Shown here: in pieces, positions 1 to 64,000 of the stretch
Numbering within the stretch: the stretch's first letter is position 1
Layout of the letters: each line of letters opens with the position of its first letter
NCBI GenBank assembly: GCA_030595125.1
Contig: JAUVDV010000010.1
Span: 1-64,000 of the forward strand
From: Deltaproteobacteria bacterium
GTDB lineage: Bacteria; Myxococcota_A; Polyangia; JAAYKL01
DNA length: 64,000 nucleotides
Reading direction: 5' to 3'
Made by a program: the position numbers and the translations under genes
The notes under the pieces: model-generated
The model's input: the letters and a program-made list of their open reading frames with translations, nothing else
Database searches by the model: none
Told to the model about the DNA's origin: nothing

Positions 1-1545
1 AAGTACGACATCCCCCTGAAAGTGGTCATACAGCCGGAAGAAGAAAAACCACTGGATCCGACAACCATGACCGGGGCGTACGTGGATGACGGCGTGCAGG
101 TCAACTCCGCTCAGTTCGACGGACTCCCCAACCGCAAGGCAATCGAAAAGATCGCCGACTATCTAATGGAGAACGGGTGGGGCGGAAAGACCATCAACTA
201 CCGGCTGCGCGACTGGTGCATTTCGCGGCAGCGATACTGGGGAGCGCCGATCCCAATAGTCTATTGCGACAAGTGCGACGTGGTTCCGGTAACCGAGAAA
301 GATCTTCCCGTGATCCTGCCCGATGACGTGACCTTCGCCTCCGACGGCGGCTCGCCCCTTGCGCGCTGCGAAGAGTTTGTAAAGACCACTTGCCCGGCAT
401 GCGGCGGTCCCGCCCGTCGCGAGACCGACACCTTCGACACGTTCGTGGAGTCGTCGTGGTACTACCTGAGGTACACCTCGCCGCGACACGAAAATGCGCC
501 GGTCGATCCTGCCCAGGTTGCGCGGTGGTTGCCCGTCGATCAGTACATCGGCGGTATCGAGCACGCCGTGGGTCACCTGGTGTACGCCAGGTTCTTTCAC
601 CGCCTCATGCGGGATCTCGAGATGTTTCCCAAAACAGTGGCGGCCGAACCGTTCGCCCGTCTGTTGACCCAGGGTATGGTGTGCAAGGAGACCCTCTTCA
701 CACGTGACAAAAACGGGCAACCCGTCTGGCACGAAGTCGACGAGGTGGAAGATGGTGTGAGCAAGCTCAACGGCAACCCCATCGAGGTCGGCCGCATAGA
801 GAAGATGTCCAAGTCGAAACGCAATGGTGTGGATCCCAACGCCATCATCGCGCGATACGGGTCGGATTCGGCGCGGCTCTTCACGCTGTTCGCCTCACCT
901 CCCGCCAACGATCTGATCTGGAAGGACGAGGGCGTTGAGGGTGTCCATCGTTTCCTCTCAAGGATCTGGAACATGGTCCAGTCCAGGCACGACTCCATCA
1001 CCGGCGCTCAAGCATACAACGGCGACGGCACGGACCTGAGCGAACAGGCTACGGATCTGAGGCGGATAACACACAAGACCATCGCCTCGGTGACCGATGA
1101 CATAGAGAACCGCTTTCACTTCAACACGGCCATCGCCCGTTGCATGGAGCTGGCCAACGCCATTTCCAAGTTCGAGTTTTCACCAGATGACGCCGGCGGC
1201 GCTTCCATACAACGGGACGCCATGTTCGCGCTGGTGAACCTGATGTCCCCGTTCGCCCCCCACGTTACCGAGGAGCTGTGGGAGATAATGGGCGGCGAGG
1301 ACATGGTGTCGGCGTCCCCATGGCCAAAATGGGATGAAGAGATCGCGGCGGACGATGTGGTGACGATCGCGGTCCAGGTGATGGGCAAGCTGCGAGCCAC
1401 TATCGAGGTGCCCTCTTCTTGCGACAAGCAGGAGATGGAGCGGCTGGCCCTCGGACACGACAACGTGAAACGACATCTGGAAGAAAAAACTATCCGGAAA
1501 GTAATCGTAGTTCCGGGTAAACTGGTCAATATCGTAGCTAACTGA
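1..1545 (+). CDS. leuS: Leucyl-tRNA synthetase, C-terminal part (5' truncated by window)
   Basis: Class I aminoacyl-tRNA synthetase that charges tRNA-Leu in the cytoplasm. The reading frame is open from base 1, so the N-terminal HIGH region lies outside the window. Visible are the catalytic WCISRQRYWG block, a zinc-type CDKC...CPACGG pair, the WYYLRYTSP segment and the KMSKS signature encoded at 802-816 (KMSKSKRNGVDPN). The anticodon-binding domain follows and ends with the C-terminal VIAVQVMGKLRATIEVP segment typical of bacterial LeuRS. The stop is 8 nt before map, so the two are probably co-transcribed. Identification is very secure; only the 5' end is missing. Confidence 0.97.
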   Translation, partial: KYDIPLKVVIQPEEEKPLDPTTMTGAYVDDGVQVNSAQFDGLPNRKAIEKIADYLMENGWGGKTINYRLRDWCISRQRYWGAPIPIVYCDKCDVVPVTEKDLPVILPDDVTFASDGGSPLARCEEFVKTTCPACGGPARRETDTFDTFVESSWYYLRYTSPRHENAPVDPAQVARWLPVDQYIGGIEHAVGHLVYARFFHRLMRDLEMFPKTVAAEPFARLLTQGMVCKETLFTRDKNGQPVWHEVDEVEDGVSKLNGNPIEVGRIEKMSKSKRNGVDPNAIIARYGSDSARLFTLFASPPANDLIWKDEGVEGVHRFLSRIWNMVQSRHDSITGAQAYNGDGTDLSEQATDLRRITHKTIASVTDDIENRFHFNTAIARCMELANAISKFEFSPDDAGGASIQRDAMFALVNLMSPFAPHVTEELWEIMGGEDMVSASPWPKWDEEIAADDVVTIAVQVMGKLRATIEVPSSCDKQEMERLALGHDNVKRHLEEKTIRKVIVVPGKLVNIVAN

Positions 1546-1553
1546 AAAGGCTC

Positions 1554-2345
1554 ATGGGAAACATAGTCATCAAGACCGAAGCCGATATCCAGGCAATGCG
1601 CCCTGCCTGCAGGCTCGCCGCGCAGACCCTCGAGGAGGCCGGGAAGATCGTTCGCGTCGGACTGACCACCGACGAGATCAACACCTTCGTTCACGATTTC
1701 ACAATCGCCGCCGGCGCCACGCCCGCACCCCTCAACTACCGGGGTTACCCCAAGAGCGTGTGCACCTCTGTGAACGAGGTCATTTGTCACGGTATCCCGG
1801 GTAGACGTGTGCTTCTCGATGGGGACATAGTAAACATCGACGTCACTTCCATCCTGGACGGCTGGCACGGAGATGTATCCGCCACCTTCTATGTCGGCGA
1901 GCCCTCGCAGGAGACACGGGATCTGGTGGAGACTGCCCGAAAATCCCTTCAGCTGGGGATCGACGCCACCCATAACGGCGCGCGGCTCGGAGACATCGGC
2001 GCGGTGATCCAGGAATACGCGGAAGCCCGGGGATGCTCGGTGGTTCGGGATTTCGTGGGGCATGGGATCGGGCGTTCGTTTCACGAGGGTCCGCAGGTGG
2101 CTCACTTCGGAAAGCACGGCCGCGGACAGCGGATCGTCAAGGGCATGGCCTTCACCATCGAGCCGATGATCAACCAGGGCACCTGGCATATGCGCGTTCT
2201 TTCGGATGAGTGGACGGCGGTCACCACTGACGGAAAACTATCGGCCCAGTTCGAGCACACCATCGCCATCACTGACGACGGCGTCGAGATTCTCACGGCC
2301 TTCGAAAAGCCTCTGGTAAATAGCGAGGTATTCCTCAAGGACTGA
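1554..2345 (+). CDS. map: Methionine aminopeptidase, type I
   Basis: Removes the initiator methionine from nascent proteins using a dinuclear metal centre. The 263-residue length fits the type I bacterial enzyme. The five metal ligands can be seen in order: Asp in VNIDVT, Asp in WHGDVS, His in GHGIGRSFHEGP, Glu in FTIEPM and Glu in FEHTIAI. The ATG is 8 nt downstream of the leuS stop, with only a weak AAAAGG upstream, so expression is probably coupled to leuS. The N-terminus (MGNIVIKTEADIQAMR) matches the family's usual start. No oddities. Confidence 0.97.
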   Translation: MGNIVIKTEADIQAMRPACRLAAQTLEEAGKIVRVGLTTDEINTFVHDFTIAAGATPAPLNYRGYPKSVCTSVNEVICHGIPGRRVLLDGDIVNIDVTSILDGWHGDVSATFYVGEPSQETRDLVETARKSLQLGIDATHNGARLGDIGAVIQEYAEARGCSVVRDFVGHGIGRSFHEGPQVAHFGKHGRGQRIVKGMAFTIEPMINQGTWHMRVLSDEWTAVTTDGKLSAQFEHTIAITDDGVEILTAFEKPLVNSEVFLKD

Positions 2346-2363
2346 AAGACAAGGAGCAAAACC

Positions 2364-2672
2364 ATGACCCTCATGGAATTCTCGATGATCCCTCTCGACA
2401 AGGGAGACAGTTTTTCAAAATACGTGTCGGCCACCCTCGACATCATCGACAAAAGCGGGCTCGACTATCGCCTTACGCCCATGGGGACTGTCGTCGAAGG
2501 AGAGTGGGACGATCTGATGACGCTCCTGTCCAGCTGCTTCAAGGCCTTAGAAGAAATCTCCGACCGCATCAGCATCAGCGCCAAATTCGACCACCGCAAG
2601 GGCAAATCCGGACGCCTTGACACCAAGATCGCCAGCGTGAAGGAAAAAGCCGAGAGGAAGATCAGAAGCTGA
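2364..2672 (+). CDS. MTH1187/YqgV family thiamine-binding protein
   Basis: A 102-residue protein of the UPF0045 (MTH1187) family, whose members form ferredoxin-like folds and have been linked to thiamine binding; the cellular role is not well defined. The N-terminal MEFSMIPLDKGDSFSKYV and the LTPMGTVVEGEWDDLM segment are the family hallmarks. A good AAGGAG ribosome site precedes the ATG. It sits 18 nt downstream of map and is probably the last gene of the leuS-map run. Its last 39 nt lie inside a 47-bp sequence repeated at 3051-3097, so the gene's 3' end marks the edge of the accessory region. Confidence 0.88.
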   Translation: MTLMEFSMIPLDKGDSFSKYVSATLDIIDKSGLDYRLTPMGTVVEGEWDDLMTLLSSCFKALEEISDRISISAKFDHRKGKSGRLDTKIASVKEKAERKIRS

Positions 2673-2680
2673 CCTGCCCT
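2634..2680 (+). repeat. 47-bp direct repeat, copy 1 (overlaps a gene 3' end)
   Basis: Positions 2634-2680 recur at 3051-3097 with two A-to-C differences. Copy 1 covers the last 39 nt and stop codon of the thiamine-binding gene plus 8 nt beyond it. Confidence 0.95.
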
Positions 2681-2697
2681 GGAAACCCATCCCCTGG

Positions 2698-2720
2698 CCC
2701 CTTCCCTGAGATGGAAGGGG
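2698..2720 (+). terminator. Possible transcription terminator hairpin
   Basis: A perfect 8-bp stem (CCCCTTCC / GGAAGGGG) with a 7-nt loop lies 26 nt after the thiamine-binding gene. No clean T-run follows directly (AACAGCTATACTTTTC), so an intrinsic terminator is plausible but not proven. Confidence 0.4.
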
Positions 2721-2821
2721 AACAGCTATACTTTTCTCCCCGGAAAAAAAATGAATTTGGCACCGCTCTGGAAGCTTTCTGCTATCATCAAATCTCGCAC
2801 GAAGAGATCTGGGAACGAACT

Positions 2822-3052
2822 ATGAAGAAGGATGAAAACAACAATGAATTAAGGTCTGAGTACAAGAGAGAGGACCTTGGCGAAGGTATCCGGGGCAAAC
2901 ACTATGAAGACTATCGTCAAGCAAACAACCTTGTGCTTTTGGATCCCGACGTGGCAAAGGCGTTTCCGGATGACAAGTCGGTAAATGATGCGCTCAAGTC
3001 ACTCATCAAGACGGATCCTGCGTCAACAGACTCAACAGGGGCCCTTGGATAG
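2822..3052 (+). CDS. Antitoxin-like small protein, apparently orphan
   Basis: A 76-residue acidic protein. The core (IRGKHYEDY, VLLDPDVAKAFPDDKSVNDALKSLI) resembles the widespread small proteins with a 'G.RGKY...LDPDVA..FPD..SVN.AL..L' pattern that are usually annotated as antitoxins or hypothetical partners of RelE/HigB-like toxins. I chose the ATG at 2822 because that family starts with a short charged N-terminus; an upstream in-frame ATG at 2711 would add residues encoded by a hairpin. No toxin gene is adjacent. The stop codon lies at the edge of repeat copy 2, so the gene sits in a 370-bp segment bracketed by direct repeats. Function is inferred from pattern only. Confidence 0.6.
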   Translation: MKKDENNNELRSEYKREDLGEGIRGKHYEDYRQANNLVLLDPDVAKAFPDDKSVNDALKSLIKTDPASTDSTGALG

Positions 3053-3097
3053 CGTGCAGGAAAAAGCCGAGCGGAAGATCAGAAGCTGACCTGCCCT
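3051..3097 (+). repeat. 47-bp direct repeat, copy 2
   Basis: Near-perfect duplicate (45 of 47) of 2634-2680. It includes a second copy of the codons for the thiamine-binding protein's C-terminus and stop, here with no gene attached. It overlaps the stop codon of the antitoxin-like gene. Confidence 0.95.
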
Positions 3098-3323
3098 GCC
3101 ATCCAAGATCCAAATCGGGCAAACCAAAGCGGCGAGGGAATGTAGCCTGGGGTTATGCGCCGGCAGCTTCAACTACACCGGCCCCGCCAATCAGCTAAAC
3201 GACGAAAACATAGTCATCCTCGGCCACCTCGACGCCACCACCCAGACCGCAATCAAAAAACAAAAACGCCTCGCTGCGTATGCCCTCGCGGAGATTGATC
3301 GGATGATTGTGGCGTTTGGGTGA
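3090..3323 (+). pseudogene. Remnant of a phospholipase D-like nuclease (C-terminal fragment)
   Basis: The frame is open from 3090 (after a TGA) to the TGA at 3321-3323 but has no start codon. It encodes AGSFNYTGPANQLNDENIVI followed by a short helix (QKRLAAYALAEIDRMIVAFG). The GSFN...NDEN pattern is what directly follows an HKD motif in PLD-superfamily enzymes, so this looks like the tail of the second HKD half with everything upstream lost. Its 5' limit coincides with the end of direct repeat copy 2, so the truncation and the duplication may come from the same rearrangement. Too short for an ORF caller. Not expected to be functional. Confidence 0.6.
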
Positions 3324-3368
3324 GAGGAGAGATCCTCTGACCTGCTCCCCAAAAACTCCAAGGAGTTG

Positions 3369-3429
3369 AGATAACGTCTGGCATCAGCGGCGGCGCGAAG
3401 CGCCGTACGTCTGCATCCGCTTGTTAGGC
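3369..3429 (-). other. Integron attC-like recombination site
   Basis: Read on the minus strand the 61-bp segment starts with GCCTAAC (fits the R'' consensus RYYYAAC, 3429-3423) and ends with GTTATCT (close to R' GTTRRRY, 3375-3369). Between them, GGATGCAG can pair with CTGATGCC leaving single unpaired G bases on each side, and GGCGC-TTC-GCGCC closes an apical hairpin. This is the box, bulged L-box and terminal hairpin layout of attC sites, and the length is in the attC range. It lies 168 nt downstream of the ATPase-nuclease stop. The R' box departs from consensus at two positions. No integrase is in the window. Confidence 0.6.
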
Positions 3430-3597
3430 AGCATTCGGACGCCAGAAGCACTTTCGGGTAGACGCGGTCGTAGGGCCAGTGATTATCGCACACTGCCACG
3501 TCGTCAGCGCGCCCGCAGCCGTTCGATTCCCTCGCGCCGAAGCTGTTGTCCCGGACGTCCCAGCCAAGCAACGCTACGGAGCGCATCAATCGACATA

Positions 3598-5604
3598 TCA
3601 CTTCACCACCTTTTCAGGCGGCGCAAAATCGTCGATCGCATTGAATACCTCCCACAACTTATCCAACTTGACGTGTGCGTCAAGGTAGTCACCGTAAGCT
3701 TGATCTGCATTAGTGAGAAGCTCGTCATAGAAGACGAGTCGCGCATCGACGGTCTTAAGGCTGTCTATGACGCCTTTAGGACCGGTACCTGACGAATCAT
3801 TCCATTCGGGCGGCGGCTTTCCAACCAGACAGATGATTTCAATAGGCCAGTCTTTAAAACTAGTCTTTTCGAGAAGTTTCTTCGCGCCGTCCCTGTACTT
3901 CCTAATCTGCTTGGTCAGGTCATCGACGGGAACTGCGACCGATGCTCGCTTCAACTCGACGATGACGTGTTTTCCGCTTGTCGTTCTGTACCCGATGTCG
4001 ATCCGCGCTCTCTTTTGTGCACCTTTCAGGGCATTTGAATTGTTCTTCAGGAATTCGTTGATTCGCGTTTCGGCGTGTTCCGAGCCCTTCGTTCGCTCCC
4101 AGCCCGGATCGAGAAGCCAGAGATGGTCGAAGATGTAGTCGCGGAGAACGAGTTCCTTGTCGTTCTGCTTGAGCTTGTTCTTCAGCGTGCGGATAACCTG
4201 GACTCTCAGTTTGACGATTTGTCCGTAGTAGCTCAACTCCAAGTCGTCGATGGTCTGAAAGATTTCTAGAATCTGTTCGAGGTTCTCGTCCTTGATGTTT
4301 TCGAGGCGATCAAGTTCCTCTTTTCGTCTGTAGCTTTCGAAGGCGAGGATGGAGGCTTTGAGTAACTCTTTCTTGTCGGACTCTTCCGGCGAACGGATAG
4401 TGTTCAGGCGCCCGATCCACCGTTCAGCCTTCTTTTTCGTGTCACCCTTCAAATCTTGAAGCCAAGCGGACACTGCCGGAACCGCTGCCGCCGTTTTGGC
4501 GCCATCGGAACGGCGCCAATCACTCCACTTCCCTGCGATGTGGCGAATTTCAGAAAGAACTACTTTGCGCAGTGCTTCGAAACGCGGGTCATCTTGCTTC
4601 AGCGACTGACGACCGCTAGTCGCGGTGTCGCCTTGGTCATCAAGATCCAGTTCCTCGCAATGCAATTCGCCGATGACGTAGTTGGCGTAAATTTCCTTCT
4701 GTCCGAATTCATCAAGGATATCTTCCTGTGCCATCTTTCCGCGCATGAAAACGGCGAGACGGTTCAGGTTGTCGCCTTCTTCGTCCTTCAACTGACTTGG
4801 GCTTGAGACCGTGCCGATCCATCCGCTGAGGCTGATGTTTGATCTCGTCAACTCAGGTTGGATCGCCTGTAGCCGGTCTTCGTGGGCGCGTTCAAGATGT
4901 TTGCACGATTTCACGAACTCGGTCTGTGCGCCATAAGTCCACAGATACTGCAACTTATTGTGATATGCGCGGTCCTCGGGTCCGATCGCCCCGCCGTTCA
5001 CGGTGACAGTGAATTTGAACTTGGGTCCAATCACTGCGAATCGCCGCGCGACCCGCCGTTTCAGGCCTTCCACCGTCATCCCAGAAAGGGATTTGGACAG
5101 GCCGGACAAGTAAATCCGTGTTCCCTTCTTGAAATCGGGAGGCCAGTTTTGGAGTTCTTCGGGTTTGTAGGGTCCTTGCGTGTTCCCTGAAATCGCTTTG
5201 CGAATGACTTCCCGATCCATCTTGAACGCAGTGTGTTCCCCGCCTTGGATCGTATAAACCTCGGCGATCTGAGCGATGGAAAAGGTAGACAACTTCCCGA
5301 TGCCTTTGCGCCCCATTGGCTTTCGTCCGCTGGGGGTGCTTGCGCCCATGGCTTCTCGCCGCTTGAACCCGACAGTCAGAAACCAGTCGATAACTCCATC
5401 ACGGTTCATACCTATACCGTCGTCGTCAATGGTGATCGTCTTCATGGCCTTATCGACCGTTACGTTGACGTTGTGTGCGTCTGCGTCCCATGCGTTAGCG
5501 ACGATCTCGGACAAGACAGCAGGAATATTGCTGTAGAGGTTGAGGCCCAAATGCTCCAAGGCATTGAGGCTAATGCTCATGATAAGTTCGCGAGGCTGAC
5601 TCAT
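3598..5604 (-). CDS. GHKL (MutL/MORC-like) ATPase fused to a PD-(D/E)XK nuclease domain
   Basis: A 668-residue protein. The N-terminus is a GHKL ATPase of the MutL/Hsp90/MORC branch: N-box E33-x3-N37-x2-D40-A41, DDDGIGM (60-66, metal/ATP loop) and GRKGIGK (98-104, lid). A central region with charged helices follows (roughly 250-480). Near the C-terminus, D536, then E550-x-K552 in HVIVELK form a PD-(D/E)XK nuclease signature, followed by a helix starting DDLTKQIRKYRD. Its ATG overlaps the methyltransferase stop (ATGA), so the two are translationally coupled. MutL-like ATPases next to C5 methylases were described as restriction-modification components and as MORC ancestors (Iyer, Abhiman and Aravind 2008). 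The restriction role here is inferred. Local base composition looks lower in GC than the flanks. Confidence 0.85.
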   Translation of the reverse strand: MSQPRELIMSISLNALEHLGLNLYSNIPAVLSEIVANAWDADAHNVNVTVDKAMKTITIDDDGIGMNRDGVIDWFLTVGFKRREAMGASTPSGRKPMGRKGIGKLSTFSIAQIAEVYTIQGGEHTAFKMDREVIRKAISGNTQGPYKPEELQNWPPDFKKGTRIYLSGLSKSLSGMTVEGLKRRVARRFAVIGPKFKFTVTVNGGAIGPEDRAYHNKLQYLWTYGAQTEFVKSCKHLERAHEDRLQAIQPELTRSNISLSGWIGTVSSPSQLKDEEGDNLNRLAVFMRGKMAQEDILDEFGQKEIYANYVIGELHCEELDLDDQGDTATSGRQSLKQDDPRFEALRKVVLSEIRHIAGKWSDWRRSDGAKTAAAVPAVSAWLQDLKGDTKKKAERWIGRLNTIRSPEESDKKELLKASILAFESYRRKEELDRLENIKDENLEQILEIFQTIDDLELSYYGQIVKLRVQVIRTLKNKLKQNDKELVLRDYIFDHLWLLDPGWERTKGSEHAETRINEFLKNNSNALKGAQKRARIDIGYRTTSGKHVIVELKRASVAVPVDDLTKQIRKYRDGAKKLLEKTSFKDWPIEIICLVGKPPPEWNDSSGTGPKGVIDSLKTVDARLVFYDELLTNADQAYGDYLDAHVKLDKLWEVFNAIDDFAPPEKVVK

Positions 5605-6719
5605 TGTGTTTCCTTAAGGTGACTATTGACTGAATTCGCGATGGCGGCCGCGAGTTTGACCGGCACGGCGTTGCCTATCAGTCGCCCTACCTTTTTGAAA
5701 TGTACACACTCTCCAGGGGCGATAAATTCATAGTCTCTGGGGAAGCCTTGAAGCAATGCGCCTTCGCGCAACGATAGCGCACGGTCCTGTTCAGGATGGC
5801 CGAAGCGGCCATTACCGAAACCGAAGAACTGTGTTGTGATGGTAGGTGAGGGCTCGTCCCACTCCATTCGTCCATAAACTGAGGAGTATCCTTTACCTGT
5901 CTCCACTTTATGGCAGTCGGCGATGAGCTGTGGCGCCCAATCTCTCCACGTGCCGCCGGGTTTGGAGAACGAAATACGCCTCACGTTAATCTCGGAAAGA
6001 CGGCTCGCTCTGTGCAGAGCGTCGGAGTCATCGACTCCGCCGTGGTTCAATGGGGGAAGATCGCCAATTTCATCGCGGACGGTGCGATGCTTTCCTTTAT
6101 GCGTGGCGCGAGGCAACTCAATGGGGCCAAGCTTCGATGCGAGAAGTACAAGCCGCGATCGTGTCTGCGCCAACCCGAAGTTAGGACCGTAAAGCACGTC
6201 CCAAACGACATGATATTCGGCATCACGCAACTTCTTGACGAATCGTTTGAAGGGCGAGCCATCTTTGAACGCTAGCAGACTGGGCACGTTTTCCATTGAG
6301 AGCACGTCAGGGCGAACCTTGTCGACGAGATTGCCGAATTGGCGGAGCAGTTGCCATTTCGGATCTTCGTTCTTCTGGTTGTAGGTGGAAAACGGCTGGC
6401 ACGGCGCGCATCCGACGAGGACGCGCGGCCTCCCCGGCGTGAACAGGCCATTGATCTCGTCCGCCTTCAACGTCGCGACATCGCGCCGTATGAAAGGTGC
6501 TTCGTTGTTTTGTTCGAATGCGTACCGGCAATTTTCGTCGATATCAATGCCGCCGACGATCTCGAAGCCCCGTTGGCGGAAGCCGTGAGACAACCCTCCC
6601 GCCCCGCAAAAAATGTCCACAACGGAAGCCGCAGGTCGCTTGCCTACCGCCACGCCTTCATTGGCCACTTTCTTCTTTGAATTCCCTCCGCGCCTCACTT
6701 TGCCTTCCTTCGATCTCAT
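5601..6719 (-). CDS. DNA (cytosine-5-)-methyltransferase
   Basis: A 372-residue C5-MTase that transfers methyl from SAM to cytosine C5 in DNA. Motifs appear in order: I DIFCGAGG (35-42), IV CAPCQPF with catalytic Cys107, VI ENV (143-145), VIII QTRSR (185-189), and X GNAVP (349-353). A target-recognition region lies between VIII and IX. The specificity cannot be read from sequence. The ATG is 3 nt after a GTTAGGC core (6729-6723 on this strand), leaving no room for a normal 5' leader if the cassette edge is there. It is the first gene of a two-gene unit whose second member is the GHKL ATPase-nuclease. Confidence 0.95.
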   Translation of the reverse strand: MRSKEGKVRRGGNSKKKVANEGVAVGKRPAASVVDIFCGAGGLSHGFRQRGFEIVGGIDIDENCRYAFEQNNEAPFIRRDVATLKADEINGLFTPGRPRVLVGCAPCQPFSTYNQKNEDPKWQLLRQFGNLVDKVRPDVLSMENVPSLLAFKDGSPFKRFVKKLRDAEYHVVWDVLYGPNFGLAQTRSRLVLLASKLGPIELPRATHKGKHRTVRDEIGDLPPLNHGGVDDSDALHRASRLSEINVRRISFSKPGGTWRDWAPQLIADCHKVETGKGYSSVYGRMEWDEPSPTITTQFFGFGNGRFGHPEQDRALSLREGALLQGFPRDYEFIAPGECVHFKKVGRLIGNAVPVKLAAAIANSVNSHLKETQ

Positions 6720-6722
6720 GCT

Positions 6723-6729
6723 GCCTAAC
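6723..6729 (-). other. Integron-like core site at the cassette 5' edge
   Basis: The minus strand reads GTTAGGC-AGC-ATG, with the ATG starting the methyltransferase. GTTAGGC fits GTTRRRY exactly, and GTTAGGCAGCAT also occurs, on the opposite strand, at the attC-like site (3423-3434). Just upstream, CTAACA and TGTTAG form an inverted pair around an 18-nt spacer. If recombination splits G from TTAGGC, the cassette would be 3375-6728. Confidence 0.5.
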
Positions 6730-6874
6730 AGTTACTCTCCAACAGTGATGTTAGAAATAATAGCAGGAAGCGGGGATGATTGACACGTTCACTTGTCCCT
6801 CCTGAGTGATGATTTAGTACTTTTGGGGCGTTCACCTGCGCCGGTTGCAGCTGCACTGTAAAAATGTCCAAAAT

Positions 6875-7150
6875 GCCGGTCCCGACCCGGTTCCCATTGG
6901 TTTGAAACCATTAAAATGCGGGTCTCGACCGGGTTCTAATTGGTTTGGGTGTTCGAAAATGCCGGTCCCGACCGGGGTTCCATTGGTTTGGGTGCTCGAA
7001 AACGCCGGTCCCGACCGGGGTCTGATTGGTTGAAACCATCGAAATGCCGGTCCCGACCGGGGCTCTTATTGGTTTGGGTGCTCGAAAACGCTGGTCTCGA
7101 CCGGGGTCGTTATTGGTTCAGGTGATCAAGAACGTCGATATGTATCGGGA
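6875..7150. repeat. Tandem array of ~43-bp units, each with a CCGGTC/GACCGG palindrome
   Basis: Core starts are at 6875, 6918, 6961, 7004, 7046, 7090 and a decayed one at 7134, giving spacings of 43, 43, 43, 42, 44 and 44 bp. Each unit holds GCCGGTCCCGACCGG (CCGGTC-CC-GACCGG), then an ATTGGTT block. The linker after ATTGGTT is of two kinds, one ending GAAACCAT and the other GGGTGCTCGAAAA. The array fills the gap between the MTase start and the 3' end of the 7160-7933 gene. No promoter or gene is evident in the rest of 6730-6874. Confidence 0.9.
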
Positions 7151-7159
7151 TTCTATCGG

Positions 7160-7933
7160 TCAGGAGGTCGGCGCGGCGGGGGCATCGGGGGTTTTGTCGG
7201 CGGGTTTCGATTTTTCAACCGCGGTCATCAGGGGTTGGAGAATATTGGTCGTGGTCTTTTCATCGATCTCCGCGATTTCCAGGACGTTCAGGAAGGCGCT
7301 GACGACGCGGATCCATTTGTTGCGGGCTTTCAGGGAATCGGATCTGGTCACGGTCTCCTTGTCGCTGTCCTGTTCGGCCAGCCTTACCCTCTTGCTCTCC
7401 ACGTTTCCAAGATCGTTGCCGGCCACGATGAACTTATCGACGGCCTGCTCCAGGTTCCCTCCCAGGCAGGGGATGGAATGGAGGTCTTTTCTGAGATCCA
7501 CGTTCAGACGACCTTCCAGAAGCTTCGCCTCGCCGGATTCCTCCCAGTAGGTCATCGTGACGATGCCCGTCTGTTTGGGAAAGATGACGCTCTTGAGCTT
7601 CTCACACATCGCTTTCTCTTCCGGTGTCTCCGCGAGGAGCGCGTTGCTCTCCAGGCATCCGAATACCCCCCGGGCCGAATTGTCGAACGCTACATCCAGA
7701 TTCTTTGCTTCGACGCTCAGCCCTTTGAGTTCTTTTTCAAGCTCGCCCTGCGCCTCGCCCGTGAACTGCATTTCGAGCACGCCGTTGTGGACCTCGTCCA
7801 GCGGACCCATCATGCCGGACAACTCTACAATTCCTTCAAGAACAGGACGCTGTCTGCCCGCATCGGTCCACTCGCCGGAAATGCCCGCCATCGATTGATT
7901 CGACAAATGCTTCAAGGTGATGTCCATCTCCAT
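7160..7933 (-). CDS. Hypothetical soluble protein
   Basis: 257 residues, no recognised domain. The start at 7933 (MEMDITLKHL) is chosen because AAGGAG lies 6 nt upstream; a longer frame to 8098 would add an unlikely N-terminus. The protein has no signal peptide or membrane segment. It is acidic and mixed alpha/beta in appearance, with one central Cys pair region (VFGCLESN, KAMCEKL), and ends in a Pro/Ala-rich tail (KPADKTPDAPAAPTS). It is divergent from the BRCT gene, with about 165 bp between starts. Function unknown. Confidence 0.75.
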   Translation of the reverse strand: MEMDITLKHLSNQSMAGISGEWTDAGRQRPVLEGIVELSGMMGPLDEVHNGVLEMQFTGEAQGELEKELKGLSVEAKNLDVAFDNSARGVFGCLESNALLAETPEEKAMCEKLKSVIFPKQTGIVTMTYWEESGEAKLLEGRLNVDLRKDLHSIPCLGGNLEQAVDKFIVAGNDLGNVESKRVRLAEQDSDKETVTRSDSLKARNKWIRVVSAFLNVLEIAEIDEKTTTNILQPLMTAVEKSKPADKTPDAPAAPTS

Positions 7934-8098
7934 CTCAATCTCCTTTTTTTCCGTAGGTTTTTGTATCGAAAATGAGGCCGAAGCGTAGGCTCGCGGATTC
8001 CTTGTGTCAATAATTAGGATGGTCGGATTTTCGTTGTCGGTGACGTTGAAGGAGGATTGAGACTTTTTTTGTCTCGGGCAGGTGGTAAGATAGGTCAC

Positions 8099-9106
8099 AT
8101 GACGAAATTAATCTGCCACGAATGTTCTGCCGAGCTTTCCGCTTCCGACGAGAGTTGTCCAAAGTGCGGCGTTAAAACGTCACATTCAAAGAAATACATT
8201 TCCGCCAGAGTAAGAGAGATCGATCGAGCAAAACAGAGACTGCACGGCATACTCTCAGGCATCTCGATTGACTACGAGTTGAGCGACACAGAGATCGGAG
8301 AATTGCAACAGTGGCTCGGTCTGCATGAGCACCTGCATTCGGTCGAACCTTTTCGCAGTGTCGTTTCGATGCTCAATCGCTACCTCGAAGACCAAGTCAT
8401 CGACGCAGACGAGAGAGAAGAACTCCTTGAGTGGAGCCTGCAGCTTATCGACGATGAGCCTCGTCCGCCGATCCTGTCGAGCTTCATCCGACGCTTCCAC
8501 GGCATATTGCAAGGCATCGCGATAGATAGAAAAATTACCGACGAAGAAATCACCGGTATAAACGACTGGCTACTGGATAACGAAGACCTCCGAACGCAAT
8601 GGCCGTTCAGCGACGCGTTCGAGCTAGTGGACAGGATTTTGGATGACGGTGTCGTGTCCGATCAAGAGAGAGCCGAGTTCATGGAGTTCTGTCGGAACTT
8701 TTCGGAGGAACCGATCGACTACCCCGTGATCCATGATGAAGAATATCTCAACGAATTCATGAGAACTGACTCGCCCATTTGCAAACCGATCACCTACATT
8801 TGCGATCGGGAATCAATGATCGTCTTCGAAGGTAAAAGTTTTTGTTTCACCGGCCCCGCCAAGGCCGGTCCAAGAAAACTCTTCCGAGGAATTGTCGAGA
8901 AGCTCGGAGGTATTTTCAAAAATTCCATCACGAAAGATCTCAACTACCTTGTGATTGGCGCGCAGAGCAGCCCGTCCTGGTACTACACGACCTACGGACG
9001 GAAAATCGAAACTGTTATGGAGGAGCGAAAAGATGGGCGGCAAACAACTATTCTTTTCGAGGACGACTTTCTTTTCCAGGCAGAGGCGTTTCTCAAGTCC
9101 CTTTAA
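8099..9106 (+). CDS. Zinc-ribbon, duplicated helical module and C-terminal BRCT domain protein
   Basis: 335 residues from the ATG at 8099; an alternative TTG at 8057 lies too close to its AAGGAGG. Residues 1-30 form a zinc ribbon (CHEC...CPKCG). Two related ~75-residue modules follow: one beginning RLHGILSGISIDYELSDTE and one beginning RFHGILQGIAIDRKITDEE, each ending in a D..E..EL/EF.E helix, recalling TerB- or EF-like helical repeats. The C-terminus is a BRCT domain (GKSFCFTGPAKAGPRKL, then VEKLGGIF...LNYLVIG) like the one in NAD-dependent DNA ligase. A DNA-damage or replication-linked role is plausible but inferred. Codon use looks more AT-rich than its neighbours. Confidence 0.82.
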   Translation: MTKLICHECSAELSASDESCPKCGVKTSHSKKYISARVREIDRAKQRLHGILSGISIDYELSDTEIGELQQWLGLHEHLHSVEPFRSVVSMLNRYLEDQVIDADEREELLEWSLQLIDDEPRPPILSSFIRRFHGILQGIAIDRKITDEEITGINDWLLDNEDLRTQWPFSDAFELVDRILDDGVVSDQERAEFMEFCRNFSEEPIDYPVIHDEEYLNEFMRTDSPICKPITYICDRESMIVFEGKSFCFTGPAKAGPRKLFRGIVEKLGGIFKNSITKDLNYLVIGAQSSPSWYYTTYGRKIETVMEERKDGRQTTILFEDDFLFQAEAFLKSL

Positions 9107-9130
9107 GTAAACTTTTTTAGGTAAACCAAT

Positions 9131-9856
9131 CTACGGACAGTTCCCCGGAACCGGCGTGCATGAGTCGTTGAAGTTGTCGTGGACAGTTATCGTGTTAGGT
9201 ACGCTGGTGAGCTGGTCCAGCAGGCCGCACACCTCGCAGTCGGGAAGAACGTCGTTATTAATGATGTAAAAAAAATCACTCACCGTGGTGAGGGCGTTCA
9301 GGCCGTCCAGGTTGGTAAGGGAGGTGTTGTCGTAAATGTACAAGGTATCGCCCGCCGAGGTGAGGGCGCTCAGTCCGTCTACATTGGTGAGGACGGGGTT
9401 TGTGTTAATGGACAAGCAATCGCCCACCGAGGTGATCCCGCCCAGGCCGTCAAGGTTCTCAAGGACCGGGTTGCCGCCGTCAGCATAGTAACCTATTCCC
9501 AAGATCTCGCCCACCGAGGTAAGGCAAATCAACTCGCTCAATTCGGTGCATAACGGGCAGTTGATATTCAGGGACCCCGAGATTGAGGTGAATCCCGCGA
9601 TGGCTGTAAGATGCGCTTGTGTGGTGATGTCGAAATCGCCGGGGTACTCCCCTTGAGTGCAATCGCTGTCGGAGTCGGTGTCAGTATCTGAGTCGGTGTC
9701 AGTATCCGAATCGCTGTCAGAATCGCTGTCGGAATCACTATCCGAATCGCTGTCCGAATCGGAATCCGAGTCACTCGATCCACCGCCGGCGCTATCGTCC
9801 GAGCACCCGCCACAAACCATCACGGTCGCCAGTGCCATCAACATCAGGTATCGCAT
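9131..9856 (-). CDS. (S/T)D-stalk lipoprotein with leucine-repeat (receptor L-domain-like) domain
   Basis: 241 residues. The signal peptide ends at a CGGC lipobox (Cys18), so the protein is probably an outer-membrane or surface lipoprotein. Residues ~28-65 are an uninterrupted SD/TD dipeptide run. The mature domain carries repeats of the type 'L.NLDGL.ALTSVG..L.I..N' typical of receptor L-domain leucine repeats, with Cys pairs at both ends (CPLC, CEVC) and a final SCTPVPGNCP. It is a clear paralogue of 41843-42787, sharing that ending and the LPDCEVC.LLDQLTS block. Ligand unknown. Confidence 0.85.
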   Translation of the reverse strand: MRYLMLMALATVMVCGGCSDDSAGGGSSDSDSDSDSDSDSDSDSDSDSDSDTDTDSDTDTDSDSDCTQGEYPGDFDITTQAHLTAIAGFTSISGSLNINCPLCTELSELICLTSVGEILGIGYYADGGNPVLENLDGLGGITSVGDCLSINTNPVLTNVDGLSALTSAGDTLYIYDNTSLTNLDGLNALTTVSDFFYIINNDVLPDCEVCGLLDQLTSVPNTITVHDNFNDSCTPVPGNCP

Positions 9857-9942
9857 TCCCCCGCCTTTCGTTTTGAACGTGAGAGCATTCTAACATCTTT
9901 GGACGATGTTTGTCTTTTGACGTTTGACGTTTGTCCTGCGCC

Positions 9943-10085
9943 GCTCGGCTGCTGCCGAGCTATGCAGGGTGGCCCGAGGACGAGATCAGGGTGATGTCAC
10001 GCCCCTTCGGGGCTTCTTTCTTTTTTTGTATCCACAGTCCCCGGGGCGGTGCCCCGGGCTTAAATATTTCAGCCTTTCAGGCTGA
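9943..10085. repeat. Cluster of four perfect short palindromes in a gene-free gap
   Basis: The 331-bp gap 9857-10187 holds four perfect hairpins: GCTCGGC-TGCT-GCCGAGC (9943-9960), GCCCC-TTC-GGGGC followed by a T-rich run (10001-10027), CCCGGGGC-GGT-GCCCCGGG (10040-10058) and TCAGCCT-TTC-AGGCTGA (10069-10085). A 7-bp direct repeat (TTGACGT) lies at 9917-9931. The second hairpin would be a good intrinsic terminator on the plus strand, but both flanking genes run on the minus strand. The cluster looks like a decayed mobile or REP-type insertion. No coding potential seen. Confidence 0.75.
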
Positions 10086-10187
10086 GAACCCAGGGCATCC
10101 AATATGACGATCAAAAACGACTAACCTTTTTTAATTCCCGCAGAATATCAGGGCGCGGCAGGCTCCGGCGTCTCCCCTACAGACTTC

Positions 10188-11000
10188 TTACCTCATGGGC
10201 TCACGGTCGGCTTCGCGTTTTTCCCTTCGCCTTCGCGGCCAGAAGACGATGGCCTCGCCGAACCCCATCCCCACGTACATGAGCAGAAGAGCGATGAGGA
10301 TATATGCGGGCGAGTACTTGAGCCACAGGAAGGCGGTGGTGCAAAGGACGATGAGCAACACAGACGCGGAGAAGGCGTTGACCTTGAGATCCTTGAACGA
10401 TCTGAATTTCACCGCGCTGACCATGAGCGCGGCCAGAACCAGCATCACCAGAGCGATCATGGGATAACTCATCCCCTTGACGGTCAATCCGTGTGAGGTG
10501 AGCCAGGGCCATCCTCCCATTGCCCTGGAAGCGACGACGAGAGCGACGATGAAGGCCGCCGCCAGCGGGATGGGGAGACCCAGCATATACTTGTCCGGCT
10601 TGGCGTCTTTCTTGGCCTTGGAGCGGTGCGCCAACACGTTGAACCTGGCAAGCCGCACGGCGCCGCTGAGCAGATACACGAAACAGATGACCACGCCGAC
10701 AAAACCAATATCCTCGAAAGCCCACCGGTACACTATTATGGCCGGCGCCACGCCGAAGGAGATAAGATCCGCGAGCGAATCGAATTCCACCCCGAAGGCC
10801 GACTGGGTCCTCGTCATCCTGGCCACCCGCCCGTCAAAAAGATCAAACATAAACGCGTAGAAAAGAAGCAATGACGAGCGGTAGACGTCCTCGTCCGTAA
10901 CGTCCACCCCAACACAACGCACGATGGCCCACATACCGCAAAAAAGACTCGCCGCGGTGAGGAGGTTGGGAAGGATAAAGATGGTTTTTTTGAGATCCAT
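10188..11000 (-). CDS. pssA: CDP-diacylglycerol--serine O-phosphatidyltransferase
   Basis: Makes phosphatidylserine from CDP-diacylglycerol and serine, the first committed step to phosphatidylethanolamine, in the inner membrane. 270 residues with about eight hydrophobic segments. The CDP-alcohol phosphotransferase signature D-x2-DG-x2-AR-x8-G-x3-D-x3-D is complete (DLFDGRVARM...FGVEFDSLADL). The N-terminal ILPNLLTAASLFCGMWAI is typical of PssA. The positively charged C-terminus (RRRREKREADREPMR) is a usual tail. A phosphatidylglycerophosphate synthase is less likely given the N-terminal block. Confidence 0.93.
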   Translation of the reverse strand: MDLKKTIFILPNLLTAASLFCGMWAIVRCVGVDVTDEDVYRSSLLLFYAFMFDLFDGRVARMTRTQSAFGVEFDSLADLISFGVAPAIIVYRWAFEDIGFVGVVICFVYLLSGAVRLARFNVLAHRSKAKKDAKPDKYMLGLPIPLAAAFIVALVVASRAMGGWPWLTSHGLTVKGMSYPMIALVMLVLAALMVSAVKFRSFKDLKVNAFSASVLLIVLCTTAFLWLKYSPAYILIALLLMYVGMGFGEAIVFWPRRRREKREADREPMR

Positions 11001-11055
11001 TCTTCTTTGAAACGCTATCTTCTAATGTGTTCGTAAAAGAAATTTAGCCGAAATC

Positions 11056-12015
11056 TTACCGTTCGAGAAGCGTTGAATCCTTGAACTTCGGGTCGAGAAT
11101 GATTTTTAAGTCGTCTCTTCCCCTCTTCTTGACGGCCTCCTCGACAAGCGCGCGGGCCTCGTCGCCTCTTCCAGCCTGCCGTAATACCAGTATTTTGGCC
11201 AGATCGTCGTCGTACCCGGACTCGAGATCCTTGAGCTTGTCTATGGCCCTCAGCTTGCCCCGCACCTGGCCCGGCGTGGAGAAAGCGATGACGAAATCAT
11301 AGTCTGCCCTCTGCTCCGTCTTTGAGAACCTCGTCTGGCTGCCCAGGCCCGCCATCCCGAACCAGCGCCGCATAAATAAAACCTGGGGTAGCAGCTTCGG
11401 AGCGTGCAGAACTCCCTTATCGTCGATGAGACCGACTTCAACCGCCTTTTTGACAAAAGCGCCACCGGTGCGAACAACCTGTTCCACCGGTTCGCCGCCC
11501 GCCTCCAGCGTTCTCTGAAGACCGTGTTCGCTCGCGATCTCGAGCAGATCCGTGAGCGCCCCATGAAAATCCAGCGCCAGGCGCTTTCCCAATTCGAGGA
11601 ACCGTTCCGGTTTCGCGTCATGAAGCGCACGGGCCTTGCTCCTGAAGACATCCATGAGCTCCAGCACCTTCCCGCCGGTCCCGGCATCGGGCTGCGCGTT
11701 CGCAACTTCGAGTCCGTGCAGTTCGGCAAGAACGGCGGCGATCTCCTTTTCCTGCCCGGTCAAGACTATATCGGCGGCGCTATTTTCCAGATCGGCCATG
11801 GCGGCGTCTATCTCCTCGGGGGTGAAGCTCGCCCGCGGCATGGTCAGGGGTCGCACAGAGTCCGTCCGCGCCAGCACGAAAACCGCCGCACCGACCGCCA
11901 GAAGGACGGCGCCAGCCAGCAAGATTCCCCCTTTCGAGAGTCCCTTCACCGGGTCATCGGCGCCGTGTTTTCGCTCCATTTCTGTTCCTTTCGGGTTTTC
12001 AGTCCCGGTATCCAT
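11056..12015 (-). CDS. Hypothetical single-pass membrane protein with helical periplasmic domain
   Basis: 319 residues with a charged N-terminus, one transmembrane helix at ~29-49 (GGILLAGAVLLAVGAAVFVLA) and a long alpha-helical, charged region outside it. No recognised domain. The start is either 12015 (MDTGTENP) or 11979 (MERKHGAD). The first ATG overlaps the plus-strand region where an alternative PilZ start lies (12014), so the two genes are divergent with almost no gap. The last ~80 residues (LVLRQAGRGDEARALVEEAV) resemble a single TPR-like helix pair. Role unknown. Confidence 0.75.
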   Translation of the reverse strand: MDTGTENPKGTEMERKHGADDPVKGLSKGGILLAGAVLLAVGAAVFVLARTDSVRPLTMPRASFTPEEIDAAMADLENSAADIVLTGQEKEIAAVLAELHGLEVANAQPDAGTGGKVLELMDVFRSKARALHDAKPERFLELGKRLALDFHGALTDLLEIASEHGLQRTLEAGGEPVEQVVRTGGAFVKKAVEVGLIDDKGVLHAPKLLPQVLFMRRWFGMAGLGSQTRFSKTEQRADYDFVIAFSTPGQVRGKLRAIDKLKDLESGYDDDLAKILVLRQAGRGDEARALVEEAVKKRGRDDLKIILDPKFKDSTLLER

Positions 12016-12028
12016 GTTAAAATGCCTT

Positions 12029-12343
12029 ATGAGCCAGAATCGACAGCATACTCGACTTGATTTCGGAACAGCGCTTGAAATCCACTTCGATGATCAATCA
12101 CAACCGGGCCGCTCGCTGAACATCAGCGCGGGAGGAATCTTCATCGACACCGCGCCCCTGCCCGAGTTCGGAACCAAACTCATTCTCCACATCAAGCTCC
12201 CCGGGATCCCCGACAAGTGCAAGATTCCGTGTATCGTGCGGTGGAAAAAGGAGGGCGAAGGCGCGGGCCTGCAATTCGAAAAGCTTCGCCCCATAGAGGT
12301 CTGGGCAGTCAACAAGCTGGTCAAGTCGCTTGCAAAAGACTGA
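12029..12343 (+). CDS. PilZ domain protein (TIGR02266-like)
   Basis: 104 residues, almost all one PilZ domain: RQHTRLDFG at the N-terminus, then the diagnostic NISAGGIFIDTAPLPEFGTKL and a VRWKKEGEGAGLQFEKL close. This pattern is that of the Myxococcus xanthus paralogous PilZ group. An RxxxR-like motif near the start (QHTRLD) is weak, so c-di-GMP binding cannot be assumed. An upstream in-frame ATG at 12014 is possible; neither has a good ribosome site. A two-domain PilZ relative is found at 46990-47694. Confidence 0.88.
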   Translation: MSQNRQHTRLDFGTALEIHFDDQSQPGRSLNISAGGIFIDTAPLPEFGTKLILHIKLPGIPDKCKIPCIVRWKKEGEGAGLQFEKLRPIEVWAVNKLVKSLAKD

Positions 12344-12351
12344 CCCGGCTT

Positions 12352-13122
12352 TCATTTCAACAACCATTCCAGGTTGGCTTTTTCCCACTCTACAGCCTCT
12401 TCGTATCGGTCGAAGGCTCGCTCCAGCGCCTTGAAACTTCGCGTGTGAAACCGCCTTCTCTTGCCGGTCTTCTCGACCGGAAGAACATGATGAAGCATCT
12501 CATGGTAAACGATCCAATCGAGAACGTACCCGGGCACCTTGTCCGAGTCCAGGACCGGGTTGACGCTGATCGTCCTGTCCTCGTAGGAATATTTCGCCAG
12601 GACGCGGCTCCTTGAGCGCGATCGCCGGCTTCTTCCTTTTTTTGTCTCACGACCCCAGCCGATCTCCACCTCGCCGATGCCGCCGAAGTACCTCTCGACT
12701 ACCCTGCTCAGGTTGCCGCAAAGATCGTGGTGCCTGCCCTTCGCACAAACAGGATGTCTTCGTCGAGAAGAAGGGCTTTGCTTGATCTCGTCCTTGTGAG
12801 CAGCGATGAAATGATCGATCTTCCGGGCATCCGAGGGGCTGCCTCCCAATATGAAACCCGCCAGAGCTTTCACCTCGTCGACCCCCGCGTGAGCGAACAT
12901 CCGGTGGAGCCTCACAACCATGCGGCCCGCCTTTTTGCCGTGGGAAACCATGGTGGAGCGATTATTGTTGAGCACTACATCCACCGGCTGGGGCAACAAT
13001 ATGGCCAGGAGCCCCTCGATCCGCTTCGCGTGGGCGTCCAGTTTTTCCCTGGACATGTCGGCGGAGCCTTCTCTCAAAGGGGTGAACTCCAGCTCCAGCT
13101 GTCGACCAAATGCGAATCCCAT
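12352..13122 (-). CDS. SprT-like zinc metalloprotease
   Basis: 256 residues. The HExxH zinc site is YHEMLHH (in DWIVYHEMLHHVLP), followed by the HTRSFKALE helix with a third ligand candidate, as in SprT/WSS1-type proteases. The middle (KGRHHDLCGNLSRVVERYF...IGWGR) matches the N-terminal arm of SprT-like domains. A basic run (KKGRSRRSRSRSR) lies before the catalytic part and might contact nucleic acid. The long N-terminal third (~130 residues) is not recognised. It is divergent from the transglycosylase gene. Substrate unknown. Confidence 0.8.
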   Translation of the reverse strand: MGFAFGRQLELEFTPLREGSADMSREKLDAHAKRIEGLLAILLPQPVDVVLNNNRSTMVSHGKKAGRMVVRLHRMFAHAGVDEVKALAGFILGGSPSDARKIDHFIAAHKDEIKQSPSSRRRHPVCAKGRHHDLCGNLSRVVERYFGGIGEVEIGWGRETKKGRSRRSRSRSRVLAKYSYEDRTISVNPVLDSDKVPGYVLDWIVYHEMLHHVLPVEKTGKRRRFHTRSFKALERAFDRYEEAVEWEKANLEWLLK

Positions 13123-13254
13123 TGCTCGACGGTACGGACCACCTGAACACCTGTCAAGCCTGCGAGTGGAATGTTATAGCAACAACAAGCGTCTAAATAG
13201 TCGGATGATGGAGACCAGCCTTAAATTGGATCGGATGAAACCGTTCCGTGTAAA

Positions 13255-13911
13255 ATGGTGCTGATGGTTTTGAGAGTAAAGAACATCGTTTGCTACCTGG
13301 CGTTTCTCGCTGTGTCGATGCTCGCCCTCGACGCGCCGGCGGATATCTACTCGTACACCGACAAGAACGGAACGGTTCACTTCACCAACTCCCGCCCAAA
13401 AGGCAAGAACTCAAAAAAGTTCAAAGTCTATCTCAAGACCCCCAAGAACCGCATGGCGCGTCCCGGCGTAGTACCCATCCCTGCCCGGAGCACCGATCCG
13501 GCAAGGTATTCCAGGTTCGACGCGTCAATCAAGGAAGCCTCCCGCACACACACTATCCCCGAGTATTTCATTCGCGCGGTTATCCGGGTGGAGTCCGACT
13601 ACGATCCCAGGGTGGTGTCCGTGGCCGGCGCACAGGGTCTGATGCAGCTCATGCCGGGAACCGCCAAGCGGATGGGCTGCAAGAACTCCTTCGATCCTCA
13701 CCAGAACATCATGGGCGGAACCCGCTACCTGCGCCATCTGGCAAACTTGTTCGGGGGAGACATGGTGCTCACCATCGCCGGCTATCACGCCGGTGAAGGC
13801 GCCGTCCGAAAGTACAACGGCGTGCCGCCCTACAACTCAACCAAGGGCTACATCCAGAAGGTCCTCAAGTTCTACTATCGGTTCAAGAAGAAGGCCCAGA
13901 CAGGTTCTTGA
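13255..13911 (+). CDS. Lytic murein transglycosylase (SLT domain) with DUF4124-like N-terminus
   Basis: Cleaves the MurNAc-GlcNAc bond in peptidoglycan in the periplasm. 218 residues: a signal peptide (to ~Ala29), a DUF4124-like segment (DIYSYTDKNGTVHFTNSRP), then the family 1 SLT catalytic domain with IRVESDYDPRVVS (catalytic Glu), GAQGLMQLMPGTA, GGTRYLRHL and IAGYHAGEGAV motifs. The start could be 13255 or 13264 (MVLRVKN). The 3' end overlaps the convergent acyltransferase by 29 nt. Confidence 0.93.
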   Translation: MVLMVLRVKNIVCYLAFLAVSMLALDAPADIYSYTDKNGTVHFTNSRPKGKNSKKFKVYLKTPKNRMARPGVVPIPARSTDPARYSRFDASIKEASRTHTIPEYFIRAVIRVESDYDPRVVSVAGAQGLMQLMPGTAKRMGCKNSFDPHQNIMGGTRYLRHLANLFGGDMVLTIAGYHAGEGAVRKYNGVPPYNSTKGYIQKVLKFYYRFKKKAQTGS

Positions 13912-14971
13912 GCATAGTCCAGGGACGTCGCCTCCACACCCAGCACAGGACGAACATGACGGCTGCGAGCGAAAGGACGGCGAGCAGATGCCGTACAGGC
14001 GTCAGGCTGCGGCGGAAGAACAAGGAGAACACGTGATAGACGAGTATCAGATGGACGCAGTACGCAAACAGGGAAGTTCGGCCGAATAAAACCAGGAAGT
14101 CGAACCGCACCCGGTCCAGGGCAAATGCGCTGGCTCTGGCCAGCCCGAAAAGGGCAAACAGTAACGCCATCTTGTAAAGGAAGTGATGGACTGTCGTCCT
14201 GGCCGTGGCGAGACCCTCGAAAAACTGTCCCAGAACGGTCGTTCCCAAGATCACCTTCAGGCCGTAGCTGGAGATCAGGAGGATCAGCGCGGCGGCGATC
14301 AGGCCCGCCCAGAATTTGCGTTCCGCGACAGCGTCCTTCGTTGCACGCAGCCAGTGGGGGCCGACAAACGCGCCGAGAGCTACCCATCCCGCGTAAGGAA
14401 AGACGGGAAACCCGGACATCTTTGGAACGTAGGCCAGATAGGCGGCCACTCCGCCGTGGAGCCAGTCGGTCAGGGGCAGACGCCAGGTCAGTTGCGCTCC
14501 TGACACGAGTATTACCAACCCTGCGAGCGCGCCCTTGTTGATCCCCTTTTTGGGCCACATCAGCCAGATCGCCAGGATCATCCCCACTCCTATACATTGC
14601 AGGATATCCACCTTGAGAATCTTGGTCCAGGTTCCCCCGAAACCGCGGCAGGCCCAGAACGCCAGGTTGAGTCCGTATCCCGCCGCGAGTACCCCCAACG
14701 CCCGTATCGTCAGCGCCTTTCGAACGGGAAGATCGTCCCTTCCCGCCCGTGACGTCTTCGCGGCGATGATGGCGATGGACACACCGGCAAGGAACATGAA
14801 CACCGGGGCCACCATGCCCGAGATCTGCGAGATCACGTGTCCGTAGGTTCCCTTGTTCACCTCGGGAAGAAGCCAGGGGTACGCCGAGTGCACCAGGAAC
14901 ATGGTAAACACCGCCGCCCCTCGCAGGCGATCCACGTACTCGATGCGTTGGCTTTTATCTCCCGTCGCCAT
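13883..14971 (-). CDS. Multi-pass acyltransferase (DUF1624/HGSNAT-like)
   Basis: 362 residues from MATGDKSQRIEYVDRLRG. About ten transmembrane helices. The N-terminal RIEYVDRLRGAAVFTMFLVHSAYPWL and VAPVFMFLAGVSIAI segments are the signature of the DUF1624/acyltransferase-3-related group, which includes heparan-alpha-glucosaminide N-acetyltransferase; these transfer acetyl groups across the membrane to sugars. An upstream ATG at 15040 would overlap the arsR control region, so the internal start is preferred. Acceptor sugar unknown. Confidence 0.82.
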   Translation of the reverse strand: MATGDKSQRIEYVDRLRGAAVFTMFLVHSAYPWLLPEVNKGTYGHVISQISGMVAPVFMFLAGVSIAIIAAKTSRAGRDDLPVRKALTIRALGVLAAGYGLNLAFWACRGFGGTWTKILKVDILQCIGVGMILAIWLMWPKKGINKGALAGLVILVSGAQLTWRLPLTDWLHGGVAAYLAYVPKMSGFPVFPYAGWVALGAFVGPHWLRATKDAVAERKFWAGLIAAALILLISSYGLKVILGTTVLGQFFEGLATARTTVHHFLYKMALLFALFGLARASAFALDRVRFDFLVLFGRTSLFAYCVHLILVYHVFSLFFRRSLTPVRHLLAVLSLAAVMFVLCWVWRRRPWTMLKNLSGPSS

Positions 14972-15021
14972 GGCGCGGGAGAATACATCGGCAAGGCCGG
15001 AAAAACCAGGGACGTGCTTGA

Positions 15022-15044
15022 CTATATGGCCATGTGGCAATATG
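15022..15044. promoter_or_regulatory. Probable ArsR operator upstream of arsR
   Basis: CTATATGGCCATGTGGCAATA shares TATATGGCCAT with the site at 15394-15415. ATGGCCAT is palindromic. It lies 16 nt upstream of the arsR start, where an autorepressor would bind. Confidence 0.5.
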
Positions 15045-15059
15045 CTCTCCTATGCGGCC

Positions 15060-15368
15060 ATGAAACAAAACAAAAAAAAGAACCTGGATGAATTCAAGGA
15101 GCAGGCCCGCCTGCACAGGGTGCTGTCCAATGAGTCCAGGCTCATGATCATCGATCGTCTGAAAGAAAAAGAGTGCAGCGCCGGAGAACTTGTACAAATG
15201 GTGGGCTCGGATCAATCCACCGTATCGAAACATCTGGCCTTGCTGCGAAGCCACGGCGTCGTGGAAGACAGGCGTGAGGGGAATCAGGTCTTTTACCGAC
15301 TGCTCATGCCCTGCATCGTCAACTTTATTTCATGCGCGACACAAGTGATTGAGGAGAGAAAAGGATAG
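15060..15368 (+). CDS. ArsR/SmtB family transcriptional repressor
   Basis: 102 residues with a winged helix-turn-helix: ECSAGELVQMVGSDQSTVSKHLALLRSHGVVEDRREGNQVFYRL. This is the ArsR DNA-binding core. A CxxC metal site in helix 3 is not present; possible ligands are C53-less, leaving MPCIVNFISC in the last helix as the only Cys pair, so the effector is uncertain (arsenical, metal or thiol). It is the first gene of the permease operon and is flanked by two copies of a TATATGGCCAT-type sequence, consistent with autoregulation. An in-frame ATG at 15042 is less likely. Confidence 0.9.
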   Translation: MKQNKKKNLDEFKEQARLHRVLSNESRLMIIDRLKEKECSAGELVQMVGSDQSTVSKHLALLRSHGVVEDRREGNQVFYRLLMPCIVNFISCATQVIEERKG

Positions 15369-15393
15369 TCCTTTTTTTTTGCGGACATTGTTG

Positions 15394-15415
15394 CCGATAT
15401 GGCCATATAGCCATA
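15394..15415. promoter_or_regulatory. Probable ArsR operator upstream of the permease gene
   Basis: CGATATGGCCATATAGCCATA contains ATATGGCCATAT, a perfect 12-bp palindrome, plus a third half site. It is 23 nt upstream of the permease ATG and matches the sequence in front of arsR. Confidence 0.55.
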
Positions 15416-15437
15416 CTGTTCTGGACGATTTAATGCA

Positions 15438-16610
15438 ATGAAAGAACGGACCAAACTGCTCCTGATGCTGGCTGTCTTCGCCGCATGCTGGTTTTTGCCG
15501 GTGGGCAACGAGCGCTTCATGTTCGCGGTGGACGAAGGGCTCGTGCTGCTCCGGTGGTACGCGCGCGAGCACGTCTTGTTATGCCTGGTTCCCGCCTTCT
15601 TCATCGCCGGCGCGATCAGTGTCTTCGTCAGCCAGAGCACCGTGATGAAGTACCTGGGGCCGAACGCAAAGAAGCTGGTCGCGTACCCCGTGGCAGCGGC
15701 CTCTGGCACCATTCTCGCAGTCTGCTCGTGCACGGTCCTGCCCCTCTTTGCCAGCATCCACAAGCGCGGCGCGGGGTTGGGACCTGCGACCGCCTTTTTG
15801 TACTCGGGGCCTGCGATCAACGTGCTGGCCATCATCCTCACGGCCCGCGTTCTGGGTTTCGAGCTGGGCCTCGCCCGGGCCATCGGTGCGATCCTCTTCT
15901 CGGTGGTGATCGGCCTCTTCATGCACTTCTTCTTCCGCAAGGAGGAGGCGGCGCGTCAGGCGCAAGGCGTGGTCACCATGCCCGACGAGGAGAGCGGCAG
16001 GAAGCTCTGGCAGGATGGAGTCTACTTCGCCGCCATGATCGGTGTGCTCGTGTTCGCCAACTGGGGCAAACCGGCTCAGGGAGACACCGGAATCTGGGCG
16101 GCCATTCACTCTGCAAAGTGGATCGTCACCGGACTCTTCGGGGTGGCGCTCGCAGCCTTTGTGTGGCGCTGGTTCGACAGGGACGAAATCGTCGACTGGA
16201 CCGAGTCGAGCTGGACTTTCGCCAAGCAGATCATGCCGCTTTTGTTGGCCGGTGTACTGGTCGCGGGTTTCCTGCTCGGAGGACCGGGAGGCGGCCGGGG
16301 TGTCATCCCCGGCGAATGGGTCAGCTCCATGGTCGGCGGCAACTCGTTATCTGCCAACCTCTTCGCGTCTGTGGCGGGCGCGTTCATGTACTTCGCCACC
16401 CTGACGGAGGTTCCCATTCTGGAGGGTTTGATCAACGCGGGCATGGGCAAGGGGCCCGCACTGGCCTTGTTGCTCGCCGGCCCGGCGCTGTCCCTGCCGA
16501 ACATGCTGGTAATAAGAAGTGTGATGGGCACCAGGAAGACCATGGTTTTCATAGGTCTGGTCGTGGTGCTCTCTACCGTTGCAGGTCTGCTCTACGGAGC
16601 CCTGCCTTGA
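15438..16610 (+). CDS. DUF318/ArsP-like permease
   Basis: 390 residues, about ten transmembrane helices in two halves. AVCSCTVLPLFASIHKRGAGLGPATAF and SGPAINVLAIILT, repeated in form as ATLTEVPILEGLINAGMGKGPALALLLAGPALSLPN, are hallmarks of the DUF318 permease family, which includes the organoarsenical exporter ArsP and SO_0444-type metal efflux proteins. The conserved CSC in the first half is present. Located between an ArsR regulator and thiol-redox proteins, it is best read as an efflux pump for a thiol-reactive metalloid or metal. The exact substrate cannot be told. Confidence 0.9.
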   Translation: MKERTKLLLMLAVFAACWFLPVGNERFMFAVDEGLVLLRWYAREHVLLCLVPAFFIAGAISVFVSQSTVMKYLGPNAKKLVAYPVAAASGTILAVCSCTVLPLFASIHKRGAGLGPATAFLYSGPAINVLAIILTARVLGFELGLARAIGAILFSVVIGLFMHFFFRKEEAARQAQGVVTMPDEESGRKLWQDGVYFAAMIGVLVFANWGKPAQGDTGIWAAIHSAKWIVTGLFGVALAAFVWRWFDRDEIVDWTESSWTFAKQIMPLLLAGVLVAGFLLGGPGGGRGVIPGEWVSSMVGGNSLSANLFASVAGAFMYFATLTEVPILEGLINAGMGKGPALALLLAGPALSLPNMLVIRSVMGTRKTMVFIGLVVVLSTVAGLLYGALP

Positions 16611-16621
16611 AGGAGGTCGTG

Positions 16622-16870
16622 ATGAAGATCGAAGTTTTGGGCACGGGATGCGCCAAATGCACCAAGCTCCACGCGCTGGTGGAGAAAGTAGTCGCACAGG
16701 TCGGCGCCGATGCCGAGGTCGTAAAGGTCGAGAGCCTGGACGACATTATCAACTATGGTGTCGCACTCACCCCGGCGCTGGTGATCGACGGCACGATCAA
16801 GGCTGCCGGGAGAATACCAAAAGCCGCGCAGATCGAAACCTGGCTTCAAGAGGCGGAGCCAAAGGAGTAA
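16622..16870 (+). CDS. Small thioredoxin-fold redox protein (TIGR00412 type)
   Basis: 82 residues: KIEVLGTGCAKCTKLHALVEK carries the CxxC (CAKC), and GVALTPALVIDGTIKAAGRIP carries the cis-Pro and the characteristic 'PALVIDG.I...G..P' ending of redox-active disulfide protein 2. A strong AAGGAGG precedes the ATG, 11 nt after the permease stop. This protein regularly sits beside DUF318 permeases. It probably moves electrons between the cytoplasm and CcdA or the permease Cys pair. Confidence 0.92.
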   Translation: MKIEVLGTGCAKCTKLHALVEKVVAQVGADAEVVKVESLDDIINYGVALTPALVIDGTIKAAGRIPKAAQIETWLQEAEPKE

Positions 16871-16876
16871 CTATCG

Positions 16877-17587
16877 ATGCTGGATGATCTGATGACCAAC
16901 GCGGGCGGGTACATCGACACTAATCCGTGGCTGGCTATCATGGCGGTGTTCGTAGGCGGCGTCCTGACCGCGTCCAATCCCTGCGTCCTCGCCATGATCC
17001 CGCTCACGATGAGCTTTGTGGCCGGGCGCAAGGAAGAAGGCAGGCCGGGGGTTCTTCGCGCCTTCGGTTTCTCCATGGTCTTCGTACTGGGGCTCTCGAT
17101 CACCTTCACGGTTCTGGGAATGGTCGCCGCGCTCGCCGGCAAGATGTACGGCGACGTATCGGGAGTGTGGAACTGGATCGTCGCCTTCGTCTGCGTCGCC
17201 ATGGGGATCCATCTCATGGACGTTGTGACCATTCCGATCCCGTCGTTTGGAGACAGGATCCTGCCCAGGACGCGAGGTTTTCTGGGCGCGCTGCTGCTCG
17301 GCCTGTTGTTCGGGCTGGTCTCGGCACCGTGCGCGGCCCCCATTCTGGTCGTGTTGTTGACCTATCTCGCGGGCTCGGGCGCTTCGGTTGCCTACGGCGG
17401 CACGCTGCTGTTGGTCTACGCCCTCGGACACAGTCTACTGATCCTCATCGCGGGTACCTCAATGGGCGCGGCCCGCACACTCATCGAAAACAAAAGGATG
17501 ACCGGAACAATGGCCATCCTTCGCAAGGTGGCGGGCGCGGTGATCGTGCTCGTCGGCCTCTACTTCGGCTACAGGGGTTTGATATGA
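16877..17587 (+). CDS. ccdA: CcdA-type thiol-disulfide electron transporter
   Basis: 236 residues, six transmembrane helices. The two redox cysteines sit in the conserved contexts ASNPCVLAMIPLT and VSAPCAAPILVV. CcdA/DsbD beta-domain proteins carry reducing equivalents across the inner membrane to extracytoplasmic thioredoxin-like partners. It lies 6 nt after the small thioredoxin and overlaps the next gene by 4 nt (ATGA), which places electron donor, membrane carrier and periplasmic acceptor in one operon. Confidence 0.93.
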   Translation: MLDDLMTNAGGYIDTNPWLAIMAVFVGGVLTASNPCVLAMIPLTMSFVAGRKEEGRPGVLRAFGFSMVFVLGLSITFTVLGMVAALAGKMYGDVSGVWNWIVAFVCVAMGIHLMDVVTIPIPSFGDRILPRTRGFLGALLLGLLFGLVSAPCAAPILVVLLTYLAGSGASVAYGGTLLLVYALGHSLLILIAGTSMGAARTLIENKRMTGTMAILRKVAGAVIVLVGLYFGYRGLI

Positions 17588-18024
17588 AAAGACAAGTTTT
17601 CAAAATCAGCATCGTCATGAGCGTGCTGTTCACGTTGGTGATGCTCGCAGCGAGCTGCAAGCAAGAAGTGGCGGCGCCCGAAAAAGCCGCAGTCACACCA
17701 GAGACTGCAAACACCTCGGCAACCCAGGCGGCGACATCAAGAGTGGCCAAGGTAGTGTTTGTCGGCCAGAAGCAGGCGTGCGACTGCACTCGCAAACGCA
17801 TCGACGGCTCATGGGCGGCGCTGCAGGCAGCTGCGGGCGCTCGCAAGCACATTCCTATCGAACGGATCTACATGGATACCGACGAGGCAAAAGTCGAGCC
17901 TTATGAGGAGATGCGCGCCATCATGGTGCTTCCGGCGATCTACCTGCTCGATGGATCCGGAAAGCTGCTCGACATGGTGCAAGGTGAGGTAACAGCCGAC
18001 AATTTCGACCGCATTCTACAATGA
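17584..18024 (+). CDS. Thioredoxin-like lipoprotein with CxC motif
   Basis: 146 residues. The signal peptide ends in the lipobox LAASC (Cys24), followed by a Thr/Ala/Glu-rich linker. The mature domain has KVVFVGQKQACDCTRKRI in place of the usual WCxxC, so the redox pair is Cys-Asp-Cys, then MVLPAIYLLDGSGKLLDMVQGE with the cis-Pro and thioredoxin-like C-terminal strand. It is probably the extracytoplasmic partner reduced by CcdA. The CxC spacing is unusual for a thioredoxin and could instead bind metal. The start overlaps the ccdA stop. Confidence 0.82.
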   Translation: MKRQVFKISIVMSVLFTLVMLAASCKQEVAAPEKAAVTPETANTSATQAATSRVAKVVFVGQKQACDCTRKRIDGSWAALQAAAGARKHIPIERIYMDTDEAKVEPYEEMRAIMVLPAIYLLDGSGKLLDMVQGEVTADNFDRILQ

Positions 18025-18036
18025 AGAAGATCATCT

Positions 18037-19086
18037 TCAGGGGTCGCCGCGCTGCTTGCCGGCCTCGTACAGCGCGATCAACTCGGCCACCGCAGACGTG
18101 GCAGGAAGAACCCCGGATGACACCTTGAGTTCGACTTCGGCCAGGGCGGCCGAAATATTGGGGTCAGTGATGAACTTGTCCACAACGTGCTCTTCGAGCA
18201 TCGCGTGCATCCACCCCAAACTCTGCATACTTCTCCTGCGTTCGAACACGCCCGAGGATCCGATGTTCTCCATGAAGCTCTGTACTACTTCCCAGATCTC
18301 CTCCACGCCTTCGTGGGCCAACGACGAGCATGTATAGGCGCGGGTCCGCCACCCTTCAGTGGCCGGCATGAGATAGTGGATCGCGCGTTCGTACTCCGAG
18401 CGAGCCAGTTGCGCGCGCCGCTTGTTGTCGCCGTCCGCCTTGTTGATGACGAGAGCGTCCGCCATCTCCACCACGCCCCGCTTGATCCCCTGGAGTTCGT
18501 CCCCTGCCCCCGCGATCATCAGGAGGAGGAAGAAATCCACCATGGAACGGACGGAGATCTCGCTTTGACCGACACCGACGGTCTCAATGATCACCACGTC
18601 GAACCCTGCCGCCTCGCACACCAGCATCGTCTCGCGTGTCTTGCGCGCCACGCCGCCGAGGGTTCCTCCCGTGGGAGATGGGCGAATGAAGCAACGAGTA
18701 TCGCGAGCGAGATCTTCCATTCTGGTCTTGTCCCCGAGTATGGATCCACCGGTGCGGGTGCTCGACGGATCTATGGCCAGCACCGCAACCTTCTTTCCTT
18801 TTTCGAGCAGATCTCCTCCGAGCGCTTCGATGAAGGTGCTCTTGCCTACCCCGGGAACTCCCGTGACGCCTATTCTGATGGAGTTTCCGGTGTGGGGAAG
18901 GATGCGCTTGAGCACCTCCTGGGCCATGTCCATGTGGGCTCTGGAGTTGCTCTCCACCAGGGTTATCGTCCGCGCGAGGATTGTCCGATCACCGGCCAGC
19001 ACCCCCTCCACATGATCGTCCATGGTGAGATCTCTTCGAAGAGATCTGGTCGGCCTGCCCGCGCTTTTACTGTTCTTGTCTCGCAT
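18037..19086 (-). CDS. meaB: MeaB/ArgK-type GTPase chaperone of methylmalonyl-CoA mutase
   Basis: 349 residues. G3E P-loop GTPase: Walker A GVTGVPGVGKST, switch region IDPSSTRTGGSILGDKTRM, ETVGVGQSE and the base-recognition NKADGDN. MeaB guards cobalamin loading and reactivation of methylmalonyl-CoA mutase. Consistently, the mutase subunits lie 2.7 kb away on the same strand. A shorter start at MDDHVEGVLAGD (19023) is also possible. Confidence 0.95.
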   Translation of the reverse strand: MRDKNSKSAGRPTRSLRRDLTMDDHVEGVLAGDRTILARTITLVESNSRAHMDMAQEVLKRILPHTGNSIRIGVTGVPGVGKSTFIEALGGDLLEKGKKVAVLAIDPSSTRTGGSILGDKTRMEDLARDTRCFIRPSPTGGTLGGVARKTRETMLVCEAAGFDVVIIETVGVGQSEISVRSMVDFFLLLMIAGAGDELQGIKRGVVEMADALVINKADGDNKRRAQLARSEYERAIHYLMPATEGWRTRAYTCSSLAHEGVEEIWEVVQSFMENIGSSGVFERRRSMQSLGWMHAMLEEHVVDKFITDPNISAALAEVELKVSSGVLPATSAVAELIALYEAGKQRGDP

Positions 19087-19219
19087 CTGCCCAGAAGCTT
19101 ACACGAACACACGAGAGAGTGACACTATTGGAAGGGATGGCATGATTTAGATCTTGAACAAATCCAATATTGAGTAGGAAACTGACCCTGGGACTTTCAA
19201 TTTTCAAAGGAGGCGGTTT

Positions 19220-19876
19220 ATGAGCAGGTCTATCTATCTGTGCGCGCTGTCGACCGTTGCGATCTGTCTGCTCTTTGGAGAGTCTGCCGCCCAGGCGGCC
19301 GTTCAGGAAAACCAGACGGAAGGACAGGAGACAAACGCCGAAGAAACATCCCAACAAACAACAGCGGATCTCCGGTTTGCCGAACCCCTGCTGTTGAGCC
19401 AGGGGACACTCCAACTCGGAGGGATAATCTCGTTCGGTGTCAGGCTACCACTTGACGACGAGTCTGATAATAGTTTCGGATACTCAGTCATGCCGCACGT
19501 CGGGATCTTCGTCATCGACAACCTGGAACTGGCGCTTTATGTCGGCCACTACGGCGCCGTCGGCGGTGGCGATTACTACGGAGATAACTTTCAATTCGGC
19601 GCGAACGTGAGGTGGGTTTTCGACATCGACACCATCATCTATCCCTACCTCGGTGCACGTTTCGGCATGTCCTTCTTCGGCTTGGTCGGGGAGGGTGTGA
19701 ACACCGCCATCTCGGCAGGCGTCCCCGCCGGTATTCTCATCGGGTTGAACCGACACGTCGCAATCGATATTGGCTTGAGCTTAAACTACAACCAGACGGT
19801 CTCCGGCCCATTCAAGGAGTCCCCGGGCCAACTCTACATTCCCGCCGGATACCTCGGCATCGAGGCGTTCTTCTAG
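19220..19876 (+). CDS. Outer-membrane beta-barrel protein
   Basis: 218 residues. Signal peptide to about AAQAA, a Gln/Glu/Thr-rich spacer, then alternating amphipathic strands (LQLGGIISFGVRLPL, NLELALYVGHYGAVG, YLGARFGMSFFG) and a terminal Phe (YLGIEAFF), all typical of small outer-membrane barrels. AAGGAGG lies 9 nt before the ATG. It stands alone between meaB and the GH114 gene, both on the other strand. No specific function can be assigned. Confidence 0.85.
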   Translation: MSRSIYLCALSTVAICLLFGESAAQAAVQENQTEGQETNAEETSQQTTADLRFAEPLLLSQGTLQLGGIISFGVRLPLDDESDNSFGYSVMPHVGIFVIDNLELALYVGHYGAVGGGDYYGDNFQFGANVRWVFDIDTIIYPYLGARFGMSFFGLVGEGVNTAISAGVPAGILIGLNRHVAIDIGLSLNYNQTVSGPFKESPGQLYIPAGYLGIEAFF

Positions 19877-19908
19877 CGATACAGGATCAAGACCCCAGTA
19901 CCAATACC

Positions 19909-19936
19909 CAGTACTCAGTACTCAGTACTCAGTACT
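19909..19936. repeat. 7-bp microsatellite (CAGTACT)x4
   Basis: Four exact tandem copies of CAGTACT, preceded by two decayed ones (CCAGTACC, AATACC). It sits in the 69-bp gap between two convergent genes. Confidence 0.9.
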
Positions 19937-19945
19937 CCAAAGGTC

Positions 19946-20841
19946 TCAATCGCAGTTCAGATACCAGGCGTCCAGCTCCCATGTCTTTATCAAGGTCGAA
20001 AAATCTTCGATGGACGAGTCGCCACAGACGCTTAGCACCATCGCCGGGCCGTCGGCCTCGTTGTCCACGTACTCCACGTGAAAGACAGCCCTGCCGCTGT
20101 CGGTGAAGGGAGCGAGCATGTCGCACTCATTCCAGTTGAGACACTCCTCGTTCAACGCCCAGTCGAACAATCCCTCCAGATCCGCCACCTGCTCCAGGTC
20201 GTTCTTCAGCCCGACGGACAGCCCCCGCAAGTGGGCCTCGTTCGCAAGAAAAGTGTTGTAGTCGATCTGATCCGGGTAGGTCAGACCCAGACCGTTACTG
20301 TTGGCGTAACCGTCAACGTTATCGGGCTCCACACCGTCGCAGTCTTTTGTGACCGCCAGATCGAGGCGCGCTTTCATGATGTCCCACACAGTGGAGTCAT
20401 TGGTGTCGATCCAGGCCTCTCCAGGCCACCCATCGAGAGGAGAGCCGATCGCTCCGGGCGGAAAGTCGGAAGCGTCAGGCCTCCACTCTTCGTAGCTGCC
20501 CGCCGAGAAGTAACAGATCACGACTCGTCCGTCCGCATGCAGCTCGTCGATCAGATCGGTGGTCGAATCGAAGAGGTCGATATCGTACATTTCCACGTCT
20601 ACCGAGGTATCCACGATCCCCTGAATCTGCCACTGCCATGTCGTGCCGACAGCGGGCTGCCACGGATCGGAATCGGTGTCTGTGTCCGAGTCGGTGTCAC
20701 TGTCAGTGTCGGAGTCTGAGTCTGTATCGGTGTCTGAGTCTGTATCGACGTCCGTGTCGCCACCCGCCGTATCACTGCCTGCCTCCGAATGGCAACCGAC
20801 AAATAATAGGATGCAGACATACGCCGTAATGATACGGGTCA

Positions 20842-20842
<1 letters not shown>
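19946..20842 (-). CDS. (S/T)D-stalk lipoprotein with GH114-like (endo-alpha-1,4-polygalactosaminidase) domain
   Basis: 298 residues. Lipobox FVGC (Cys17), an SD/TD stalk at ~29-59, then a TIM-barrel-like domain with the GH114 marks VVICYFSAGSYEEWRPD (~107-123), DCDGVEPDNVDGY (~167-179) and LSVGLKNDLEQ. GH114 enzymes cut galactosaminogalactan-type polymers. The ATG overlaps the stop of the methylmalonyl-CoA mutase large-subunit gene by one base, an odd operon partner for a surface hydrolase. Confidence 0.87.
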
Positions 20843-22982
<2,140 letters not shown>

Positions 22983-22983
<1 letters not shown>

Positions 22984-25079
22984 TACCTGACTCCTATCTT
23001 GTCGAGGAATGCACTGAGCATCCCGTGGTTGTCGGCGCGAAGGTGAATGAATTCGTCGACGCCCGTTTCCTTGTGGGAGTCGATCTGTTTTTTGGGATAT
23101 CCCGCGAGCACGACGATGACGCCCGGAGCTTTCTCCTTGAGCCTGCGTACAAACGGCGGAACCAGCTCCGGATAAGTGGGGTCGGTGGAGCATATCACTG
23201 CGATTGGCGCCTCCGAATCGACGGTTGCATCCGCCGCCGCCCCCGGGTCGTCGAAGCCGTCGTTGCCGACGACATCGAAACCGGCCACCTCGAAGAACCC
23301 CCTGGTGAAGTCGGCCCGGGGTTTGTGCTGGGGAATGGGCCCCATGTTGGCGAGGAAAACCTTTGGACGCGCGCCGGTCTCACTCTCATGGTTTTCGCTG
23401 CGCTCTCTCAGTGTCTCGAACATCTGCGCGCTCCGGAACATTTGCAGAGGCTTGACGACGGCCCCCTCCCCCGCCCCGGATCTCCACGCATGTGCGATCT
23501 CTCCCAGGGTTGCCCCGTCTTTGGCCGCAGTAATCGCCGCATCCACAACCTGTTCTGAGCCCGCTTTTAGCGCCACCGACACGCCGGTTCGGGCCGCAGC
23601 CACTTGCGCCGATCGACTCGCATGCAGCGCGCTGTGGTCGGGCCCACGGGGATCGAGTTTTTGCTCACCGAGGTTGGGATGCATGTTGGTCCCCACCAGA
23701 ACCTCCGAGCGAACAGCAAGTTTACCGAACCGCTCCTTCGCCCCCGTTTCGCAAATGGACTGAGGAAATCCCTCAGACAGCGCAGCGCTCATGCCGCCCT
23801 TCTTTTCTATCTCGCGGAACATGTCCCACGACTTGTGGGCCAGTTGATCTGTCAGCCACTCCACGTACCAGGAGCCTCCTGCCGGATCGACCACTTTGCC
23901 GAGGTTGGCCTCTTCTCTCAAGATGACCTGCGTGTTCCGCGCGATCCTTGCGCTGAACTCATCTGCCTCGCGCACGGCCTCGTCGAAGGGGCTGGCGTCG
24001 ATGGACTCCGCCCCTGCCACTGCGGCACAGAATGTCTCTGTGGTCGTCCGCAGCATGTTGACCCACGGGTCGTATTTCGTCTGGTTTCTACTCGATGTTC
24101 GCACGTGGATATGTGTACGCCCGTGCTCCTCGTCTCCTCCGAAGGCCTCGACCACCCGTGACCACAGAAGTCTCGCCGCGCGCAGCTTGGCAATCGAAAT
24201 GAAGAACCGGGAGTCGACCGAGAACTCCATGCACATTTGCCGCGCCGCATCGTTCACCGGAATGCCACTCTCCACCAGCACGCGCATGTACTGCGCACCG
24301 GTGGCGATGGCGAACCCCAGCTCATCGACTACGCTCGCCCCCGCGTCGTGGTACGGATGGGTCCTGACCACTACCGTCCGCAAGCCCGGCGCGTTGTCGA
24401 CAGCCCACTTCGCAAGCGTGGACATCTCTGTGAAAGAATGCTCCACAGGAGCGCATAGACTTCCGCGTTGCGCGAGAACCCCGAGCGGATCCGAGCCCAC
24501 TGTTCCACTGAGATCGGCCGGGTTCTTTCCCGCTTTTTTCAGGTGTGCGCCCAGAAGCGCGATGAACGGAAGCACCGCGTCGCCGCAGTTCACCGTGAGG
24601 GGCAGCCCCGCCACGTCAATCCCTTTGAAACACTCGTCGAGATCCGCCGCCGTCGCCATGGATACACCGTCCTTGCCAACCTCTCCTTCGTCGGCCTCGT
24701 CGGGATCCACACCTCTTCGCGCGGCAGTATCGAGCACCAGGTTCACCCCCGTGCAGCCTCGCTCGATCTCGCGGGCCAGCATATCGTTGACTTCCTTGGG
24801 CGTGGCGCGGGAGACACTCTGGCAAACCTCCCAGGGTTCGCGCGGGCCGGACTGTGCCCTCGAGCCCCTCACGAAGGGAGCCGCGCCGGGAACCGATCCC
24901 ATGTGCGCAATTCCTTCCAGGTCGCTCTTGTTGAATATTGGCTGCAAGGTGATCCCCTCGGGGGTATCGGTCAGCAACTTCTTCTCGAAAGGGGCTCCCT
25001 TGAGCGCCGCAGTCGCGGCTTCTCGCCATTCCTCATAGGAAGGTTTCTCAAAATCCGAAAGCAAAGTGTCCCTGGCCAT
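22983..25079 (-). CDS. mutA: Methylmalonyl-CoA mutase small subunit
   Basis: 698 residues from [10 protein letters not shown], chosen because AGGAG lies 7 nt upstream; an ATG at 25112 would precede it. The TIM-barrel part parallels MutB ([40 protein letters not shown]). The C-terminal B12-like domain lacks DxHxxG: the equivalent region reads [13 protein letters not shown], as expected for the non-catalytic subunit. It is first gene of the mutA-mutB-GH114 run. Confidence 0.94.
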
Positions 25080-25198
25080 GTATTTCTCCTGTTCTTCCCA
25101 CCGACGAATCACGGTATCCTTCGAGACCTCCGGTTTTCAAGGGAAAAAGGGGATTCCGGTCCGTTGGTATTTTCCCTATATGTGGTATAAGTGCGGTC

Positions 25199-26110
25199 AT
25201 GGAATCGAGCACACCGCCTATTTCCAGCTCCGGCGCGCCTGCCCTTCGACCAGCTGTCGTCAAGGTAGCCCCCGATCCGATGATCGGCAAGATCCTGATG
25301 GGTCGGTTCCGGATAAACTCCAAAATCGCCAGGGGCGGGATGGGGGCGGTCTACCTCGCTCGCAAGGTCGACAGCGGCGACATCTTCGCGGTGAAGGTTC
25401 TCCACAGGGACATCGTTCTCGATCCCCGAATGAGAGAACGCTTCTTCAACGAGGCATACGCCGCAAAGAGAATCGATCACCCGGCGGTGGTCAGAACCTA
25501 CGAGGTGGGCGAGACCGTATCGGGAGAGATCTTCATCGCGATGGAGTACGTCGACGGCCCTCCCCTGAGACGCCTGTTGCGAAAAGGCTCCATCGATTCG
25601 AATCGCGTGGTCCTCCTGAGCGCGGCGATCGCACAGGGTCTTGCGGCCGCGCATGTTTCCGGAGTGATCCATCGGGATCTCAAACCGGAGAATGTGCTCG
25701 TTCCTCGTAGCCTCAAGGCCGACAGCGTGGCCAAGATTGTGGATTTCGGAATCGCCCGCATAATTGACGCGCCGAGGATAACAACAACCCGTCACGTGAT
25801 AGGGACCCCCCAGTACATCTCGCCGGAGCAGGCCATGGGAGAACCGGTCGACAGAAGAACGGATGTCTACTCACTCGGAGTGATGATGTACGAAATGCTA
25901 ACCGGGGCTCTCCCCTTCCACGACAAGGATCCGGAAAAGCTGCTTCGCAAACATATCAAGTCCAGACCCATTCCCATACACAAGCTCTCCATCCCCTTCG
26001 GCATCGACCCGGTACTGGAGAATGTGGTGATGGACTGCCTGAAAAAATCTCCGGAGGCCCGACCGAGCACGATGGAAGACATCGTCTCCAGGCTGGGCGC
26101 TGTCGGCTGA
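25199..26110 (+). CDS. Serine/threonine protein kinase (bacterial Hanks type)
   Basis: 303 residues, essentially one kinase domain with a 30-residue leader. Motifs: glycine loop IARGGMGAVYLA, VAIK-equivalent FAVKVLH, catalytic HRDLKPENVL, DFGIARI, and GTPQYISPEQAMGE in the activation segment. No transmembrane helix or sensory domain follows, so it is a soluble kinase. Its stop directly abuts the stop of the convergent lipoprotein gene with no gap. Substrates unknown. Confidence 0.96.
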   Translation: MESSTPPISSSGAPALRPAVVKVAPDPMIGKILMGRFRINSKIARGGMGAVYLARKVDSGDIFAVKVLHRDIVLDPRMRERFFNEAYAAKRIDHPAVVRTYEVGETVSGEIFIAMEYVDGPPLRRLLRKGSIDSNRVVLLSAAIAQGLAAAHVSGVIHRDLKPENVLVPRSLKADSVAKIVDFGIARIIDAPRITTTRHVIGTPQYISPEQAMGEPVDRRTDVYSLGVMMYEMLTGALPFHDKDPEKLLRKHIKSRPIPIHKLSIPFGIDPVLENVVMDCLKKSPEARPSTMEDIVSRLGAVG

Positions 26111-27682
26111 CTACTGCCGGCTCTCGATGATCTCGTCCATGGCCTTTTTCAACACTGCGCGTTCCTGAGACGTGGCCGCCGTAATCTTGGCCTTGCGAAT
26201 GACAGGGATTGAGGCAAACGATCGCCGTGCCGACAGTCCCCGAGCTGCTGCGAAACGAACCTGCATGTTTGTGTCTTCCAGCATCCTTTCCTCCAGCACC
26301 TGCCTGGCCCGATCATCCGGCACAGATATGAGGTCTTTCACCGCGCGCAGTCGAACAGTGGCGCTCCTGGACTTTGCGTAGAACATGAGATCCTGGATGG
26401 ACGGCATCTCCCCTGAGGAATGGGCGGTCTTCTTTCCGGAAGCTGCCTCTCCTTTAACCTGTTTGTATCCCGAGGCTTTCGGTTCTTCTTCGATCTCGGC
26501 CTCTTTCGCGGCCTTTTGGGCGGCCTTCTTCGCAGCTATCTTCTCCTCACGCTCCGCTTTCTTTCGCTCACGTTCGGCCTTCAGTTCTTCCTGCCTGGCC
26601 TTTTTTGCTGCCTTCTTCGCAGCTATCTTCTCCTCACGCTCCGCTTTCTTTCGCTCACGCTCCGCCTTCAGTTCTTCCTGCCTGGCCTTTTTCGCAGCCT
26701 CCTTCGCGGCCTTCTTCTCTGCCTTCCTGGCGGCTATCTCGTCAATTTTCGTATTCTCTGCCTCCGGTTCCGGATCGGATGCGGTCGGTTCTTCCAGCCC
26801 GGCATCGACTTCGGGCTCGTTAACCCCATCCCGGCCTTCCCCTGCAAGGGGAAGGGGAAGTTGTTGGCGGCCAGCTTTCAATGGCGGCTCTTCCATGGGA
26901 GCCCGATCTCCCGATCGCTCGCCATAAATCTGATCCGCGAGGGAATCCCAGGTAACGGGCTCCTGCCCCGCAATGATCACCGCCAGACGATCTATTTCCG
27001 ATCGCACCATGTACGCCTTCTCGGGGGGAACCTCCTTTTGACCTCGCTCCAGATAGTCGATGTACTTCTCCTGGGCGCGGGGCCAGTCCTTTGCCCTGGT
27101 GACCGCCAACGCCGCCTCGAAAAGCAACTCCACGTCTCCCGTGTACTGGTAGGCCTTATCGAAACTGACCGCTGCGTTCGCATATTCACCATCGTCGAGG
27201 CTGTCCGTTGCCTCGAGGGAAGCCAGGCTCCCACGCAGCCACTGACTCGCCAGACTGCGCCCGACAGGCTCGTCGCCGGCCTTGACGGCTGCGTCGATGC
27301 GATCGATCTCCTCGTTCAGATCAGCGGCAAGCCGGGCCGGAACGCCTTCCACCACAGAAAGGTACGCCTGGTAGCCCTCCAGAGCCTGCTTGTGCTTCCC
27401 ATTCATGAAGAGCAGATGAGCAACACCCAGCCGTCGTTGCGAAGTTGGCTCTCTGGACAGAGCGGCCTTCATTTGCTCGACAGCGCCCTCGAAATCCCTT
27501 GCCTCCGCAAGTTCGAAAGCACCCCGCTCCAGCTCGGAGGGATCGGTGGACTCACCGGGCGAAACTGTTTTATCGGGCCCTCCTCCACCGCAATACGTGA
27601 CGACGGAAGTTGCCAGAATACACACCGCCAGAGCAAAGACGCCCCTACTCGAAGAATATGAAGTCCTGTATTCGTTTTTCAT
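26111..27682 (-). CDS. Lipoprotein with TPR-like, coiled-coil and HEAT-like regions
   Basis: 523 residues. Signal peptide with lipobox VTYC (Cys31), a TPR-like helical region (~50-260; AFELAEARDFEGAVEQMKAAL, KAYQYTGDVELLFEAALAV), a low-complexity Lys/Ala/Glu coiled coil (~325-400), and a C-terminal HEAT-like part (DLMFYAKSRSATVRLRAVKDL). The coiled coil contains a 29-residue unit in exact tandem duplication. A dispersed hairpin element inserted in frame is translated as QLPLPLAGEGRDGVNE (~275-290). Function unknown; a scaffold role would fit. Confidence 0.82.
   Translation of the reverse strand: MKNEYRTSYSSSRGVFALAVCILATSVVTYCGGGGPDKTVSPGESTDPSELERGAFELAEARDFEGAVEQMKAALSREPTSQRRLGVAHLLFMNGKHKQALEGYQAYLSVVEGVPARLAADLNEEIDRIDAAVKAGDEPVGRSLASQWLRGSLASLEATDSLDDGEYANAAVSFDKAYQYTGDVELLFEAALAVTRAKDWPRAQEKYIDYLERGQKEVPPEKAYMVRSEIDRLAVIIAGQEPVTWDSLADQIYGERSGDRAPMEEPPLKAGRQQLPLPLAGEGRDGVNEPEVDAGLEEPTASDPEPEAENTKIDEIAARKAEKKAAKEAAKKARQEELKAERERKKAEREEKIAAKKAAKKARQEELKAERERKKAEREEKIAAKKAAQKAAKEAEIEEEPKASGYKQVKGEAASGKKTAHSSGEMPSIQDLMFYAKSRSATVRLRAVKDLISVPDDRARQVLEERMLEDTNMQVRFAAARGLSARRSFASIPVIRKAKITAATSQERAVLKKAMDEIIESRQ
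26523..26696. repeat. 87-bp in-frame tandem duplication
   Basis: 26523-26609 and 26610-26696 differ at only a few bases and encode two copies of a Lys/Ala/Glu-rich 29-residue coiled-coil segment. The near identity at the DNA level suggests a recent duplication. Confidence 0.92.
26822..26863. repeat. Dispersed hairpin element, copy A (inside a CDS)
   Basis: ACCCCATCCCGGCCTTCCCC, then TGCA, then AGGGGAAGGGGAAG. The same sequence occurs at 41620-41666 (inverted) and 50944-50990. Here it sits in frame inside the lipoprotein gene. Confidence 0.9.
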
Positions 27683-27719
27683 GTGGGGGATTGTATATCA
27701 GGGGGCGAAAAACAGAAGA

Positions 27720-28340
27720 TCAGATATTCAGGCCTTCAACTATAGCGACCAGATCCAGTTGAACCCCGGAGGCCTCGCAGGCCACAACCGTCATATCCTC
27801 TGTGCTGAGAACGAAGACACCGGGTGCTGCGGGCCAGAGACCGTTTGCGTTCCAGAGTTCCAGGTTTGGGTTGTCGACAATGCGATAGCCGCCGTCCCAT
27901 CCGAAGGAGTCTATCATCGTGTTGATCTCCTCGATGGGAAGCAATCCGGTCTCGCCGTAGTAAGTACCAACCACTCTTCCGTTTGCTGCTTCAATCGCGT
28001 CCATTTGACTCGCCACTTCACCGAAGCGGACGTCACAAGGCGCTCATCCGGGGGCCCCGAGAACAAAGACCACGGACTTGACCGCCTTCTGGCACCAGAG
28101 GGCCTCCAGATTGAGATCCTCGTCGTAACCTACAAAAGTGTTCGGCGGCGCAACCTGGGCCATGTTCCACTGATAGGCTGCCTCCGGATACGGAGGACAG
28201 GTGACTTCTCCGTCCGTCCCCAACCCGTCGTCCAGACCGTTTCCGCCGCCTCCCTCGTCGTCACAGGCGACTACGCCCAGTCCCATGACCAGCATTATCG
28301 CACTGAGGAATAGCAATTTACCGATTGTTTTTGGTAACAT
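27720..28340 (-). CDS. Probable selenocysteine-containing thioredoxin-like lipoprotein (in-frame TGA = Sec)
   Basis: Two frames on this strand, 28340-28047 and 28043-27720, are in the same phase and separated by a single TGA (28046-28044). Read through, they give 206 residues: signal peptide with lipobox GVVAC (Cys26), SVVFVLGAPG-U99-A-P-C102, and a cis-Pro strand PAAPGVFVLS (Pro173). This is the thioredoxin/redoxin layout with UxxC where CxxC is expected. The start at MLPKTIGK has AAGGAG 7 nt upstream. A stem-loop suitable as a bacterial SECIS follows the TGA. No other stop interrupts the frame. The alternative is a nonsense mutation of a Cys codon (TGC/TGT to TGA), which cannot be excluded from one sequence. 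Confidence 0.75.
28007..28034 (-). promoter_or_regulatory. Candidate bacterial SECIS stem-loop
   Basis: Downstream of the in-frame TGA, CGCTTC-GGT-GAAGTG forms a six-pair stem (one G-T pair) with a G-rich loop, and GAC/GTC can pair outside an internal loop. The apical loop begins 22 nt after TGA, in the usual 16-37 nt range for bacterial SECIS elements. Confidence 0.5.
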
Positions 28341-28487
28341 TCGCATTCTCCTTACCGGCCAAGCCAAAGAGGTTTACGACTCCTGCAGGTTCCAGCTGCA
28401 CGAAACTCTACACCAATAGTATACACTCGTTTTGATCAAAGCACATCGTTCTTTTACATCTTCAGTCAATAAGTGTCCCTTGAACGT

Positions 28488-28503
28488 AAAAGTGTGCACT
28501 TTT
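28488..28503. other. Perfect AT-rich palindrome after a stalked lipoprotein gene
   Basis: AAAAGTG-TG-CACTTTT lies 6 nt past the stop of the 28510-29334 gene (minus strand). It could act in transcript end formation. Confidence 0.35.
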
Positions 28504-28509
28504 TATTAA

Positions 28510-29334
28510 TTAACCTGGGCAGGCCCATGACTGACATGTAAATCCGGTTTCTCCCGCGCTCGGAGCGCACATGTCCCAGGTGGTGGGACAGTCACCCGGC
28601 TCGACGCACGGATCTCCATCGTAATGACATCCCTTGCTGATAAGCGGAGGAGGATCGAGAGAGCTGCAGATCGAATCGAAATAGGGCATGCAAACTCCCC
28701 CTGTTGAATACGTGCAATCCGAGTTGACCTTGCAGCCCACGTAAACACATATGTCCTTCTGAAACCCCCACGCTCCGACCGGTATGCATTGCTGCTCGGC
28801 GGGCGAGGGACAATCCGAGTCATCGTCGCATTCATCACAAATGCATTCGTTGTGCGGGTGTAAGAATCCCACGTAGTACTCCTGCACCAGGTAGCAATCG
28901 CAATCCACCCCGGGGCAATCCGCCGACGTGGTGCAATCATCGCTCCCCGGGTTGGGACTCGGAGAGGTTGTCGGCGTATCCGGCGGATAGATGCAGGTCC
29001 ACCATCCACCCGGCTCGTCCGGAACCAACTCGCAGGTGCCCCCTGTCACCAGGGTGCAATCGCCGTTGTCGATGCATTCGCCGCTGATGTCCGTGTCGCT
29101 GTCCGTATCGCTGTCCGTGTCGCTGTCCGTGTCGCTGTCCGTGTCGCTGTCCGTATCGCTGTCCGTGTCGCTGTCCGTATCGCTGTCCGTGTCGCTGTCC
29201 GTATCGCTGTCACCGTCTGTATCGGAATCCGTGGACGCGTCCGAAACGTTGTTGGGTTCCTGTACGTTTCCACACCCGGCAAACCCAACCACCGCGCACA
29301 ACAGTGCAATCAATGTTCCAAATTCAATTTTCAT
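28510..29334 (-). CDS. (S/T)D-stalk Cys-rich lipoprotein
   Basis: 274 residues. Lipobox GFAGC (Cys21), a long (TDSD)n stalk at ~34-82, then a domain with about 24 cysteines in short knots (ECIDNGDCTL, CNECIC-like spacing, DDCTTSADCPG, DSDCPSPAEQQC). Such repeated 'C..D.DC....C' patterns are common in myxobacterial surface lipoproteins and are probably disulfide-bonded. No catalytic motif is visible. Ends in SWACPG. Confidence 0.82.
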   Translation of the reverse strand: MKIEFGTLIALLCAVVGFAGCGNVQEPNNVSDASTDSDTDGDSDTDSDTDSDTDSDTDSDTDSDTDSDTDSDTDSDTDSDTDISGECIDNGDCTLVTGGTCELVPDEPGGWWTCIYPPDTPTTSPSPNPGSDDCTTSADCPGVDCDCYLVQEYYVGFLHPHNECICDECDDDSDCPSPAEQQCIPVGAWGFQKDICVYVGCKVNSDCTYSTGGVCMPYFDSICSSLDPPPLISKGCHYDGDPCVEPGDCPTTWDMCAPSAGETGFTCQSWACPG

Positions 29335-29443
29335 GAAACCCTCCCGTTCAAGTTAGTGATTTCAAGTTAGCAACCCCATTATATACCTCTGAAAGTAGTA
29401 ATTTTTAAAAAGTGTTACCAAACATTTCTGCCATAGCCATGCA

Positions 29444-29603
29444 CCGCGGAAATAAATCCCGCGGCCAGAAATGCGCCACTTCGTGTCGGAAAGGGCTTCG
29501 CCCTGAAGCACTGAAAGCTCTGCGGGCTGTTTCTGAATCGTCTTTTCGTAGGCCTCGGGCCTTTTGTGTTCTTTATTTCTGGCCGCGGGATTTATTTCCG
29601 CGG
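29444..29603. mobile_element. MITE-like element, 160 bp with 29-bp perfect terminal inverted repeats
   Basis: 29444-29472 and 29575-29603 are perfect reverse complements (begins CCGCGGAAATAAATCCCGCG). The 102-bp interior holds AGGGC-TTC-GCCCT and GGCC-TCG-GGCC hairpins and no ORF. No clear target duplication flanks it. The structure is that of a non-autonomous palindromic element. The remaining parts of the 308-bp gap 29335-29642 hold nothing recognisable. Confidence 0.85.
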
Positions 29604-29642
29604 GATCGGCGATATTGCCGGTAGGCTGAGGAATTAAGCATC

Positions 29643-31475
29643 CTAAAGCCCTGTAACTTCGTAGCGCAAAGACGGGCTCTTGATGCCCGACTTCTCGAAC
29701 TTGTCCATCATCACCTTGCGAGCCTGCGCGAGAACTCCCTTGAGTTCGTATTCCTTTTCACCCTTCGCGAGGATGTACTTCCCGACCAGTTCTTTCGCCT
29801 GATCGTAGTCGCCCGTGAGCTGGATGGTCGCCACTTTTTTGGCAAGCGACTCCACCGCAGCGGGCATCTTCTCGTAATGCATTGTGAACCTGCCGGTCTT
29901 TTCATTCCAGGTGACGGCACCTGCGTCCAGGTACCAGCCCAGCTGGATCGCCACCATCCGAGGGTAGACGCCGCTCAGCGGATACTGGAGAAGACCCAGA
30001 ATGTGCATGAGGGCCGATGTGTAGCGAACCATCTCCTGCTTCTCGTCCACCCAGCCGTTTTTTTTCTGGAACGAGAGCAACCACAACCCGAACGTATCGG
30101 CCTTCTCCTCTTCGAGCAGCGTGTCGTACTCCTTGAGCGCCTCCTTGACCGTGGTCTCCTTGCCCTTGGGGTTCTTCACCTTCATCTCGTGATAGGCGCC
30201 GAACCCGTGAGCGAACTCGTGGAAGGTCACGTTCGTGATATCCGCTTTCGCGTTCACGTACTTGATTTGAGATTCATCCAGAACGAGATCGGCGCGAGTC
30301 TTTGAAACTCCCTCGAAGGCCATGGAGTGATTCACCATCATCACTTTCTTGTACAGGCCCTCGTCCACCGACTTGCCCCTGTTGGGGAGATGGAACGCCA
30401 CCGTGGCGCCGCGATCTCTTCGGCCGTCTCCGCTCGCCATCCAGATGTCCACAGCCCGGATGGAGATCCGGGGGTCGAGCTTTCGGCTCTTGTAGATTTC
30501 GGGGCCGACCAGCTCGCCCAGAGCGTTTTCCATGGCCTGCAGGTTGGCCTTGAACTTTACCAGTTCATCCGTGATCTTCCTGTCCACACGACCGATGTAA
30601 ATCTCGAAGAGAGCCTTGAGCTGGTGGGGGTTCTTGTAGGTCTCGTAGGGCCCCACTGTCACTTCCCAGTCGCCCTCGATGGCGATCCAGTCGTAGTCGG
30701 AATCGTCGTAGGGATACGGGTCGTCAGCCTCCAGTGCATCTGCCGCGGAGAGAAGGAACTTCTTCAGCGACTTGTGCGTGGCGCCCGCGGCCGCCGCCCG
30801 AAGCTCTATTGCGAGCTCTTTCATTTTGGGCCCCAGCGCGTCGGTCTGCGAGTACGGAACGGCCTCCAGCTTTTTGTCCTTGCTGCGGCGAACCACCGTG
30901 AACGGGCTGATCAGTTCCTTGCCGTTTATCTGATTGGAAAGCGCCTTGTACTCCTGGTCCGACATGTCATCCGGCCAGTGCATATGGCCGATTTGCTTTT
31001 CGGGTTTCTTCGCCAGAGCACAGCACTCGGGGGACTCGTTGTCCGCGCACCAGGGGTTCTGAAACCGCGTGAAGATTTTTTTCTCCACTTCGGTTCCACT
31101 GGCAATTATCTGTTTTTCCCACTCGAGGTTCTTCGGGTGGAGTTGAAGCATGTGGAGATCTTCTATCAGCTCCGCCGCCGCGAGCAGGTGCCTCAGCATC
31201 TCCTTTTCTTTGTCGGGGAGATCCGCGGCGGAGTGCGTGAGAACCTTGTCCTGGTAGAGACCCCATTCCTTTTCGAGCAGCGCCTGACGCGGGTCTCCTG
31301 TCTTCTCATCCGTCTTCTTTTCAACCCCGGCGTCCGATGGCACGATTTTGCCAATGGGGGACAGGAAGTACTCACCCTTTTTCTTATCGCTATCGCCGTC
31401 CGTGGCCTCCGTTGAATCCGCAGATCCGCAGCCCCAGATAATCATAGATAGTGTAATTATTACAAGACGTTTCAT
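29643..31475 (-). CDS. Lipoprotein metallopeptidase of dipeptidyl-peptidase III (M49)-like type
   Basis: 610 residues from MKRLVIITLS (AAGGAGG 6 nt upstream; a longer frame to 31535 is unlikely). Lipobox region MIIWGC. The zinc site is TFHEFAHGFGAYHE (HExxH, at ~417), with a third ligand candidate in LLEEEKADTFGLW (~455). VTVGPYETYKNP and IYIGRVD match the M49-like family that has HExxH instead of the HExxxH of classical DPP III. It is predicted to act on peptides outside the inner membrane. A Nudix-linked M49 relative is an alternative label. Confidence 0.85.
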   Translation of the reverse strand: MKRLVIITLSMIIWGCGSADSTEATDGDSDKKKGEYFLSPIGKIVPSDAGVEKKTDEKTGDPRQALLEKEWGLYQDKVLTHSAADLPDKEKEMLRHLLAAAELIEDLHMLQLHPKNLEWEKQIIASGTEVEKKIFTRFQNPWCADNESPECCALAKKPEKQIGHMHWPDDMSDQEYKALSNQINGKELISPFTVVRRSKDKKLEAVPYSQTDALGPKMKELAIELRAAAAGATHKSLKKFLLSAADALEADDPYPYDDSDYDWIAIEGDWEVTVGPYETYKNPHQLKALFEIYIGRVDRKITDELVKFKANLQAMENALGELVGPEIYKSRKLDPRISIRAVDIWMASGDGRRDRGATVAFHLPNRGKSVDEGLYKKVMMVNHSMAFEGVSKTRADLVLDESQIKYVNAKADITNVTFHEFAHGFGAYHEMKVKNPKGKETTVKEALKEYDTLLEEEKADTFGLWLLSFQKKNGWVDEKQEMVRYTSALMHILGLLQYPLSGVYPRMVAIQLGWYLDAGAVTWNEKTGRFTMHYEKMPAAVESLAKKVATIQLTGDYDQAKELVGKYILAKGEKEYELKGVLAQARKVMMDKFEKSGIKSPSLRYEVTGL

Positions 31476-31553
31476 GGCATTCCTCCTTGTGAACGCCGAC
31501 ACTATATCACGGCCCGCCACCGAAACGAAGAGCACGAATTAGCAACCCCCGTA

Positions 31554-31582
31554 CCGCGCCCTTATGAGGACGCGGTCAGGAT
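31554..31582. repeat. Solo 29-bp REP-like unit next to a stop codon
   Basis: Identical over 29 bp to the left end of the element at 57867-58095 (CCGCGCCCTTATGAGGACGC...). It forms a CCGCG/CGCGG hairpin and sits 1 nt beyond the stop of the 31584-32309 gene. Confidence 0.9.
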
Positions 31583-31583
31583 T

Positions 31584-32309
31584 TTAGTAGTAGTCGACTG
31601 TTATGCTTCGGAGGCAGACCGTCGGAACGCCGATGGTGTCCACCACCATGAGATCGCTGAAAAGCACACCAAACCCCTCGACCCATTCCATGTAAGCCCC
31701 CGTGACAATCGGTCGATACTCCACATGGGCTCCGCCGTCGGGCCAGTAGTAGAGATCCGCCTCTGATACGTCAATCGGATTGCCGCAAAAATACCCTCCT
31801 TCCCCATACACTCCGACAATGCTCTGGGAGGTGTAATCCACTTCGGGCAGGCCTGCGTCGCCCCCCATGGTATCCTGCACCGCCGTATCCAGAACGGTGT
31901 GACCGTCCGGCCCCACGATTTTGAAATAGTACGAGTTCCAGCTGCCGCCGCTTTCGCAAATTATCTCGGGAGAAGCATCGCAGAAAGGCGACGGTAAATA
32001 CCACCACAGTCCGGGGATCATAGCGAGACCCGCATCGCCCGGGTGCACCTCAGTCGATGCATCGCACTGTCCGAAATCGTCGTAACTGGACCATGACCAG
32101 GAACCGCATTCTGGTTCTGACTCCGTTTCCGTGACTGTATCGGTATCGGTATCCGTGTCGGTATCCGAATCCGCGTCAGTGTCCACGTCCGTGTCCGTGT
32201 CGGTATCGGTGGTCCCGCTGTCGATACCGCTGTCGATGCCCTGCGTGTCGTTCGAGCAGCCGGCGATGACCACGGCCAAGATCAGTAAAAAATATTTGAT
32301 ATCGATCAT
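31584..32309 (-). CDS. (S/T)D-stalk lipoprotein, unknown domain
   Basis: 241 residues. Lipobox VIAGC (Cys18), stalk of TD/SD/AD/VD dipeptides at ~32-60, then a domain rich in Tyr, Trp and Gly with five Cys (ECGSW, GQCDAS, FCDASPEIICES, YFCGN, VCLR). No known family recognised; secondary structure looks mainly beta. Followed directly by a solo REP-like unit. Confidence 0.8.
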   Translation of the reverse strand: MIDIKYFLLILAVVIAGCSNDTQGIDSGIDSGTTDTDTDTDVDTDADSDTDTDTDTDTVTETESEPECGSWSWSSYDDFGQCDASTEVHPGDAGLAMIPGLWWYLPSPFCDASPEIICESGGSWNSYYFKIVGPDGHTVLDTAVQDTMGGDAGLPEVDYTSQSIVGVYGEGGYFCGNPIDVSEADLYYWPDGGAHVEYRPIVTGAYMEWVEGFGVLFSDLMVVDTIGVPTVCLRSITVDYY

Positions 32310-32426
32310 CCCGACCCACCTCCATCTATCGGGACGATCATATCATCTTTGGATTCGGTGATTTGTTTTTTAGCGATTTGCCTTATAATACTCAACGTGC
32401 GCTGGTTTCATCGTGGAGGACTCGAC

Positions 32427-32657
32427 ATGAACCAATGGATCGAATCAAAACCCGGAAAGTTCGGCGGCAAACCTTGCATAAAGGGAACGCGCATCAGTGT
32501 TGAGTTCATACTGGAACTCATGGCGAGCGGCGCTACCAAGAGCGACATCTTGAGGGATTATTCGCAACTTACCTCCGAAGGGCTGGCCGCCGCCATTGCC
32601 TATGCGGCAAAATCCATGAAAAATGAAATCGTCTGGGATTCAAATCTCGCCATATGA
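32427..32657 (+). CDS. DUF433 antitoxin
   Basis: 76 residues. GKFGGKPCIKGTRISVEFILELMASGATKSDILRDY is the DUF433 signature (HTH-like, VapB54 type). A GGAGG-like site lies before the ATG. It overlaps the next gene by 4 nt. DUF433 proteins pair with DUF5615 PIN-like toxins as type II modules, which is the arrangement here. Confidence 0.93.
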   Translation: MNQWIESKPGKFGGKPCIKGTRISVEFILELMASGATKSDILRDYSQLTSEGLAAAIAYAAKSMKNEIVWDSNLAI

Positions 32658-33061
32658 AGCTTTTCGATTATCCACTACTTGTAGATGAAAACATCAACAT
32701 TCAAGTGGTGAAGTCCCTTGTTGAAAAGGGGAGGAACGTATCGACAGTAGCCGGGGAAGGGTTGGCCGGGAGGGACGATGTGGATGTGCTCCGACACGCC
32801 CACAGTCAAAACATGGTCGTTATCACTCACGACAGCGACTTTGGAGCCCTGGCCACTCGAGCGGGCGAACCGTTCACCGGAATTGTGTATCTCAGGCCTG
32901 GACATATTTCACCGGCCTTTGTCATGGAGATGATACAGGAACTCGAACTCATCGAAGCGGACATCAAGACGCCTTTCATTGTTGTCGCCGAACGACGCGC
33001 CGATATCATGCGTGTTCGGTTACGTCTGACTGAACGAGATTCAGGTGCTATAGTGGAGTAG
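32654..33061 (+). CDS. DUF5615 PIN-like toxin
   Basis: 135 residues. LLVDENINIQVVKSLVEKG (acidic cluster), GRDDVDVLRHA and VVITHDSDFGALA are the conserved blocks of the DUF5615/Mut7-C-like PIN fold, with Asp residues positioned for metal-dependent RNA cleavage. Translation is coupled to the DUF433 antitoxin by ATGA overlap. RNA target unknown. Confidence 0.93.
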   Translation: MKLFDYPLLVDENINIQVVKSLVEKGRNVSTVAGEGLAGRDDVDVLRHAHSQNMVVITHDSDFGALATRAGEPFTGIVYLRPGHISPAFVMEMIQELELIEADIKTPFIVVAERRADIMRVRLRLTERDSGAIVE

Positions 33062-33073
33062 GAAAATCGAATC

Positions 33074-33982
33074 ATGCGACTAACACTTACAGCACTTCTT
33101 TTTGTTCTTCTTGCCTGGCCGTCGTGTACGGACAATGACTCCCGGCCGGACGGGGGTGATACGGATACGGATACCGACGCGGATACAGACGCGGATACGG
33201 ATACCGACACGGATACGGATTCGGACGGGGACGGGGACGAGTGCAGCGAAGAGGCCAAGCTGGTCTACGTCGTGGATACCCAATACAAACTGTTCCGTTT
33301 CGATCCTCCGGCCAAGACCTTCGATTACGTGGGCACCATGGAGTGCGATAGCGGCGGATCGCCGTTCTCCATGGCGGTGGGGCGAAACGACAAGGCCTAT
33401 GTTCTCTACTGGGCCTCGTACAACTGCCTGGGAATCAACCAGGTCAGCATCCACGACGCCCACTGCGAAACCCTCGTTCCGTTTGAATGCGGCCAGTACG
33501 ATTTCGACACCTTCGGGATGGGCTTTGCGACAGACGGACCGGACACAACGGAAGAAACCCTCTACGTGGGCAAATCCAATTTCGTATCCAGCGGATCACA
33601 GCTCGCCTCTATTGACACCAACATCTGGGAGCTCTCCCCCATCGCGCCCATCTCGGAGTCCCCCGAACTGACAGGCAACCAGAACGGAGAGCTCTGGGCT
33701 TTCTTCGCCTGGGCGCCCACGCCCAAGGTGGCACAGATCAACAAGCAGACCGGCGAGGAGAGCAACGCCTATTACATCACCGAGTTTCCGAGCGTCGCTG
33801 CGGCCTTCGCCTTCGCTTACTGGGGCGGCGATTTCTACCTGTTCCACGCCCCCGCCGAGGAAACCACCACCGTCTGGCGCCTGCATAACGATTCCCTGGA
33901 GGTCTGGATCCCGTCGGAAGCGACGGCCTTTTCTATTGTCGGGGCGGGCGTATCCACATGCGCGCCGACGATTATCGAATAA
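33074..33982 (+). CDS. (S/T)D-stalk lipoprotein with beta-propeller-like domain
   Basis: 302 residues. Lipobox AWPSC (Cys18), TD/AD/SD stalk at ~30-54, then repeated blocks such as KLVYVVDTQYKLFRFDPP, KAYVLYWASYNCLGI, ETLYVGKSNF and GDFYLFHAPAE that suggest a propeller of short beta blades. Ends in STCAPTIIE. Starts 12 nt after the DUF5615 toxin but is not an obvious part of that module. The 3' end overlaps convergent lpxA by 11 nt. Confidence 0.8.
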   Translation: MRLTLTALLFVLLAWPSCTDNDSRPDGGDTDTDTDADTDADTDTDTDTDSDGDGDECSEEAKLVYVVDTQYKLFRFDPPAKTFDYVGTMECDSGGSPFSMAVGRNDKAYVLYWASYNCLGINQVSIHDAHCETLVPFECGQYDFDTFGMGFATDGPDTTEETLYVGKSNFVSSGSQLASIDTNIWELSPIAPISESPELTGNQNGELWAFFAWAPTPKVAQINKQTGEESNAYYITEFPSVAAAFAFAYWGGDFYLFHAPAEETTTVWRLHNDSLEVWIPSEATAFSIVGAGVSTCAPTIIE

Positions 33983-34793
33983 CGCCTCGCTCTGCTTTTT
34001 CGAGAAAAACCAGCATTCGCCCGGCCTCCGGCGTCAGCGAGGACTCGTCGCGAAACTCGGAAACGATGGATTCAATACCCAGACTGGTTTGCTTGAGCGC
34101 AATGAATATTCGCTTGATCTGCCGGCGGGACTCCTTTGAAAAACCCCGCCGTTCGAGACCTACGCGATTGACCGCGCGCAACCTTGCGCGATCTCCTGCC
34201 ACGATACAAAAAGACGGGGCATCTCTCTCCACCATGGCTCCAGCAGCCAGCATGGCCGATTCCCCGATTCGCAGGAAGGCCCCGACCGCCACCATCCCAC
34301 CAAAGACCGCGTGGTCCTGAACCTCGACATGCCCGGCCAGGGTGGCGTGGTTCGCCATGACGATGTTGTCCCCCAGCGTGCAGTCGTGCGCCACGTGGCA
34401 GTAGGCCATCAACATGTTGGAGTTCCCTATCTCGGTCACTCCTCCGCCGTGGGCCGTACCGCGGCTGACGGTTACATGCTCTCTGAAAATATTGCCGTCA
34501 CCGATCTGTAACCTGGTGTCCTCTCCGTTGTGACGCAGATCCTGGGGAGCACCACCGATGCAGGCAAAGGGAAAGACCTCGTTGTCGTTCCCCATGACCG
34601 TGGATCCCTCCATTACCGCATGAGTGTGGACGATGCACCTGTCTCCAAGACGCACCCCCTCCCCTATCACCGCAAAAGGCCCCACGGTGCAATCGCGTCC
34701 CAGGACAGCGCCGGGGTGTATATCCGCGCCGGGATCGATAAAAGATCCCTTTCGCCTACGCGCCGCCGCGATATCGTTTAATGGTTCCGACAT
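33972..34793 (-). CDS. lpxA: UDP-N-acetylglucosamine O-acyltransferase
   Basis: 273 residues, first enzyme of lipid A synthesis. Left-handed beta-helix hexapeptides throughout the first ~190 residues (PGADIHPGAVLGRDCTVGPF), the catalytic His in AYCHVAHDC, and a C-terminal helical region starting NRVGLERRGFSKE. It follows fabZ by 6 nt in the lpxD-fabZ-lpxA run. Confidence 0.96.
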   Translation of the reverse strand: MSEPLNDIAAARRRKGSFIDPGADIHPGAVLGRDCTVGPFAVIGEGVRLGDRCIVHTHAVMEGSTVMGNDNEVFPFACIGGAPQDLRHNGEDTRLQIGDGNIFREHVTVSRGTAHGGGVTEIGNSNMLMAYCHVAHDCTLGDNIVMANHATLAGHVEVQDHAVFGGMVAVGAFLRIGESAMLAAGAMVERDAPSFCIVAGDRARLRAVNRVGLERRGFSKESRRQIKRIFIALKQTSLGIESIVSEFRDESSLTPEAGRMLVFLEKAERGVIR

Positions 34794-34799
34794 TTGTTC

Positions 34800-35264
34800 C
34801 TAGATGATGTCATCCCGGCTGTTGACCGAAAGCACCAGCCCGCTCTCCGCCACCATGAAGTCATCGACGAAACACCGCACGTTGAAGCGCCACACGTTGC
34901 TGCGCTTCTGGGTGAGCGTCCCCTCTATCTCTACAACGTCGCCCGGTATTATGGCTCGCTTGAACTTGGTCTTGTTGACTCCGACCAGGGATACAACCTG
35001 TTTGCCCGAGTCGAATTTATCTGTGGCGTAAGCCAAAATGGAGCAGGCCTGGATCATGGATTCGATCAACATGGCCGCCGGAAAAACGGGGAGATCGGGG
35101 AAATGACCGTTCATGCAGGGCTCGTTGGCCGTAATGTTTTTGATGGCCATGATCTTCTTGCCGGGATTGAGATCGATGACTGCATCGACGAGGACGGCCG
35201 GGGGCTTGTGTGGAAGTATTCTGAGAATGCTCCCAATATCCAGCGATTGAGTTCGCTTTGTCAT
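34800..35264 (-). CDS. fabZ: 3-hydroxyacyl-ACP dehydratase FabZ
   Basis: 154 residues from MTKRTQSLDIG, with GGAGG upstream; its ATGA overlaps the lpxD stop. Hot-dog fold with ILPHKPPAVLVDAVIDL and the catalytic region NGHFPDLPVFPAAMLIESMIQ (His and Glu). Dehydrates beta-hydroxyacyl-ACP, competing with LpxA/LpxD for the same substrate, which explains the common operon. Confidence 0.95.
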   Translation of the reverse strand: MTKRTQSLDIGSILRILPHKPPAVLVDAVIDLNPGKKIMAIKNITANEPCMNGHFPDLPVFPAAMLIESMIQACSILAYATDKFDSGKQVVSLVGVNKTKFKRAIIPGDVVEIEGTLTQKRSNVWRFNVRCFVDDFMVAESGLVLSVNSRDDII

Positions 35265-36220
35265 TGATCCTCCGTCTTGCTTCCGTCTTCGACTCTTGCC
35301 TCGGCCAGGAACCTTGCCATTAGCCTGCGCCACTTGTCGTGCGGGATCGCCGGCATTCCGGCAACGCTTGATCCTCGCGCCACATCTCCCGTTACCCCAC
35401 CTTGCCCTGCAACCCTGACTCCGTCACCTATCGAAACATGGTCGGCCACGCCTACCTGACCTCCGAGCATAACGTCATCACCCACCAGTGTCGACCCGGC
35501 CAACCCCGTTTGTGCTGCGATGAGGGTCCGCTCGCCGATTTGCACGTTGTGTCCCACCTGCACCAGGTTATCGATTTTCGTTTCCCGACCGATCACGGTG
35601 TGCCCGAGCGTTCCTCGATCCACGCACGCCCCCGCTCCGATCTCCACGAAATCGCGCAGCTCCACACGGCCCACTTGCCGGATCTTGACCGGGCCATCCA
35701 CGCTCGGAACGAAGCCGAACCCCTCGTACCCGATGACTGCCCCGGGTCCGATGCGAACGTATTTCCCGATCATTGTTCCTTCCATCAGGACCGCATTGGG
35801 ACCGATCCAGCTCCCTTCCCCGACCTTCACTCCAGCCTCGATCACCGCACCCGGACCGATCCAGGCCGACGAGTGAACGGACGCGCCGTCATCGACGATA
35901 GCGGACGGGTGGACAAAGCCCTGCGGCTTGCTCGAAGGAAAAAAGACGTCAATGACCTGGGCCAGCGCCAGCATCGGATCCCCGTGTACCAGCACCGAGG
36001 TTACGCCCCTTTCGAGCGCGAGGGGAGCCAGGGATTCATCGGTCAGCACTACGCCGGGGATGGCGTTCATGTTGTTGAGATATCTCTTGCGGAGAAGCGG
36101 AGAGAGGCAATCCGGATCCGCCTGATCCAGAGGACGAAGCCCCCGCACCAGGAGATCCGATTCACCGAGTAGCTTGCCGCCGAGGATATCGGCCAGTTCG
36201 AGAACGCTTTTTTCTATCAA
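35261..36220 (-). CDS. lpxD: UDP-3-O-acylglucosamine N-acyltransferase
   Basis: 319 residues, third acylation-path step of lipid A synthesis. N-terminal uridine-binding part, then hexapeptide beta-helix (VHPSAIVDDGASVHSSAWIG). Catalytic His in VQVGHNVQIG; GQVGVADHVSIGDGV and AGMPAIPHDKWRR close the domain. The upstream neighbour is gdhA instead of the usual skp. Confidence 0.96.
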   Translation of the reverse strand: MIEKSVLELADILGGKLLGESDLLVRGLRPLDQADPDCLSPLLRKRYLNNMNAIPGVVLTDESLAPLALERGVTSVLVHGDPMLALAQVIDVFFPSSKPQGFVHPSAIVDDGASVHSSAWIGPGAVIEAGVKVGEGSWIGPNAVLMEGTMIGKYVRIGPGAVIGYEGFGFVPSVDGPVKIRQVGRVELRDFVEIGAGACVDRGTLGHTVIGRETKIDNLVQVGHNVQIGERTLIAAQTGLAGSTLVGDDVMLGGQVGVADHVSIGDGVRVAGQGGVTGDVARGSSVAGMPAIPHDKWRRLMARFLAEARVEDGSKTEDQ

Positions 36221-36326
36221 TGGGTTTCCCTTTTTTGAGGGGGCATCAAATTACGTCGGCATTATACAGCGTAATAATGAAAGAAGAAAAACTGATTTGG
36301 GGGGGGGCTGATGAAGAATGTAGGCC

Positions 36327-36488
36327 GGTGCCTCGCCAACCAAAATTTGACGGGTTGCAGCGAGCAACTGTCTGCGAGGACAAGGAGCGATGACGACGGC
36401 GTGGCAACGCCACGTCGAGGAGGAGCAACGCAGTGATCGTGGACAGGGGCCGCTGCTGAGCCCGGCAAAGAGCGGTTGGCGAGGTACC
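36327..36488. mobile_element. Inverted-repeat element of 162 bp abutting the gdhA stop codon
   Basis: GGTGCCTCGCCAACC (36327-36341) and GGTTGGCGAGGTACC (36474-36488) are inverted repeats with one mismatch. Inside are perfect hairpins GTTGC-AGCGA-GCAAC (36354-36368) and CGTGGC-AAC-GCCACG (36400-36414). The right end is the base just before the gdhA stop codon. Either a non-autonomous mobile element or a structured transcript end. The rest of the gap 36221-36326 holds only a poly-G run. Confidence 0.7.
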
Positions 36489-37844
36489 TTAAACGCAACC
36501 CATGTCGAGCATGGCGTTGGCGACCTTGAGGAAGCCGGCGATGTTGGCGCCATTGACATAGTTGCCGGGGGTGCCGTAGGCCTCGGCGGCATCGAAGGCC
36601 TGCTTGTGAATGGCCTTCATGATGTTCAGGAGCCTGCCGTCGACCTCCTCACGGGTCCAGGAGAGACGCAGACTGTTCTGGGACATCTCGAGACCGGAAA
36701 CGGCCACTCCGCCCGCGTTGGCAGCCTTGCCGGGACCGTAGAGAACCTTGGCGTCGAGGAAGACATTCACGCCTTCTGGTACGGTGGGCATATTGGCGCC
36801 CTCGGACACGACGAATACGCCGTTCTTGACCAGGTTCTGCGCGTCCTGCTTGTTGATCTCGTTTTGAGTAGCGCTCGGCAGTGCCACGTCGGCCTTGACG
36901 TCCCACAGAGGATTGTGGTCCAGGGACGAATCGACAGCCGTGTAGATGGCCTTGGGGTACTTGTCGGCGTATTCCTTGATGCGGCCACGCCTGACGTTCT
37001 TGATCTCCTGGATGAAGGCCAGTTTCTCGCGATCGATGCCCTCCTCGTCGAGGATGAAGCCCCCCGAGTCAGAGACGGTGATAACCTTGGCGCCCAGATC
37101 GAGGGCCTTCTCGGTAGCGTACTGAGCCACGTTGCCGGAGCCGGAGACCAGGCAGACCTTGTCCTTGAGGGATTTGCCGTTGGCCTTGAGCATCTCCTCG
37201 GCGAAGTACACCTGGCCGTAGCCTGTTGCCTGGGGACGAATGAGGCTGCCGCCCCAGCCGGCGCCCTTGCCGGTGAGCACGCCGACGAACTCGTTGCGAA
37301 TGCGCTTGTACTGGCCGAACATGAAACCGATCTCGCGGCCGCCCACGCCGATGTCACCGGCGGGGATGTCCGTGTTGGCGCCGATGTGCTTGCACAGCTC
37401 GGTCATGAAGGACTGGGTGAAGGCCATGACCTCGTTGTCGGACTTGCCCTTGGGATCGAAGTTGGATCCGCCCTTGCCGCCGCCCATGGGGAGCGTGGTG
37501 AGAGCGTTCTTGAATACTTGCTCGAAGGCCAGGAACTTGAGGATGGACAGATTGACCGTGGGATGGAAACGCAGGCCGCCCTTGTAGGGGCCGATCGCGC
37601 TGTTCATCTCGATTCTGTAACCCTTGTTGACCTGGATCTCGCCCTTGTCGTCAACCCACGGAACGCGGAAGAGGATGACCCGCTCCGGCTCCGCCACGCG
37701 CTCGAGGATCTTGGCGCTCCGATACTCCGGATGCTTGTCCAGAACGGGGGAAAGCGATTCGAACACTTCCAATACCGCCTGGTGAAACTCTGGTTCGTTC
37801 TGGTTTTGCTCTACGACCTTCTGATAGATGCTTTCTGTGCTCAT
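36489..37844 (-). CDS. gdhA: Glutamate dehydrogenase (NADP-type, ~450 residues)
   Basis: 451 residues from MSTESIYQKVV (GGAG upstream). Reversible amination of 2-oxoglutarate. KGGLRFHPTVNLSILKFLAFEQ and PMGGGKGGSNFDPKG contain the catalytic Lys region; GYGQVYFAEEML and VSGSGNVAQYATEKALDLG form the nucleotide-binding fold. Length and the GSGNVA pattern fit the hexameric NADP enzyme. It lies between skp and lpxD, an unusual place. Confidence 0.97.
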   Translation of the reverse strand: MSTESIYQKVVEQNQNEPEFHQAVLEVFESLSPVLDKHPEYRSAKILERVAEPERVILFRVPWVDDKGEIQVNKGYRIEMNSAIGPYKGGLRFHPTVNLSILKFLAFEQVFKNALTTLPMGGGKGGSNFDPKGKSDNEVMAFTQSFMTELCKHIGANTDIPAGDIGVGGREIGFMFGQYKRIRNEFVGVLTGKGAGWGGSLIRPQATGYGQVYFAEEMLKANGKSLKDKVCLVSGSGNVAQYATEKALDLGAKVITVSDSGGFILDEEGIDREKLAFIQEIKNVRRGRIKEYADKYPKAIYTAVDSSLDHNPLWDVKADVALPSATQNEINKQDAQNLVKNGVFVVSEGANMPTVPEGVNVFLDAKVLYGPGKAANAGGVAVSGLEMSQNSLRLSWTREEVDGRLLNIMKAIHKQAFDAAEAYGTPGNYVNGANIAGFLKVANAMLDMGCV

Positions 37845-38005
37845 GCGCCTCTCCTGTTCTCTTTGACTATGGCGCCCCAGCGACCAACCCACCGACCTGT
37901 GGCAGTCACCTGCCAGGCGCCCATTTCGAGTACTGCAATACCCTCGATTCCCATTACGTTCAAATGATTTATGTCAAGTTCTGAAGAAAAAGAGGACGGG
38001 CAGGA

Positions 38006-38539
38006 TTACTTGTTCTTGGCGTTATACAGCTTGATGAGCTTGTCGGTCAGATCCAGGTGTTTGGGCGCCCACACGACGGCCCCGCTCGAGCTGTCGTAAA
38101 TCATGCTGTATCCCCCGGATTGTCCCATGTCCTTGAGGATCTTCTGCATCTTCACGAAAATAGACTGGGTGGCCTTGGCCTCCTTGGCGCTGAGCTCTTT
38201 CTGGAACTGCATGTAGGTCTGCTGCAGCTCGGTCACCGACTGGTAGTACTTCTCTACCTTCTTTTGCAGCGCCTCCTTGTTGAGGATGTTCTGCTGCTTT
38301 TCGATCTGGGTTTTCATGTCGAGAATTTGTTTTTCCTTCTTCTCGATTCCCTTTTGCATCTTGGTCTTCTGCTTTGTCAGCTTCTTGAGCGCCTTCTTGC
38401 CCTCGTTGGTCTCCATGAGGGCGCGTCGCAGGTCCACGAAGGCGATCTTTACGTCACCGGCCGCCGCCGACTTGGCGATGAATGATGTGGCCAGAAAGAT
38501 TGCGAGCAGCGACCACAGAACTTTGTGTTTGTTCATCAT
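38006..38539 (-). CDS. skp: Skp/OmpH periplasmic chaperone
   Basis: 177 residues. Signal peptide to AAAGD, VKIAFVDLRRALMETNEG at the mature start, then long charged coiled-coil helices (KQKTKMQKGIEKKEKQIL) and a final strand/helix VVWAPKHLDLTDKLIKLYN. Skp holds unfolded outer-membrane proteins for BamA, encoded 124 nt upstream on the same strand. Confidence 0.93.
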   Translation of the reverse strand: MMNKHKVLWSLLAIFLATSFIAKSAAAGDVKIAFVDLRRALMETNEGKKALKKLTKQKTKMQKGIEKKEKQILDMKTQIEKQQNILNKEALQKKVEKYYQSVTELQQTYMQFQKELSAKEAKATQSIFVKMQKILKDMGQSGGYSMIYDSSSGAVVWAPKHLDLTDKLIKLYNAKNK

Positions 38540-38663
38540 TGTATTGTTCTCCCAACTCCTCTTTTCACTCTTTTATTAATGTCTACTGAACGTTTTGACT
38601 GTCAAATGCCAATTTTATTGACATATTCCTCGTCAACCAGCCAGCGCGAGACTCTATTCCACA

Positions 38664-41204
38664 TCAGAAAAAGTTACCAAATGTAAATTCGAACATGTGG
38701 TTTTCCTCACCCGGGTAGGTTGTTGTGGGCCAGCCCCACTCGAATCGGAGCGGTCCCATGGGCGAGAACCACCTGAACCCGAACCCCACTGACGTCCGCA
38801 GATAGAACGGATTGGAATTGCACGGATCGGTAAACTTGTTGATCCCCCTGCCGCCGCCCGCCTGGCACCAGGAATCCTCGAGGTTGAACGCGTTGCCGGC
38901 GTCGAAGAAGATCACCCCCTTGATACCGACGATCTCCACGATGGGAAACTCTATCTCGGTGTTGAAGGTCAACCGCATGTTTCCGCCGATGTTGATGCCC
39001 GTGGCGATCGGCTCGGCGTTTGGATCGAAGGAGCTCGGGATGGACAGTCGCGGTCCCAGAGACCACGGGTAGAAACCACGCACGTCCATGATGCCGCCGG
39101 AACGGTACCGCTGGGTGATCGGGAGCCCCTCCTCGGTGTTGGAGTGAATCAGCCCCCAGGTGCCGTTTACCCTGAAGACGAACTTCCAGAACAGGGGGAG
39201 GTACCAGCGACTCGTCAGCGTGTAGCGCGTAAACTCGAACTGGGATCCCAGGTACTTGGAGGCCCACTCAACCGAGCCCATGTTGTACGACCCCTTGGTG
39301 GGGAACAGGCGGTTGTTTCTCTTGTCGTAGGCCAGAGTGAGCTTGACGCTGGAGCTTATCCCCTCCTTGAACAGGTACGCCAGGGGAAGCTCGTTGAACC
39401 CCGAACTCAGCCCCTGGCCGGCGATCAGCAGACCGGTATCGGCGCCCGTGTTGACCTTGTCGTATTGCAGATTGTAGGACAGGTAGAGCTTGAGATCCCG
39501 AAGCACTACTGAGTGCCCGAGGGTGATCTCCCCTCCGGAGGACTCCTTGCTGTAGTCCACCATCGCCATGACCGTGTTGAAGAGCCTGAACGCAAACGTC
39601 CAGTTGCTGTCCAGGAAATACGGCTCCCAGAAGTTGAACATGAACATCTGCCGCATGCTCGACATCTGGGTCTGCAACGAAACCGTCTGACCCTGACCCA
39701 TGAAGTTCTGTTCAGTCACCTGGGCCTGAGCGATGAAGTTCTCCACCGTGCTGAAGCCCATGCCCACCTGGAACTGGCCCGTATGCCGCTCGGCGACCTG
39801 AACAGTGACTATCACCTTGTCCCTGGAGCTCCCTGGGCTGTGGGTCACATCGACCGACTCGAAGAATCCCAGCTGGGTGACCCTCGCCTTGGAAATGTCG
39901 AGCCCGGTCTGGCTGAACTTTTCTCCCTCGAAGATGATTACCTGGCGCCGGATGACACGATCGCGGGTCTTGCTGTTCCCCCTGATCTCAATGCGCTCGA
40001 AATGGACCACGGGGCCGCGACTGATCTCCAGCACCAGATCGACGATCCGGGCTTCCTTGTTGGTAATGGTCTTGAGCTCCACGTTGGCGTGGGCAAAACC
40101 CTTGTCCTGATAGTGACGGGAGATCCGGTTGACGTCCTCCATCACCTTGGTGCGGGAGAACCACTCGTCCCTGCGCGTGCGAACCATGGAGCGGACCTTG
40201 CGCCGACCGCCGAGCAGATCCACTTCGTTGCCTTCGGGATCGTGCTCCACCACCTTGATGCGGCCGACCTTGTACTTGGGCCCCTCCTCTACGGGGATGG
40301 AAACGAAAATATACCTCCGGTCGGCGGACAGCTCCACCCGGGGGCTGCCCACCTGCACGTCGATGTACCCGTTGTCCCAGTACAGCGCCTGGACCATGGT
40401 GACGTCGCGGTCGAACAGGTCGCGCTTGAACTTGCCCGAATCCGTGAGTATGGAAAACGGCCCCGCCGTGCGAGTGGACATGTAACGGGAGATCTCGGCG
40501 TCGGTGAGCGCGCGGTTGCCCACGAAGGAGATCTTTCTGACCTCCACCTGTGAGTGCTCCTCCATGACAAAAACTACATTGTACGAGTTTTCGCCTTCCG
40601 CCTCTTCCAGGCGGTAGCTGACCTGCGCGAGGAAGTATCCCTCCTCCAGGTACAGGTCGCGAATCTTCTGGATGTTTTTGTGGATGGTGGGGATATCGAG
40701 AGGGGTGTTGAGCTCGATGTCGACCACCTCCATGATATCTTCTTCATCCAGCTCGTCGTTTCCCTCCAGCTTGATCTCGTTTACCGCGCCCTTCTCGACA
40801 ACCTGAAAGTCCAGAATGACCCCGGCGCCGTCTTCGGTCTCGGTCAACGACACTTTCACGTCGCTGAAAAAACCCAGCGTGTACAGGGAGCGAATGTCTC
40901 GCGCGGCCCTCGCAGGTTCGAAGGACATCCCCACCCGGGTGCCGATATTGGCGCGAATATCGTCGGCGCCCACCCGACGGTTGCCGGTCACCTCGACCTT
41001 TGCGACCTTGAACCCCTTGAACGCCTTGCCTCCAACGAGATCTACGGCCGGCGCATCCTTCTCTTCCTCATCGGGTATATCCAGTTCCGAGGCGCCCAGG
41101 ATTGCAGGCGCGGTGAGATCGCCGGTGAGACTCTGCGCGAACGCAGGAGCGCTTCCGGTAAGAGCGGCGATCATAAAGAGGATGTTTATTTGTGCGCGGC
41201 ACAT
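38664..41204 (-). CDS. bamA: BamA outer-membrane protein assembly factor
   Basis: 846 residues from MCRAQINILFMIAALTGSAPAFA (a longer frame to 41468 runs through repeat DNA and is rejected). Five POTRA domains, the first at FKVAKVEVTGNRRVGADDI, then an Omp85 barrel with YRSGGIMDVRGFYPWSLGP (conserved RGF) and a C-terminal FTFGNFF ending in Phe. Inserts beta-barrel proteins into the outer membrane. The exact start codon is uncertain. Confidence 0.96.
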   Translation of the reverse strand: MCRAQINILFMIAALTGSAPAFAQSLTGDLTAPAILGASELDIPDEEEKDAPAVDLVGGKAFKGFKVAKVEVTGNRRVGADDIRANIGTRVGMSFEPARAARDIRSLYTLGFFSDVKVSLTETEDGAGVILDFQVVEKGAVNEIKLEGNDELDEEDIMEVVDIELNTPLDIPTIHKNIQKIRDLYLEEGYFLAQVSYRLEEAEGENSYNVVFVMEEHSQVEVRKISFVGNRALTDAEISRYMSTRTAGPFSILTDSGKFKRDLFDRDVTMVQALYWDNGYIDVQVGSPRVELSADRRYIFVSIPVEEGPKYKVGRIKVVEHDPEGNEVDLLGGRRKVRSMVRTRRDEWFSRTKVMEDVNRISRHYQDKGFAHANVELKTITNKEARIVDLVLEISRGPVVHFERIEIRGNSKTRDRVIRRQVIIFEGEKFSQTGLDISKARVTQLGFFESVDVTHSPGSSRDKVIVTVQVAERHTGQFQVGMGFSTVENFIAQAQVTEQNFMGQGQTVSLQTQMSSMRQMFMFNFWEPYFLDSNWTFAFRLFNTVMAMVDYSKESSGGEITLGHSVVLRDLKLYLSYNLQYDKVNTGADTGLLIAGQGLSSGFNELPLAYLFKEGISSSVKLTLAYDKRNNRLFPTKGSYNMGSVEWASKYLGSQFEFTRYTLTSRWYLPLFWKFVFRVNGTWGLIHSNTEEGLPITQRYRSGGIMDVRGFYPWSLGPRLSIPSSFDPNAEPIATGINIGGNMRLTFNTEIEFPIVEIVGIKGVIFFDAGNAFNLEDSWCQAGGGRGINKFTDPCNSNPFYLRTSVGFGFRWFSPMGPLRFEWGWPTTTYPGEENHMFEFTFGNFF

Positions 41205-41358
41205 GCCGTGGATCAATCCTGCCTGCAATAGAGCCCGGGATGTTGCCGAGCGAAAAAAGTTGCGGTTTTGTACGTCGCACACGACGAACAAGTCAACTCG
41301 TGTTGTCTTATACATTTCAAAAGTGGGAAAGAAAAGGAATGTCCGGTTGCTATCAAGA

Positions 41359-41475
41359 TGGACAATATGGACGTTGTGGACGAGGTGGACGCTGAACTCT
41401 GCGTAGGGCCACCGAAGCAGAGCCAACTGTCCACAGTCCACTCCGTCTACTCCGTCCACTCTGTCCACAGTCCGC
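41359..41475. repeat. Two opposed 9-bp-period arrays (TGGAC-N4 / GTCCA)
   Basis: TGGAC begins at 41359, 41368, 41377 and 41386 (exact 9-bp period). After 38 bp, GTCCA-type motifs begin at 41429, 41436, 41445, 41454, 41463 and 41470 (7, 9, 9, 9, 7). The two arrays point at each other upstream of bamA. Confidence 0.85.
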
Positions 41476-41619
41476 CAGGGTCTTTGGGTGAAAATTACGG
41501 TGCTCCACGCTCCTCGAAAAAATGATGTACGAAGTCCGATCCGCCGCCAAATACCTCTTCCGACACGACGCGGAGCTTCTGTCCGAGTTCAAGGACTATT
41601 CCCTTTAAAGAGGCCGCCA

Positions 41620-41666
41620 TCATCTTCCCCTTCCCCTCGCAGGGGAAGGCCGGGATGGGGTTGATC
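41620..41666. repeat. Dispersed hairpin element, copy B
   Basis: Inverted copy of the element at 26822-26863 and 50944-50990. Together with copy C it shares additional bases (GGGAAGATGATGGCG.CC.CTTTAA). It lies in the 638-bp gene-poor gap 41205-41842, which otherwise holds the 9-bp arrays, a CCGGAG-CA-CTCCGG palindrome (41670-41683) and short unassigned frames. Confidence 0.88.
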
Positions 41667-41842
41667 GTTCCGGAGCACTCCGGATGCCTCAAAGCAGCGA
41701 AATTACTATAAAAAAAAGATGACTGGCACCTTTGGAGGCCTGTATGAGTCAACGCTGTCTGCGGAATGCTATATGTCAAGTGGAGGGTTTTGACCCCATT
41801 TGTTCTGGCACCTTGGAAGCACCTTGGGGAGGGGGGAGTGCC

Positions 41843-42787
41843 CTAGGGACAGTTCGTCGGAACAGGTGTGCAAGAATCGTCGAGGTTGTCGGAGACACCT
41901 ATGTCAATGTCAGCGGGTGCGCTGGTGAGCTGGTCCAGAAGATCGCACACCTCGCAGTCGGGAAGAACGTCGCTTCCGTAGATTGCCAAATATCCGCCCA
42001 CCGAGGTGAGGGCGCTCAGGCCGTCCAGGTTGGCCAGGGCGATGTTTTCAAGGATATACAAGTACTCGCCCACTGATGTGATCCCGCTCAGTCCGTCCAG
42101 TTTGGTGAGGATGTCGTTCCCGGAGACTGACAATCTCCCACCCACCGAGCCATTAATTCCGCTCAGCCCGTCCAGGTTGGTGAGGGCGATGTTGCTATTG
42201 ATGGCTAGACTTTCCACCGATCCGTGAATTCCGCTCAGTCCGTCCAGGTTGGTGAGGACATCGTTTTCCCAAATAGTCAAACCCCCGCCCACCGAGGTGA
42301 TGCCGCTCAACCCGTCCAGATTGGTGAGGGCTGCGTTGTAATAGATGATCAAGTGTACGCCAACCGAGGTGAGGGCGCTCAACCCGTCCAGATTAGTGAG
42401 GGCGTCGTTGTGGTAGATGCCCAAGTATTCGCCCACTGAGGTGAGAGCGCTCAGCCCGTCCAGGTTGGCGAGGGCGTTGTCATAAATGATCAAGTGCCCG
42501 CTCACTGAGGTGAGGGCGTTCAGCCCGTGCAGATAGTTAAGGGCGTCATTGTCTACGATCTCCAAGTTCTCACCCACCGAGGTGAGGCAGTTCAACTCGC
42601 CCAGGTCGGTGCATGTCGGACACTTGATATACAGGTTTCCAGAGATCGATGTGTATCCAGCGAGGGTTGCAACATCCGATTGTTCGAGTATCTCGAAATC
42701 ACCGCTGTATTCCCAATCGGTATCGTCCGAGCACCCGGTGGCGCACACGAATGCGGCCAGCAATAAAAAGAAAATTATTCTGTTCAT
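41843..42787 (-). CDS. Leucine-repeat (receptor L-domain-like) lipoprotein
   Basis: 314 residues. Lipobox CATGC (Cys19). No (S/T)D stalk. About nine copies of 'L.I..N.ALTNLDGLSALTSVG..' fill the mature protein, preceded by KCPTCTDLGELNCLTSVGENL and closed by LPDCEVCDLLDQLTS and SCTPVPTNCP. It is a paralogue of 9131-9856, with more repeats. The near-identical repeat units suggest expansion by internal duplication. Confidence 0.87.
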   Translation of the reverse strand: MNRIIFFLLLAAFVCATGCSDDTDWEYSGDFEILEQSDVATLAGYTSISGNLYIKCPTCTDLGELNCLTSVGENLEIVDNDALNYLHGLNALTSVSGHLIIYDNALANLDGLSALTSVGEYLGIYHNDALTNLDGLSALTSVGVHLIIYYNAALTNLDGLSGITSVGGGLTIWENDVLTNLDGLSGIHGSVESLAINSNIALTNLDGLSGINGSVGGRLSVSGNDILTKLDGLSGITSVGEYLYILENIALANLDGLSALTSVGGYLAIYGSDVLPDCEVCDLLDQLTSAPADIDIGVSDNLDDSCTPVPTNCP

Positions 42788-42830
42788 CGTATGTCCCCTC
42801 CAACTGAAAAAACGATCATAGCATCTTTGG

Positions 42831-43571
42831 TTATCCTATGCTCCGTTGCAGGAACGATATCCCGGCGGCGACCGCTGCGCCGAGGGTTGCGATCATGACG
42901 ATCTGGGTAGCTACGACCCTCAGGGTTCCGGCCCCGGCGCCCTGCCCCATTCCCGGCGCCATCCGCATCACGAGCCCTCCGAAAACGTCCGCCGCGAGTC
43001 CCGCCATGAATACGGGAGTCGCTATCATGACCCCCCAGGTGAAGGCCCCGGCGAAAACCGCGATCGCACCATCGATCAACCCCGGGGTGATCAGGTTACC
43101 GTCGAAGGCCGCGTCGAGCGGGATCCACCTTACCGATCCGGCGAGCGCGCTCAACATCGCGTGGTGGCCGTCCATTAGCAGGAAGGCTCCGATGCCGAGG
43201 AATGTGTACAACCCGACCTGCGGGCTCGCGCCGCCATCTTCCCGCCCCGCAGAGGGGATTGTGTGTGCGGCCAGACCGATCAGCGCTCCTGCGGACTCGA
43301 AGACGGAAAAGACGATCCTTGCCATCAGGCCGAAAGAGGCGCCGACAAGCACTTCCTTGAAGACAAGCCCGATGAGCATTGAAACCCCCGGCGTCGCCTC
43401 CATGGGCCCCAGCCCCGGAAGAAGAATCAGAACGAGCGACAGGGACAGGCCGACGACGGGCAACAGCGGCAAGGGCCGACCTCCAGGGAACGGGGTCAAC
43501 CTCAGAGCGACCGACACGCGAATAAAGAGCAGGACTCCGGTGAACGCGAGGGCGATGGCCGGATCGGACAT
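42831..43571 (-). CDS. Type III export apparatus protein SctT/FliR
   Basis: 246 residues from MSDPAIALAFTGVLLF; the frame extends upstream but overlaps sctS. Six hydrophobic segments, LRLTPFPGGRPLPLLPVVGLSL, LIGLVFKEVLVGASFGLMARI and TPVFMAGLAADVFGGLVMRMAPGM are FliR/SctT blocks. Forms part of the export gate in the inner membrane with SctS and SctR. Lies 5 nt after sctS. Flagellar versus injectisome type cannot be decided here. Confidence 0.88.
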   Translation of the reverse strand: MSDPAIALAFTGVLLFIRVSVALRLTPFPGGRPLPLLPVVGLSLSLVLILLPGLGPMEATPGVSMLIGLVFKEVLVGASFGLMARIVFSVFESAGALIGLAAHTIPSAGREDGGASPQVGLYTFLGIGAFLLMDGHHAMLSALAGSVRWIPLDAAFDGNLITPGLIDGAIAVFAGAFTWGVMIATPVFMAGLAADVFGGLVMRMAPGMGQGAGAGTLRVVATQIVMIATLGAAVAAGISFLQRSIG

Positions 43572-43576
43572 GGCGT

Positions 43577-43849
43577 TTACCTGACCACCACCGAGATGAG
43601 CGACCACACCCGATCGGCAAACCCGGAGACCTCTCCCGCCACGAACGGCGCCACGGCGAGTGCGACCAGCAAGACTGCGGTAATCCGCGCAACGTGGTTG
43701 ATTGTTGGCTCCGTCATCTTGGTGAACGACTGGAACAGGCCGGCGATGACGCCGGACAACAGCGCTGCGCCAAGGAAAGGCAACGACAGAGCGATCACGA
43801 GAATCAGGGCCTCGCGCCCGATATCGTGGAGATCCGACGGGGTCATCAT
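43577..43849 (-). CDS. Type III export apparatus protein SctS/FliQ
   Basis: 90 residues, two transmembrane helices. LPFLGAALLSGVIAGLFQSFTKMTEPTINHVARI is the FliQ/SctS core. Gate component acting with SctT. It follows the AgmX-like gene by 14 nt. Starts MMTPSDLHD, either Met possible. Confidence 0.9.
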   Translation of the reverse strand: MMTPSDLHDIGREALILVIALSLPFLGAALLSGVIAGLFQSFTKMTEPTINHVARITAVLLVALAVAPFVAGEVSGFADRVWSLISVVVR

Positions 43850-43863
43850 GCGAGCGTTCTATT

Positions 43864-45387
43864 TCATTTTGGGGTAAACAGGAACGGGAAATCGATCTTG
43901 GACTCGCCCGAACTCGACGGGAAGACCCACTTCTTGACGGCGCGCTCCATGCAGCTCTTGAGGCCGGGTAGCTTGGCGCCGGCTCCCCCGATGTTGACGT
44001 TCTTGACCATCCCGGAGCCACCCACGGTCGCCCGGAGCATGACCTTGACGTCACGGTCGTCGGGAGCCTCACCCTGCTTGAGAGATTTCTCGTAACAGAT
44101 CTGCAGGCGCCCCTTGTTTTTGTTTACCACGCCACTGAGTTGCCGTGAGGTCAGGGCGGCGCTGCCCGAAGACGACCCACTCGACGAATCTTTTCCCGAG
44201 GTTCCCCCAACCAGGTCGTGGCTGCCCACCGGCGACCCGCCGCTCATCTGCGCGAGCAGTCGCTTCTTGCGATCCTCGGCTGACTCTCCCCTGGGAGCCG
44301 ACTTGCCAGAACCTTTGTACTTGCTCGACCCGCTTCCCTTCCGAGACCCTTCCGATCCCGAGCTGTCGACGCCTTTGTCTGTCTGCGGAGGCCTGTCCTG
44401 AATCCTGATGCCCGTTTCCTCGTCGGGTCGATCCTTGTACACGACCTTCTCGATGACCCGCTCCTTGATCTCTACCACGGTCTCCATCTCGACCGTTCCC
44501 TTGCCGAAGAGAATGATAACGGCGAGCACCATCACGGCCACCGCGAAGAAACCAACTGCGGCGAACTTGACCCACCGATCCGGCCCGGCCGGGCTGATGG
44601 GAGAGATGGACTGGAGGGAGGCGATGCCGCTGGACATCCCTGCGCCGAAATCGTCACTCAGGGGGCGGGAATCGCCCGGGAACAACGACTCGTCTCCGGA
44701 GAGGAAATCGTCAAAACCCTTGTCCTTTTCCACCGGGACCGGCGCATCGAGGCGATCGGCCAGAACCCCCACGCTTCCGCCCTTGAGAGGAGATTCCTCA
44801 ACTTTTTCCTTCTTCTCCTCCGGTATGAACAGGCCGAGGCGCGGTTTCTCAACCTCTTTTTTGGCCGGCGCCGGCGCCCCGTCCCCGCCCAGGGAAGCCT
44901 CAATATCGAGCTTGGCAAGGAGCCCCACCAGCTCCTTGCAATGTCGCAGACTGATCCAGTCGGGCATCCCCTCTTTCCAGACGAGGGATGCGTCCGAGAC
45001 CTTCTTGTCCTGGCTGTGTTTGTGAATTTCCCGAGCTGTGATCGGACCGGCCGGGTTGTTGTCGATGGCGATGAACCACACTGGAATATCTACATCGCCC
45101 TGCTCGATGCGCTGCGCCGACTTCTTGACCGCGCTGAGCAACCCCGGTGTTCCTGAAGCCTTTTGACCATCGTCTGCCTTGAACGAGGCGGCGAATCTGT
45201 CCTCCAGCGGAGATCCGGCGTCTTTCTTTTTGGGGGCGCTGTCCGGCGCCGCCTTTTTCTTGGGAGTAGGACCGCGAATAATGATGATCTCGTTGCACTT
45301 CTTGCAACGGATTTTCAACACCTTGTTTCTGACTTTGCTGTCCGCAATGTTGTACTTGGAGTTGCAATGTTCACAAACGAATTTCAT
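43864..45387 (-). CDS. Zinc-ribbon / GYF-like / TM / AgmX-PglI C-terminal domain protein
   Basis: 507 residues. Zinc ribbon C5-x2-C8...C28-x2-C31 of the MJ0042 type; a GYF_2-like domain (~102-160; PVWFIAIDNNPAGPITAREI, DASLVWKEGMPDWISL); a transmembrane helix (~268-290); a Ser/Gly/Lys-rich periplasmic linker; and a C-terminal TonB-like domain (SGVVNKNKGRLQICYEKSLK, MVKNVNIGG, WVFPSS) as in AgmX/PglI gliding proteins. It may link the cytoplasmic zinc ribbon to the envelope. Directly upstream of sctS-sctT. Confidence 0.87.
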   Translation of the reverse strand: MKFVCEHCNSKYNIADSKVRNKVLKIRCKKCNEIIIIRGPTPKKKAAPDSAPKKKDAGSPLEDRFAASFKADDGQKASGTPGLLSAVKKSAQRIEQGDVDIPVWFIAIDNNPAGPITAREIHKHSQDKKVSDASLVWKEGMPDWISLRHCKELVGLLAKLDIEASLGGDGAPAPAKKEVEKPRLGLFIPEEKKEKVEESPLKGGSVGVLADRLDAPVPVEKDKGFDDFLSGDESLFPGDSRPLSDDFGAGMSSGIASLQSISPISPAGPDRWVKFAAVGFFAVAVMVLAVIILFGKGTVEMETVVEIKERVIEKVVYKDRPDEETGIRIQDRPPQTDKGVDSSGSEGSRKGSGSSKYKGSGKSAPRGESAEDRKKRLLAQMSGGSPVGSHDLVGGTSGKDSSSGSSSGSAALTSRQLSGVVNKNKGRLQICYEKSLKQGEAPDDRDVKVMLRATVGGSGMVKNVNIGGAGAKLPGLKSCMERAVKKWVFPSSSGESKIDFPFLFTPK

Positions 45388-45394
45388 GCAACCT

Positions 45395-46843
45395 CTACAG
45401 CAGGTTCATCAGATGCTGCTTGATACCATCACGGGTCTTTTCGTCGGGACAATAATGAAGCGCTCGCTCCCATGTCTCGATTGATTTGAACTTGAAACCG
45501 GTCTTCTGATACAGCATGGCGAGGTTCTTGAGCGCGGGGAAATAGCTCGGCTCCAGATCCAGCGCGCTCTCCAGCTCTCTGATGGCCTGGTAGTTGAGCG
45601 CTTTCTTGCCCAGAATCAACGCAAGGTTGTAGTGCAGCTTGAACGCCAGCGGATCGATCTTGAGCCCTTTTCGCAGGAGCTCAATTGCCATGTCGACCTT
45701 TCCCTCGCGGTACGCCGTCACACTGGCGGCAAGTATCTCTTCGGCCTGCTCAGAGAGGTTCTCGGGCGGCTTTTCATCCTTGTCGGAACTGATGGCGTTC
45801 AGGTGCATCTCCACCTTCTCGACGAACTCACCGAGCTTGAAGGGCTTCTCCATGAAGTCGTCCACACCGTACGAGTCCTTCAGGTCCTGCGCATATCGCC
45901 AGCCACGATAGATGGCGGAGATCATTATTACCGGGATGTGACCGTATTTCTTGCTGCCCTTGATCTTCTTGCAGATATCGAAACCGTGGACCTCCGGCAA
46001 CATGGCGTCGAGGATAATCATGTCCGGGTTCTCGGTCTGGACCATTTTGATGGCTTCCAGCCCCCGCCCGGCGGTGACCACCTTGTAGCCCTTTTCGGTC
46101 AGAACCCTCGATATGAGCAACCGGATGTCGTCCTCATCATCGACAACCAGGATCTTCTTGGCGGCATCCGGGCGCGCCTCTGTCAAGGTGGGCTCGCGAG
46201 CCATGGGGATGGACAGCGCCTCATCCGAAAGATCGATGTCTATCTCCAGGGAAAGATCGTCCTGCGCAGGCTGCTCCTTGTCGTCGGGAAGAATCGTCGC
46301 ATTGGAAATATGCTGTGGTGTCGGCCCGACGGAATCGAGGGGTTCTTCCGCACGCGAGACAAAACGCTTTCCACAGTATTTTTCCTCGCCCGTCGCCCTG
46401 GCCTCGTAGCATTTTTCCACGCACTTCAATATGTGCGCGTGGAGCGCAACGTGAGGGAACACGCGCTTGCCCGAAACAAATTCCACCTCGTCGATGACCC
46501 GTTGATCGTCCGGGTTGGCCATGGCGAGATTGATGCTGTCCTCCGATACGGAAAGTGGGAGAATTATGTGCTGCGTTGCGATCTCTATGGGGATGATGTC
46601 CAGGCACGCAAGATCGATATCCACCTCGTCGAGGTTGACGGCCGGAATACCCGCCTGCTCGCTCAACGCCTTGAGCAAACGCACCTCGTCGGTTAACCCC
46701 TTTTTCAGAACCCTGGAGGCCAGCCGCTCGTGCGGCTCGTCCTCGCCCTTTTGTTCGTCGAGGATAGAGTCCAGCTGTTGTGGGCTGACCAGTTTCCGCT
46801 TCAGAAGGATTTTTCCAAGTTGAGTCTTGCTGTTCTCGCCCAT
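45395..46843 (-). CDS. MshEN - response regulator receiver - TPR protein
   Basis: 482 residues. An N-terminal MshEN-like domain (~5-150; LGKILLKRKLVSPQQLDSIL, IPAVNLDEVDIDLACLDIIP), of the kind that binds c-di-GMP in some ATPases; a linker; a receiver domain (~228-345; ILVVDDEDDIRLLISRVL, phospho-acceptor in PDMIILDAMLPE, conserved Lys in FMEKPF); and TPR helices at the C-terminus (ALNYQAIRELESALDLEPSY). First gene of the operon with AgmX-like, SctS and SctT proteins; the next gene starts 7 nt on. Probably a signalling adaptor. Confidence 0.9.
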   Translation of the reverse strand: MGENSKTQLGKILLKRKLVSPQQLDSILDEQKGEDEPHERLASRVLKKGLTDEVRLLKALSEQAGIPAVNLDEVDIDLACLDIIPIEIATQHIILPLSVSEDSINLAMANPDDQRVIDEVEFVSGKRVFPHVALHAHILKCVEKCYEARATGEEKYCGKRFVSRAEEPLDSVGPTPQHISNATILPDDKEQPAQDDLSLEIDIDLSDEALSIPMAREPTLTEARPDAAKKILVVDDEDDIRLLISRVLTEKGYKVVTAGRGLEAIKMVQTENPDMIILDAMLPEVHGFDICKKIKGSKKYGHIPVIMISAIYRGWRYAQDLKDSYGVDDFMEKPFKLGEFVEKVEMHLNAISSDKDEKPPENLSEQAEEILAASVTAYREGKVDMAIELLRKGLKIDPLAFKLHYNLALILGKKALNYQAIRELESALDLEPSYFPALKNLAMLYQKTGFKFKSIETWERALHYCPDEKTRDGIKQHLMNLL

Positions 46844-46989
46844 GCTCCTGCCGATCCCATTTTGCCTTTACCAAGGCAATAAACTTGAGGATGGTTATTT
46901 CAACAACCTAACATTATGGATCAACGTCATCAACAATTTATGGATTGAAATGGTAGACTTGGGATACTACAAGCCTATCCCTGTTGGCG

Positions 46990-47694
46990 CTAGACTCTGA
47001 CTGGTTTTCGAATGGATGGAGGCGGGGGTGGCACGAGACTGTCCTCTACCTCCCCTACCAACCTGGCGATTCTCCGCCGTCTGACCGCAGATCCGAAATC
47101 GAACTTGACACCGATGCCGGGATCTCGTCCTTGCGCCCTGCTCCACACCACGTGCCCGTTGAATCGCTCGGGTCCGCCGGTTTCATCATCGATGAACAGG
47201 TCCAACTCCACCGCTGTGTTCTTCTCCAGGGTAGCATCTGTGAGGATGAAAACACCTCCGCTGCTGAGATCCTTCGTACGACCGTCGAGGCACTTCCCGT
47301 TTGACAGGACGTTGGCTCTGAAATCGACCGGGACGCGCCGTCCGGGTTTTCGCAGACTGCCGAGAACCCCCTTGCAGAAATCCAGAAGAAACTCCACCCT
47401 GCTGCGCTCTCCCGAACCGAAGCTCACTCCGATTCCCGCCGGAAGAGCTGAGCGCCATTTGGTTGGAGAACGACGCCATTTTACGTTCCCGCAGATTAGC
47501 CAGCCATCCTTGATGCTGGGAAAGGAGAGTTCCAGAGCGATCTCCTCGTCGATATCAAATGTCTCGGTTGTCGGGACGAACAACCCGCCCCCGGGAAAGT
47601 CGTTCAGGAATACCCGGAGGAAATCGTCACCGTCGGCGTAGTTAATGAATATCGTTTTCACGATCCCACGCAACCTCCATTTCAAAACCTGCAA
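46990..47694 (-). CDS. Protein with two PilZ domains
   Basis: 234 residues. First domain: ADGDDFLRVFLNDFPGGGLFVPTTETFDIDEE; second: RVPVDFRANVLSN (RRxxx-like) then TKDLSSGGVFILTDATLEKN and VVWSRAQGRDPGIGVKFDF. Only the second keeps a near-canonical 'RK..R...DLSSGG' layout, so c-di-GMP binding may be limited to it. The start is uncertain: ATG 47694 or GTG 47661 (MKTIFINYADG). Relative of 12029-12343. Confidence 0.85.
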   Translation of the reverse strand: MQVLKWRLRGIVKTIFINYADGDDFLRVFLNDFPGGGLFVPTTETFDIDEEIALELSFPSIKDGWLICGNVKWRRSPTKWRSALPAGIGVSFGSGERSRVEFLLDFCKGVLGSLRKPGRRVPVDFRANVLSNGKCLDGRTKDLSSGGVFILTDATLEKNTAVELDLFIDDETGGPERFNGHVVWSRAQGRDPGIGVKFDFGSAVRRRRIARLVGEVEDSLVPPPPPSIRKPVRV

Positions 47695-47833
47695 TACAGT
47701 GGTTCGACAGCTCCGGCGGTGTCAAGCACAACACGCAGTTATCCCAGTCCTCGAAATAAATTAATGACCGCAGCCATCAGCCTGCGTGAAAAATCACACC
47801 TGAAATGTAATAAGGGGGGGGAAGAAGTGGGTA

Positions 47834-48313
47834 CTACATTCCTGAAACGATGAGAAAACCGTCGTCTACCCGTTCGAGTTCGAGCCTGTTGTCGGAGGTC
47901 CGGTTGGCCCACTTGGATTTTTCCTCGACATCGTACTGAAAACTCATGTTGAACGTGTACTCCACGAATATCGCGCCGTGGGACTCGAAGATGCCTCGGT
48001 AGCGAATCTCGTACCGCATGGCCTTCACGGATTTGAACTTGGCGGCAAGGATCTCCTCGAGCCCGTTGCGATCGAAATCGTCATCGCCGGTGGGCGTGCC
48101 GTTGTTGTCAAAATATCGCGGCGCCGCGAGAGACATCAACAGACCCACGTTCATGTCTTCTACGGCGTGCCTGTACCGCTCGCAGAACGCGACGATCTCC
48201 CGGTTCTCGTCCGTGTCTTCTATTTCAGTGTTGGGTATGAACTTCTTTGTGCACCCCACGGCAGAAAAAAGAACGACCGAGCTAATCAGGACCGGTAGCA
48301 GAGATCTTGTCAT
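47834..48313 (-). CDS. Lipoprotein with NTF2-like fold
   Basis: 159 residues. Lipobox SAVGC (Cys21). The mature part (IVAFCERYRHAVEDMNVGLLMSLAAPRYFDNNG, KFKSVKAMRYEIRYRGIFE, LELERVDDGFLIVSGM) has the alpha-plus-curved-sheet pattern of NTF2/SnoaL-like domains. No catalytic residues evident. Monocistronic. Confidence 0.8.
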   Translation of the reverse strand: MTRSLLPVLISSVVLFSAVGCTKKFIPNTEIEDTDENREIVAFCERYRHAVEDMNVGLLMSLAAPRYFDNNGTPTGDDDFDRNGLEEILAAKFKSVKAMRYEIRYRGIFESHGAIFVEYTFNMSFQYDVEEKSKWANRTSDNRLELERVDDGFLIVSGM

Positions 48314-48533
48314 GTATGCTCACCCTTTCGAATCCAACTCTGGATTCACAATATCCCAAACACCGCAAGGACGGCAATTTATTCCCCTCACGGGGTGTTG
48401 GACAAGAAAAATCAGGTCAGGTGAATTGAATTGCAATTACTGGTCGGTGTTGTTATTCCGTCTTCATTCAAAGTTTCCATACAGGAAACTTCTGTCCATC
48501 GCAAACTGTGCGGTGGCAACAATGGAAGGGAAG

Positions 48534-49892
48534 ATGATGAATAAAGTTAAAATTATTATTGGCCTGATCATGCTCTTGTCCTGTTTGTCGATTGTCGCAT
48601 GCGACGATGGAGGAGGCGGCAGTATTGACGGGGGTACGGACACCGACACCGATACCGACACGGACACCGACACCGATACCGACACGGACACCGACACGGA
48701 CACCGACACGGACACCGACACTGACACCGACACTGACACCGACACGGACACCGACACCGATACCGACCCCGATGCCGGGCCTGATGCCGGCGAAAGCGAA
48801 AGCGAATTCGGAGCCTGGATCGATGGTGCCGGACGAATCCTGAGGCTCGGAGAGAGCTACAACACCAACTGGAACCACGTCTTCGCATGGGATGACGACG
48901 GCGCCAGCTGCAACGAGGCCCTGGGCAACTACGAGATCGTCGGAGACACCATCACCTTTACCCAAGGCGATTCCAACTCCTGCTCTCCCTTCGATGTGTG
49001 CACCATCACAATCGCCCCGAGCGCTACCGCTCTGTCCCTCGACTGTCCCACGGGCGCGGACGCCGGCATCGAAACCCACGATTTCACCCCCGTGGCGGCT
49101 GCGGTCGTACCCCAGAATCGTCACTTTTTTGTCGAGCTCTACTCCTATGGCTGCGGGCAGGATGTCGATATGGAGTACTACGAAGCAGCCCCCAGCGACT
49201 TCGACGGCTACGCGCAAACGAATAGCTGGATCGGCACGGACATGTATATGGATGAGATGTTCGAATCCGGCATGCCCGACGGCTGGGGCGGCTGGGGCTG
49301 GTACGACGCAAACGACACCGGCCGCGCTGATTTGCTCTACCCGACCCCTGCAGGGACGGTCCATCACCTTCGCGGCCAGCGAGACGAGAATTTTCAGCAG
49401 TTGAGCGCCGTGACCTTCGATGTCGTGTGTGACACGGGCGCCCTGTCCAACATCGAAGAGTTCTATGCCGACACCGGCGTCACCCGGCAGCGCTACCTGG
49501 GCAACGGAACCTTCGGGGAGACGGTCCCCGGCACGTCGGTCGTCACGGTCTCCGGCGCCACCACGAGCATCACCGAAGTCGAGGTCTTCTTCGCAGCCGA
49601 CTTCACACCCACCGACATTCTGACCGTTACTCTCAACTCGCCGGACGGCACGACCATCACGCTGGCCGACTCCGACGGCGGCGCGAACCAGTACTACGAA
49701 TCCGTGATATTCGCCGATCTCGCCACCGTAGCCATCGATGGATCGACTGGAACAAGAGAAGGTCTCTACCAGCCGGAGCAGGCTCTGTCCGCTTTTGTGG
49801 GCGAGGACGGCAACGGCGACTGGACCCTCGGATTCACCACCTCCGGCACGGTTACCGGCTCCTTGGAAAACTGGAGTCTGTCGCTGCGATAA
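48534..49892 (+). CDS. (S/T)D-stalk lipoprotein with C-terminal P/Homo B domain
   Basis: 452 residues from MMNKVKIIIGLIM (a frame extends upstream to 48018 but lacks a start context). Lipobox SIVAC (Cys21), an almost pure (DT)n stalk at ~34-78, an unknown middle region (LYSYGCGQDVDMEYYEAAPS), and a C-terminal proprotein-convertase P domain (ITEVEVFFAADFTPTDILTV, LNSPDGTTITLADSDGGAN, GNGDWTLGFTTSGTVTGSLENWSL). P domains usually accompany subtilases; no peptidase is present here, so it may bind calcium or a partner. Confidence 0.87.
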   Translation: MMNKVKIIIGLIMLLSCLSIVACDDGGGGSIDGGTDTDTDTDTDTDTDTDTDTDTDTDTDTDTDTDTDTDTDTDTDTDPDAGPDAGESESEFGAWIDGAGRILRLGESYNTNWNHVFAWDDDGASCNEALGNYEIVGDTITFTQGDSNSCSPFDVCTITIAPSATALSLDCPTGADAGIETHDFTPVAAAVVPQNRHFFVELYSYGCGQDVDMEYYEAAPSDFDGYAQTNSWIGTDMYMDEMFESGMPDGWGGWGWYDANDTGRADLLYPTPAGTVHHLRGQRDENFQQLSAVTFDVVCDTGALSNIEEFYADTGVTRQRYLGNGTFGETVPGTSVVTVSGATTSITEVEVFFAADFTPTDILTVTLNSPDGTTITLADSDGGANQYYESVIFADLATVAIDGSTGTREGLYQPEQALSAFVGEDGNGDWTLGFTTSGTVTGSLENWSLSLR

Positions 49893-49929
49893 CCCCCCTC
49901 ACCACTCTACCAGCAAGGACTCGGGGTTC

Positions 49930-50940
49930 TCACAGGAGCACCCCGAGCAGGCGACCCACCACTGATCCTGCGCCCGTCGACGTCGATGCAGGGAACCGCG
50001 CTCCGATTGCCTGCGAGCACGCGCATCCGGATCGATCCTCCGGGTTCTTGATGGGCCTTTGCAATTGCCCCTCATGGGGCCTGCCGGCGGAATCAAAAGC
50101 CGTGGCCTTCACATTCACAATGTCGTCGAAAATCCATCGATGACGAACCCTGAACCCATCCCCCCAATTCCCCCCGCCCAGATCCCACGCCACGCTCACG
50201 AGATCGGTCGTCTCGGGGGCCGCGAGCGTGAGGGTATACCATTCCACCGGGTCCACCCGCTCGGAGTTCGGGCTCATCCCCAGTTCTATTTTTTTGCCGT
50301 TTTCGGGCGCATCGAAGTAGGTGATTTTCTGCTCGGGTTCGTTCCCGTCTTCCACGTACCCGACAGCAAACCTCAGAAGCCTCGCTGTGACCCTGCCCTT
50401 CGTCGGAACCGCTGCCCAGGTCACGTACCGGGGCTTCGTTCTCACACCGGACGTCTCCACGAAAACCCCCGGACCCTCCCCGGGGATCACCAGGTCGAAA
50501 CCGATGGGCACTGTCCCACGATCGCGGACCACAACCGATCTTCGAGCCGTATCCTCGATGCCCGGCCCCCGAATGATCAGGTCGTACAATCCCCCGGGCA
50601 TCCAGGACAAGGTGAGCGCCGACAGGCGGTAACGACCGTCCACGAGGGGGCGTATCCTCAGCAACCTGGCGGGGTACTCGAGGGATCTCGACGCTCCCCG
50701 CAGAGCGGCGTGCGCACGCCGAACCAGCTTGGCCGACCAACCATCCCATGCCCGGGGCTGCTGCACGCCCGGAGGTGGCGTCAGGGGTAGCCGCACCTGG
50801 ATCACCGCCTCCAGGACATCGCCGGCGCCCAGGGTCGCCAGGCCGTCAGGTTGATCCCCAGATGGAAGAACTATCCGCGCCAGCTCGCCGATTGCCGCCG
50901 ACGGTACCGCTATGGTGACGACCGCAACCAGCACCAACAA
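49930..50940 (-). CDS. Secreted hypothetical protein with C-terminal GCAC motif
   Basis: About 336 residues. The frame runs upstream to 51345 but overlaps the 51003-51230 gene and a hairpin element, and no ATG is available; TTG at 50940 (or 50937, GTG 50934) puts a hydrophobic signal segment (LLVLVAVVTIAVPSAAIGE) at the N-terminus. The mature protein looks beta-rich (WYTLTLAAPETTDLVSVAWD). GCAC near the C-terminus followed by GAGSVVGRLLGVLL recalls a MYXO-CTERM-like anchor without the basic end. Third gene of the S41 peptidase operon. Confidence 0.65.
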   Translation of the reverse strand: MLVLVAVVTIAVPSAAIGELARIVLPSGDQPDGLATLGAGDVLEAVIQVRLPLTPPPGVQQPRAWDGWSAKLVRRAHAALRGASRSLEYPARLLRIRPLVDGRYRLSALTLSWMPGGLYDLIIRGPGIEDTARRSVVVRDRGTVPIGFDLVIPGEGPGVFVETSGVRTKPRYVTWAAVPTKGRVTARLLRFAVGYVEDGNEPEQKITYFDAPENGKKIELGMSPNSERVDPVEWYTLTLAAPETTDLVSVAWDLGGGNWGDGFRVRHRWIFDDIVNVKATAFDSAGRPHEGQLQRPIKNPEDRSGCACSQAIGARFPASTSTGAGSVVGRLLGVLL

Positions 50941-50943
50941 AGA

Positions 50944-50990
50944 CCCCCATCCCGGCCTTCCCCCGACAGGGGAAGGGGAAGATGATGGCG
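50944..50990. repeat. Dispersed hairpin element, copy C
   Basis: CCCCATCCCGGCCTTCCCCC...GGGGAAGGGGAAGATGATGG, as at 26822-26863 and 41620-41666. Located 12 nt past the stop of the 51003-51230 gene and overlapping the likely 5' end of the next gene. Confidence 0.9.
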
Positions 50991-51002
50991 ACCGCTTTAA
51001 CG

Positions 51003-51230
51003 TCAGTCCGCGAGTATTCCGAAATGAACGGAGTTGGTGTCCAGGCCAAACCCGACGGCGGCGCGATTTACCTGGTGCAGCAAGACGTGAGGAGGTCGCT
51101 GCCTTCCCACCCGTAGACCTATCCAGGCTTCGTTCTCTCCCCTGACTATCTTCATGTCCAGAACACCACGCAGTTCGGAGAGAATATCCAAAAACTCCTG
51201 AAGATCCACACCTTCTGGTCGAGATTTCAT
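51003..51230 (-). CDS. Small protein of unknown family in the S41 peptidase operon
   Basis: 75 residues: ILSELRGVLDMKIVRGENEA then HVLLHQVNRAAVGFGLDTNS. The 'GV....IV......I...V......P...H.V..A...FGL......V' outline resembles a small beta-alpha-beta module seen as 'V..D..G.I.EIHV......PK..VRD..S.L...FG...D...' in many bacteria; this link is inference. Starts 47 nt after the peptidase gene. No signal peptide, so cytoplasmic. Confidence 0.7.
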   Translation of the reverse strand: MKSRPEGVDLQEFLDILSELRGVLDMKIVRGENEAWIGLRVGRQRPPHVLLHQVNRAAVGFGLDTNSVHFGILAD

Positions 51231-51277
51231 TGCTCAATTGTAGCACCGTAAAACGTGTACCGGGAAGATTTTTTCGT

Positions 51278-54244
51278 TCAACGAACTTCCTTACGAACGA
51301 AAACGAACTCGGTCTCGACGAGTTCTTTGTCGTGTCGCGCGACAATCAACACCTGGTTGGCGCCGTCTTCGAGCGGAACATCGACGGAAAAGGCAATGCG
51401 ATCGTTGTCTGCTCCACGCTTGTTCGGCAGGTAAGCCACCTTCTTTCCTCCGACCAACACTATTAGATCTCTCAACCCTTCGGGGTGCTTTGCGTAACCC
51501 GAGATCCTGACAGTTTTCTCGCCGGTCTTCCTGATGAACCCGCCGTCCAGGAAAATTCGCGGAGGGCTTGTTTCCGACAGCTCGTACGTAGATCGCCCAT
51601 TCCCCCCGGGGCGGGTGGACGACTCGGCGATCCAGGCATGCCGATCCTCCTCGAGCACCAGTCGAAAGAAGTCCTTGTGTCGACCGTCCACCTTGAAAGT
51701 CGCGCCCGCCTTGGCCCGACCGGCTACCCTGCCGGTTGACAGCGGCGCGGAATATAACGGCACCGGCCCATCGCCGACGATCGTAACCGAACCCGAAGCC
51801 CCGGACGGCCCCGGACGCATCGGAGAAACCGGCAATACGATCTTGTGGTCGATCAACCCCCTGGTTCTCGGAAACTTGGAGGGAATCCATTCCTCGAGCG
51901 CCAGGTGCAGCTGAGCCTCGTCGAGGGGATACCGATCCGAGAGCTGAATCCTGAATACACCGCGCGCCGATTTCCCCGGCGCGAGCTTTCCGACCCCGAA
52001 ATGGCCATGCTTCACATTGATCCCGGGTTTTGCGGAGAGGTTTGCGTCCACGTCGAACGTCGCAACGTCTCCTATATTCTCGACCACGACGCTCATGAGG
52101 AGCTCCTCACCGGGCTCCACGAAGCCGTTGCCGTTGCCCAGGTCTTCGAGATGCCATCGATACGACAGGACCGGATTGGATTTGACCGGCATCGCCACGT
52201 CGATGGAGATGGGCTTTGGAACACGCCCGGATTCCGAAAAGAACTTGATCTCCACCGGATCGGAACGACGGGCCAGAATCCGGGGCAGATCCACCACCAC
52301 GGCCCAGCCCTTCGAACGTTTGCTCTTTACCTTACCGAAGACCAGCTCCAGGCCCGACAGGAGGGGGTTATCGCTCTTTGTGACGGCCCGAAGCCTGTTA
52401 ATGGTGTCGTCGGTTCCGTTGTTCACCGCCACCTTTATTCTGAACTTTCCGCCCGGCTTTATCTTGCCCAGGATCTGCGCTTTCGCCGTTATGGATGGAT
52501 CCTCCACCGTTTTTGGATCACTGTCCGCACCACCGTTGCGCGCCGACGTCCAGTCGACCCCCATTTTCTTTAGCGCCTTCAACAGCGCGACTTCCTCGCC
52601 ACGAGTTTCCTTCCCGACTATCTCTCCGGCTTCGAGGATCAATTCCGAGGTCGTCACGCCTTTTGCGTTCGCGATCAGGCGGCGGGCAAACTCAATCTTG
52701 TGTCCACTCATGAACGATTCCCGATCGGGGCCCTCCGGGTAACACCGTTCCCACATCTTGGAATCGGCCTTCCGGCGCGACGCCGGCATGAAAGTCATCA
52801 CCTCAATGGCGCCGGGCCTGTCACCGCGTACCCTGGCGTTGGGACGAACGAGATGCGAGTCCAGATCCGCCTCGGAAAACCCGGGCCCACCAACGTCCAG
52901 GTGCATTTCCTCCCTGTCCACTATCGCGGGCCAGAACCTTATATCCGGCGCGACACCCACCGCCTGAATGGAGATATCCCCCGGGGTGAGATACTGGGCT
53001 ATGGTGAGCCGAAGCGCGCCGCCCCCCGGAAGCGGAAGAACCGCCTGCACCGAACCCTTTCCAAATGATGTCTCGCCTATCAGCAGAGCGCGACCGTGAT
53101 TACGCAGCGCCCCGGCCAATACCTCCGCAGCCGAAGCCGAAAAAGAATCGATCAGGATTACCAGGGGATAAGGCGGCTCGGTTCCCTCTGCGACGGCGTT
53201 CTCCACCTCGCGAACATCGTCGTGACGACCCGCCGTTGTAACGATCGTTCCGCTGCTCACAAAAAGATCCGCCACCTTGATAGCAGAGTCCAGAAGCCCC
53301 CCCGGGTTTCCCCTGAGATCGAGGATGAGCCCCTTCATTTTTTTGTCTCTCAACGAGCGAAGATTTTCCTGAATCTCCGTGGCGCTGTTGCGCTGGAACG
53401 TTTCGAGGGTGATGTAGCCCACGTTCCCATCGAGCATCTTCGAGCCCACACTCTCGATTGCGATTTTTCCTCTGCTGACCAGCAGCTTGTCGATGCTTCC
53501 GTCGACGCGCCTGACATGCACACGAACCTTGGTGTTCGGGGCGCCGCGCAGCCGTTCGGCCGCCTCGGAGGTGGTGATGTTGACCGTTGAGTCCCCATCA
53601 ATCTTTATGATCTTATCGCCTTTTCGCATGCCGGCGCGCATGGCCGGAGTATTCTTGAACACCTCCACTACGGTCAGATCTCCGTTGCACGGCGGGCGTC
53701 GATCGGTGGTGATCCTGATTCCCACTCCCTCGAACTCTCCCTGTGTGCTCATGCGCAGCTCTTCCCAGAGGTCGGGCATCATCACGCTGGAGTGTGGGTC
53801 GAGCACAGAGAGCAGACCGTTTACCGCCACGTACTCCAGCGTCAGGTAATCGCGATCCTCCACGGGCAGATTGTCCACCATGAAACGAAAAACCTTGCGC
53901 ATCGCGCGAGACAGCCCCCACGGGCTCCCGACCCCTTTCATGGCCACCTTTATGCTCTTGCCCGAGATCTCGATGATCGCCGTCTCGCCGTCTTTCGAGA
54001 AATCGACCTTGATCTCCGCGACGCTGAGTTGGATGGCGTCCAGCGCCGACTTGAACATCTTCCTGGTGTCGATGCGATCGGGGTCGTAATAGGACTCCAT
54101 CACGGCGAGGATGGTCCGGTCCATCACCTGCGCCTTAGATAAATCGTGATTCTTTCCCTCTTCGAGCCTCGACGCGCCGGCAAAGGCGCTGACCGAAAGC
54201 AGGGCAACCACGAACATTCCGCAACAGGGTAATCGTCTGAACAT
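51278..54244 (-). CDS. S41 C-terminal processing peptidase with long C-terminal extension
   Basis: 988 residues. Signal peptide to AFAGA; a helical leader; PDZ domain (FEGVGIRITTDRRPP...VVEVFKNTPAMRAGMRKGDKI); S41 domain with LDLRGNPGGLLDSAIKVADLF, the Ser in DSFSASAAEVLAGAL and the Lys in ETSFGKGSVQ. The ~450-residue extension contains two Ig-like beta segments and an SH3-like segment (VPLYSAPLSTGRVAGRAKAGATF...). The size fits the large myxobacterial type (MXAN_5808-like). Acts in the periplasm on protein C-termini. Confidence 0.93.
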   Translation of the reverse strand: MFRRLPCCGMFVVALLSVSAFAGASRLEEGKNHDLSKAQVMDRTILAVMESYYDPDRIDTRKMFKSALDAIQLSVAEIKVDFSKDGETAIIEISGKSIKVAMKGVGSPWGLSRAMRKVFRFMVDNLPVEDRDYLTLEYVAVNGLLSVLDPHSSVMMPDLWEELRMSTQGEFEGVGIRITTDRRPPCNGDLTVVEVFKNTPAMRAGMRKGDKIIKIDGDSTVNITTSEAAERLRGAPNTKVRVHVRRVDGSIDKLLVSRGKIAIESVGSKMLDGNVGYITLETFQRNSATEIQENLRSLRDKKMKGLILDLRGNPGGLLDSAIKVADLFVSSGTIVTTAGRHDDVREVENAVAEGTEPPYPLVILIDSFSASAAEVLAGALRNHGRALLIGETSFGKGSVQAVLPLPGGGALRLTIAQYLTPGDISIQAVGVAPDIRFWPAIVDREEMHLDVGGPGFSEADLDSHLVRPNARVRGDRPGAIEVMTFMPASRRKADSKMWERCYPEGPDRESFMSGHKIEFARRLIANAKGVTTSELILEAGEIVGKETRGEEVALLKALKKMGVDWTSARNGGADSDPKTVEDPSITAKAQILGKIKPGGKFRIKVAVNNGTDDTINRLRAVTKSDNPLLSGLELVFGKVKSKRSKGWAVVVDLPRILARRSDPVEIKFFSESGRVPKPISIDVAMPVKSNPVLSYRWHLEDLGNGNGFVEPGEELLMSVVVENIGDVATFDVDANLSAKPGINVKHGHFGVGKLAPGKSARGVFRIQLSDRYPLDEAQLHLALEEWIPSKFPRTRGLIDHKIVLPVSPMRPGPSGASGSVTIVGDGPVPLYSAPLSTGRVAGRAKAGATFKVDGRHKDFFRLVLEEDRHAWIAESSTRPGGNGRSTYELSETSPPRIFLDGGFIRKTGEKTVRISGYAKHPEGLRDLIVLVGGKKVAYLPNKRGADNDRIAFSVDVPLEDGANQVLIVARHDKELVETEFVFVRKEVR

Positions 54245-54381
54245 AATCTCTTTAACTTCCCTCCCCCACTCGAAATCAGGCGTTCGTCCGAGTGTGTGTC
54301 CTAAGACGCCTTGACGTCAACCACGAGTCGGGCATAGCTTACACCAGTTGATTGAACCATGAAAAAAACGACATTTGGCGA

Positions 54382-54463
<82 letters not shown>

Positions 54464-54633
54464 AACTGATTCCATCTGTCCCGACATGGCTCAACGTGAG
54501 CCAGCACAATCAACTTTAACCATTACCCCCAAACGCTTACAATAACATCACTTTTGCGCGAGCGTATCTTTCCATGCACAATGGTATGGACCTTGCTGTG
54601 TGTAGGGACATCACCAGGCAAAAGGAGATGAAG

Positions 54634-56289
54634 ATGAGACGCATAACTAATATTTGGGCGCTTGCGGTATTGGCCATGGCCACGCTCATGGTCCCCGGTT
54701 GTAACGATGAGGGGGACCTGCTCCTGTGGAACGGTGGATGGACCCCGGAGGCCCTCTGGGGAGCCGAAGGCGATCTCGGCGGAGATCTGGACACCGACGG
54801 GGACATGGACGGTGACGGCGACATGGACACCGACAGTGACACCGATAGCGACACCGATATCGACACCGATACAGACACCGGCTCTCCCGATGCCGGTGGC
54901 GTCGATTCGGGGCCGCTCAAGTCCCCGGTAGGCACCTTGCCCGTGGGAGTCGTACCCGCGCCGAAGGTACTGTATCTCTCGGCGGATGACTCCAACTCAC
55001 AATCATCGCCGGTCCTCGTCCGGAGCCTGATCGAGAACAGCCTGATCGTTGACCCGACCCAGCTTCGGGTCTGGGAATTCCTCAACTACTACGATTTCAG
55101 CTACGCTCCTCCCTCTTCCGCGCCCATCGCGGTCACCCAGCAGTTCCGCCCCTACGATATAGCCAACGGCCTGTACGCGCTTCAAATCGCGGTGCAGGGA
55201 CGTCATGTGACCCCCGCCGCCAGGCGCCCGGCAAACATCACTCTCGTGGTCGACACGTCCGGCTCGATGGGCGGTTCGCCGATCTCCCTCCTGCGCGATG
55301 TGTGCAATGAGATTGCCTCCAGTCTCAAGAGCGGCGATCGGGTCTCCATGGTCAGCTGGGATACCAGCCAGGCCGTGGTGCTCGACTCTCTGGCCGTTAC
55401 GGGCCCGGACGATCCGACGCTCCTTTCAACCATCGCCGCCCTCACCTCCGGAGGCGGCACCAATCTGCACGGAGGTCTGACGGCGGGGTACCAGCTCGCC
55501 GAGCAGAATTTCCTCGAGGGCGGGCTCAACCGGGTTGTGCTCATAAGTGACGGCGGCGCCAACGCGGGGATCACCGACGAGGAGCTCATCGCCCAGCACG
55601 CGGACGCAGCCGAGGACGAGGCCATCTTCCTGGTGGGTGTGGGCGTAGGCGACGGGGACTATTACAACGACCTGCTCATGGACACGGTCACCGACTGGGG
55701 CAAGGGCGCGTCCATCTTCATCGATTCACCCGCCGAGGCGGAGAAAATGTTCCACGACAGGTTCCTGGCCACCATGGAAGTCACGGCTCTGGACGTGCGC
55801 GTGGAGATGACTCTCCCGCCCTACTTCGACATGGATCAGTTCTTCGGCGAGGAGTACTCGGAGAATCCCGCCGAAGTGGAGCCCCAGCACCTGGCCCCCA
55901 ACGACGCCATGATCTATCAGCAGCTCATCAAGACTACCCAGCCGAAACAGGTCTACGCATCGTACACAATCGGCCTGAACGTGGAATATACGGACGCCAT
56001 CACCGGCGTCCAGGGTGTTGAATCCACATCATCCACCCTCCAGAACCTGGTCTACGCCCCCTGCGACGAGTTGCGCAAGGGCGACGCCATAGTCCAGTAC
56101 GTGCAAACCCTTGCCCGTGTTTACCAGATGGCCGTCACCGGCTCGCAAGACGTCGCTGCGGCGGAACTGTGCGACGAGGCGATAGACGCCATCGAGACCT
56201 CGGCCTCCATCCTCGGCGACACGGACCTCGTGGAAATCGCCTCACTCCTCACCGAGTACTGCATGGATCGAACCCCCTACATACCCTGA
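54634..56289 (+). CDS. (S/T)D-stalk lipoprotein with von Willebrand factor A domain
   Basis: 551 residues from MRRITNIWAL (AAAGGAG 6 nt upstream). Lipobox MVPGC, a TD/SD/GD/ID stalk (~53-84), a Cys-free region with LRVWEFLNYYDFSYAPP typical of YfbK-type VWA proteins, then the VWA domain with MIDAS DTSGSMGGSP, and GGGTNLHGGL and LISDGGAN. A C-terminal helical part ends MDRTPYIP. Probably a metal-dependent adhesion or scaffold protein on the cell surface. Confidence 0.9.
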   Translation: MRRITNIWALAVLAMATLMVPGCNDEGDLLLWNGGWTPEALWGAEGDLGGDLDTDGDMDGDGDMDTDSDTDSDTDIDTDTDTGSPDAGGVDSGPLKSPVGTLPVGVVPAPKVLYLSADDSNSQSSPVLVRSLIENSLIVDPTQLRVWEFLNYYDFSYAPPSSAPIAVTQQFRPYDIANGLYALQIAVQGRHVTPAARRPANITLVVDTSGSMGGSPISLLRDVCNEIASSLKSGDRVSMVSWDTSQAVVLDSLAVTGPDDPTLLSTIAALTSGGGTNLHGGLTAGYQLAEQNFLEGGLNRVVLISDGGANAGITDEELIAQHADAAEDEAIFLVGVGVGDGDYYNDLLMDTVTDWGKGASIFIDSPAEAEKMFHDRFLATMEVTALDVRVEMTLPPYFDMDQFFGEEYSENPAEVEPQHLAPNDAMIYQQLIKTTQPKQVYASYTIGLNVEYTDAITGVQGVESTSSTLQNLVYAPCDELRKGDAIVQYVQTLARVYQMAVTGSQDVAAAELCDEAIDAIETSASILGDTDLVEIASLLTEYCMDRTPYIP

Positions 56290-56295
56290 ATCTGA

Positions 56296-56976
56296 TCACA
56301 GAGATCCGTGTTTGGCCACGGCGTCAAGAAGCTTCATGCCGTTTTCGATATCGTGCCGAGCGGCCCCGTCCTTCGACTCCCAGCTCGCGGCGAGATCTGC
56401 AAACTCCCTTGTCCTGAGCGATGGAACGGCAATCACTCCGTCATCATCGGCGACAATGATGTCTCCGGGGAGAATGGCCACAGACTCGGCTATCGCTCCG
56501 CGAACCTTTACCGGCCCCTGGCATCCGGTAACCTTCCACCTCCCGAGCGCCTGTACGGGAGTTCGATATGCGATCATCATCGGAAGATCGAGCCCACGCA
56601 GAAAACCCAGATCCCTGACACCGCCGTCAACGACCACACCAGCGACGCCTCGGTGCTTCATCGCAGTTGCCAGCAGATCGCCGAAGCAGCAGATCCCCTG
56701 CGCTCCATTCGCCGCCCATACGGCCACCGAGCCTTTCGGCATCTCGTCAATGGCCTGCAGCTTGTCGCGATCGCCTTTCAACGGGCCCTGCTTCCAGACA
56801 CCGTTCACGGTATACGCCGGCCCGGCGAAAGCTCTCTGGCGCTCTCCGTTGGTAGGCCAGAGATCGTTTGCCAGTGCCATCGGCTTCATTCCAAGGTTGT
56901 CGAACACATCCGAGATCACCGCCGTTCCGGCTTCTCTCAGCACCGCCATTATATCCATGTTCTCTTGTTTCATCAT
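56296..56976 (-). CDS. RraA family protein (HMG/CHA aldolase-like)
   Basis: 226 residues. GDLLATAMKHRGVAGVVVDGGVRDLGFL and PGDIIVADDDGVIAVPS are the RraA/HMG aldolase signature; the Asp and Arg of VVVDGGVRD are the metal and pyruvate-binding residues in the aldolases. Whether it is an aldolase, a decarboxylase or an RNase E regulator homologue cannot be settled. It is convergent with the VWA gene (6 nt gap). Confidence 0.9.
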   Translation of the reverse strand: MMKQENMDIMAVLREAGTAVISDVFDNLGMKPMALANDLWPTNGERQRAFAGPAYTVNGVWKQGPLKGDRDKLQAIDEMPKGSVAVWAANGAQGICCFGDLLATAMKHRGVAGVVVDGGVRDLGFLRGLDLPMMIAYRTPVQALGRWKVTGCQGPVKVRGAIAESVAILPGDIIVADDDGVIAVPSLRTREFADLAASWESKDGAARHDIENGMKLLDAVAKHGSL

Positions 56977-57136
56977 CTATAACCCCTTTGCCGACTGGTC
57001 CGTAACGCCGATAACATACCATCTAACATCTACAAACCGACAACGCTTGCAAAGCCTCTCCGATTTCAATAGATTGTTCTCAAATCCAGAGATCGAATAG
57101 TGAAGAAAAACGTCTACCCAATAAAGGGGGTATGAA

Positions 57137-57853
57137 ATGAAAACCAACCTTGGAATCTCGATGCTTCTGCTTCCGGCGCTCGTTTTTGTCGTTAATTGCG
57201 GCGGCGGGCAGCCTCAAACACTCAAGGAGAAGGAACTCGCGCAGGTCGATGACAATGTCGATCCCGTGGCTCATCTCGTGGGCGACGTGGAGCCAGTTCA
57301 CCTTGAAGATGACGCGGAGGAGAGGCCCTCCGACTCGCTCGAGAAGGTCACACCGGACGTATCCGGGGATGTCATCGAGGGTCACCAGGGAGCGTTTCTC
57401 CCCGTGATCAAGATCTTCGGGGAACCCGTGAAGGGAACCTACACCGTCAAGACCACCACTGCCTCTGCCGACGTGGTGATGGAGAATTTGCCGACGGGCG
57501 TGGAAACAAAAATCGAACCCGGCACCTACGATTTCGTCTTCACCACCGAGGCAGTGGCCGGCAACGCGGAGCTCACGCTGCGCGAGGTGGTGATTCCCTC
57601 AGGGCGACGGGTCAAGCGTGATGTCAAACTCAAGGTGGGCAAGATCACCCTGGTGACAGGCGCCCGGTGCAAAAAGAGCGCACTCAAGATCAAGCGGAAG
57701 GGCGCCACCGACTGGATGCCCGGCAAGTTCTTCACCTGCAAGGAGATCATCCTCATGGCCGGTGAGTACGACGCTCTGAGAGGCAAGACCCCCATCTCCG
57801 GAATCCAGGTCTACGACGGTGGAATCCGGGAGATCCTCATCCGCAAGCAGTAA
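57137..57853 (+). CDS. Lipoprotein, unknown function
   Basis: 238 residues. Lipobox FVVNC (Cys21), followed by GGGQPQ and an acidic linker. The mature part is beta-rich with a repeated 'VKGTYTVKTTTASADVVMENL' / 'IEPGTYDFVFTTEAV' style, like carboxypeptidase-regulatory or PEGA-type beta sandwiches. Its last codons (ATCCGCAAGCAGTAA) are copied 269 nt downstream. Confidence 0.75.
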   Translation: MKTNLGISMLLLPALVFVVNCGGGQPQTLKEKELAQVDDNVDPVAHLVGDVEPVHLEDDAEERPSDSLEKVTPDVSGDVIEGHQGAFLPVIKIFGEPVKGTYTVKTTTASADVVMENLPTGVETKIEPGTYDFVFTTEAVAGNAELTLREVVIPSGRRVKRDVKLKVGKITLVTGARCKKSALKIKRKGATDWMPGKFFTCKEIILMAGEYDALRGKTPISGIQVYDGGIREILIRKQ

Positions 57854-57864
57854 CCGCAGCGCTG
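57839..57864 (+). repeat. 26-bp direct repeat, copy 1 (gene 3' end)
   Basis: Covers the last codons and stop of the 57137-57853 gene. Recurs at 58108-58133 with one mismatch (TAA versus TAG), on either side of a 229-bp element. Confidence 0.9.
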
Positions 57865-57866
57865 CG

Positions 57867-58095
57867 CCGCGCCCTTATGAGGACGCGGTCAGGATGGCCT
57901 GGTTTTCTTCATCGACCATTTGATTCTTTCGGCCAAGCCCTGCGGGCTTCAATCACCGGATCGCAGACCGCTCTCGTCCGCGGCGTAAACGCCACGGCAA
58001 CGATGCGCTTCCGCAAGCCCTATGGGCTTGGGCGGTGGCTTCCCAGACTTCACTGGACCCTAGCTCATCCTGACCGCGCCCTATTCAGGGCGCGG
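57867..58095. mobile_element. BIME/MITE-like element, 229 bp with hairpin-forming ends
   Basis: The ends 57867-57896 and 58066-58095 are imperfect inverted repeats of 30 bp; each is itself a hairpin (CCGCGCCCT-GAAT-AGGGCGCGG at the right). Inside are AAGCCC-TGC-GGGCTT (57935-57949), AAGCCC-TAT-GGGCTT (58015-58029) and GGCGT-AA-ACGCC. No ORF. A solo end occurs at 31554-31582. It is bracketed by a 26-bp direct repeat. Confidence 0.82.
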
Positions 58096-58107
58096 CATGA
58101 AGACTGG

Positions 58108-58133
58108 ATCCGCAAGCAGTAGCCGCAGCGCTG
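58108..58133 (+). repeat. 26-bp direct repeat, copy 2
   Basis: Second copy of 57839-57864, with no attached gene, just before the 3' end of the 58135-59202 gene. Confidence 0.9.
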
Positions 58134-58134
58134 T

Positions 58135-59202
58135 TCATTTCTCCACATTCGGCCTGGGAACGGTGATCTCGTGGTCGTCATCCAGGCGCACCACGTACAC
58201 CAGCGACCGCCCGCCTGATCCGATACTTGCCGGCTCCTCGGGAATCCGCGTCACACGTCCGATCCGCCCGAACGCCTCCCCCCTGATGATTCGCACGGTG
58301 GTCCCCTCCGCGATCCCGTCTTCCTCCCGATCTTCGACACCAGAAGATCCGTGAGCGCGTCCCACGATTTCCGGGCGAACGACCCCCGCCCTAACCTGGG
58401 TTGCCCCGCTTATGGATACGCGCCCTCCGACGAGCCCGTCGAGCACCCCTGCTGTCCTGGCAGCCATGGACAGATCCCCGAAACCCTCCGTAACCACCAG
58501 CGTGAAGCCGATGTCCTCGTCACCGGTGTCTGCCAGGTTCAGTTCACGGCCCGCAAGCGAGACCAGATCCGCCCCCCCCACGCTCCCTGCGATGAGGCCG
58601 ACGGCGCCTGTTTCCCTCAGCCGCTCCATCACCTCTGAGGTGGCTCGTCCTTCCGTGATGACGATCTTCCCTTCCGGGTCGTCACCGATCCTGACCAGCC
58701 TTGCGATGGCCTCCGAACCCACACCGAATATCCCCTGCACGAGCGACGCCTCGGCCTCCACCTCGACGCCGACGCCGCCTTTCACGCTTCGCACCTCTCC
58801 ATCCAGATAGGCTGACACCTCTATGGGCCGTGGTGCGGCGCTGAGCATCACCTGGCCTGAAACATCCGAGACGCTCTGTATCCTTCCGTCGAAGGGAGCC
58901 TGGACTGTGGATTTCAACAACCCGAAAAGCGCGCTGGCGCGGGCGATAACCTGGCCGGCGACGACCTGGTCGCCTTCCACGACCACCATCGCCTCGCTCA
59001 AACTCTTCCGTGGAATTCCCAGGGAAGACGCCGCGCTCAGGATTTGCGACGGGCCGGGCAACTCCACCCGGGCCACCGGATCAGTAGCTTCCACCACGTC
59101 ACCCACGCTCACCAGGATCTCGGCTCCCTCGGGCACCGGGCGAAGCCGCCGCACAAGCATCCGAGAAGAGACGGTCAGGCATGGGGAGAAAGCGCGGATC
59201 AC
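58135..59202 (-). CDS. Lipoyl/biotinyl-like domain protein of the GlmL operon
   Basis: 355 residues starting at GTG 59202, which overlaps the GlmL stop (GTGA) with GGAGG upstream. Two barrel-sandwich segments (EILVSVGDVVEATDPVARVELPG, VVVEGDQVVAGQVIARASALFGLLKSTVQAPFDGRI) resemble biotinyl/lipoyl carriers or RnfC-like sandwiches, without an obvious modified Lys. A KOW/SH3-like end (EGTTVRIIRGEAFGRIGRV, VPRPNVEK). Role unknown; location suggests it serves the GlmL system. Confidence 0.78.
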   Translation of the reverse strand: MIRAFSPCLTVSSRMLVRRLRPVPEGAEILVSVGDVVEATDPVARVELPGPSQILSAASSLGIPRKSLSEAMVVVEGDQVVAGQVIARASALFGLLKSTVQAPFDGRIQSVSDVSGQVMLSAAPRPIEVSAYLDGEVRSVKGGVGVEVEAEASLVQGIFGVGSEAIARLVRIGDDPEGKIVITEGRATSEVMERLRETGAVGLIAGSVGGADLVSLAGRELNLADTGDEDIGFTLVVTEGFGDLSMAARTAGVLDGLVGGRVSISGATQVRAGVVRPEIVGRAHGSSGVEDREEDGIAEGTTVRIIRGEAFGRIGRVTRIPEEPASIGSGGRSLVYVVRLDDDHEITVPRPNVEK

Positions 59203-61019
59203 TTTGTACCCTCCGCGTCCGTTACATCGATTGCGCCAAAGGCCTTCAACCAGCGCCTCATGGCGGCGACGCGCTCCGTTCGGCTCTCCGGCCACGCAAT
59301 GGGTCGCCCCCGGCAATCGAAGACCAGGCCGCAGGGCCCGCCCCTGACCGGACCGCTCCATCGCCTACCCTTCCCCGCTCCCACGTCGAATCCGCGCTTC
59401 GGGTCGACGGTCAACGTGGCTTCCCTTCCCTGCGCCAGTGGAACCACGAGCACATCTCCCAGCGCAAGCCGCCCACTCTCTACGACAGAGCCGTCCATCT
59501 CCAGGGTAAACTCGAGGCACTCGGACCCCGGCTTTCCCGTTCCCGACGGGGCCACGCACGTGCAAAGATCGACCACGCAATCCCGCGCAAGGACCGATCT
59601 CGCCGCGTCGCCGTTCACCCCGGCGAGAACCCCCAGGTGCGGCAGCATGAAGATGGAGTCCTTGGCAATGCGAGTGATCCCCTCGGGGGCGAACGCGTCA
59701 ATGAGCATGGCCGCAGTCTGCGCCGGTCGCGGCGCGTGGGAGAGCACTCCCCCGGACCCGATTATCAGCCCGAGCGAGGCCATCCGGACCAGACTCTCCT
59801 GCCCGGACCCGGCGGAAAATCCGGAGATGCCGCTACTCTTGTCCATGGTGCCCTTGAGCCCGGTGGCGAAGGCCCGGTGCTGCTCGAGGGATATCCTCAA
59901 CGCCTCCCGGGCCAGGGCCTGCTCCACCAGTAACCCCTCCTCGCTGTCCGGGATCGTCGTCGGACGGATGGTCTTGTTCATCACCTCGTCCCGGAGCCTC
60001 CCGGGATCCATCTCGAAGGGGAGCCATCGCTCGAGGTTTTCCTCTCCGCTCTCCTTGAGCACGAAAGCCGCCGAGTAGCTCACCCCGAGATTCGCACTCA
60101 CGGTTCGATTGAAGACGCCCTCCACCACCGAGAAGATATCCGTCGTTGCGCCTCCGATATCCACGCAAAGCACGGCGATGTCCTCGCTATCCGCCAGCGA
60201 GCGCAACATGGAGCCGACCGCCGACGGGGTGGGCATCACGGGGGAATCGGTCCATTCCACCAGCCTGGCGAACCCCGGGGCCTGCTGCATCACGTGATCC
60301 AGAAAGAGATCGTGAATCTTTTCGCGCGCGGGGCCTATTCGCTCCTCGTCGACAGTGGGACGCAAGTTGTCCACAACGAAAAGATCTGACTTCCCGCCCA
60401 CGATTCGCTGCACCTCGTCTGCCACCTCGCGGTTCCCGGCGAAGATCACCGGCAGGCGGAAACCCTTGCCGAACCGTGGCTTCGGATCCGCAGCCGACAG
60501 CATCTCGGCCATCTCGACCACCCCGACCTGCGCGCCCCCGTCGGTTCCGCCGGCGAGCAACACCATGTCCGGGCGAAGTCCCTTGAGCCTGTCGATTCGG
60601 CGCTGGGCCGATCTCTCGTCGTCACACGCGACCACATCGGCGACTATGGCTCCCGCCCCGAGAGCTGCTCGTTCGGCCGATCGGGCGCTTATACTCCCCA
60701 CGACGCCGGCAACCATCATTTGCAGACCACCTCCGGCGGATGATGTGGACAGGTAGAGATCCACACCCGTGTTCCCGCTCGCCGGCCTGATTATCTCACC
60801 ATTGTCGCCGATAATCCGCCGTCCGCTGAGCGCCGACAGATCGCGAAGCGCGGCGATTACACCCCGGGTCACGTCCTCCACGGGAGTCTCCACCGTTGTG
60901 GGAGCCTCTCCCCTGGATGTCTGCCGAAAGACGCCGTCCACTTCTTCGATCAGGATTGCCTTGGTGGTGGTCGATCCGCAATCGGTGATCACTATCACCG
61001 AAGCGTCAGCGCCGATCAT
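59199..61019 (-). CDS. GlmL/MutL-type ASKHA ATPase (aminomutase accessory family)
   Basis: 606 residues. Phosphate-1 loop VIVITDCGSTTTKAILIEE, then ADVVACDDERSAQRRID, VLLAGGTDGG, IAVLCVDIGGATTDIFSVVEG (phosphate-2), and IIGSGGVLSHAPRP. These are the marks of the MutL/GlmL family encoded with B12-dependent glutamate mutase and related enzymes, thought to keep the cofactor active. No aminomutase gene is in the window. The start overlaps the upstream small gene by 14 nt. Confidence 0.9.
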   Translation of the reverse strand: MIGADASVIVITDCGSTTTKAILIEEVDGVFRQTSRGEAPTTVETPVEDVTRGVIAALRDLSALSGRRIIGDNGEIIRPASGNTGVDLYLSTSSAGGGLQMMVAGVVGSISARSAERAALGAGAIVADVVACDDERSAQRRIDRLKGLRPDMVLLAGGTDGGAQVGVVEMAEMLSAADPKPRFGKGFRLPVIFAGNREVADEVQRIVGGKSDLFVVDNLRPTVDEERIGPAREKIHDLFLDHVMQQAPGFARLVEWTDSPVMPTPSAVGSMLRSLADSEDIAVLCVDIGGATTDIFSVVEGVFNRTVSANLGVSYSAAFVLKESGEENLERWLPFEMDPGRLRDEVMNKTIRPTTIPDSEEGLLVEQALAREALRISLEQHRAFATGLKGTMDKSSGISGFSAGSGQESLVRMASLGLIIGSGGVLSHAPRPAQTAAMLIDAFAPEGITRIAKDSIFMLPHLGVLAGVNGDAARSVLARDCVVDLCTCVAPSGTGKPGSECLEFTLEMDGSVVESGRLALGDVLVVPLAQGREATLTVDPKRGFDVGAGKGRRWSGPVRGGPCGLVFDCRGRPIAWPESRTERVAAMRRWLKAFGAIDVTDAEGTK

Positions 61020-61353
61020 CAGAGTGCTCCTGCCCGGTCGCCAGCTCCTCGATCCTCATGACCAGCCCGCGCAGTGTTTCCCTGTCCTCGAGAGCTGCGG
61101 CCACCTCCTGATAATCAACTCCGTCCGAGACCATCTTTACCATCGGCCACACGGCGTACATCACCTGGCTTCCCAGGAAGTTGAGGGGAATCACCGATTC
61201 CAGCGCGATAACGGCGGGGGTCTCCAGACCCCGGTCCACCACACCTCGCGCGATGCGTTCGAGGATCTGCGGCAGTTCGCGCACCTCGTCGGCTCGTCCG
61301 GGCTCCGGCCCGATCGCAAAGGCGTGTTTGAATTGTTCTATTATCTTGCCCAT
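61006..61353 (-). CDS. Small conserved protein encoded with GlmL
   Basis: 115 residues, helical. PAVIALESVIPLNFLGSQVM and VAAALEDRETLRGLVMRIEEL fit a pattern I associate with short uncharacterised proteins next to MutL/GlmL genes ('LE...PL.FL.SQ', 'ALEDR....L..RIEE'). It is first in the three-gene operon and overlaps GlmL by 14 nt. Function not known. Confidence 0.75.
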   Translation of the reverse strand: MGKIIEQFKHAFAIGPEPGRADEVRELPQILERIARGVVDRGLETPAVIALESVIPLNFLGSQVMYAVWPMVKMVSDGVDYQEVAAALEDRETLRGLVMRIEELATGQEHSDDRR

Positions 61354-61477
61354 GACCCTGATCGAGCTTGATCCATACCGCCCGCCCGGGTCAATTTCTC
61401 GTCGGTTTTCATGGAGCCAACGTTGACACGAAGAACCAGGGGGCTAGCATTTACGCGATGTTTTTTCGAGACGCATT

Positions 61478-63259
61478 TTGAATCCTCATCTACCAATGAC
61501 CCGGGAGGAGATGACCGCCCGAGGCTGGACGGAACTCGACGTTCTGCTGATCACGGGTGACGCCTACTTCGATCACCCCAGCCATGGCGCCGCGGTGATC
61601 GGCCGGGTGCTGGAGAACGCGGGATACCGGGTGGGGATCGTCGCACGACCCGACTGGCGCTCCACGGATAATTTCACCGTCATGGGCAGGCCCGCCCTCT
61701 TCGCCGGGGTAACCGCAGGTGCGGTGGACTCGCTCCTCAACAACTTCACCGCCGATCTGTCCAGGCGAAGGAACGACGCGTACGCGCCGGGAAACAAGGG
61801 CATGGGACGACCGAACATGGCCACCCTTGTGTACTCGAACCGGGTCGTGGAGGCATTCCCCGGCCTCCCGGTGATCATGGGAGGCATCGAGGCGAGCACC
61901 CGACGGTTCGCCTACTGGGATTATCACAAGCGCGCGATGCGCCGATCGATCCTGGTGGACGCCCGGGCCGATCTCCTGGTCTTCGGTCCCGGAGAGAGCC
62001 AGGCAACTACGATCGCCCATCGCCTCGCGTCGGGCGGGGATCTCGCCGGGATCCCGGGCACAGCCAGGCTGGTGAACAACAGCGACCCGACTCCCGGACA
62101 GGTCGACCTGGTTCTCCCGAATTTCGAGGATATCGTCGCCGACTCCCGACTCCTGGTGAGCCAGGCCAGTTCCCTCGAACGCGCCTGCGTCCCGGGATTT
62201 CGCTCGCGGATATCCCAGGTCTACCAGGAGGGAACGGTCATCTGCGAAGCCGCCGCCGCCCAGACTACCGAGGATCTCGATCGAATCTTCGCCCTGCCCT
62301 TCAACCGAGAGATCCACCCGCTCCACGACGGCCCGGTCAAGGCCCTGGAGACCGTGCGCTGGTCTGTCATCTCACATCGGGGCTGCCCCGGCGGGTGCAG
62401 CTTCTGCGCCATCGGTTTTCACCAGGGACGCGACGTCGTCTCCCGCTCCCCCGCCTCCGTACTCGCGGAGATCGAACAACTTTCCCGCCGGCCGGATTTC
62501 AGGGGCACCATCTCCGACGTGGGCGGACCCACTGCTAACGCGTACGGCGCCGCGCGAATCAACCGGAAGACCTGCGATTCCTGCAAGCGACCGTCGTGCT
62601 TTTTTCCGTCCATCTGCAAGAACATCAAGACCGATCACCGTGCGCTCACGGACCTGCTGGAATCCGCTACGAAAGTCCCGGGCGTCAAGCGGGTGCTCCT
62701 CGCCAGCGGGATCCGCCACGATCTCGCGCTGAAGGACAAATCCTTCATCGAAAGGGTTGCGACAAGGCACACGGGCGGCCATTTGAAGGTGGCTCCCGAG
62801 CACGTCTCACCGAGTGTGCTCAAGTTGATGCGCAAGCCGCCCATCGGGAGTTTAGAGGAGTTCGAGCGGATTTTCGTCGCGGCGGGAAAGAAATCAGGCC
62901 TGGAGCAATACCTTGTTCCCTACATGATCGCCGCGTTCCCCGGTTGCGAGCGCGCCGACGCAGATCGTGCCGGAGCCTGGCTGGAAAAACGAGGGCAGCG
63001 ACTTGCGCAGGTACAGACCTACATTCCGCTTCCCGGAACCCTGGCCGCCGCCTGGCACGCCGCCGGCTTCACCGAGGACGGAGATCCCCTGTACGTGGCC
63101 GATCTGGCGGAACGACGGAGACAAAAGGCCATCCTCACGGGCAATCGTCGCCGCAACTCTGATCGCACTCCCCGTACCAGTCGTCGCACGTACCGTCGCC
63201 GCAACAAGGCGGGCTCGGCACGGGATCGCACATATCGCCCACCTCGACGCAATCGTTGA
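61478..63259 (+). CDS. YgiQ family radical SAM protein
   Basis: 593 residues. The N-terminal UPF0313 part (LPMTREEMTARGWTELDVLLIT, GDAYFDHPSHGAAVIGRVLE) leads to the radical SAM cluster C-x3-C-x2-C in RGCPGGCSFCAIGFHQGR. Start is TTG 61478 or ATG 61496 (MTREEM); neither has a clear ribosome site. The last ~40 residues are Arg-rich (RRRNSDRTPRTSRRTYRRRN) and are antisense to the end of the convergent lipoprotein gene (125-nt overlap), so the native end may be lost. Confidence 0.92.
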   Translation: MNPHLPMTREEMTARGWTELDVLLITGDAYFDHPSHGAAVIGRVLENAGYRVGIVARPDWRSTDNFTVMGRPALFAGVTAGAVDSLLNNFTADLSRRRNDAYAPGNKGMGRPNMATLVYSNRVVEAFPGLPVIMGGIEASTRRFAYWDYHKRAMRRSILVDARADLLVFGPGESQATTIAHRLASGGDLAGIPGTARLVNNSDPTPGQVDLVLPNFEDIVADSRLLVSQASSLERACVPGFRSRISQVYQEGTVICEAAAAQTTEDLDRIFALPFNREIHPLHDGPVKALETVRWSVISHRGCPGGCSFCAIGFHQGRDVVSRSPASVLAEIEQLSRRPDFRGTISDVGGPTANAYGAARINRKTCDSCKRPSCFFPSICKNIKTDHRALTDLLESATKVPGVKRVLLASGIRHDLALKDKSFIERVATRHTGGHLKVAPEHVSPSVLKLMRKPPIGSLEEFERIFVAAGKKSGLEQYLVPYMIAAFPGCERADADRAGAWLEKRGQRLAQVQTYIPLPGTLAAAWHAAGFTEDGDPLYVADLAERRRQKAILTGNRRRNSDRTPRTSRRTYRRRNKAGSARDRTYRPPRRNR

Positions 63260-63695
63260 CAACGCAATCCCAGTGCCCCTGGGTCCAGACATCCCATTGT
63301 TGATAAAAACAATCCGACACCACATGGCACTCCCAGTCGATTGGAACACAGCACTGCTCATCGCCCTGGTCGCAAACGTAGCCGAGAGACGCCCCGTTGG
63401 TGCCCATCCCGTTCGGGCAGTCCGAGGCGGAATCTCCGGCCACGCACATGCCGCCGGCAACCGAACAGTCTGCTTCATCAGTGTCCGTGTCGGTGTCCGT
63501 GTCCGAATCCGTATCCGAATCCGTGTCTGAATCCGTATCTGAATCCGTATCCGAATCCGTGTCCGAATCCGTGTCCGAATCCGTGTCTGTATCTCCACCT
63601 CCGCCATCCGGATTCTGTAACGGACCAACGGAATCACAGGCCGAAACGGCCACAATCAACAACGCAAACATGAGCGTTTTAGGTTTTATTATCAT
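63135..63695 (-). CDS. (S/T)D-stalk Cys-rich lipoprotein
   Basis: 186 residues. Lipobox AVSAC (Cys20), a (DTDS)n stalk at ~35-74, then a compact domain with about 16 Cys (CSVAGGMC, CDQGDEQCC, SPPCCGDGTCDD, ECDQSCGDDC). CCGDGTC..-.ECDQSCGDDC is a common myxobacterial disulfide-rich repeat. Surface protein of unknown role; its 3' end overlaps the YgiQ gene. Confidence 0.82.
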   Translation of the reverse strand: MIIKPKTLMFALLIVAVSACDSVGPLQNPDGGGGDTDTDSDTDSDTDSDTDSDTDSDTDSDTDSDTDTDTDTDEADCSVAGGMCVAGDSASDCPNGMGTNGASLGYVCDQGDEQCCVPIDWECHVVSDCFYQQWDVWTQGHWDCVVNDCVEVGDMCDPVPSPPCCGDGTCDDWYGECDQSCGDDCP

Positions 63696-63783
63696 TCACT
63701 TACCCCCTCTTTTGAATATTTTACTTTAAATATTCGACGACCATCCGTTTCTACCTGTTTCATCAACATGATAACATCAACAA

Positions 63784-64000
63784 ATGATCAAGTTGCAGGC
63801 GATGACGACATCGATCAAAAAAAGTTCGTCCGTCCGCGCAAACGCGGTAGCCGTTGCAGTTATCATGGCGGCTTCGATTGCGGTGACCCTGCCCTCCCTG
63901 GACGGTGAGTTCCTCAACTGGGACGACGATCGGTTTGTGGTGAACAACCCTCACGTTTCGACACTCAGCCTCGAGAACGTAGGGTGGGCGTTCGAGGAAG
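63784..64000 (+). CDS. Membrane protein, N-terminal part (TMTC/PMT-like), cut by window end
   Basis: 72 residues visible. One membrane helix (AVAVAVIMAASIAVTLPSL) then GEFLNWDDDRFVVNNPHVSTLS. The 'F.NWDDD.Y...NP.V..L....V..AF' pattern is typical of large membrane proteins with C-terminal TPRs (O-mannosyltransferase/TMTC-like). Too little is visible to say more. Confidence 0.7.
   Translation, partial: MIKLQAMTTSIKKSSSVRANAVAVAVIMAASIAVTLPSLDGEFLNWDDDRFVVNNPHVSTLSLENVGWAFEE

What the first reader, a model, noticed from the sequence alone, without database searches (positions are those of the whole stretch)
3598..6719. C5-methyltransferase coupled to a GHKL ATPase-PD-(D/E)XK nuclease fusion
The ATPase carries both a MutL/MORC-type GHKL head and a nuclease signature (D536, E550-x-K552) in one protein, translationally coupled to a 5mC methyltransferase. 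This suggests an ATP-gated restriction-modification or defence system with no HsdR/McrB-type motor. Related MutL-methylase pairs have been noted by genome analysis, but I know of no mechanism for this fused layout.
Basis: partly seen in the sequence, partly recalled or inferred. Interest (0 to 1): 0.78.

Follow-up and report, generated by a model that had tools for sequence, protein, structure and literature searches.

The report
SalI-like restriction-modification pair with MORC-type ATPase
These two genes are a known kind of bacterial DNA-cutting defence pair, a cytosine methylase plus an ATP-binding nuclease of the BbrUII/HgiDII (paraMORC3) family, here apparently carried as a single mobile gene cassette; the pair is ordinary, but what its ATPase does during DNA cutting is still unsolved.

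Summary
Window 3598-6719 (minus strand) encodes a complete C5-cytosine methyltransferase and, overlapping it by 4 bp, a 668-aa protein with a GHKL ATPase head and a C-terminal PD-(D/E)XK nuclease. A predicted structure of the C-terminal part matches Shedu, EndoMS/NucS and FokI. D536, E550 and K552 are (nearly) invariant in 86 homologues. The pair recurs widely: 51 of 79 genome loci have the methylase directly upstream, and the two proteins co-diverge (Mantel r 0.73). The novelty claim fails. The nuclease scores 805 bits against NCBI's 'BbrUII/HgiDII family restriction enzyme' model (cut-off 550), a family whose methylases recognise GTCGAC, so the pair is most likely a Type II, SalI-like restriction-modification system. 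Its architecture was described in 2008 (paraMORC3). A relative, VcSduA (GHKL-Shedu), was shown in 2025 to need both ATPase and nuclease for phage defence; a P2-like phage record already names 'ParaMORC3' beside 'Dcm'. Two points are new here: the unit is bordered by an integron attC-type site in a genome without a detected integron integrase, and family members sit inside or beside DISARM and Druantia operons. Open question: how ATP gates a site-specific Type II nuclease.

The parts
5601..6719 (-). C5-cytosine DNA methyltransferase (372 aa), M.HgiDII/M.BbrUII-like
   Evidence: Pfam DNA_methylase 6.5e-57; TIGR00675 136 bits, over cut-off; conserved TRD across 19 partners of the nuclease
3598..5604 (-). 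GHKL ATPase-nuclease (668 aa), BbrUII/HgiDII-family restriction enzyme / paraMORC3
   Evidence: NF050001 805 bits, cut-off 550; PADLOC REase_II 2.8e-94; AlphaFold2 pLDDT 85.8
4495..5577 (-). MORC-type GHKL + S5 ATPase module (residues about 10-370); catalytic E33 at 5506-5508, N37
   Evidence: VIA-align Z 24.2 to MORC3 5ix2; motifs invariant in 86 homologues
4165..4494 (-). helical middle region (residues about 371-480) linking ATPase and nuclease
   Evidence: DSSP of the model; lower pLDDT, about 58-83, for residues 401-510
3715..4164 (-). PD-(D/E)XK nuclease domain, Shedu/EndoMS-like (residues about 481-630)
   Evidence: separate AF2 model and PDB comparison; SduA_C found in 61 of 81 family members
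3949..3999 (-). catalytic D536 (3997-3999) ... E550-L-K552 (3949-3957)
   Evidence: invariant or nearly so in 86 homologues
5601..5604 (-). 4-bp ATGA overlap of the two reading frames (translational coupling)
   Evidence: sequence
3366..3435 (-). attC-type recombination site (R'' GCCTAAC at 3423-3429, hairpin CGGCGC-TTC-GCGCCG, inferred cleavage point G^TTA between 3375 and 3374)
   Evidence: left arm 22.8 bits against attCs of same-phylum integrons; next best in 64 kb 12.5, best of 60 shuffled windows 18.2; fold of circularised site; only match of its pattern in the whole genome
3375..6728 (-). inferred gene cassette (3354 bp) carrying both genes: begins G^TTAGGCAGCATG, ends in the attC
   Evidence: 13-bp perfect inverted repeat 3422-3434 / 6718-6730; DNA homology to L071 ends at 6716 and 3571
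2675..10166 (.). 7.5-kb insertion relative to same-genus genomes, between the thiamine-binding-protein gene and the gene at 10188-11000
   Evidence: L240 and L241 align up to window 2674/2683 and resume at 10167/10187

Best explanation
It is a two-gene Type II restriction-modification system of the HgiDII/BbrUII (SalI-isoschizomer) family, carried as a lone integron-type gene cassette. The MTase puts 5-methylcytosine in the host's recognition sites, most likely GTCGAC. The nuclease subunit is a dimer whose MORC/Hsp90-type GHKL-S5 heads bind ATP and close around DNA; ATP turnover licenses the C-terminal Shedu/EndoMS-type PD-(D/E)XK domains to cut unmethylated sites on incoming DNA. Shown here: gene content, coupling, predicted domain folds, intact and conserved catalytic residues, recurrence and co-divergence of the pair, and the attC-type border. 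Taken from the literature: GTCGAC specificity of family methylases, and the need for both ATPase and nuclease residues in the architectural relative VcSduA. Inferred: that this member recognises GTCGAC, that it is a dimer working as an ATP-operated clamp, and that ATP is needed for its site-specific cutting.
For: NF050001 'BbrUII/HgiDII family restriction enzyme' 805 bits over residues 9-657, cut-off 550; PADLOC Type II REase and Type II MTase. The MTase is directly upstream on the same strand in 51 of 79 genome loci and adjacent (gap of at most 60 bp, or overlapping) in 42 of 56 viral-contig loci; the two proteins co-diverge, Mantel r 0.725, 0 of 1000 permutations as high. M.HgiDII is characterised as a 5mC GTCGAC methylase and M.BbrUII as a homologue (PMC5867850; PMC5005818 gives GTCGAC for M.BbrUII and reports a putative cognate REase overlapping a related MTase gene by 3 bp). 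Active sites conserved in 86 of 86 or 85 of 86 homologues. Folds: MORC-type head, PD-(D/E)XK tail. Architectural relative VcSduA: E27A and K557A each abolish defence (PMC12137116). Depositors named a 36%-identical phage protein beside Dcm 'ParaMORC3'. attC-type border.
Against: GTCGAC is not depleted in the window (27 found, 28.7 expected), so there is no genomic sign of long exposure to the enzyme; a recent cassette would look the same. No sequence of a biochemically characterised member was available for direct comparison, and the B. breve paper is not held. The window's own C-terminal fragment does not itself pass a Pfam nuclease model. Relatives sit inside DISARM (L239) or beside Druantia (L143) genes without a C5-MTase partner, so the nuclease is not always tied to this methylase. 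The attC fails a strict GTTRRRY test at its chromosomal R' (GTTATCT), and my strict scans did not recover it.
Confidence: 0.8

Rival explanations
1. Shedu-type direct phage-sensing nuclease: the GHKL-nuclease senses a phage structure such as DNA ends, topology or a protein and cuts without sequence specificity. The methylase is only a neighbour or protects host DNA in a general way.
For: The C-terminal domain is Shedu-like. VcSduA, of the same architecture, is described as a single-gene defence (PMC12137116). Some homologues have no C5-MTase nearby: 21 of 79 genome loci, several of them on truncated contigs, including copies in one Cenarchaeum record.
Against: In this branch the methylase is directly attached, overlaps by 4 bp, and co-diverges with the nuclease (r 0.725). 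The family is curated as a Type II restriction enzyme. The methylase TRD is conserved across partners.
Confidence: 0.12
2. Repair pair: a MutL/EndoMS-like mismatch nuclease that handles T:G mismatches arising from deamination of the methylase's own 5mC.
For: The best single structural match of the tail is the mismatch endonuclease EndoMS/NucS (Z 9.5). Vsr genes accompany several relatives. GHKL plus nuclease resembles MutL.
Against: Shedu, FokI and BspD6I match almost as well (Z 7.9-9.1). Where Vsr is present it already supplies that repair, as a separate gene downstream in L071. The MutL model scores only 25.9 bits against a cut-off of 180. The curated family is a restriction enzyme.
Confidence: 0.03
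3. Decayed or silent system kept only as cassette cargo.
For: GTCGAC is not avoided in the window. The Vsr found downstream in L071 is absent here. Lone cassette without a detected integrase.
Against: Both reading frames are intact, every catalytic residue is conserved, and the 4-bp coupling is kept.
Confidence: 0.05

Closest known systems
BbrUII / HgiDII Type II restriction-modification (GTCGAC, SalI isoschizomers; NCBIfam NF050001)
   Same: Nuclease subunit over the equivalog cut-off along its whole length; adjacent C5-MTase; tandem, slightly overlapping genes as described for the predicted Chania member
   Different: Specificity of this member not measured; carried on an attC-bordered cassette; the Vsr gene seen downstream in the closest relative L071 is missing here
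paraMORC3 (Iyer, Abhiman & Aravind 2008, PMC2292703)
   Same: GHKL + S5 head, C-terminal RE-fold nuclease with E-D-ExK motif, association with DNA methylases, sporadic distribution
   Different: paraMORC3 is a broader class in which some members stand alone; this is the branch tightly paired with one C5-MTase type
VcSduA, Shedu type I-D (V. cholerae VSP-II, PMC12137116)
   Same: N-terminal GHKL ATPase, C-terminal Shedu-type PD-(D/E)XK nuclease, conserved catalytic Glu in the ATPase and Lys in the nuclease
   Different: VcSduA is described as a single-gene system without a methylase partner
ParaMORC3 + Dcm of Escherichia phage PhiR44_1 (PV340563, P2-like)
   Same: 35.8% identity over 98% of the nuclease, next to a Dcm-type methylase
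   Different: Genes convergent rather than in tandem; carried in a phage genome rather than a cassette
MORC ATPases (MORC2, MORC3)
   Same: Closest solved fold of the ATPase module, Z 22-24
   Different: No fused nuclease, eukaryotic chromatin proteins; a shared fold, not membership

Membership tests
BbrUII/HgiDII family Type II R-M | Nuclease over the curated equivalog score | tested here: met
   NF050001 805.4 bits, cut-off 550, model 3-659 of 659
BbrUII/HgiDII family Type II R-M | Cognate C5-cytosine methyltransferase encoded next to it | tested here: met
   4-bp overlap; recurs in relatives
BbrUII/HgiDII family Type II R-M | Recognition and cleavage of GTCGAC | not testable with these tools
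   Needs methylome or cleavage assay; a site count in the window shows no avoidance, 27 vs 28.7 expected, which is uninformative for a recent acquisition
paraMORC3 | GHKL ATP-binding motifs plus S5 domain | tested here: met
   Motif residues invariant; fold match to MORC GHKL-S5 modules, residues 10-364
paraMORC3 | C-terminal RE-fold nuclease with E-D-ExK | tested here: met
   E512, D536, E550-x-K552; PD-(D/E)XK fold
Shedu type I-D | SduA_C / DUF4263-type nuclease domain | tested here: inconclusive
   61 of 81 family members hit SduA_C (best 2e-7), but the window's own fragment hits no Pfam model; fold Z 9.1 to Shedu 8ti9
Shedu type I-D | Anti-phage activity needing ATPase and nuclease residues | not testable with these tools
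   Shown for VcSduA only
MutL | Over the MutL equivalog score | tested here: not met
   TIGR00585 25.9 bits vs cut-off 180, only residues 29-69 matched
MORC proper | MORC-specific GhXhhpXXRhl motif in the S5 domain | not tested
   Only the fold was compared
Integron gene cassette | attC with complementary R''/R' and an imperfect hairpin at one end of the unit | tested here: met
   13-bp perfect inverted repeat; 12-bp outer stem and inner hairpin on circularisation; left arm like same-phylum attCs
Integron gene cassette | Canonical R' (GTTRRRY) at the chromosomal junction | tested here: not met
   Junction reads GTTATCT; R' is canonical (GTTAGGC) only in the circularised form
Integron (platform) | Integron integrase in the same genome | tested here: not met
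   Only partial hits of at most 77 bits vs cut-off 265, read as Xer-like, in a 95% complete assembly; IntI present in 83 of 359 genomes of the phylum

The most novel reading that the evidence does not exclude
A classical site-specific Type II restriction family (HgiDII/BbrUII, SalI specificity) is at the same time a MORC/Hsp90-like ATP-operated DNA clamp with a Shedu nuclease. It would then be an ATP-gated Type II enzyme that spreads as an integron cassette and as a module inserted in DISARM and Druantia operons, giving a simple bacterial model for how MORC-type ATPases act on DNA.
Probability: 0.45. Interest if true: 0.55.

Novelty: new member of a known kind. Interest (0 to 1): 0.3.

Why it matters
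The find itself is ordinary: a further HgiDII/BbrUII-type restriction system. It is useful because it ties three strands together in one dataset: the curated SalI-like restriction family, paraMORC3, and GHKL-Shedu (type I-D) nucleases. It therefore predicts that a well-defined, sequence-specific cleavage assay could be used to ask what a MORC-type ATPase does on DNA. The attC border and the DISARM and Druantia contexts show how such modules may move.

Tried and rejected
(1) Long-term restriction pressure: GTCGAC counted in the window, no depletion. (3) Strict attC scans requiring canonical R'' and R' in place did not recover the site, and a two-arm profile failed because the right-arm spacer differs by 2 nt; the left-arm profile and the circularised fold were used instead. 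(4) Rfam gave no attC match in the region. (5) No solved structure is related by sequence to the C-terminal domain; the fold comparison replaced it. Foldseek alone gave nothing below E 0.03 for that domain. (6) 'MutL' as the identity of the head: rejected on score. (7) The B. breve BbrUII paper and the 2025 Mol Cell Shedu classification paper are not held. (8) No conserved flank with the closest relative L071 beyond the unit, so its donor context is unknown.

Full report
What is there. On the minus strand of window 3598-6719 lie two intact genes. The first, 5601-6719, is a C5-cytosine DNA methyltransferase (Pfam DNA_methylase 6.5e-57; TIGR00675 over its cut-off). The second, 3598-5604, starts at the stop codon of the first (ATGA overlap) and encodes 668 residues.

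Fold. A model built on 86 homologues (pLDDT 85.8) splits into a head and a tail. The head (about residues 10-370) is a GHKL-S5 ATPase module, closest to MORC3 (5ix2, Z 24.2, 3.3 A over 294 residues) and MORC2, then Hsp90/TRAP1. The tail, predicted separately (pLDDT 82.9), is a PD-(D/E)XK domain. Among the best structural matches are EndoMS/NucS (Z 9.5), Shedu (9.1), E. coli SduA (8.2) and FokI (7.9); Z values of 7-9 are individually modest, but the top rows are nearly all nucleases of this fold. Sixty-one of 81 family members hit Pfam SduA_C, although the window's own fragment does not. E512, D536, Q566 and Y570 are invariant in 86 homologues, and E550 and K552 are kept in 85; the ATPase residues E33, N37, D61, G98, G103 and T162 are invariant.

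Identity. The protein scores 805 bits to NF050001, 'BbrUII/HgiDII family restriction enzyme' (cut-off 550). M.HgiDII is characterised as a 5mC methylase of GTCGAC, and M.BbrUII is its characterised homologue (PMC5867850; PMC5005818). The TRD region of the methylase is conserved among 19 partners of the nuclease from several phyla, which argues for one shared specificity, but I had no characterised sequence to align directly. GTCGAC is not depleted in the window, so host DNA gives no independent support.

Recurrence. A scan of named genomes gave 79 loci in bacteria and archaea, and one of viral contigs gave 57. In 51 of the 79 the methylase is directly upstream on the same strand; in the viral set 21 are upstream and 21 adjacent in another arrangement. 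Distances between nuclease sequences track distances between methylase sequences (108 pairs, Mantel r 0.725, no permutation of 1000 above 0.09). These loci are related to one another, so the number measures co-inheritance, not independent events. One clear partner change is L072: nuclease 86% identical to the window's, methylase only 55%.

Mechanism. The likely cycle is ordinary restriction-modification with an unusual nuclease subunit: methylation of the host's sites, and ATP-dependent closing of a GHKL dimer that allows the tails to cut unmethylated DNA. Support for the ATP step is indirect. In V. cholerae VcSduA, a GHKL-Shedu protein equated with paraMORC3 by its authors, E27A (ATPase) and K557A (nuclease) each abolish phage defence without loss of protein, and infected cultures survive (PMC12137116). 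Whether a site-specific member of the HgiDII branch needs ATP to cut has not been established by anything I could read.

What was already known. Iyer and colleagues described paraMORC3 in 2008: GHKL, S5 and a C-terminal RE-fold nuclease, in neighbourhoods with DNA methylases (PMC2292703). A GenBank phage record labels a 36%-identical protein 'ParaMORC3' beside 'Dcm'. PADLOC lists the nuclease as a Type II enzyme. The finding is therefore a new member of a known kind.

Mobility. The unit is framed by a perfect 13-bp inverted repeat, 3422-3434 and 6718-6730. A repeat of that length alone could arise by chance in 6 kb; its position and the attC features are what make it notable. Read on the minus strand, the unit begins G^TTAGGCAGCATG, the last three bases being the MTase start codon, and ends in GCCTAACAAGCGGATGCAG...GCCAGACG^TTA, an attC-like hairpin. 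Circularised, the ends form a 12-bp stem with an inner hairpin. Against ten attCs taken from integrons of the same phylum, its left arm scores 22.8 bits; the next best place in the window scores 12.5 and the best of 60 shuffled windows 18.2. The pattern occurs once in the genome, no integron integrase is detected, and the chromosomal R' is not canonical. So this looks like a lone cassette dropped outside an integron. DNA similarity to the closest relative, L071 (88%), runs from 6716 to 3571, just inside those borders. L071 also carries a Vsr gene directly after the nuclease, absent here. The whole stretch 2675-10166 is missing from two same-genus genomes, so the cassette sits in a larger variable insertion.

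Wider context. The same nuclease family occurs inside a class-1 DISARM operon between DrmMI and DrmA (L239), beside DISARM genes in a Deinococcus plasmid, after DruE and DruK of a Druantia system in Rubrobacter, and near DrmA in a SAR202 genome.

Verdict. The open scientific point is the role of the MORC-type ATPase in a Type II enzyme.

Noticed in passing
L239 353-13873 (G163 C8 72000-88000): A family member (835 bits to NF050001) lies inside a class-1 DISARM operon, overlapping DrmMI by 4 bp and followed by DrmA, DrmB and DrmC: a DISARM variant with an added GHKL-nuclease.
   Followed up: partly
L143 3-8016 (Rubrobacter plasmid NZ_CP045122): The GHKL-nuclease directly follows DruE and DruK of a Druantia-like system, with no C5-MTase found in the locus.
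   Followed up: partly
L112, L114, L125, L131, L135, L136, L145 (uncultured Cenarchaeum OY282369.1): About nine copies of the GHKL-nuclease, 66-96% identical to each other, scattered over one 3.17-Mb archaeal record, usually without an adjacent C5-MTase of this type; a lineage-specific expansion of unknown meaning.
   Followed up: partly
window 6867-7107: About six direct repeats of roughly 43 bp with a GGTCCCGACCGG core, between the cassette and the ORF at 7160-8098. The genome pattern I tried for them matched nothing, the window included, so copies elsewhere are not excluded.
   Followed up: partly
window 2634-2681 and 3051-3098: 48-bp direct repeat (96%): the 3' end of the thiamine-binding-protein gene is duplicated at the left side of the 7.5-kb insertion, flanking a 113-aa ORF (2711-3052); looks like a separate insertion event.
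   Followed up: no
window 10040-10084: Match to Acido-Lenti-1 RNA (RF01687), 36.7 bits, just under the gathering score of 37.
   Followed up: no
G000 C24 5376-6534: The same genome has another GHKL ATPase with a weak match to this family (73 bits) right next to a Vsr gene, possibly a second, different paraMORC-type system.
   Followed up: no
window 9131-9856: Predicted lipoprotein with a long Ser-Asp repeat tract (SDSDSD...) after its signal region; similar repeat DNA appears near the same locus in relatives L055 and L240.
   Followed up: no

Follow-up and report, generated by a model that had tools for sequence, protein, structure and literature searches.

A gene on the minus strand of the window (the whole 64,000-nucleotide stretch of DNA analyzed here) very probably encodes a selenoprotein, a reading in which the actual insertion of selenocysteine (Sec) is deduced from sequence. 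By analogy with related oxidoreductases, its product is most likely an extracytoplasmic, lipid-anchored thiol/selenol oxidoreductase with a UxxC active site. The initial annotation had proposed a selenoprotein lipoprotein, and this proposal is supported by conservation of the TGA codon, the Sec genes of the genome, the hairpin that follows the TGA, and the Cys homologues; the reading frame, Sec/Cys exchange, covariation in the SECIS hairpin, the Sec machinery, the lipobox, and the thioredoxin-like profile are likewise evident from sequence.

The coding sequence (27723–28340, minus strand) runs from an ATG at 28340 to 27723, where it is closed by a terminal TGA stop (27722–27720), and contains a single further in-frame TGA (28046–28044, minus strand), which is codon 99 and alone separates an upstream from a downstream open frame of identical phase. 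The two frames had been proposed to join across this one codon, and they do so into a protein of 206 residues with U at residue 99. As had also been anticipated, the gene is divided by mechanical ORF calling, which returned pieces of 107 and 98 amino acids. A predicted Shine-Dalgarno sequence, AAGGAG (28348–28353, minus strand), lies 7 nt 5' of the ATG. The signal peptide (28263–28340, minus strand) carries the lipobox upstream of the TGA that the annotation had described, VVAC, ending at the putatively lipidated Cys26 (codon 28265–28263) with Asp at +2. It is followed by a Gly/Asp-rich linker, read from the sequence (residues 27–47; 28200–28262, minus strand), in place of which long (Ser-Asp)n repeats often stand in the paralogues, and then by the thioredoxin-like domain (residues 48–206; 27723–28199, minus strand). 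Within this domain the TGA occupies, as first noted, the first position of the expected CxxC, in the motif GAPG-U-A-P-C (U99/C102); that position is Cys in all Cys homologues. The conserved Pro expected ahead of the last strand was found in the alignment as Pro173, and is present in most homologues.

In two other lipoproteins encoded in the window (28510–29334 and 31584–32309, minus strand), the lipidated Cys is followed by long (Asp-Ser/Thr)n repeats, a linker type common to many of the selenoprotein paralogues. Besides codon 99, a read-through scan of the window returned seven TGAs set in C/U-x-x-C/U contexts; two were inspected, and both were taken as chance: that at 37403–37405 (minus strand) because it lies inside a glutamate-dehydrogenase-like ORF (36489–37892), and that at 45482–45484 (plus strand) because its translation resembles the antisense of a similar gene.

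Assignment of the fold rests on distant similarity. The window protein matched no Pfam or NCBIfam model, and no homologue reached a cut-off in the Pfam tables examined, where the weak matches were to AhpC-TSA, Redoxin, ResA, and thioredoxin; the highest-scoring homologue had 24.7 bits, below the cut-off of 26 for PF00578. Profile matches to PDB structures were to PDI, ResA, tryparedoxin, and DsbE, all weak (E ~1e-4), and in the profile alignments printed the CxxC active site and its flanks align to PDI. The features of a thioredoxin fold, namely a CxxC-type site, a conserved Pro before a later strand, and detectable profile similarity, are present; an AlphaFold2 model of the window protein from its single sequence was of low confidence (pLDDT 36.6). 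A lipobox-like signal was detected by pattern in 60 of the 68 family members described below with the looser version of the pattern, and in 31 of 68 with the stricter version. If the rule of E. coli also holds here, Asp at +2 would direct retention in the inner membrane.

We infer the location of the protein, the direction of electron flow, and its substrates, and propose the following scheme. SelB would recognize the hairpin immediately after codon 99 and deliver Sec-tRNA, so that this UGA is read as selenocysteine and the terminal UGA serves for ordinary termination. Following export and lipidation at Cys26, the protein would be held at a membrane, its thioredoxin-like domain lying outside the cytoplasm on a flexible linker. 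There, U99-x-x-C102 would carry out thiol/selenol-disulfide exchange, with Sec as the attacking and Cys as the resolving residue. The protein would most likely act as a reductase that receives its electrons from the cytoplasm via CcdA/DsbD. Duplication would have enlarged the family, presumably so that the copies could serve different partners or oxidants. DsbD/CcdA-type transporters are present in all six genomes with TGA-bearing members, and the window itself encodes a CcdA-like membrane protein (DsbD_TM; 16877–17587, plus strand), a possible electron donor to extracytoplasmic thioredoxins; a link from this CcdA to the selenoprotein is a possible electron route. The CcdA gene lies in a group (15438–18024) that also encodes a permease-like protein, a small CxxC thioredoxin-like protein, and a lipoprotein with a CDC motif, and that looks like a membrane thiol-redox unit.

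Going by the UxxC thioredoxins, disulfide reductase activity is the function that we moderately favor. The selenoprotein might alternatively reduce peroxides or bind metals or metalloids outside the cytoplasm, as an AhpC/TSA-like enzyme or a trap. The best Pfam matches of the homologues, AhpC-TSA and Redoxin, would agree with such a role, albeit below cut-off, and both the UxxU and CxxU variants and the many paralogues would suit a sacrificial or scavenging protein. However, a UxxC motif combined with a cis-Pro-like residue is the typical layout for thiol-disulfide exchange, and the structures retrieved by profile were those of PDI, ResA, and tryparedoxin; we therefore consider the peroxidase or trap function doubtful, though a real contender.

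The in-frame TGA is conserved. In G002, a different species of the same genus, the orthologue shares 83% amino acid identity and the same gene order, and has kept the TGA. Between the two genes, 21 of 42 differences upstream of the TGA and 23 of 41 downstream fall at third codon positions; this excess on both sides is the pattern of purifying selection, as judged from sequence, and extends beyond the TGA. A second congener, the metagenome-assembled genome (MAG) CSMAG_220 (JAUVAN01, labelled Deltaproteobacteria), contains the C-terminal part of the gene at a contig end, and this fragment was the only match in a contig search with the single window protein. The name CSMAG also appears in a global cold-seep genome catalogue (PMC10491686), a match by name only. 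The gene belongs to a large, lineage-specific family: a profile built from the first homologues recovered 68 loci, spread over 8 of the 14 genomes in the taxonomic family, and 53 of these loci, including the window gene, have an in-frame TGA. Nearly all of these codons (55 of 57) lie within (U/C)xx(U/C), mostly as UxxC, with UxxU and CxxU variants. Three loci (L029, L031, and L072) are of the UxxU type, with two in-frame TGAs three codons apart and a predicted diselenide motif, and four (L096, L100, L107, and L110) are CxxU (SSWC-S-T-U), with Sec at the second position, and occur in all three species of the window genome's genus.

Sec-encoding members are unevenly distributed: six in the window genome, five in G001, six in G002, 26 in G003, one in G006, and nine in G007. 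The 7.7-Mb MAG with the largest number, G003, has at least 26 Sec paralogues; it is fragmented (~520 contigs, 4% contamination), and in the tree its copies are divergent paralogues and not strain duplicates. Beyond the taxonomic family, homologues were found in 65 of 379 genomes of the wider phylum. Of the 27 that were read, 24 have Cys, invariant in the column of U99 in the alignment. The other three (L134, L135, and L137) form a separate Sec group in the same superfamily, with the motif PAW-U-P-x-C (AWUPxC), in other families of the phylum. The initial annotation had predicted Cys or U at residue 99 of homologues, and the residue is indeed either Cys or encoded by TGA. A quick tree requires seven Sec/Cys changes, at least six of them forced by well-supported branches. 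No relatives were found among the phages and viral contigs searched.

A hairpin with the properties of a bacterial SECIS follows codon 99. The predicted element (28006–28035, minus strand; MFE -14.6 kcal/mol) consists of a 4-bp lower stem (28035–28032 with 28009–28006, minus strand), a 7-bp upper stem (28029–28023 with 28019–28013, minus strand; nt 15–31 after the TGA), and an apical loop, GGU (28022–28020, minus strand; nt 22–24 after the TGA, a spacing of 21 nt). The hairpin previously placed at 22 nt downstream is thus real, except that its stem starts at nt 15 and it is the loop that lies at nt 22–24. In the published bacterial model, the loop is of 3–9 nt at 16–37 nt from the UGA (PMC13188914), with G in its first two positions, often followed by G/U (PMC13188914; bSECISearch). 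The window hairpin conforms to these rules for loop, stem, and spacing, so the suggested SECIS check bore out the annotation. Taken singly the element is modest, with an isolated upper stem of -7.2 kcal/mol and a z-score of only -1.29 for the 46-nt fold. It lies 4 nt farther downstream than the main register of the family, and the loop of the G002 orthologue is GUU in place of GGU.

At the level of the family, GU was found at nt 18–19 after the UGA in 29 of the 53 Sec genes, mostly as a GUU loop with a closing stem of ~7 bp. Covariation was assessed in 28 ungapped paralogue sequences in one register, picked by the loop alone. Each of the seven stem pairs has double-sided changes, 88.8% of cells are paired (26–40% when the register was slid), and the covariation score was 0.853, compared with 0.228 for shuffled and at most 0.194 for slid alignments. 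The Cys paralogues show no pairing at the stem position (39%). When the criteria of the published model for loop, stem, and spacing (PMC13188914) were applied, with at least 5 bp and -3 kcal/mol or better, 44 of 53 Sec genes had a hairpin, compared with 23% in synonymous-codon shuffles (maximum in 100 sets, 21 of 53) and one of eight Cys genes. Over all Sec genes, local folding strength peaks directly after the TGA. Six loci (L085, L086, L092, L097, L098, and L105) have a second type of SECIS-like hairpin, with AGUU in the loop region and farther from the TGA (~nt 29–33), which was seen in no genomes other than the two that have a second selB gene; as these loci group together as a single clade of the quick tree, their shared type may reflect descent only.

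The genome search that had been suggested for selA, selB, selC, and selD found all four in the window genome (5.39 Mb, 95% complete): a selA match (E = 4e-105), selB, tRNA-Sec (selC; anticodon TCA), and selD (E = 2e-116; G000:C43:6631-7551, L035). The selD gene has its own in-frame TGA, at GSG-U-ASK, which corresponds to the known UxxK Sec site of SelD selenoproteins (PMC13188914). Neither G001 nor G002 yielded selA, probably because of assembly gaps, as selB and tRNA-Sec are present in both. Among the 14 genomes of the taxonomic family, TGA-bearing members occur in six of seven with tRNA-Sec and none of seven without it (Fisher p = 0.005, which is indicative only, because the genomes are related). 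One genome without tRNA-Sec and selB, G011, has the Cys form only. The genomes with the largest expansions, G003 and G007, each have selA, selB, and tRNA-Sec genes in two copies (G003, C30:14654-17841 plus C441/C341/C421; G007, C97:11007-14199 plus C114:9919-13367), and in both genomes one of the sets forms a compact selA-selB-selC cluster. Contamination of the MAGs is a possible source of the double sets, but a similar cluster is found in both genomes.

Three readings without Sec can be weighed against these data. If the TGA specified Trp, Cys, or another residue through a genome-wide change of code or a suppressor tRNA, the frame would be just as open, as it is under any sense reading. However, TGA also serves as the normal terminal stop, both in the window gene and in 15 of the 53 family genes that contain TGA, which makes general reassignment very unlikely; Trp is freely encoded by TGG (338 codons), the in-frame TGAs fall almost exclusively at redox motifs, and the gene has its hairpin and the genome its full Sec machinery, so that recoding without Sec is hardly credible. 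Nor do we give appreciable weight to two short proteins made without readthrough, a 98-residue lipoprotein and a downstream 98-amino-acid ORF (GTG at 28016): both ORFs were called mechanically, but each half would be half a thioredoxin fold and the Cys homologues, which had been named as a possible contradiction should they end before the TGA, are continuous through it. Finally, a pseudogene or a sequencing or assembly error, that is, a nonsense TGA in an ordinary Cys thioredoxin-like lipoprotein, could arise in a MAG by one base change (TGC to TGA) and accounts for a single stop, but this explanation, to which we assign almost no probability, is already refuted by conservation: the same TGA occurs in the independently assembled genome of another species, which makes an error very unlikely, 53 divergent genes have a TGA at their active site, the purifying pattern continues 3' of it, the hairpin covaries, and the interruptions are TGA, with an internal TAA or TAG in only one of 68 family frames.

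Because of the cost of selenocysteine, a bacterium's selenoproteins usually number few in any one family. In this case, an exported lipoprotein family has multiplied, and most copies keep both Sec and the SECIS hairpin. The six or more Sec/Cys changes along the tree offer a natural series on why Sec is kept or lost, and the 28 aligned natural variants, with full covariation, bear on the minimal hairpin bound by SelB. The family also opens the question of what role a membrane-anchored set of selenoproteins has in uncultured bacteria. It is conceivable, albeit improbable, that the members of this undescribed family make up a lipid-anchored, extracytoplasmic complement of selenol proteins, and that its expansion to at least 26 Sec paralogues in one genome goes together with two complete Sec systems (two each of selA, selB, and selC), which may have shared out the two SECIS loop types between them. 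As standard callers would split or shorten such genes at the TGA, much of the redox protein complement of the lineage would be missed in automatic annotation.

The general type of selenoprotein is already known: a 2026 review of prokaryotic selenoproteins tabulates many UxxC thioredoxin-like families (PMC13188914). Its text does not contain the word lipoprotein, and our search of open-access text found no literature on a selenocysteine thioredoxin-like lipoprotein family. None of the NCBIfam selenoprotein models significantly matched the window protein or the family members. The nearest of these, NF053656 (TUGYCR motif thioredoxin-fold (seleno)protein), shares the thioredoxin fold and Sec/Cys pairs; its match to four members is weak and far from significant (best E = 0.036), and its motif, TUGYCR, is not in the window protein (GUAPCD). 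Like ResA/TlpA, the window protein would have an anchored, extracytoplasmic thioredoxin fold of the CxxC type, and the ResA profile match extends over 60–100 residues; unlike them, it has Sec instead of Cys and a lipid anchor, and the similarity is low (E ~1e-4). With the Sec thioredoxin and Prx-like thiol:disulfide oxidoreductase of the review (PMC13188914), the family shares a thioredoxin-like fold, Sec at the first position of UxxC, UxxU variants, and a bacterial SECIS just downstream. In contrast to these, it falls below the cut-offs of PF00085, PF00578, and PF08534, and has a lipoprotein signal, often a long acidic linker, and many paralogues. Compared with bacterial SECIS elements in general, about half of its members follow a narrow consensus, with a 7-bp stem and a G-U-U loop at 17 nt. 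Within what was searchable, three things appear to be new: the family itself, its combination of a lipid anchor and long linkers, and the extent to which it has expanded; given that the largest bacterial totals of selenoprotein genes are 57 and 63 (PMC13188914), 26 Sec genes of one family in a single MAG is a notable number.
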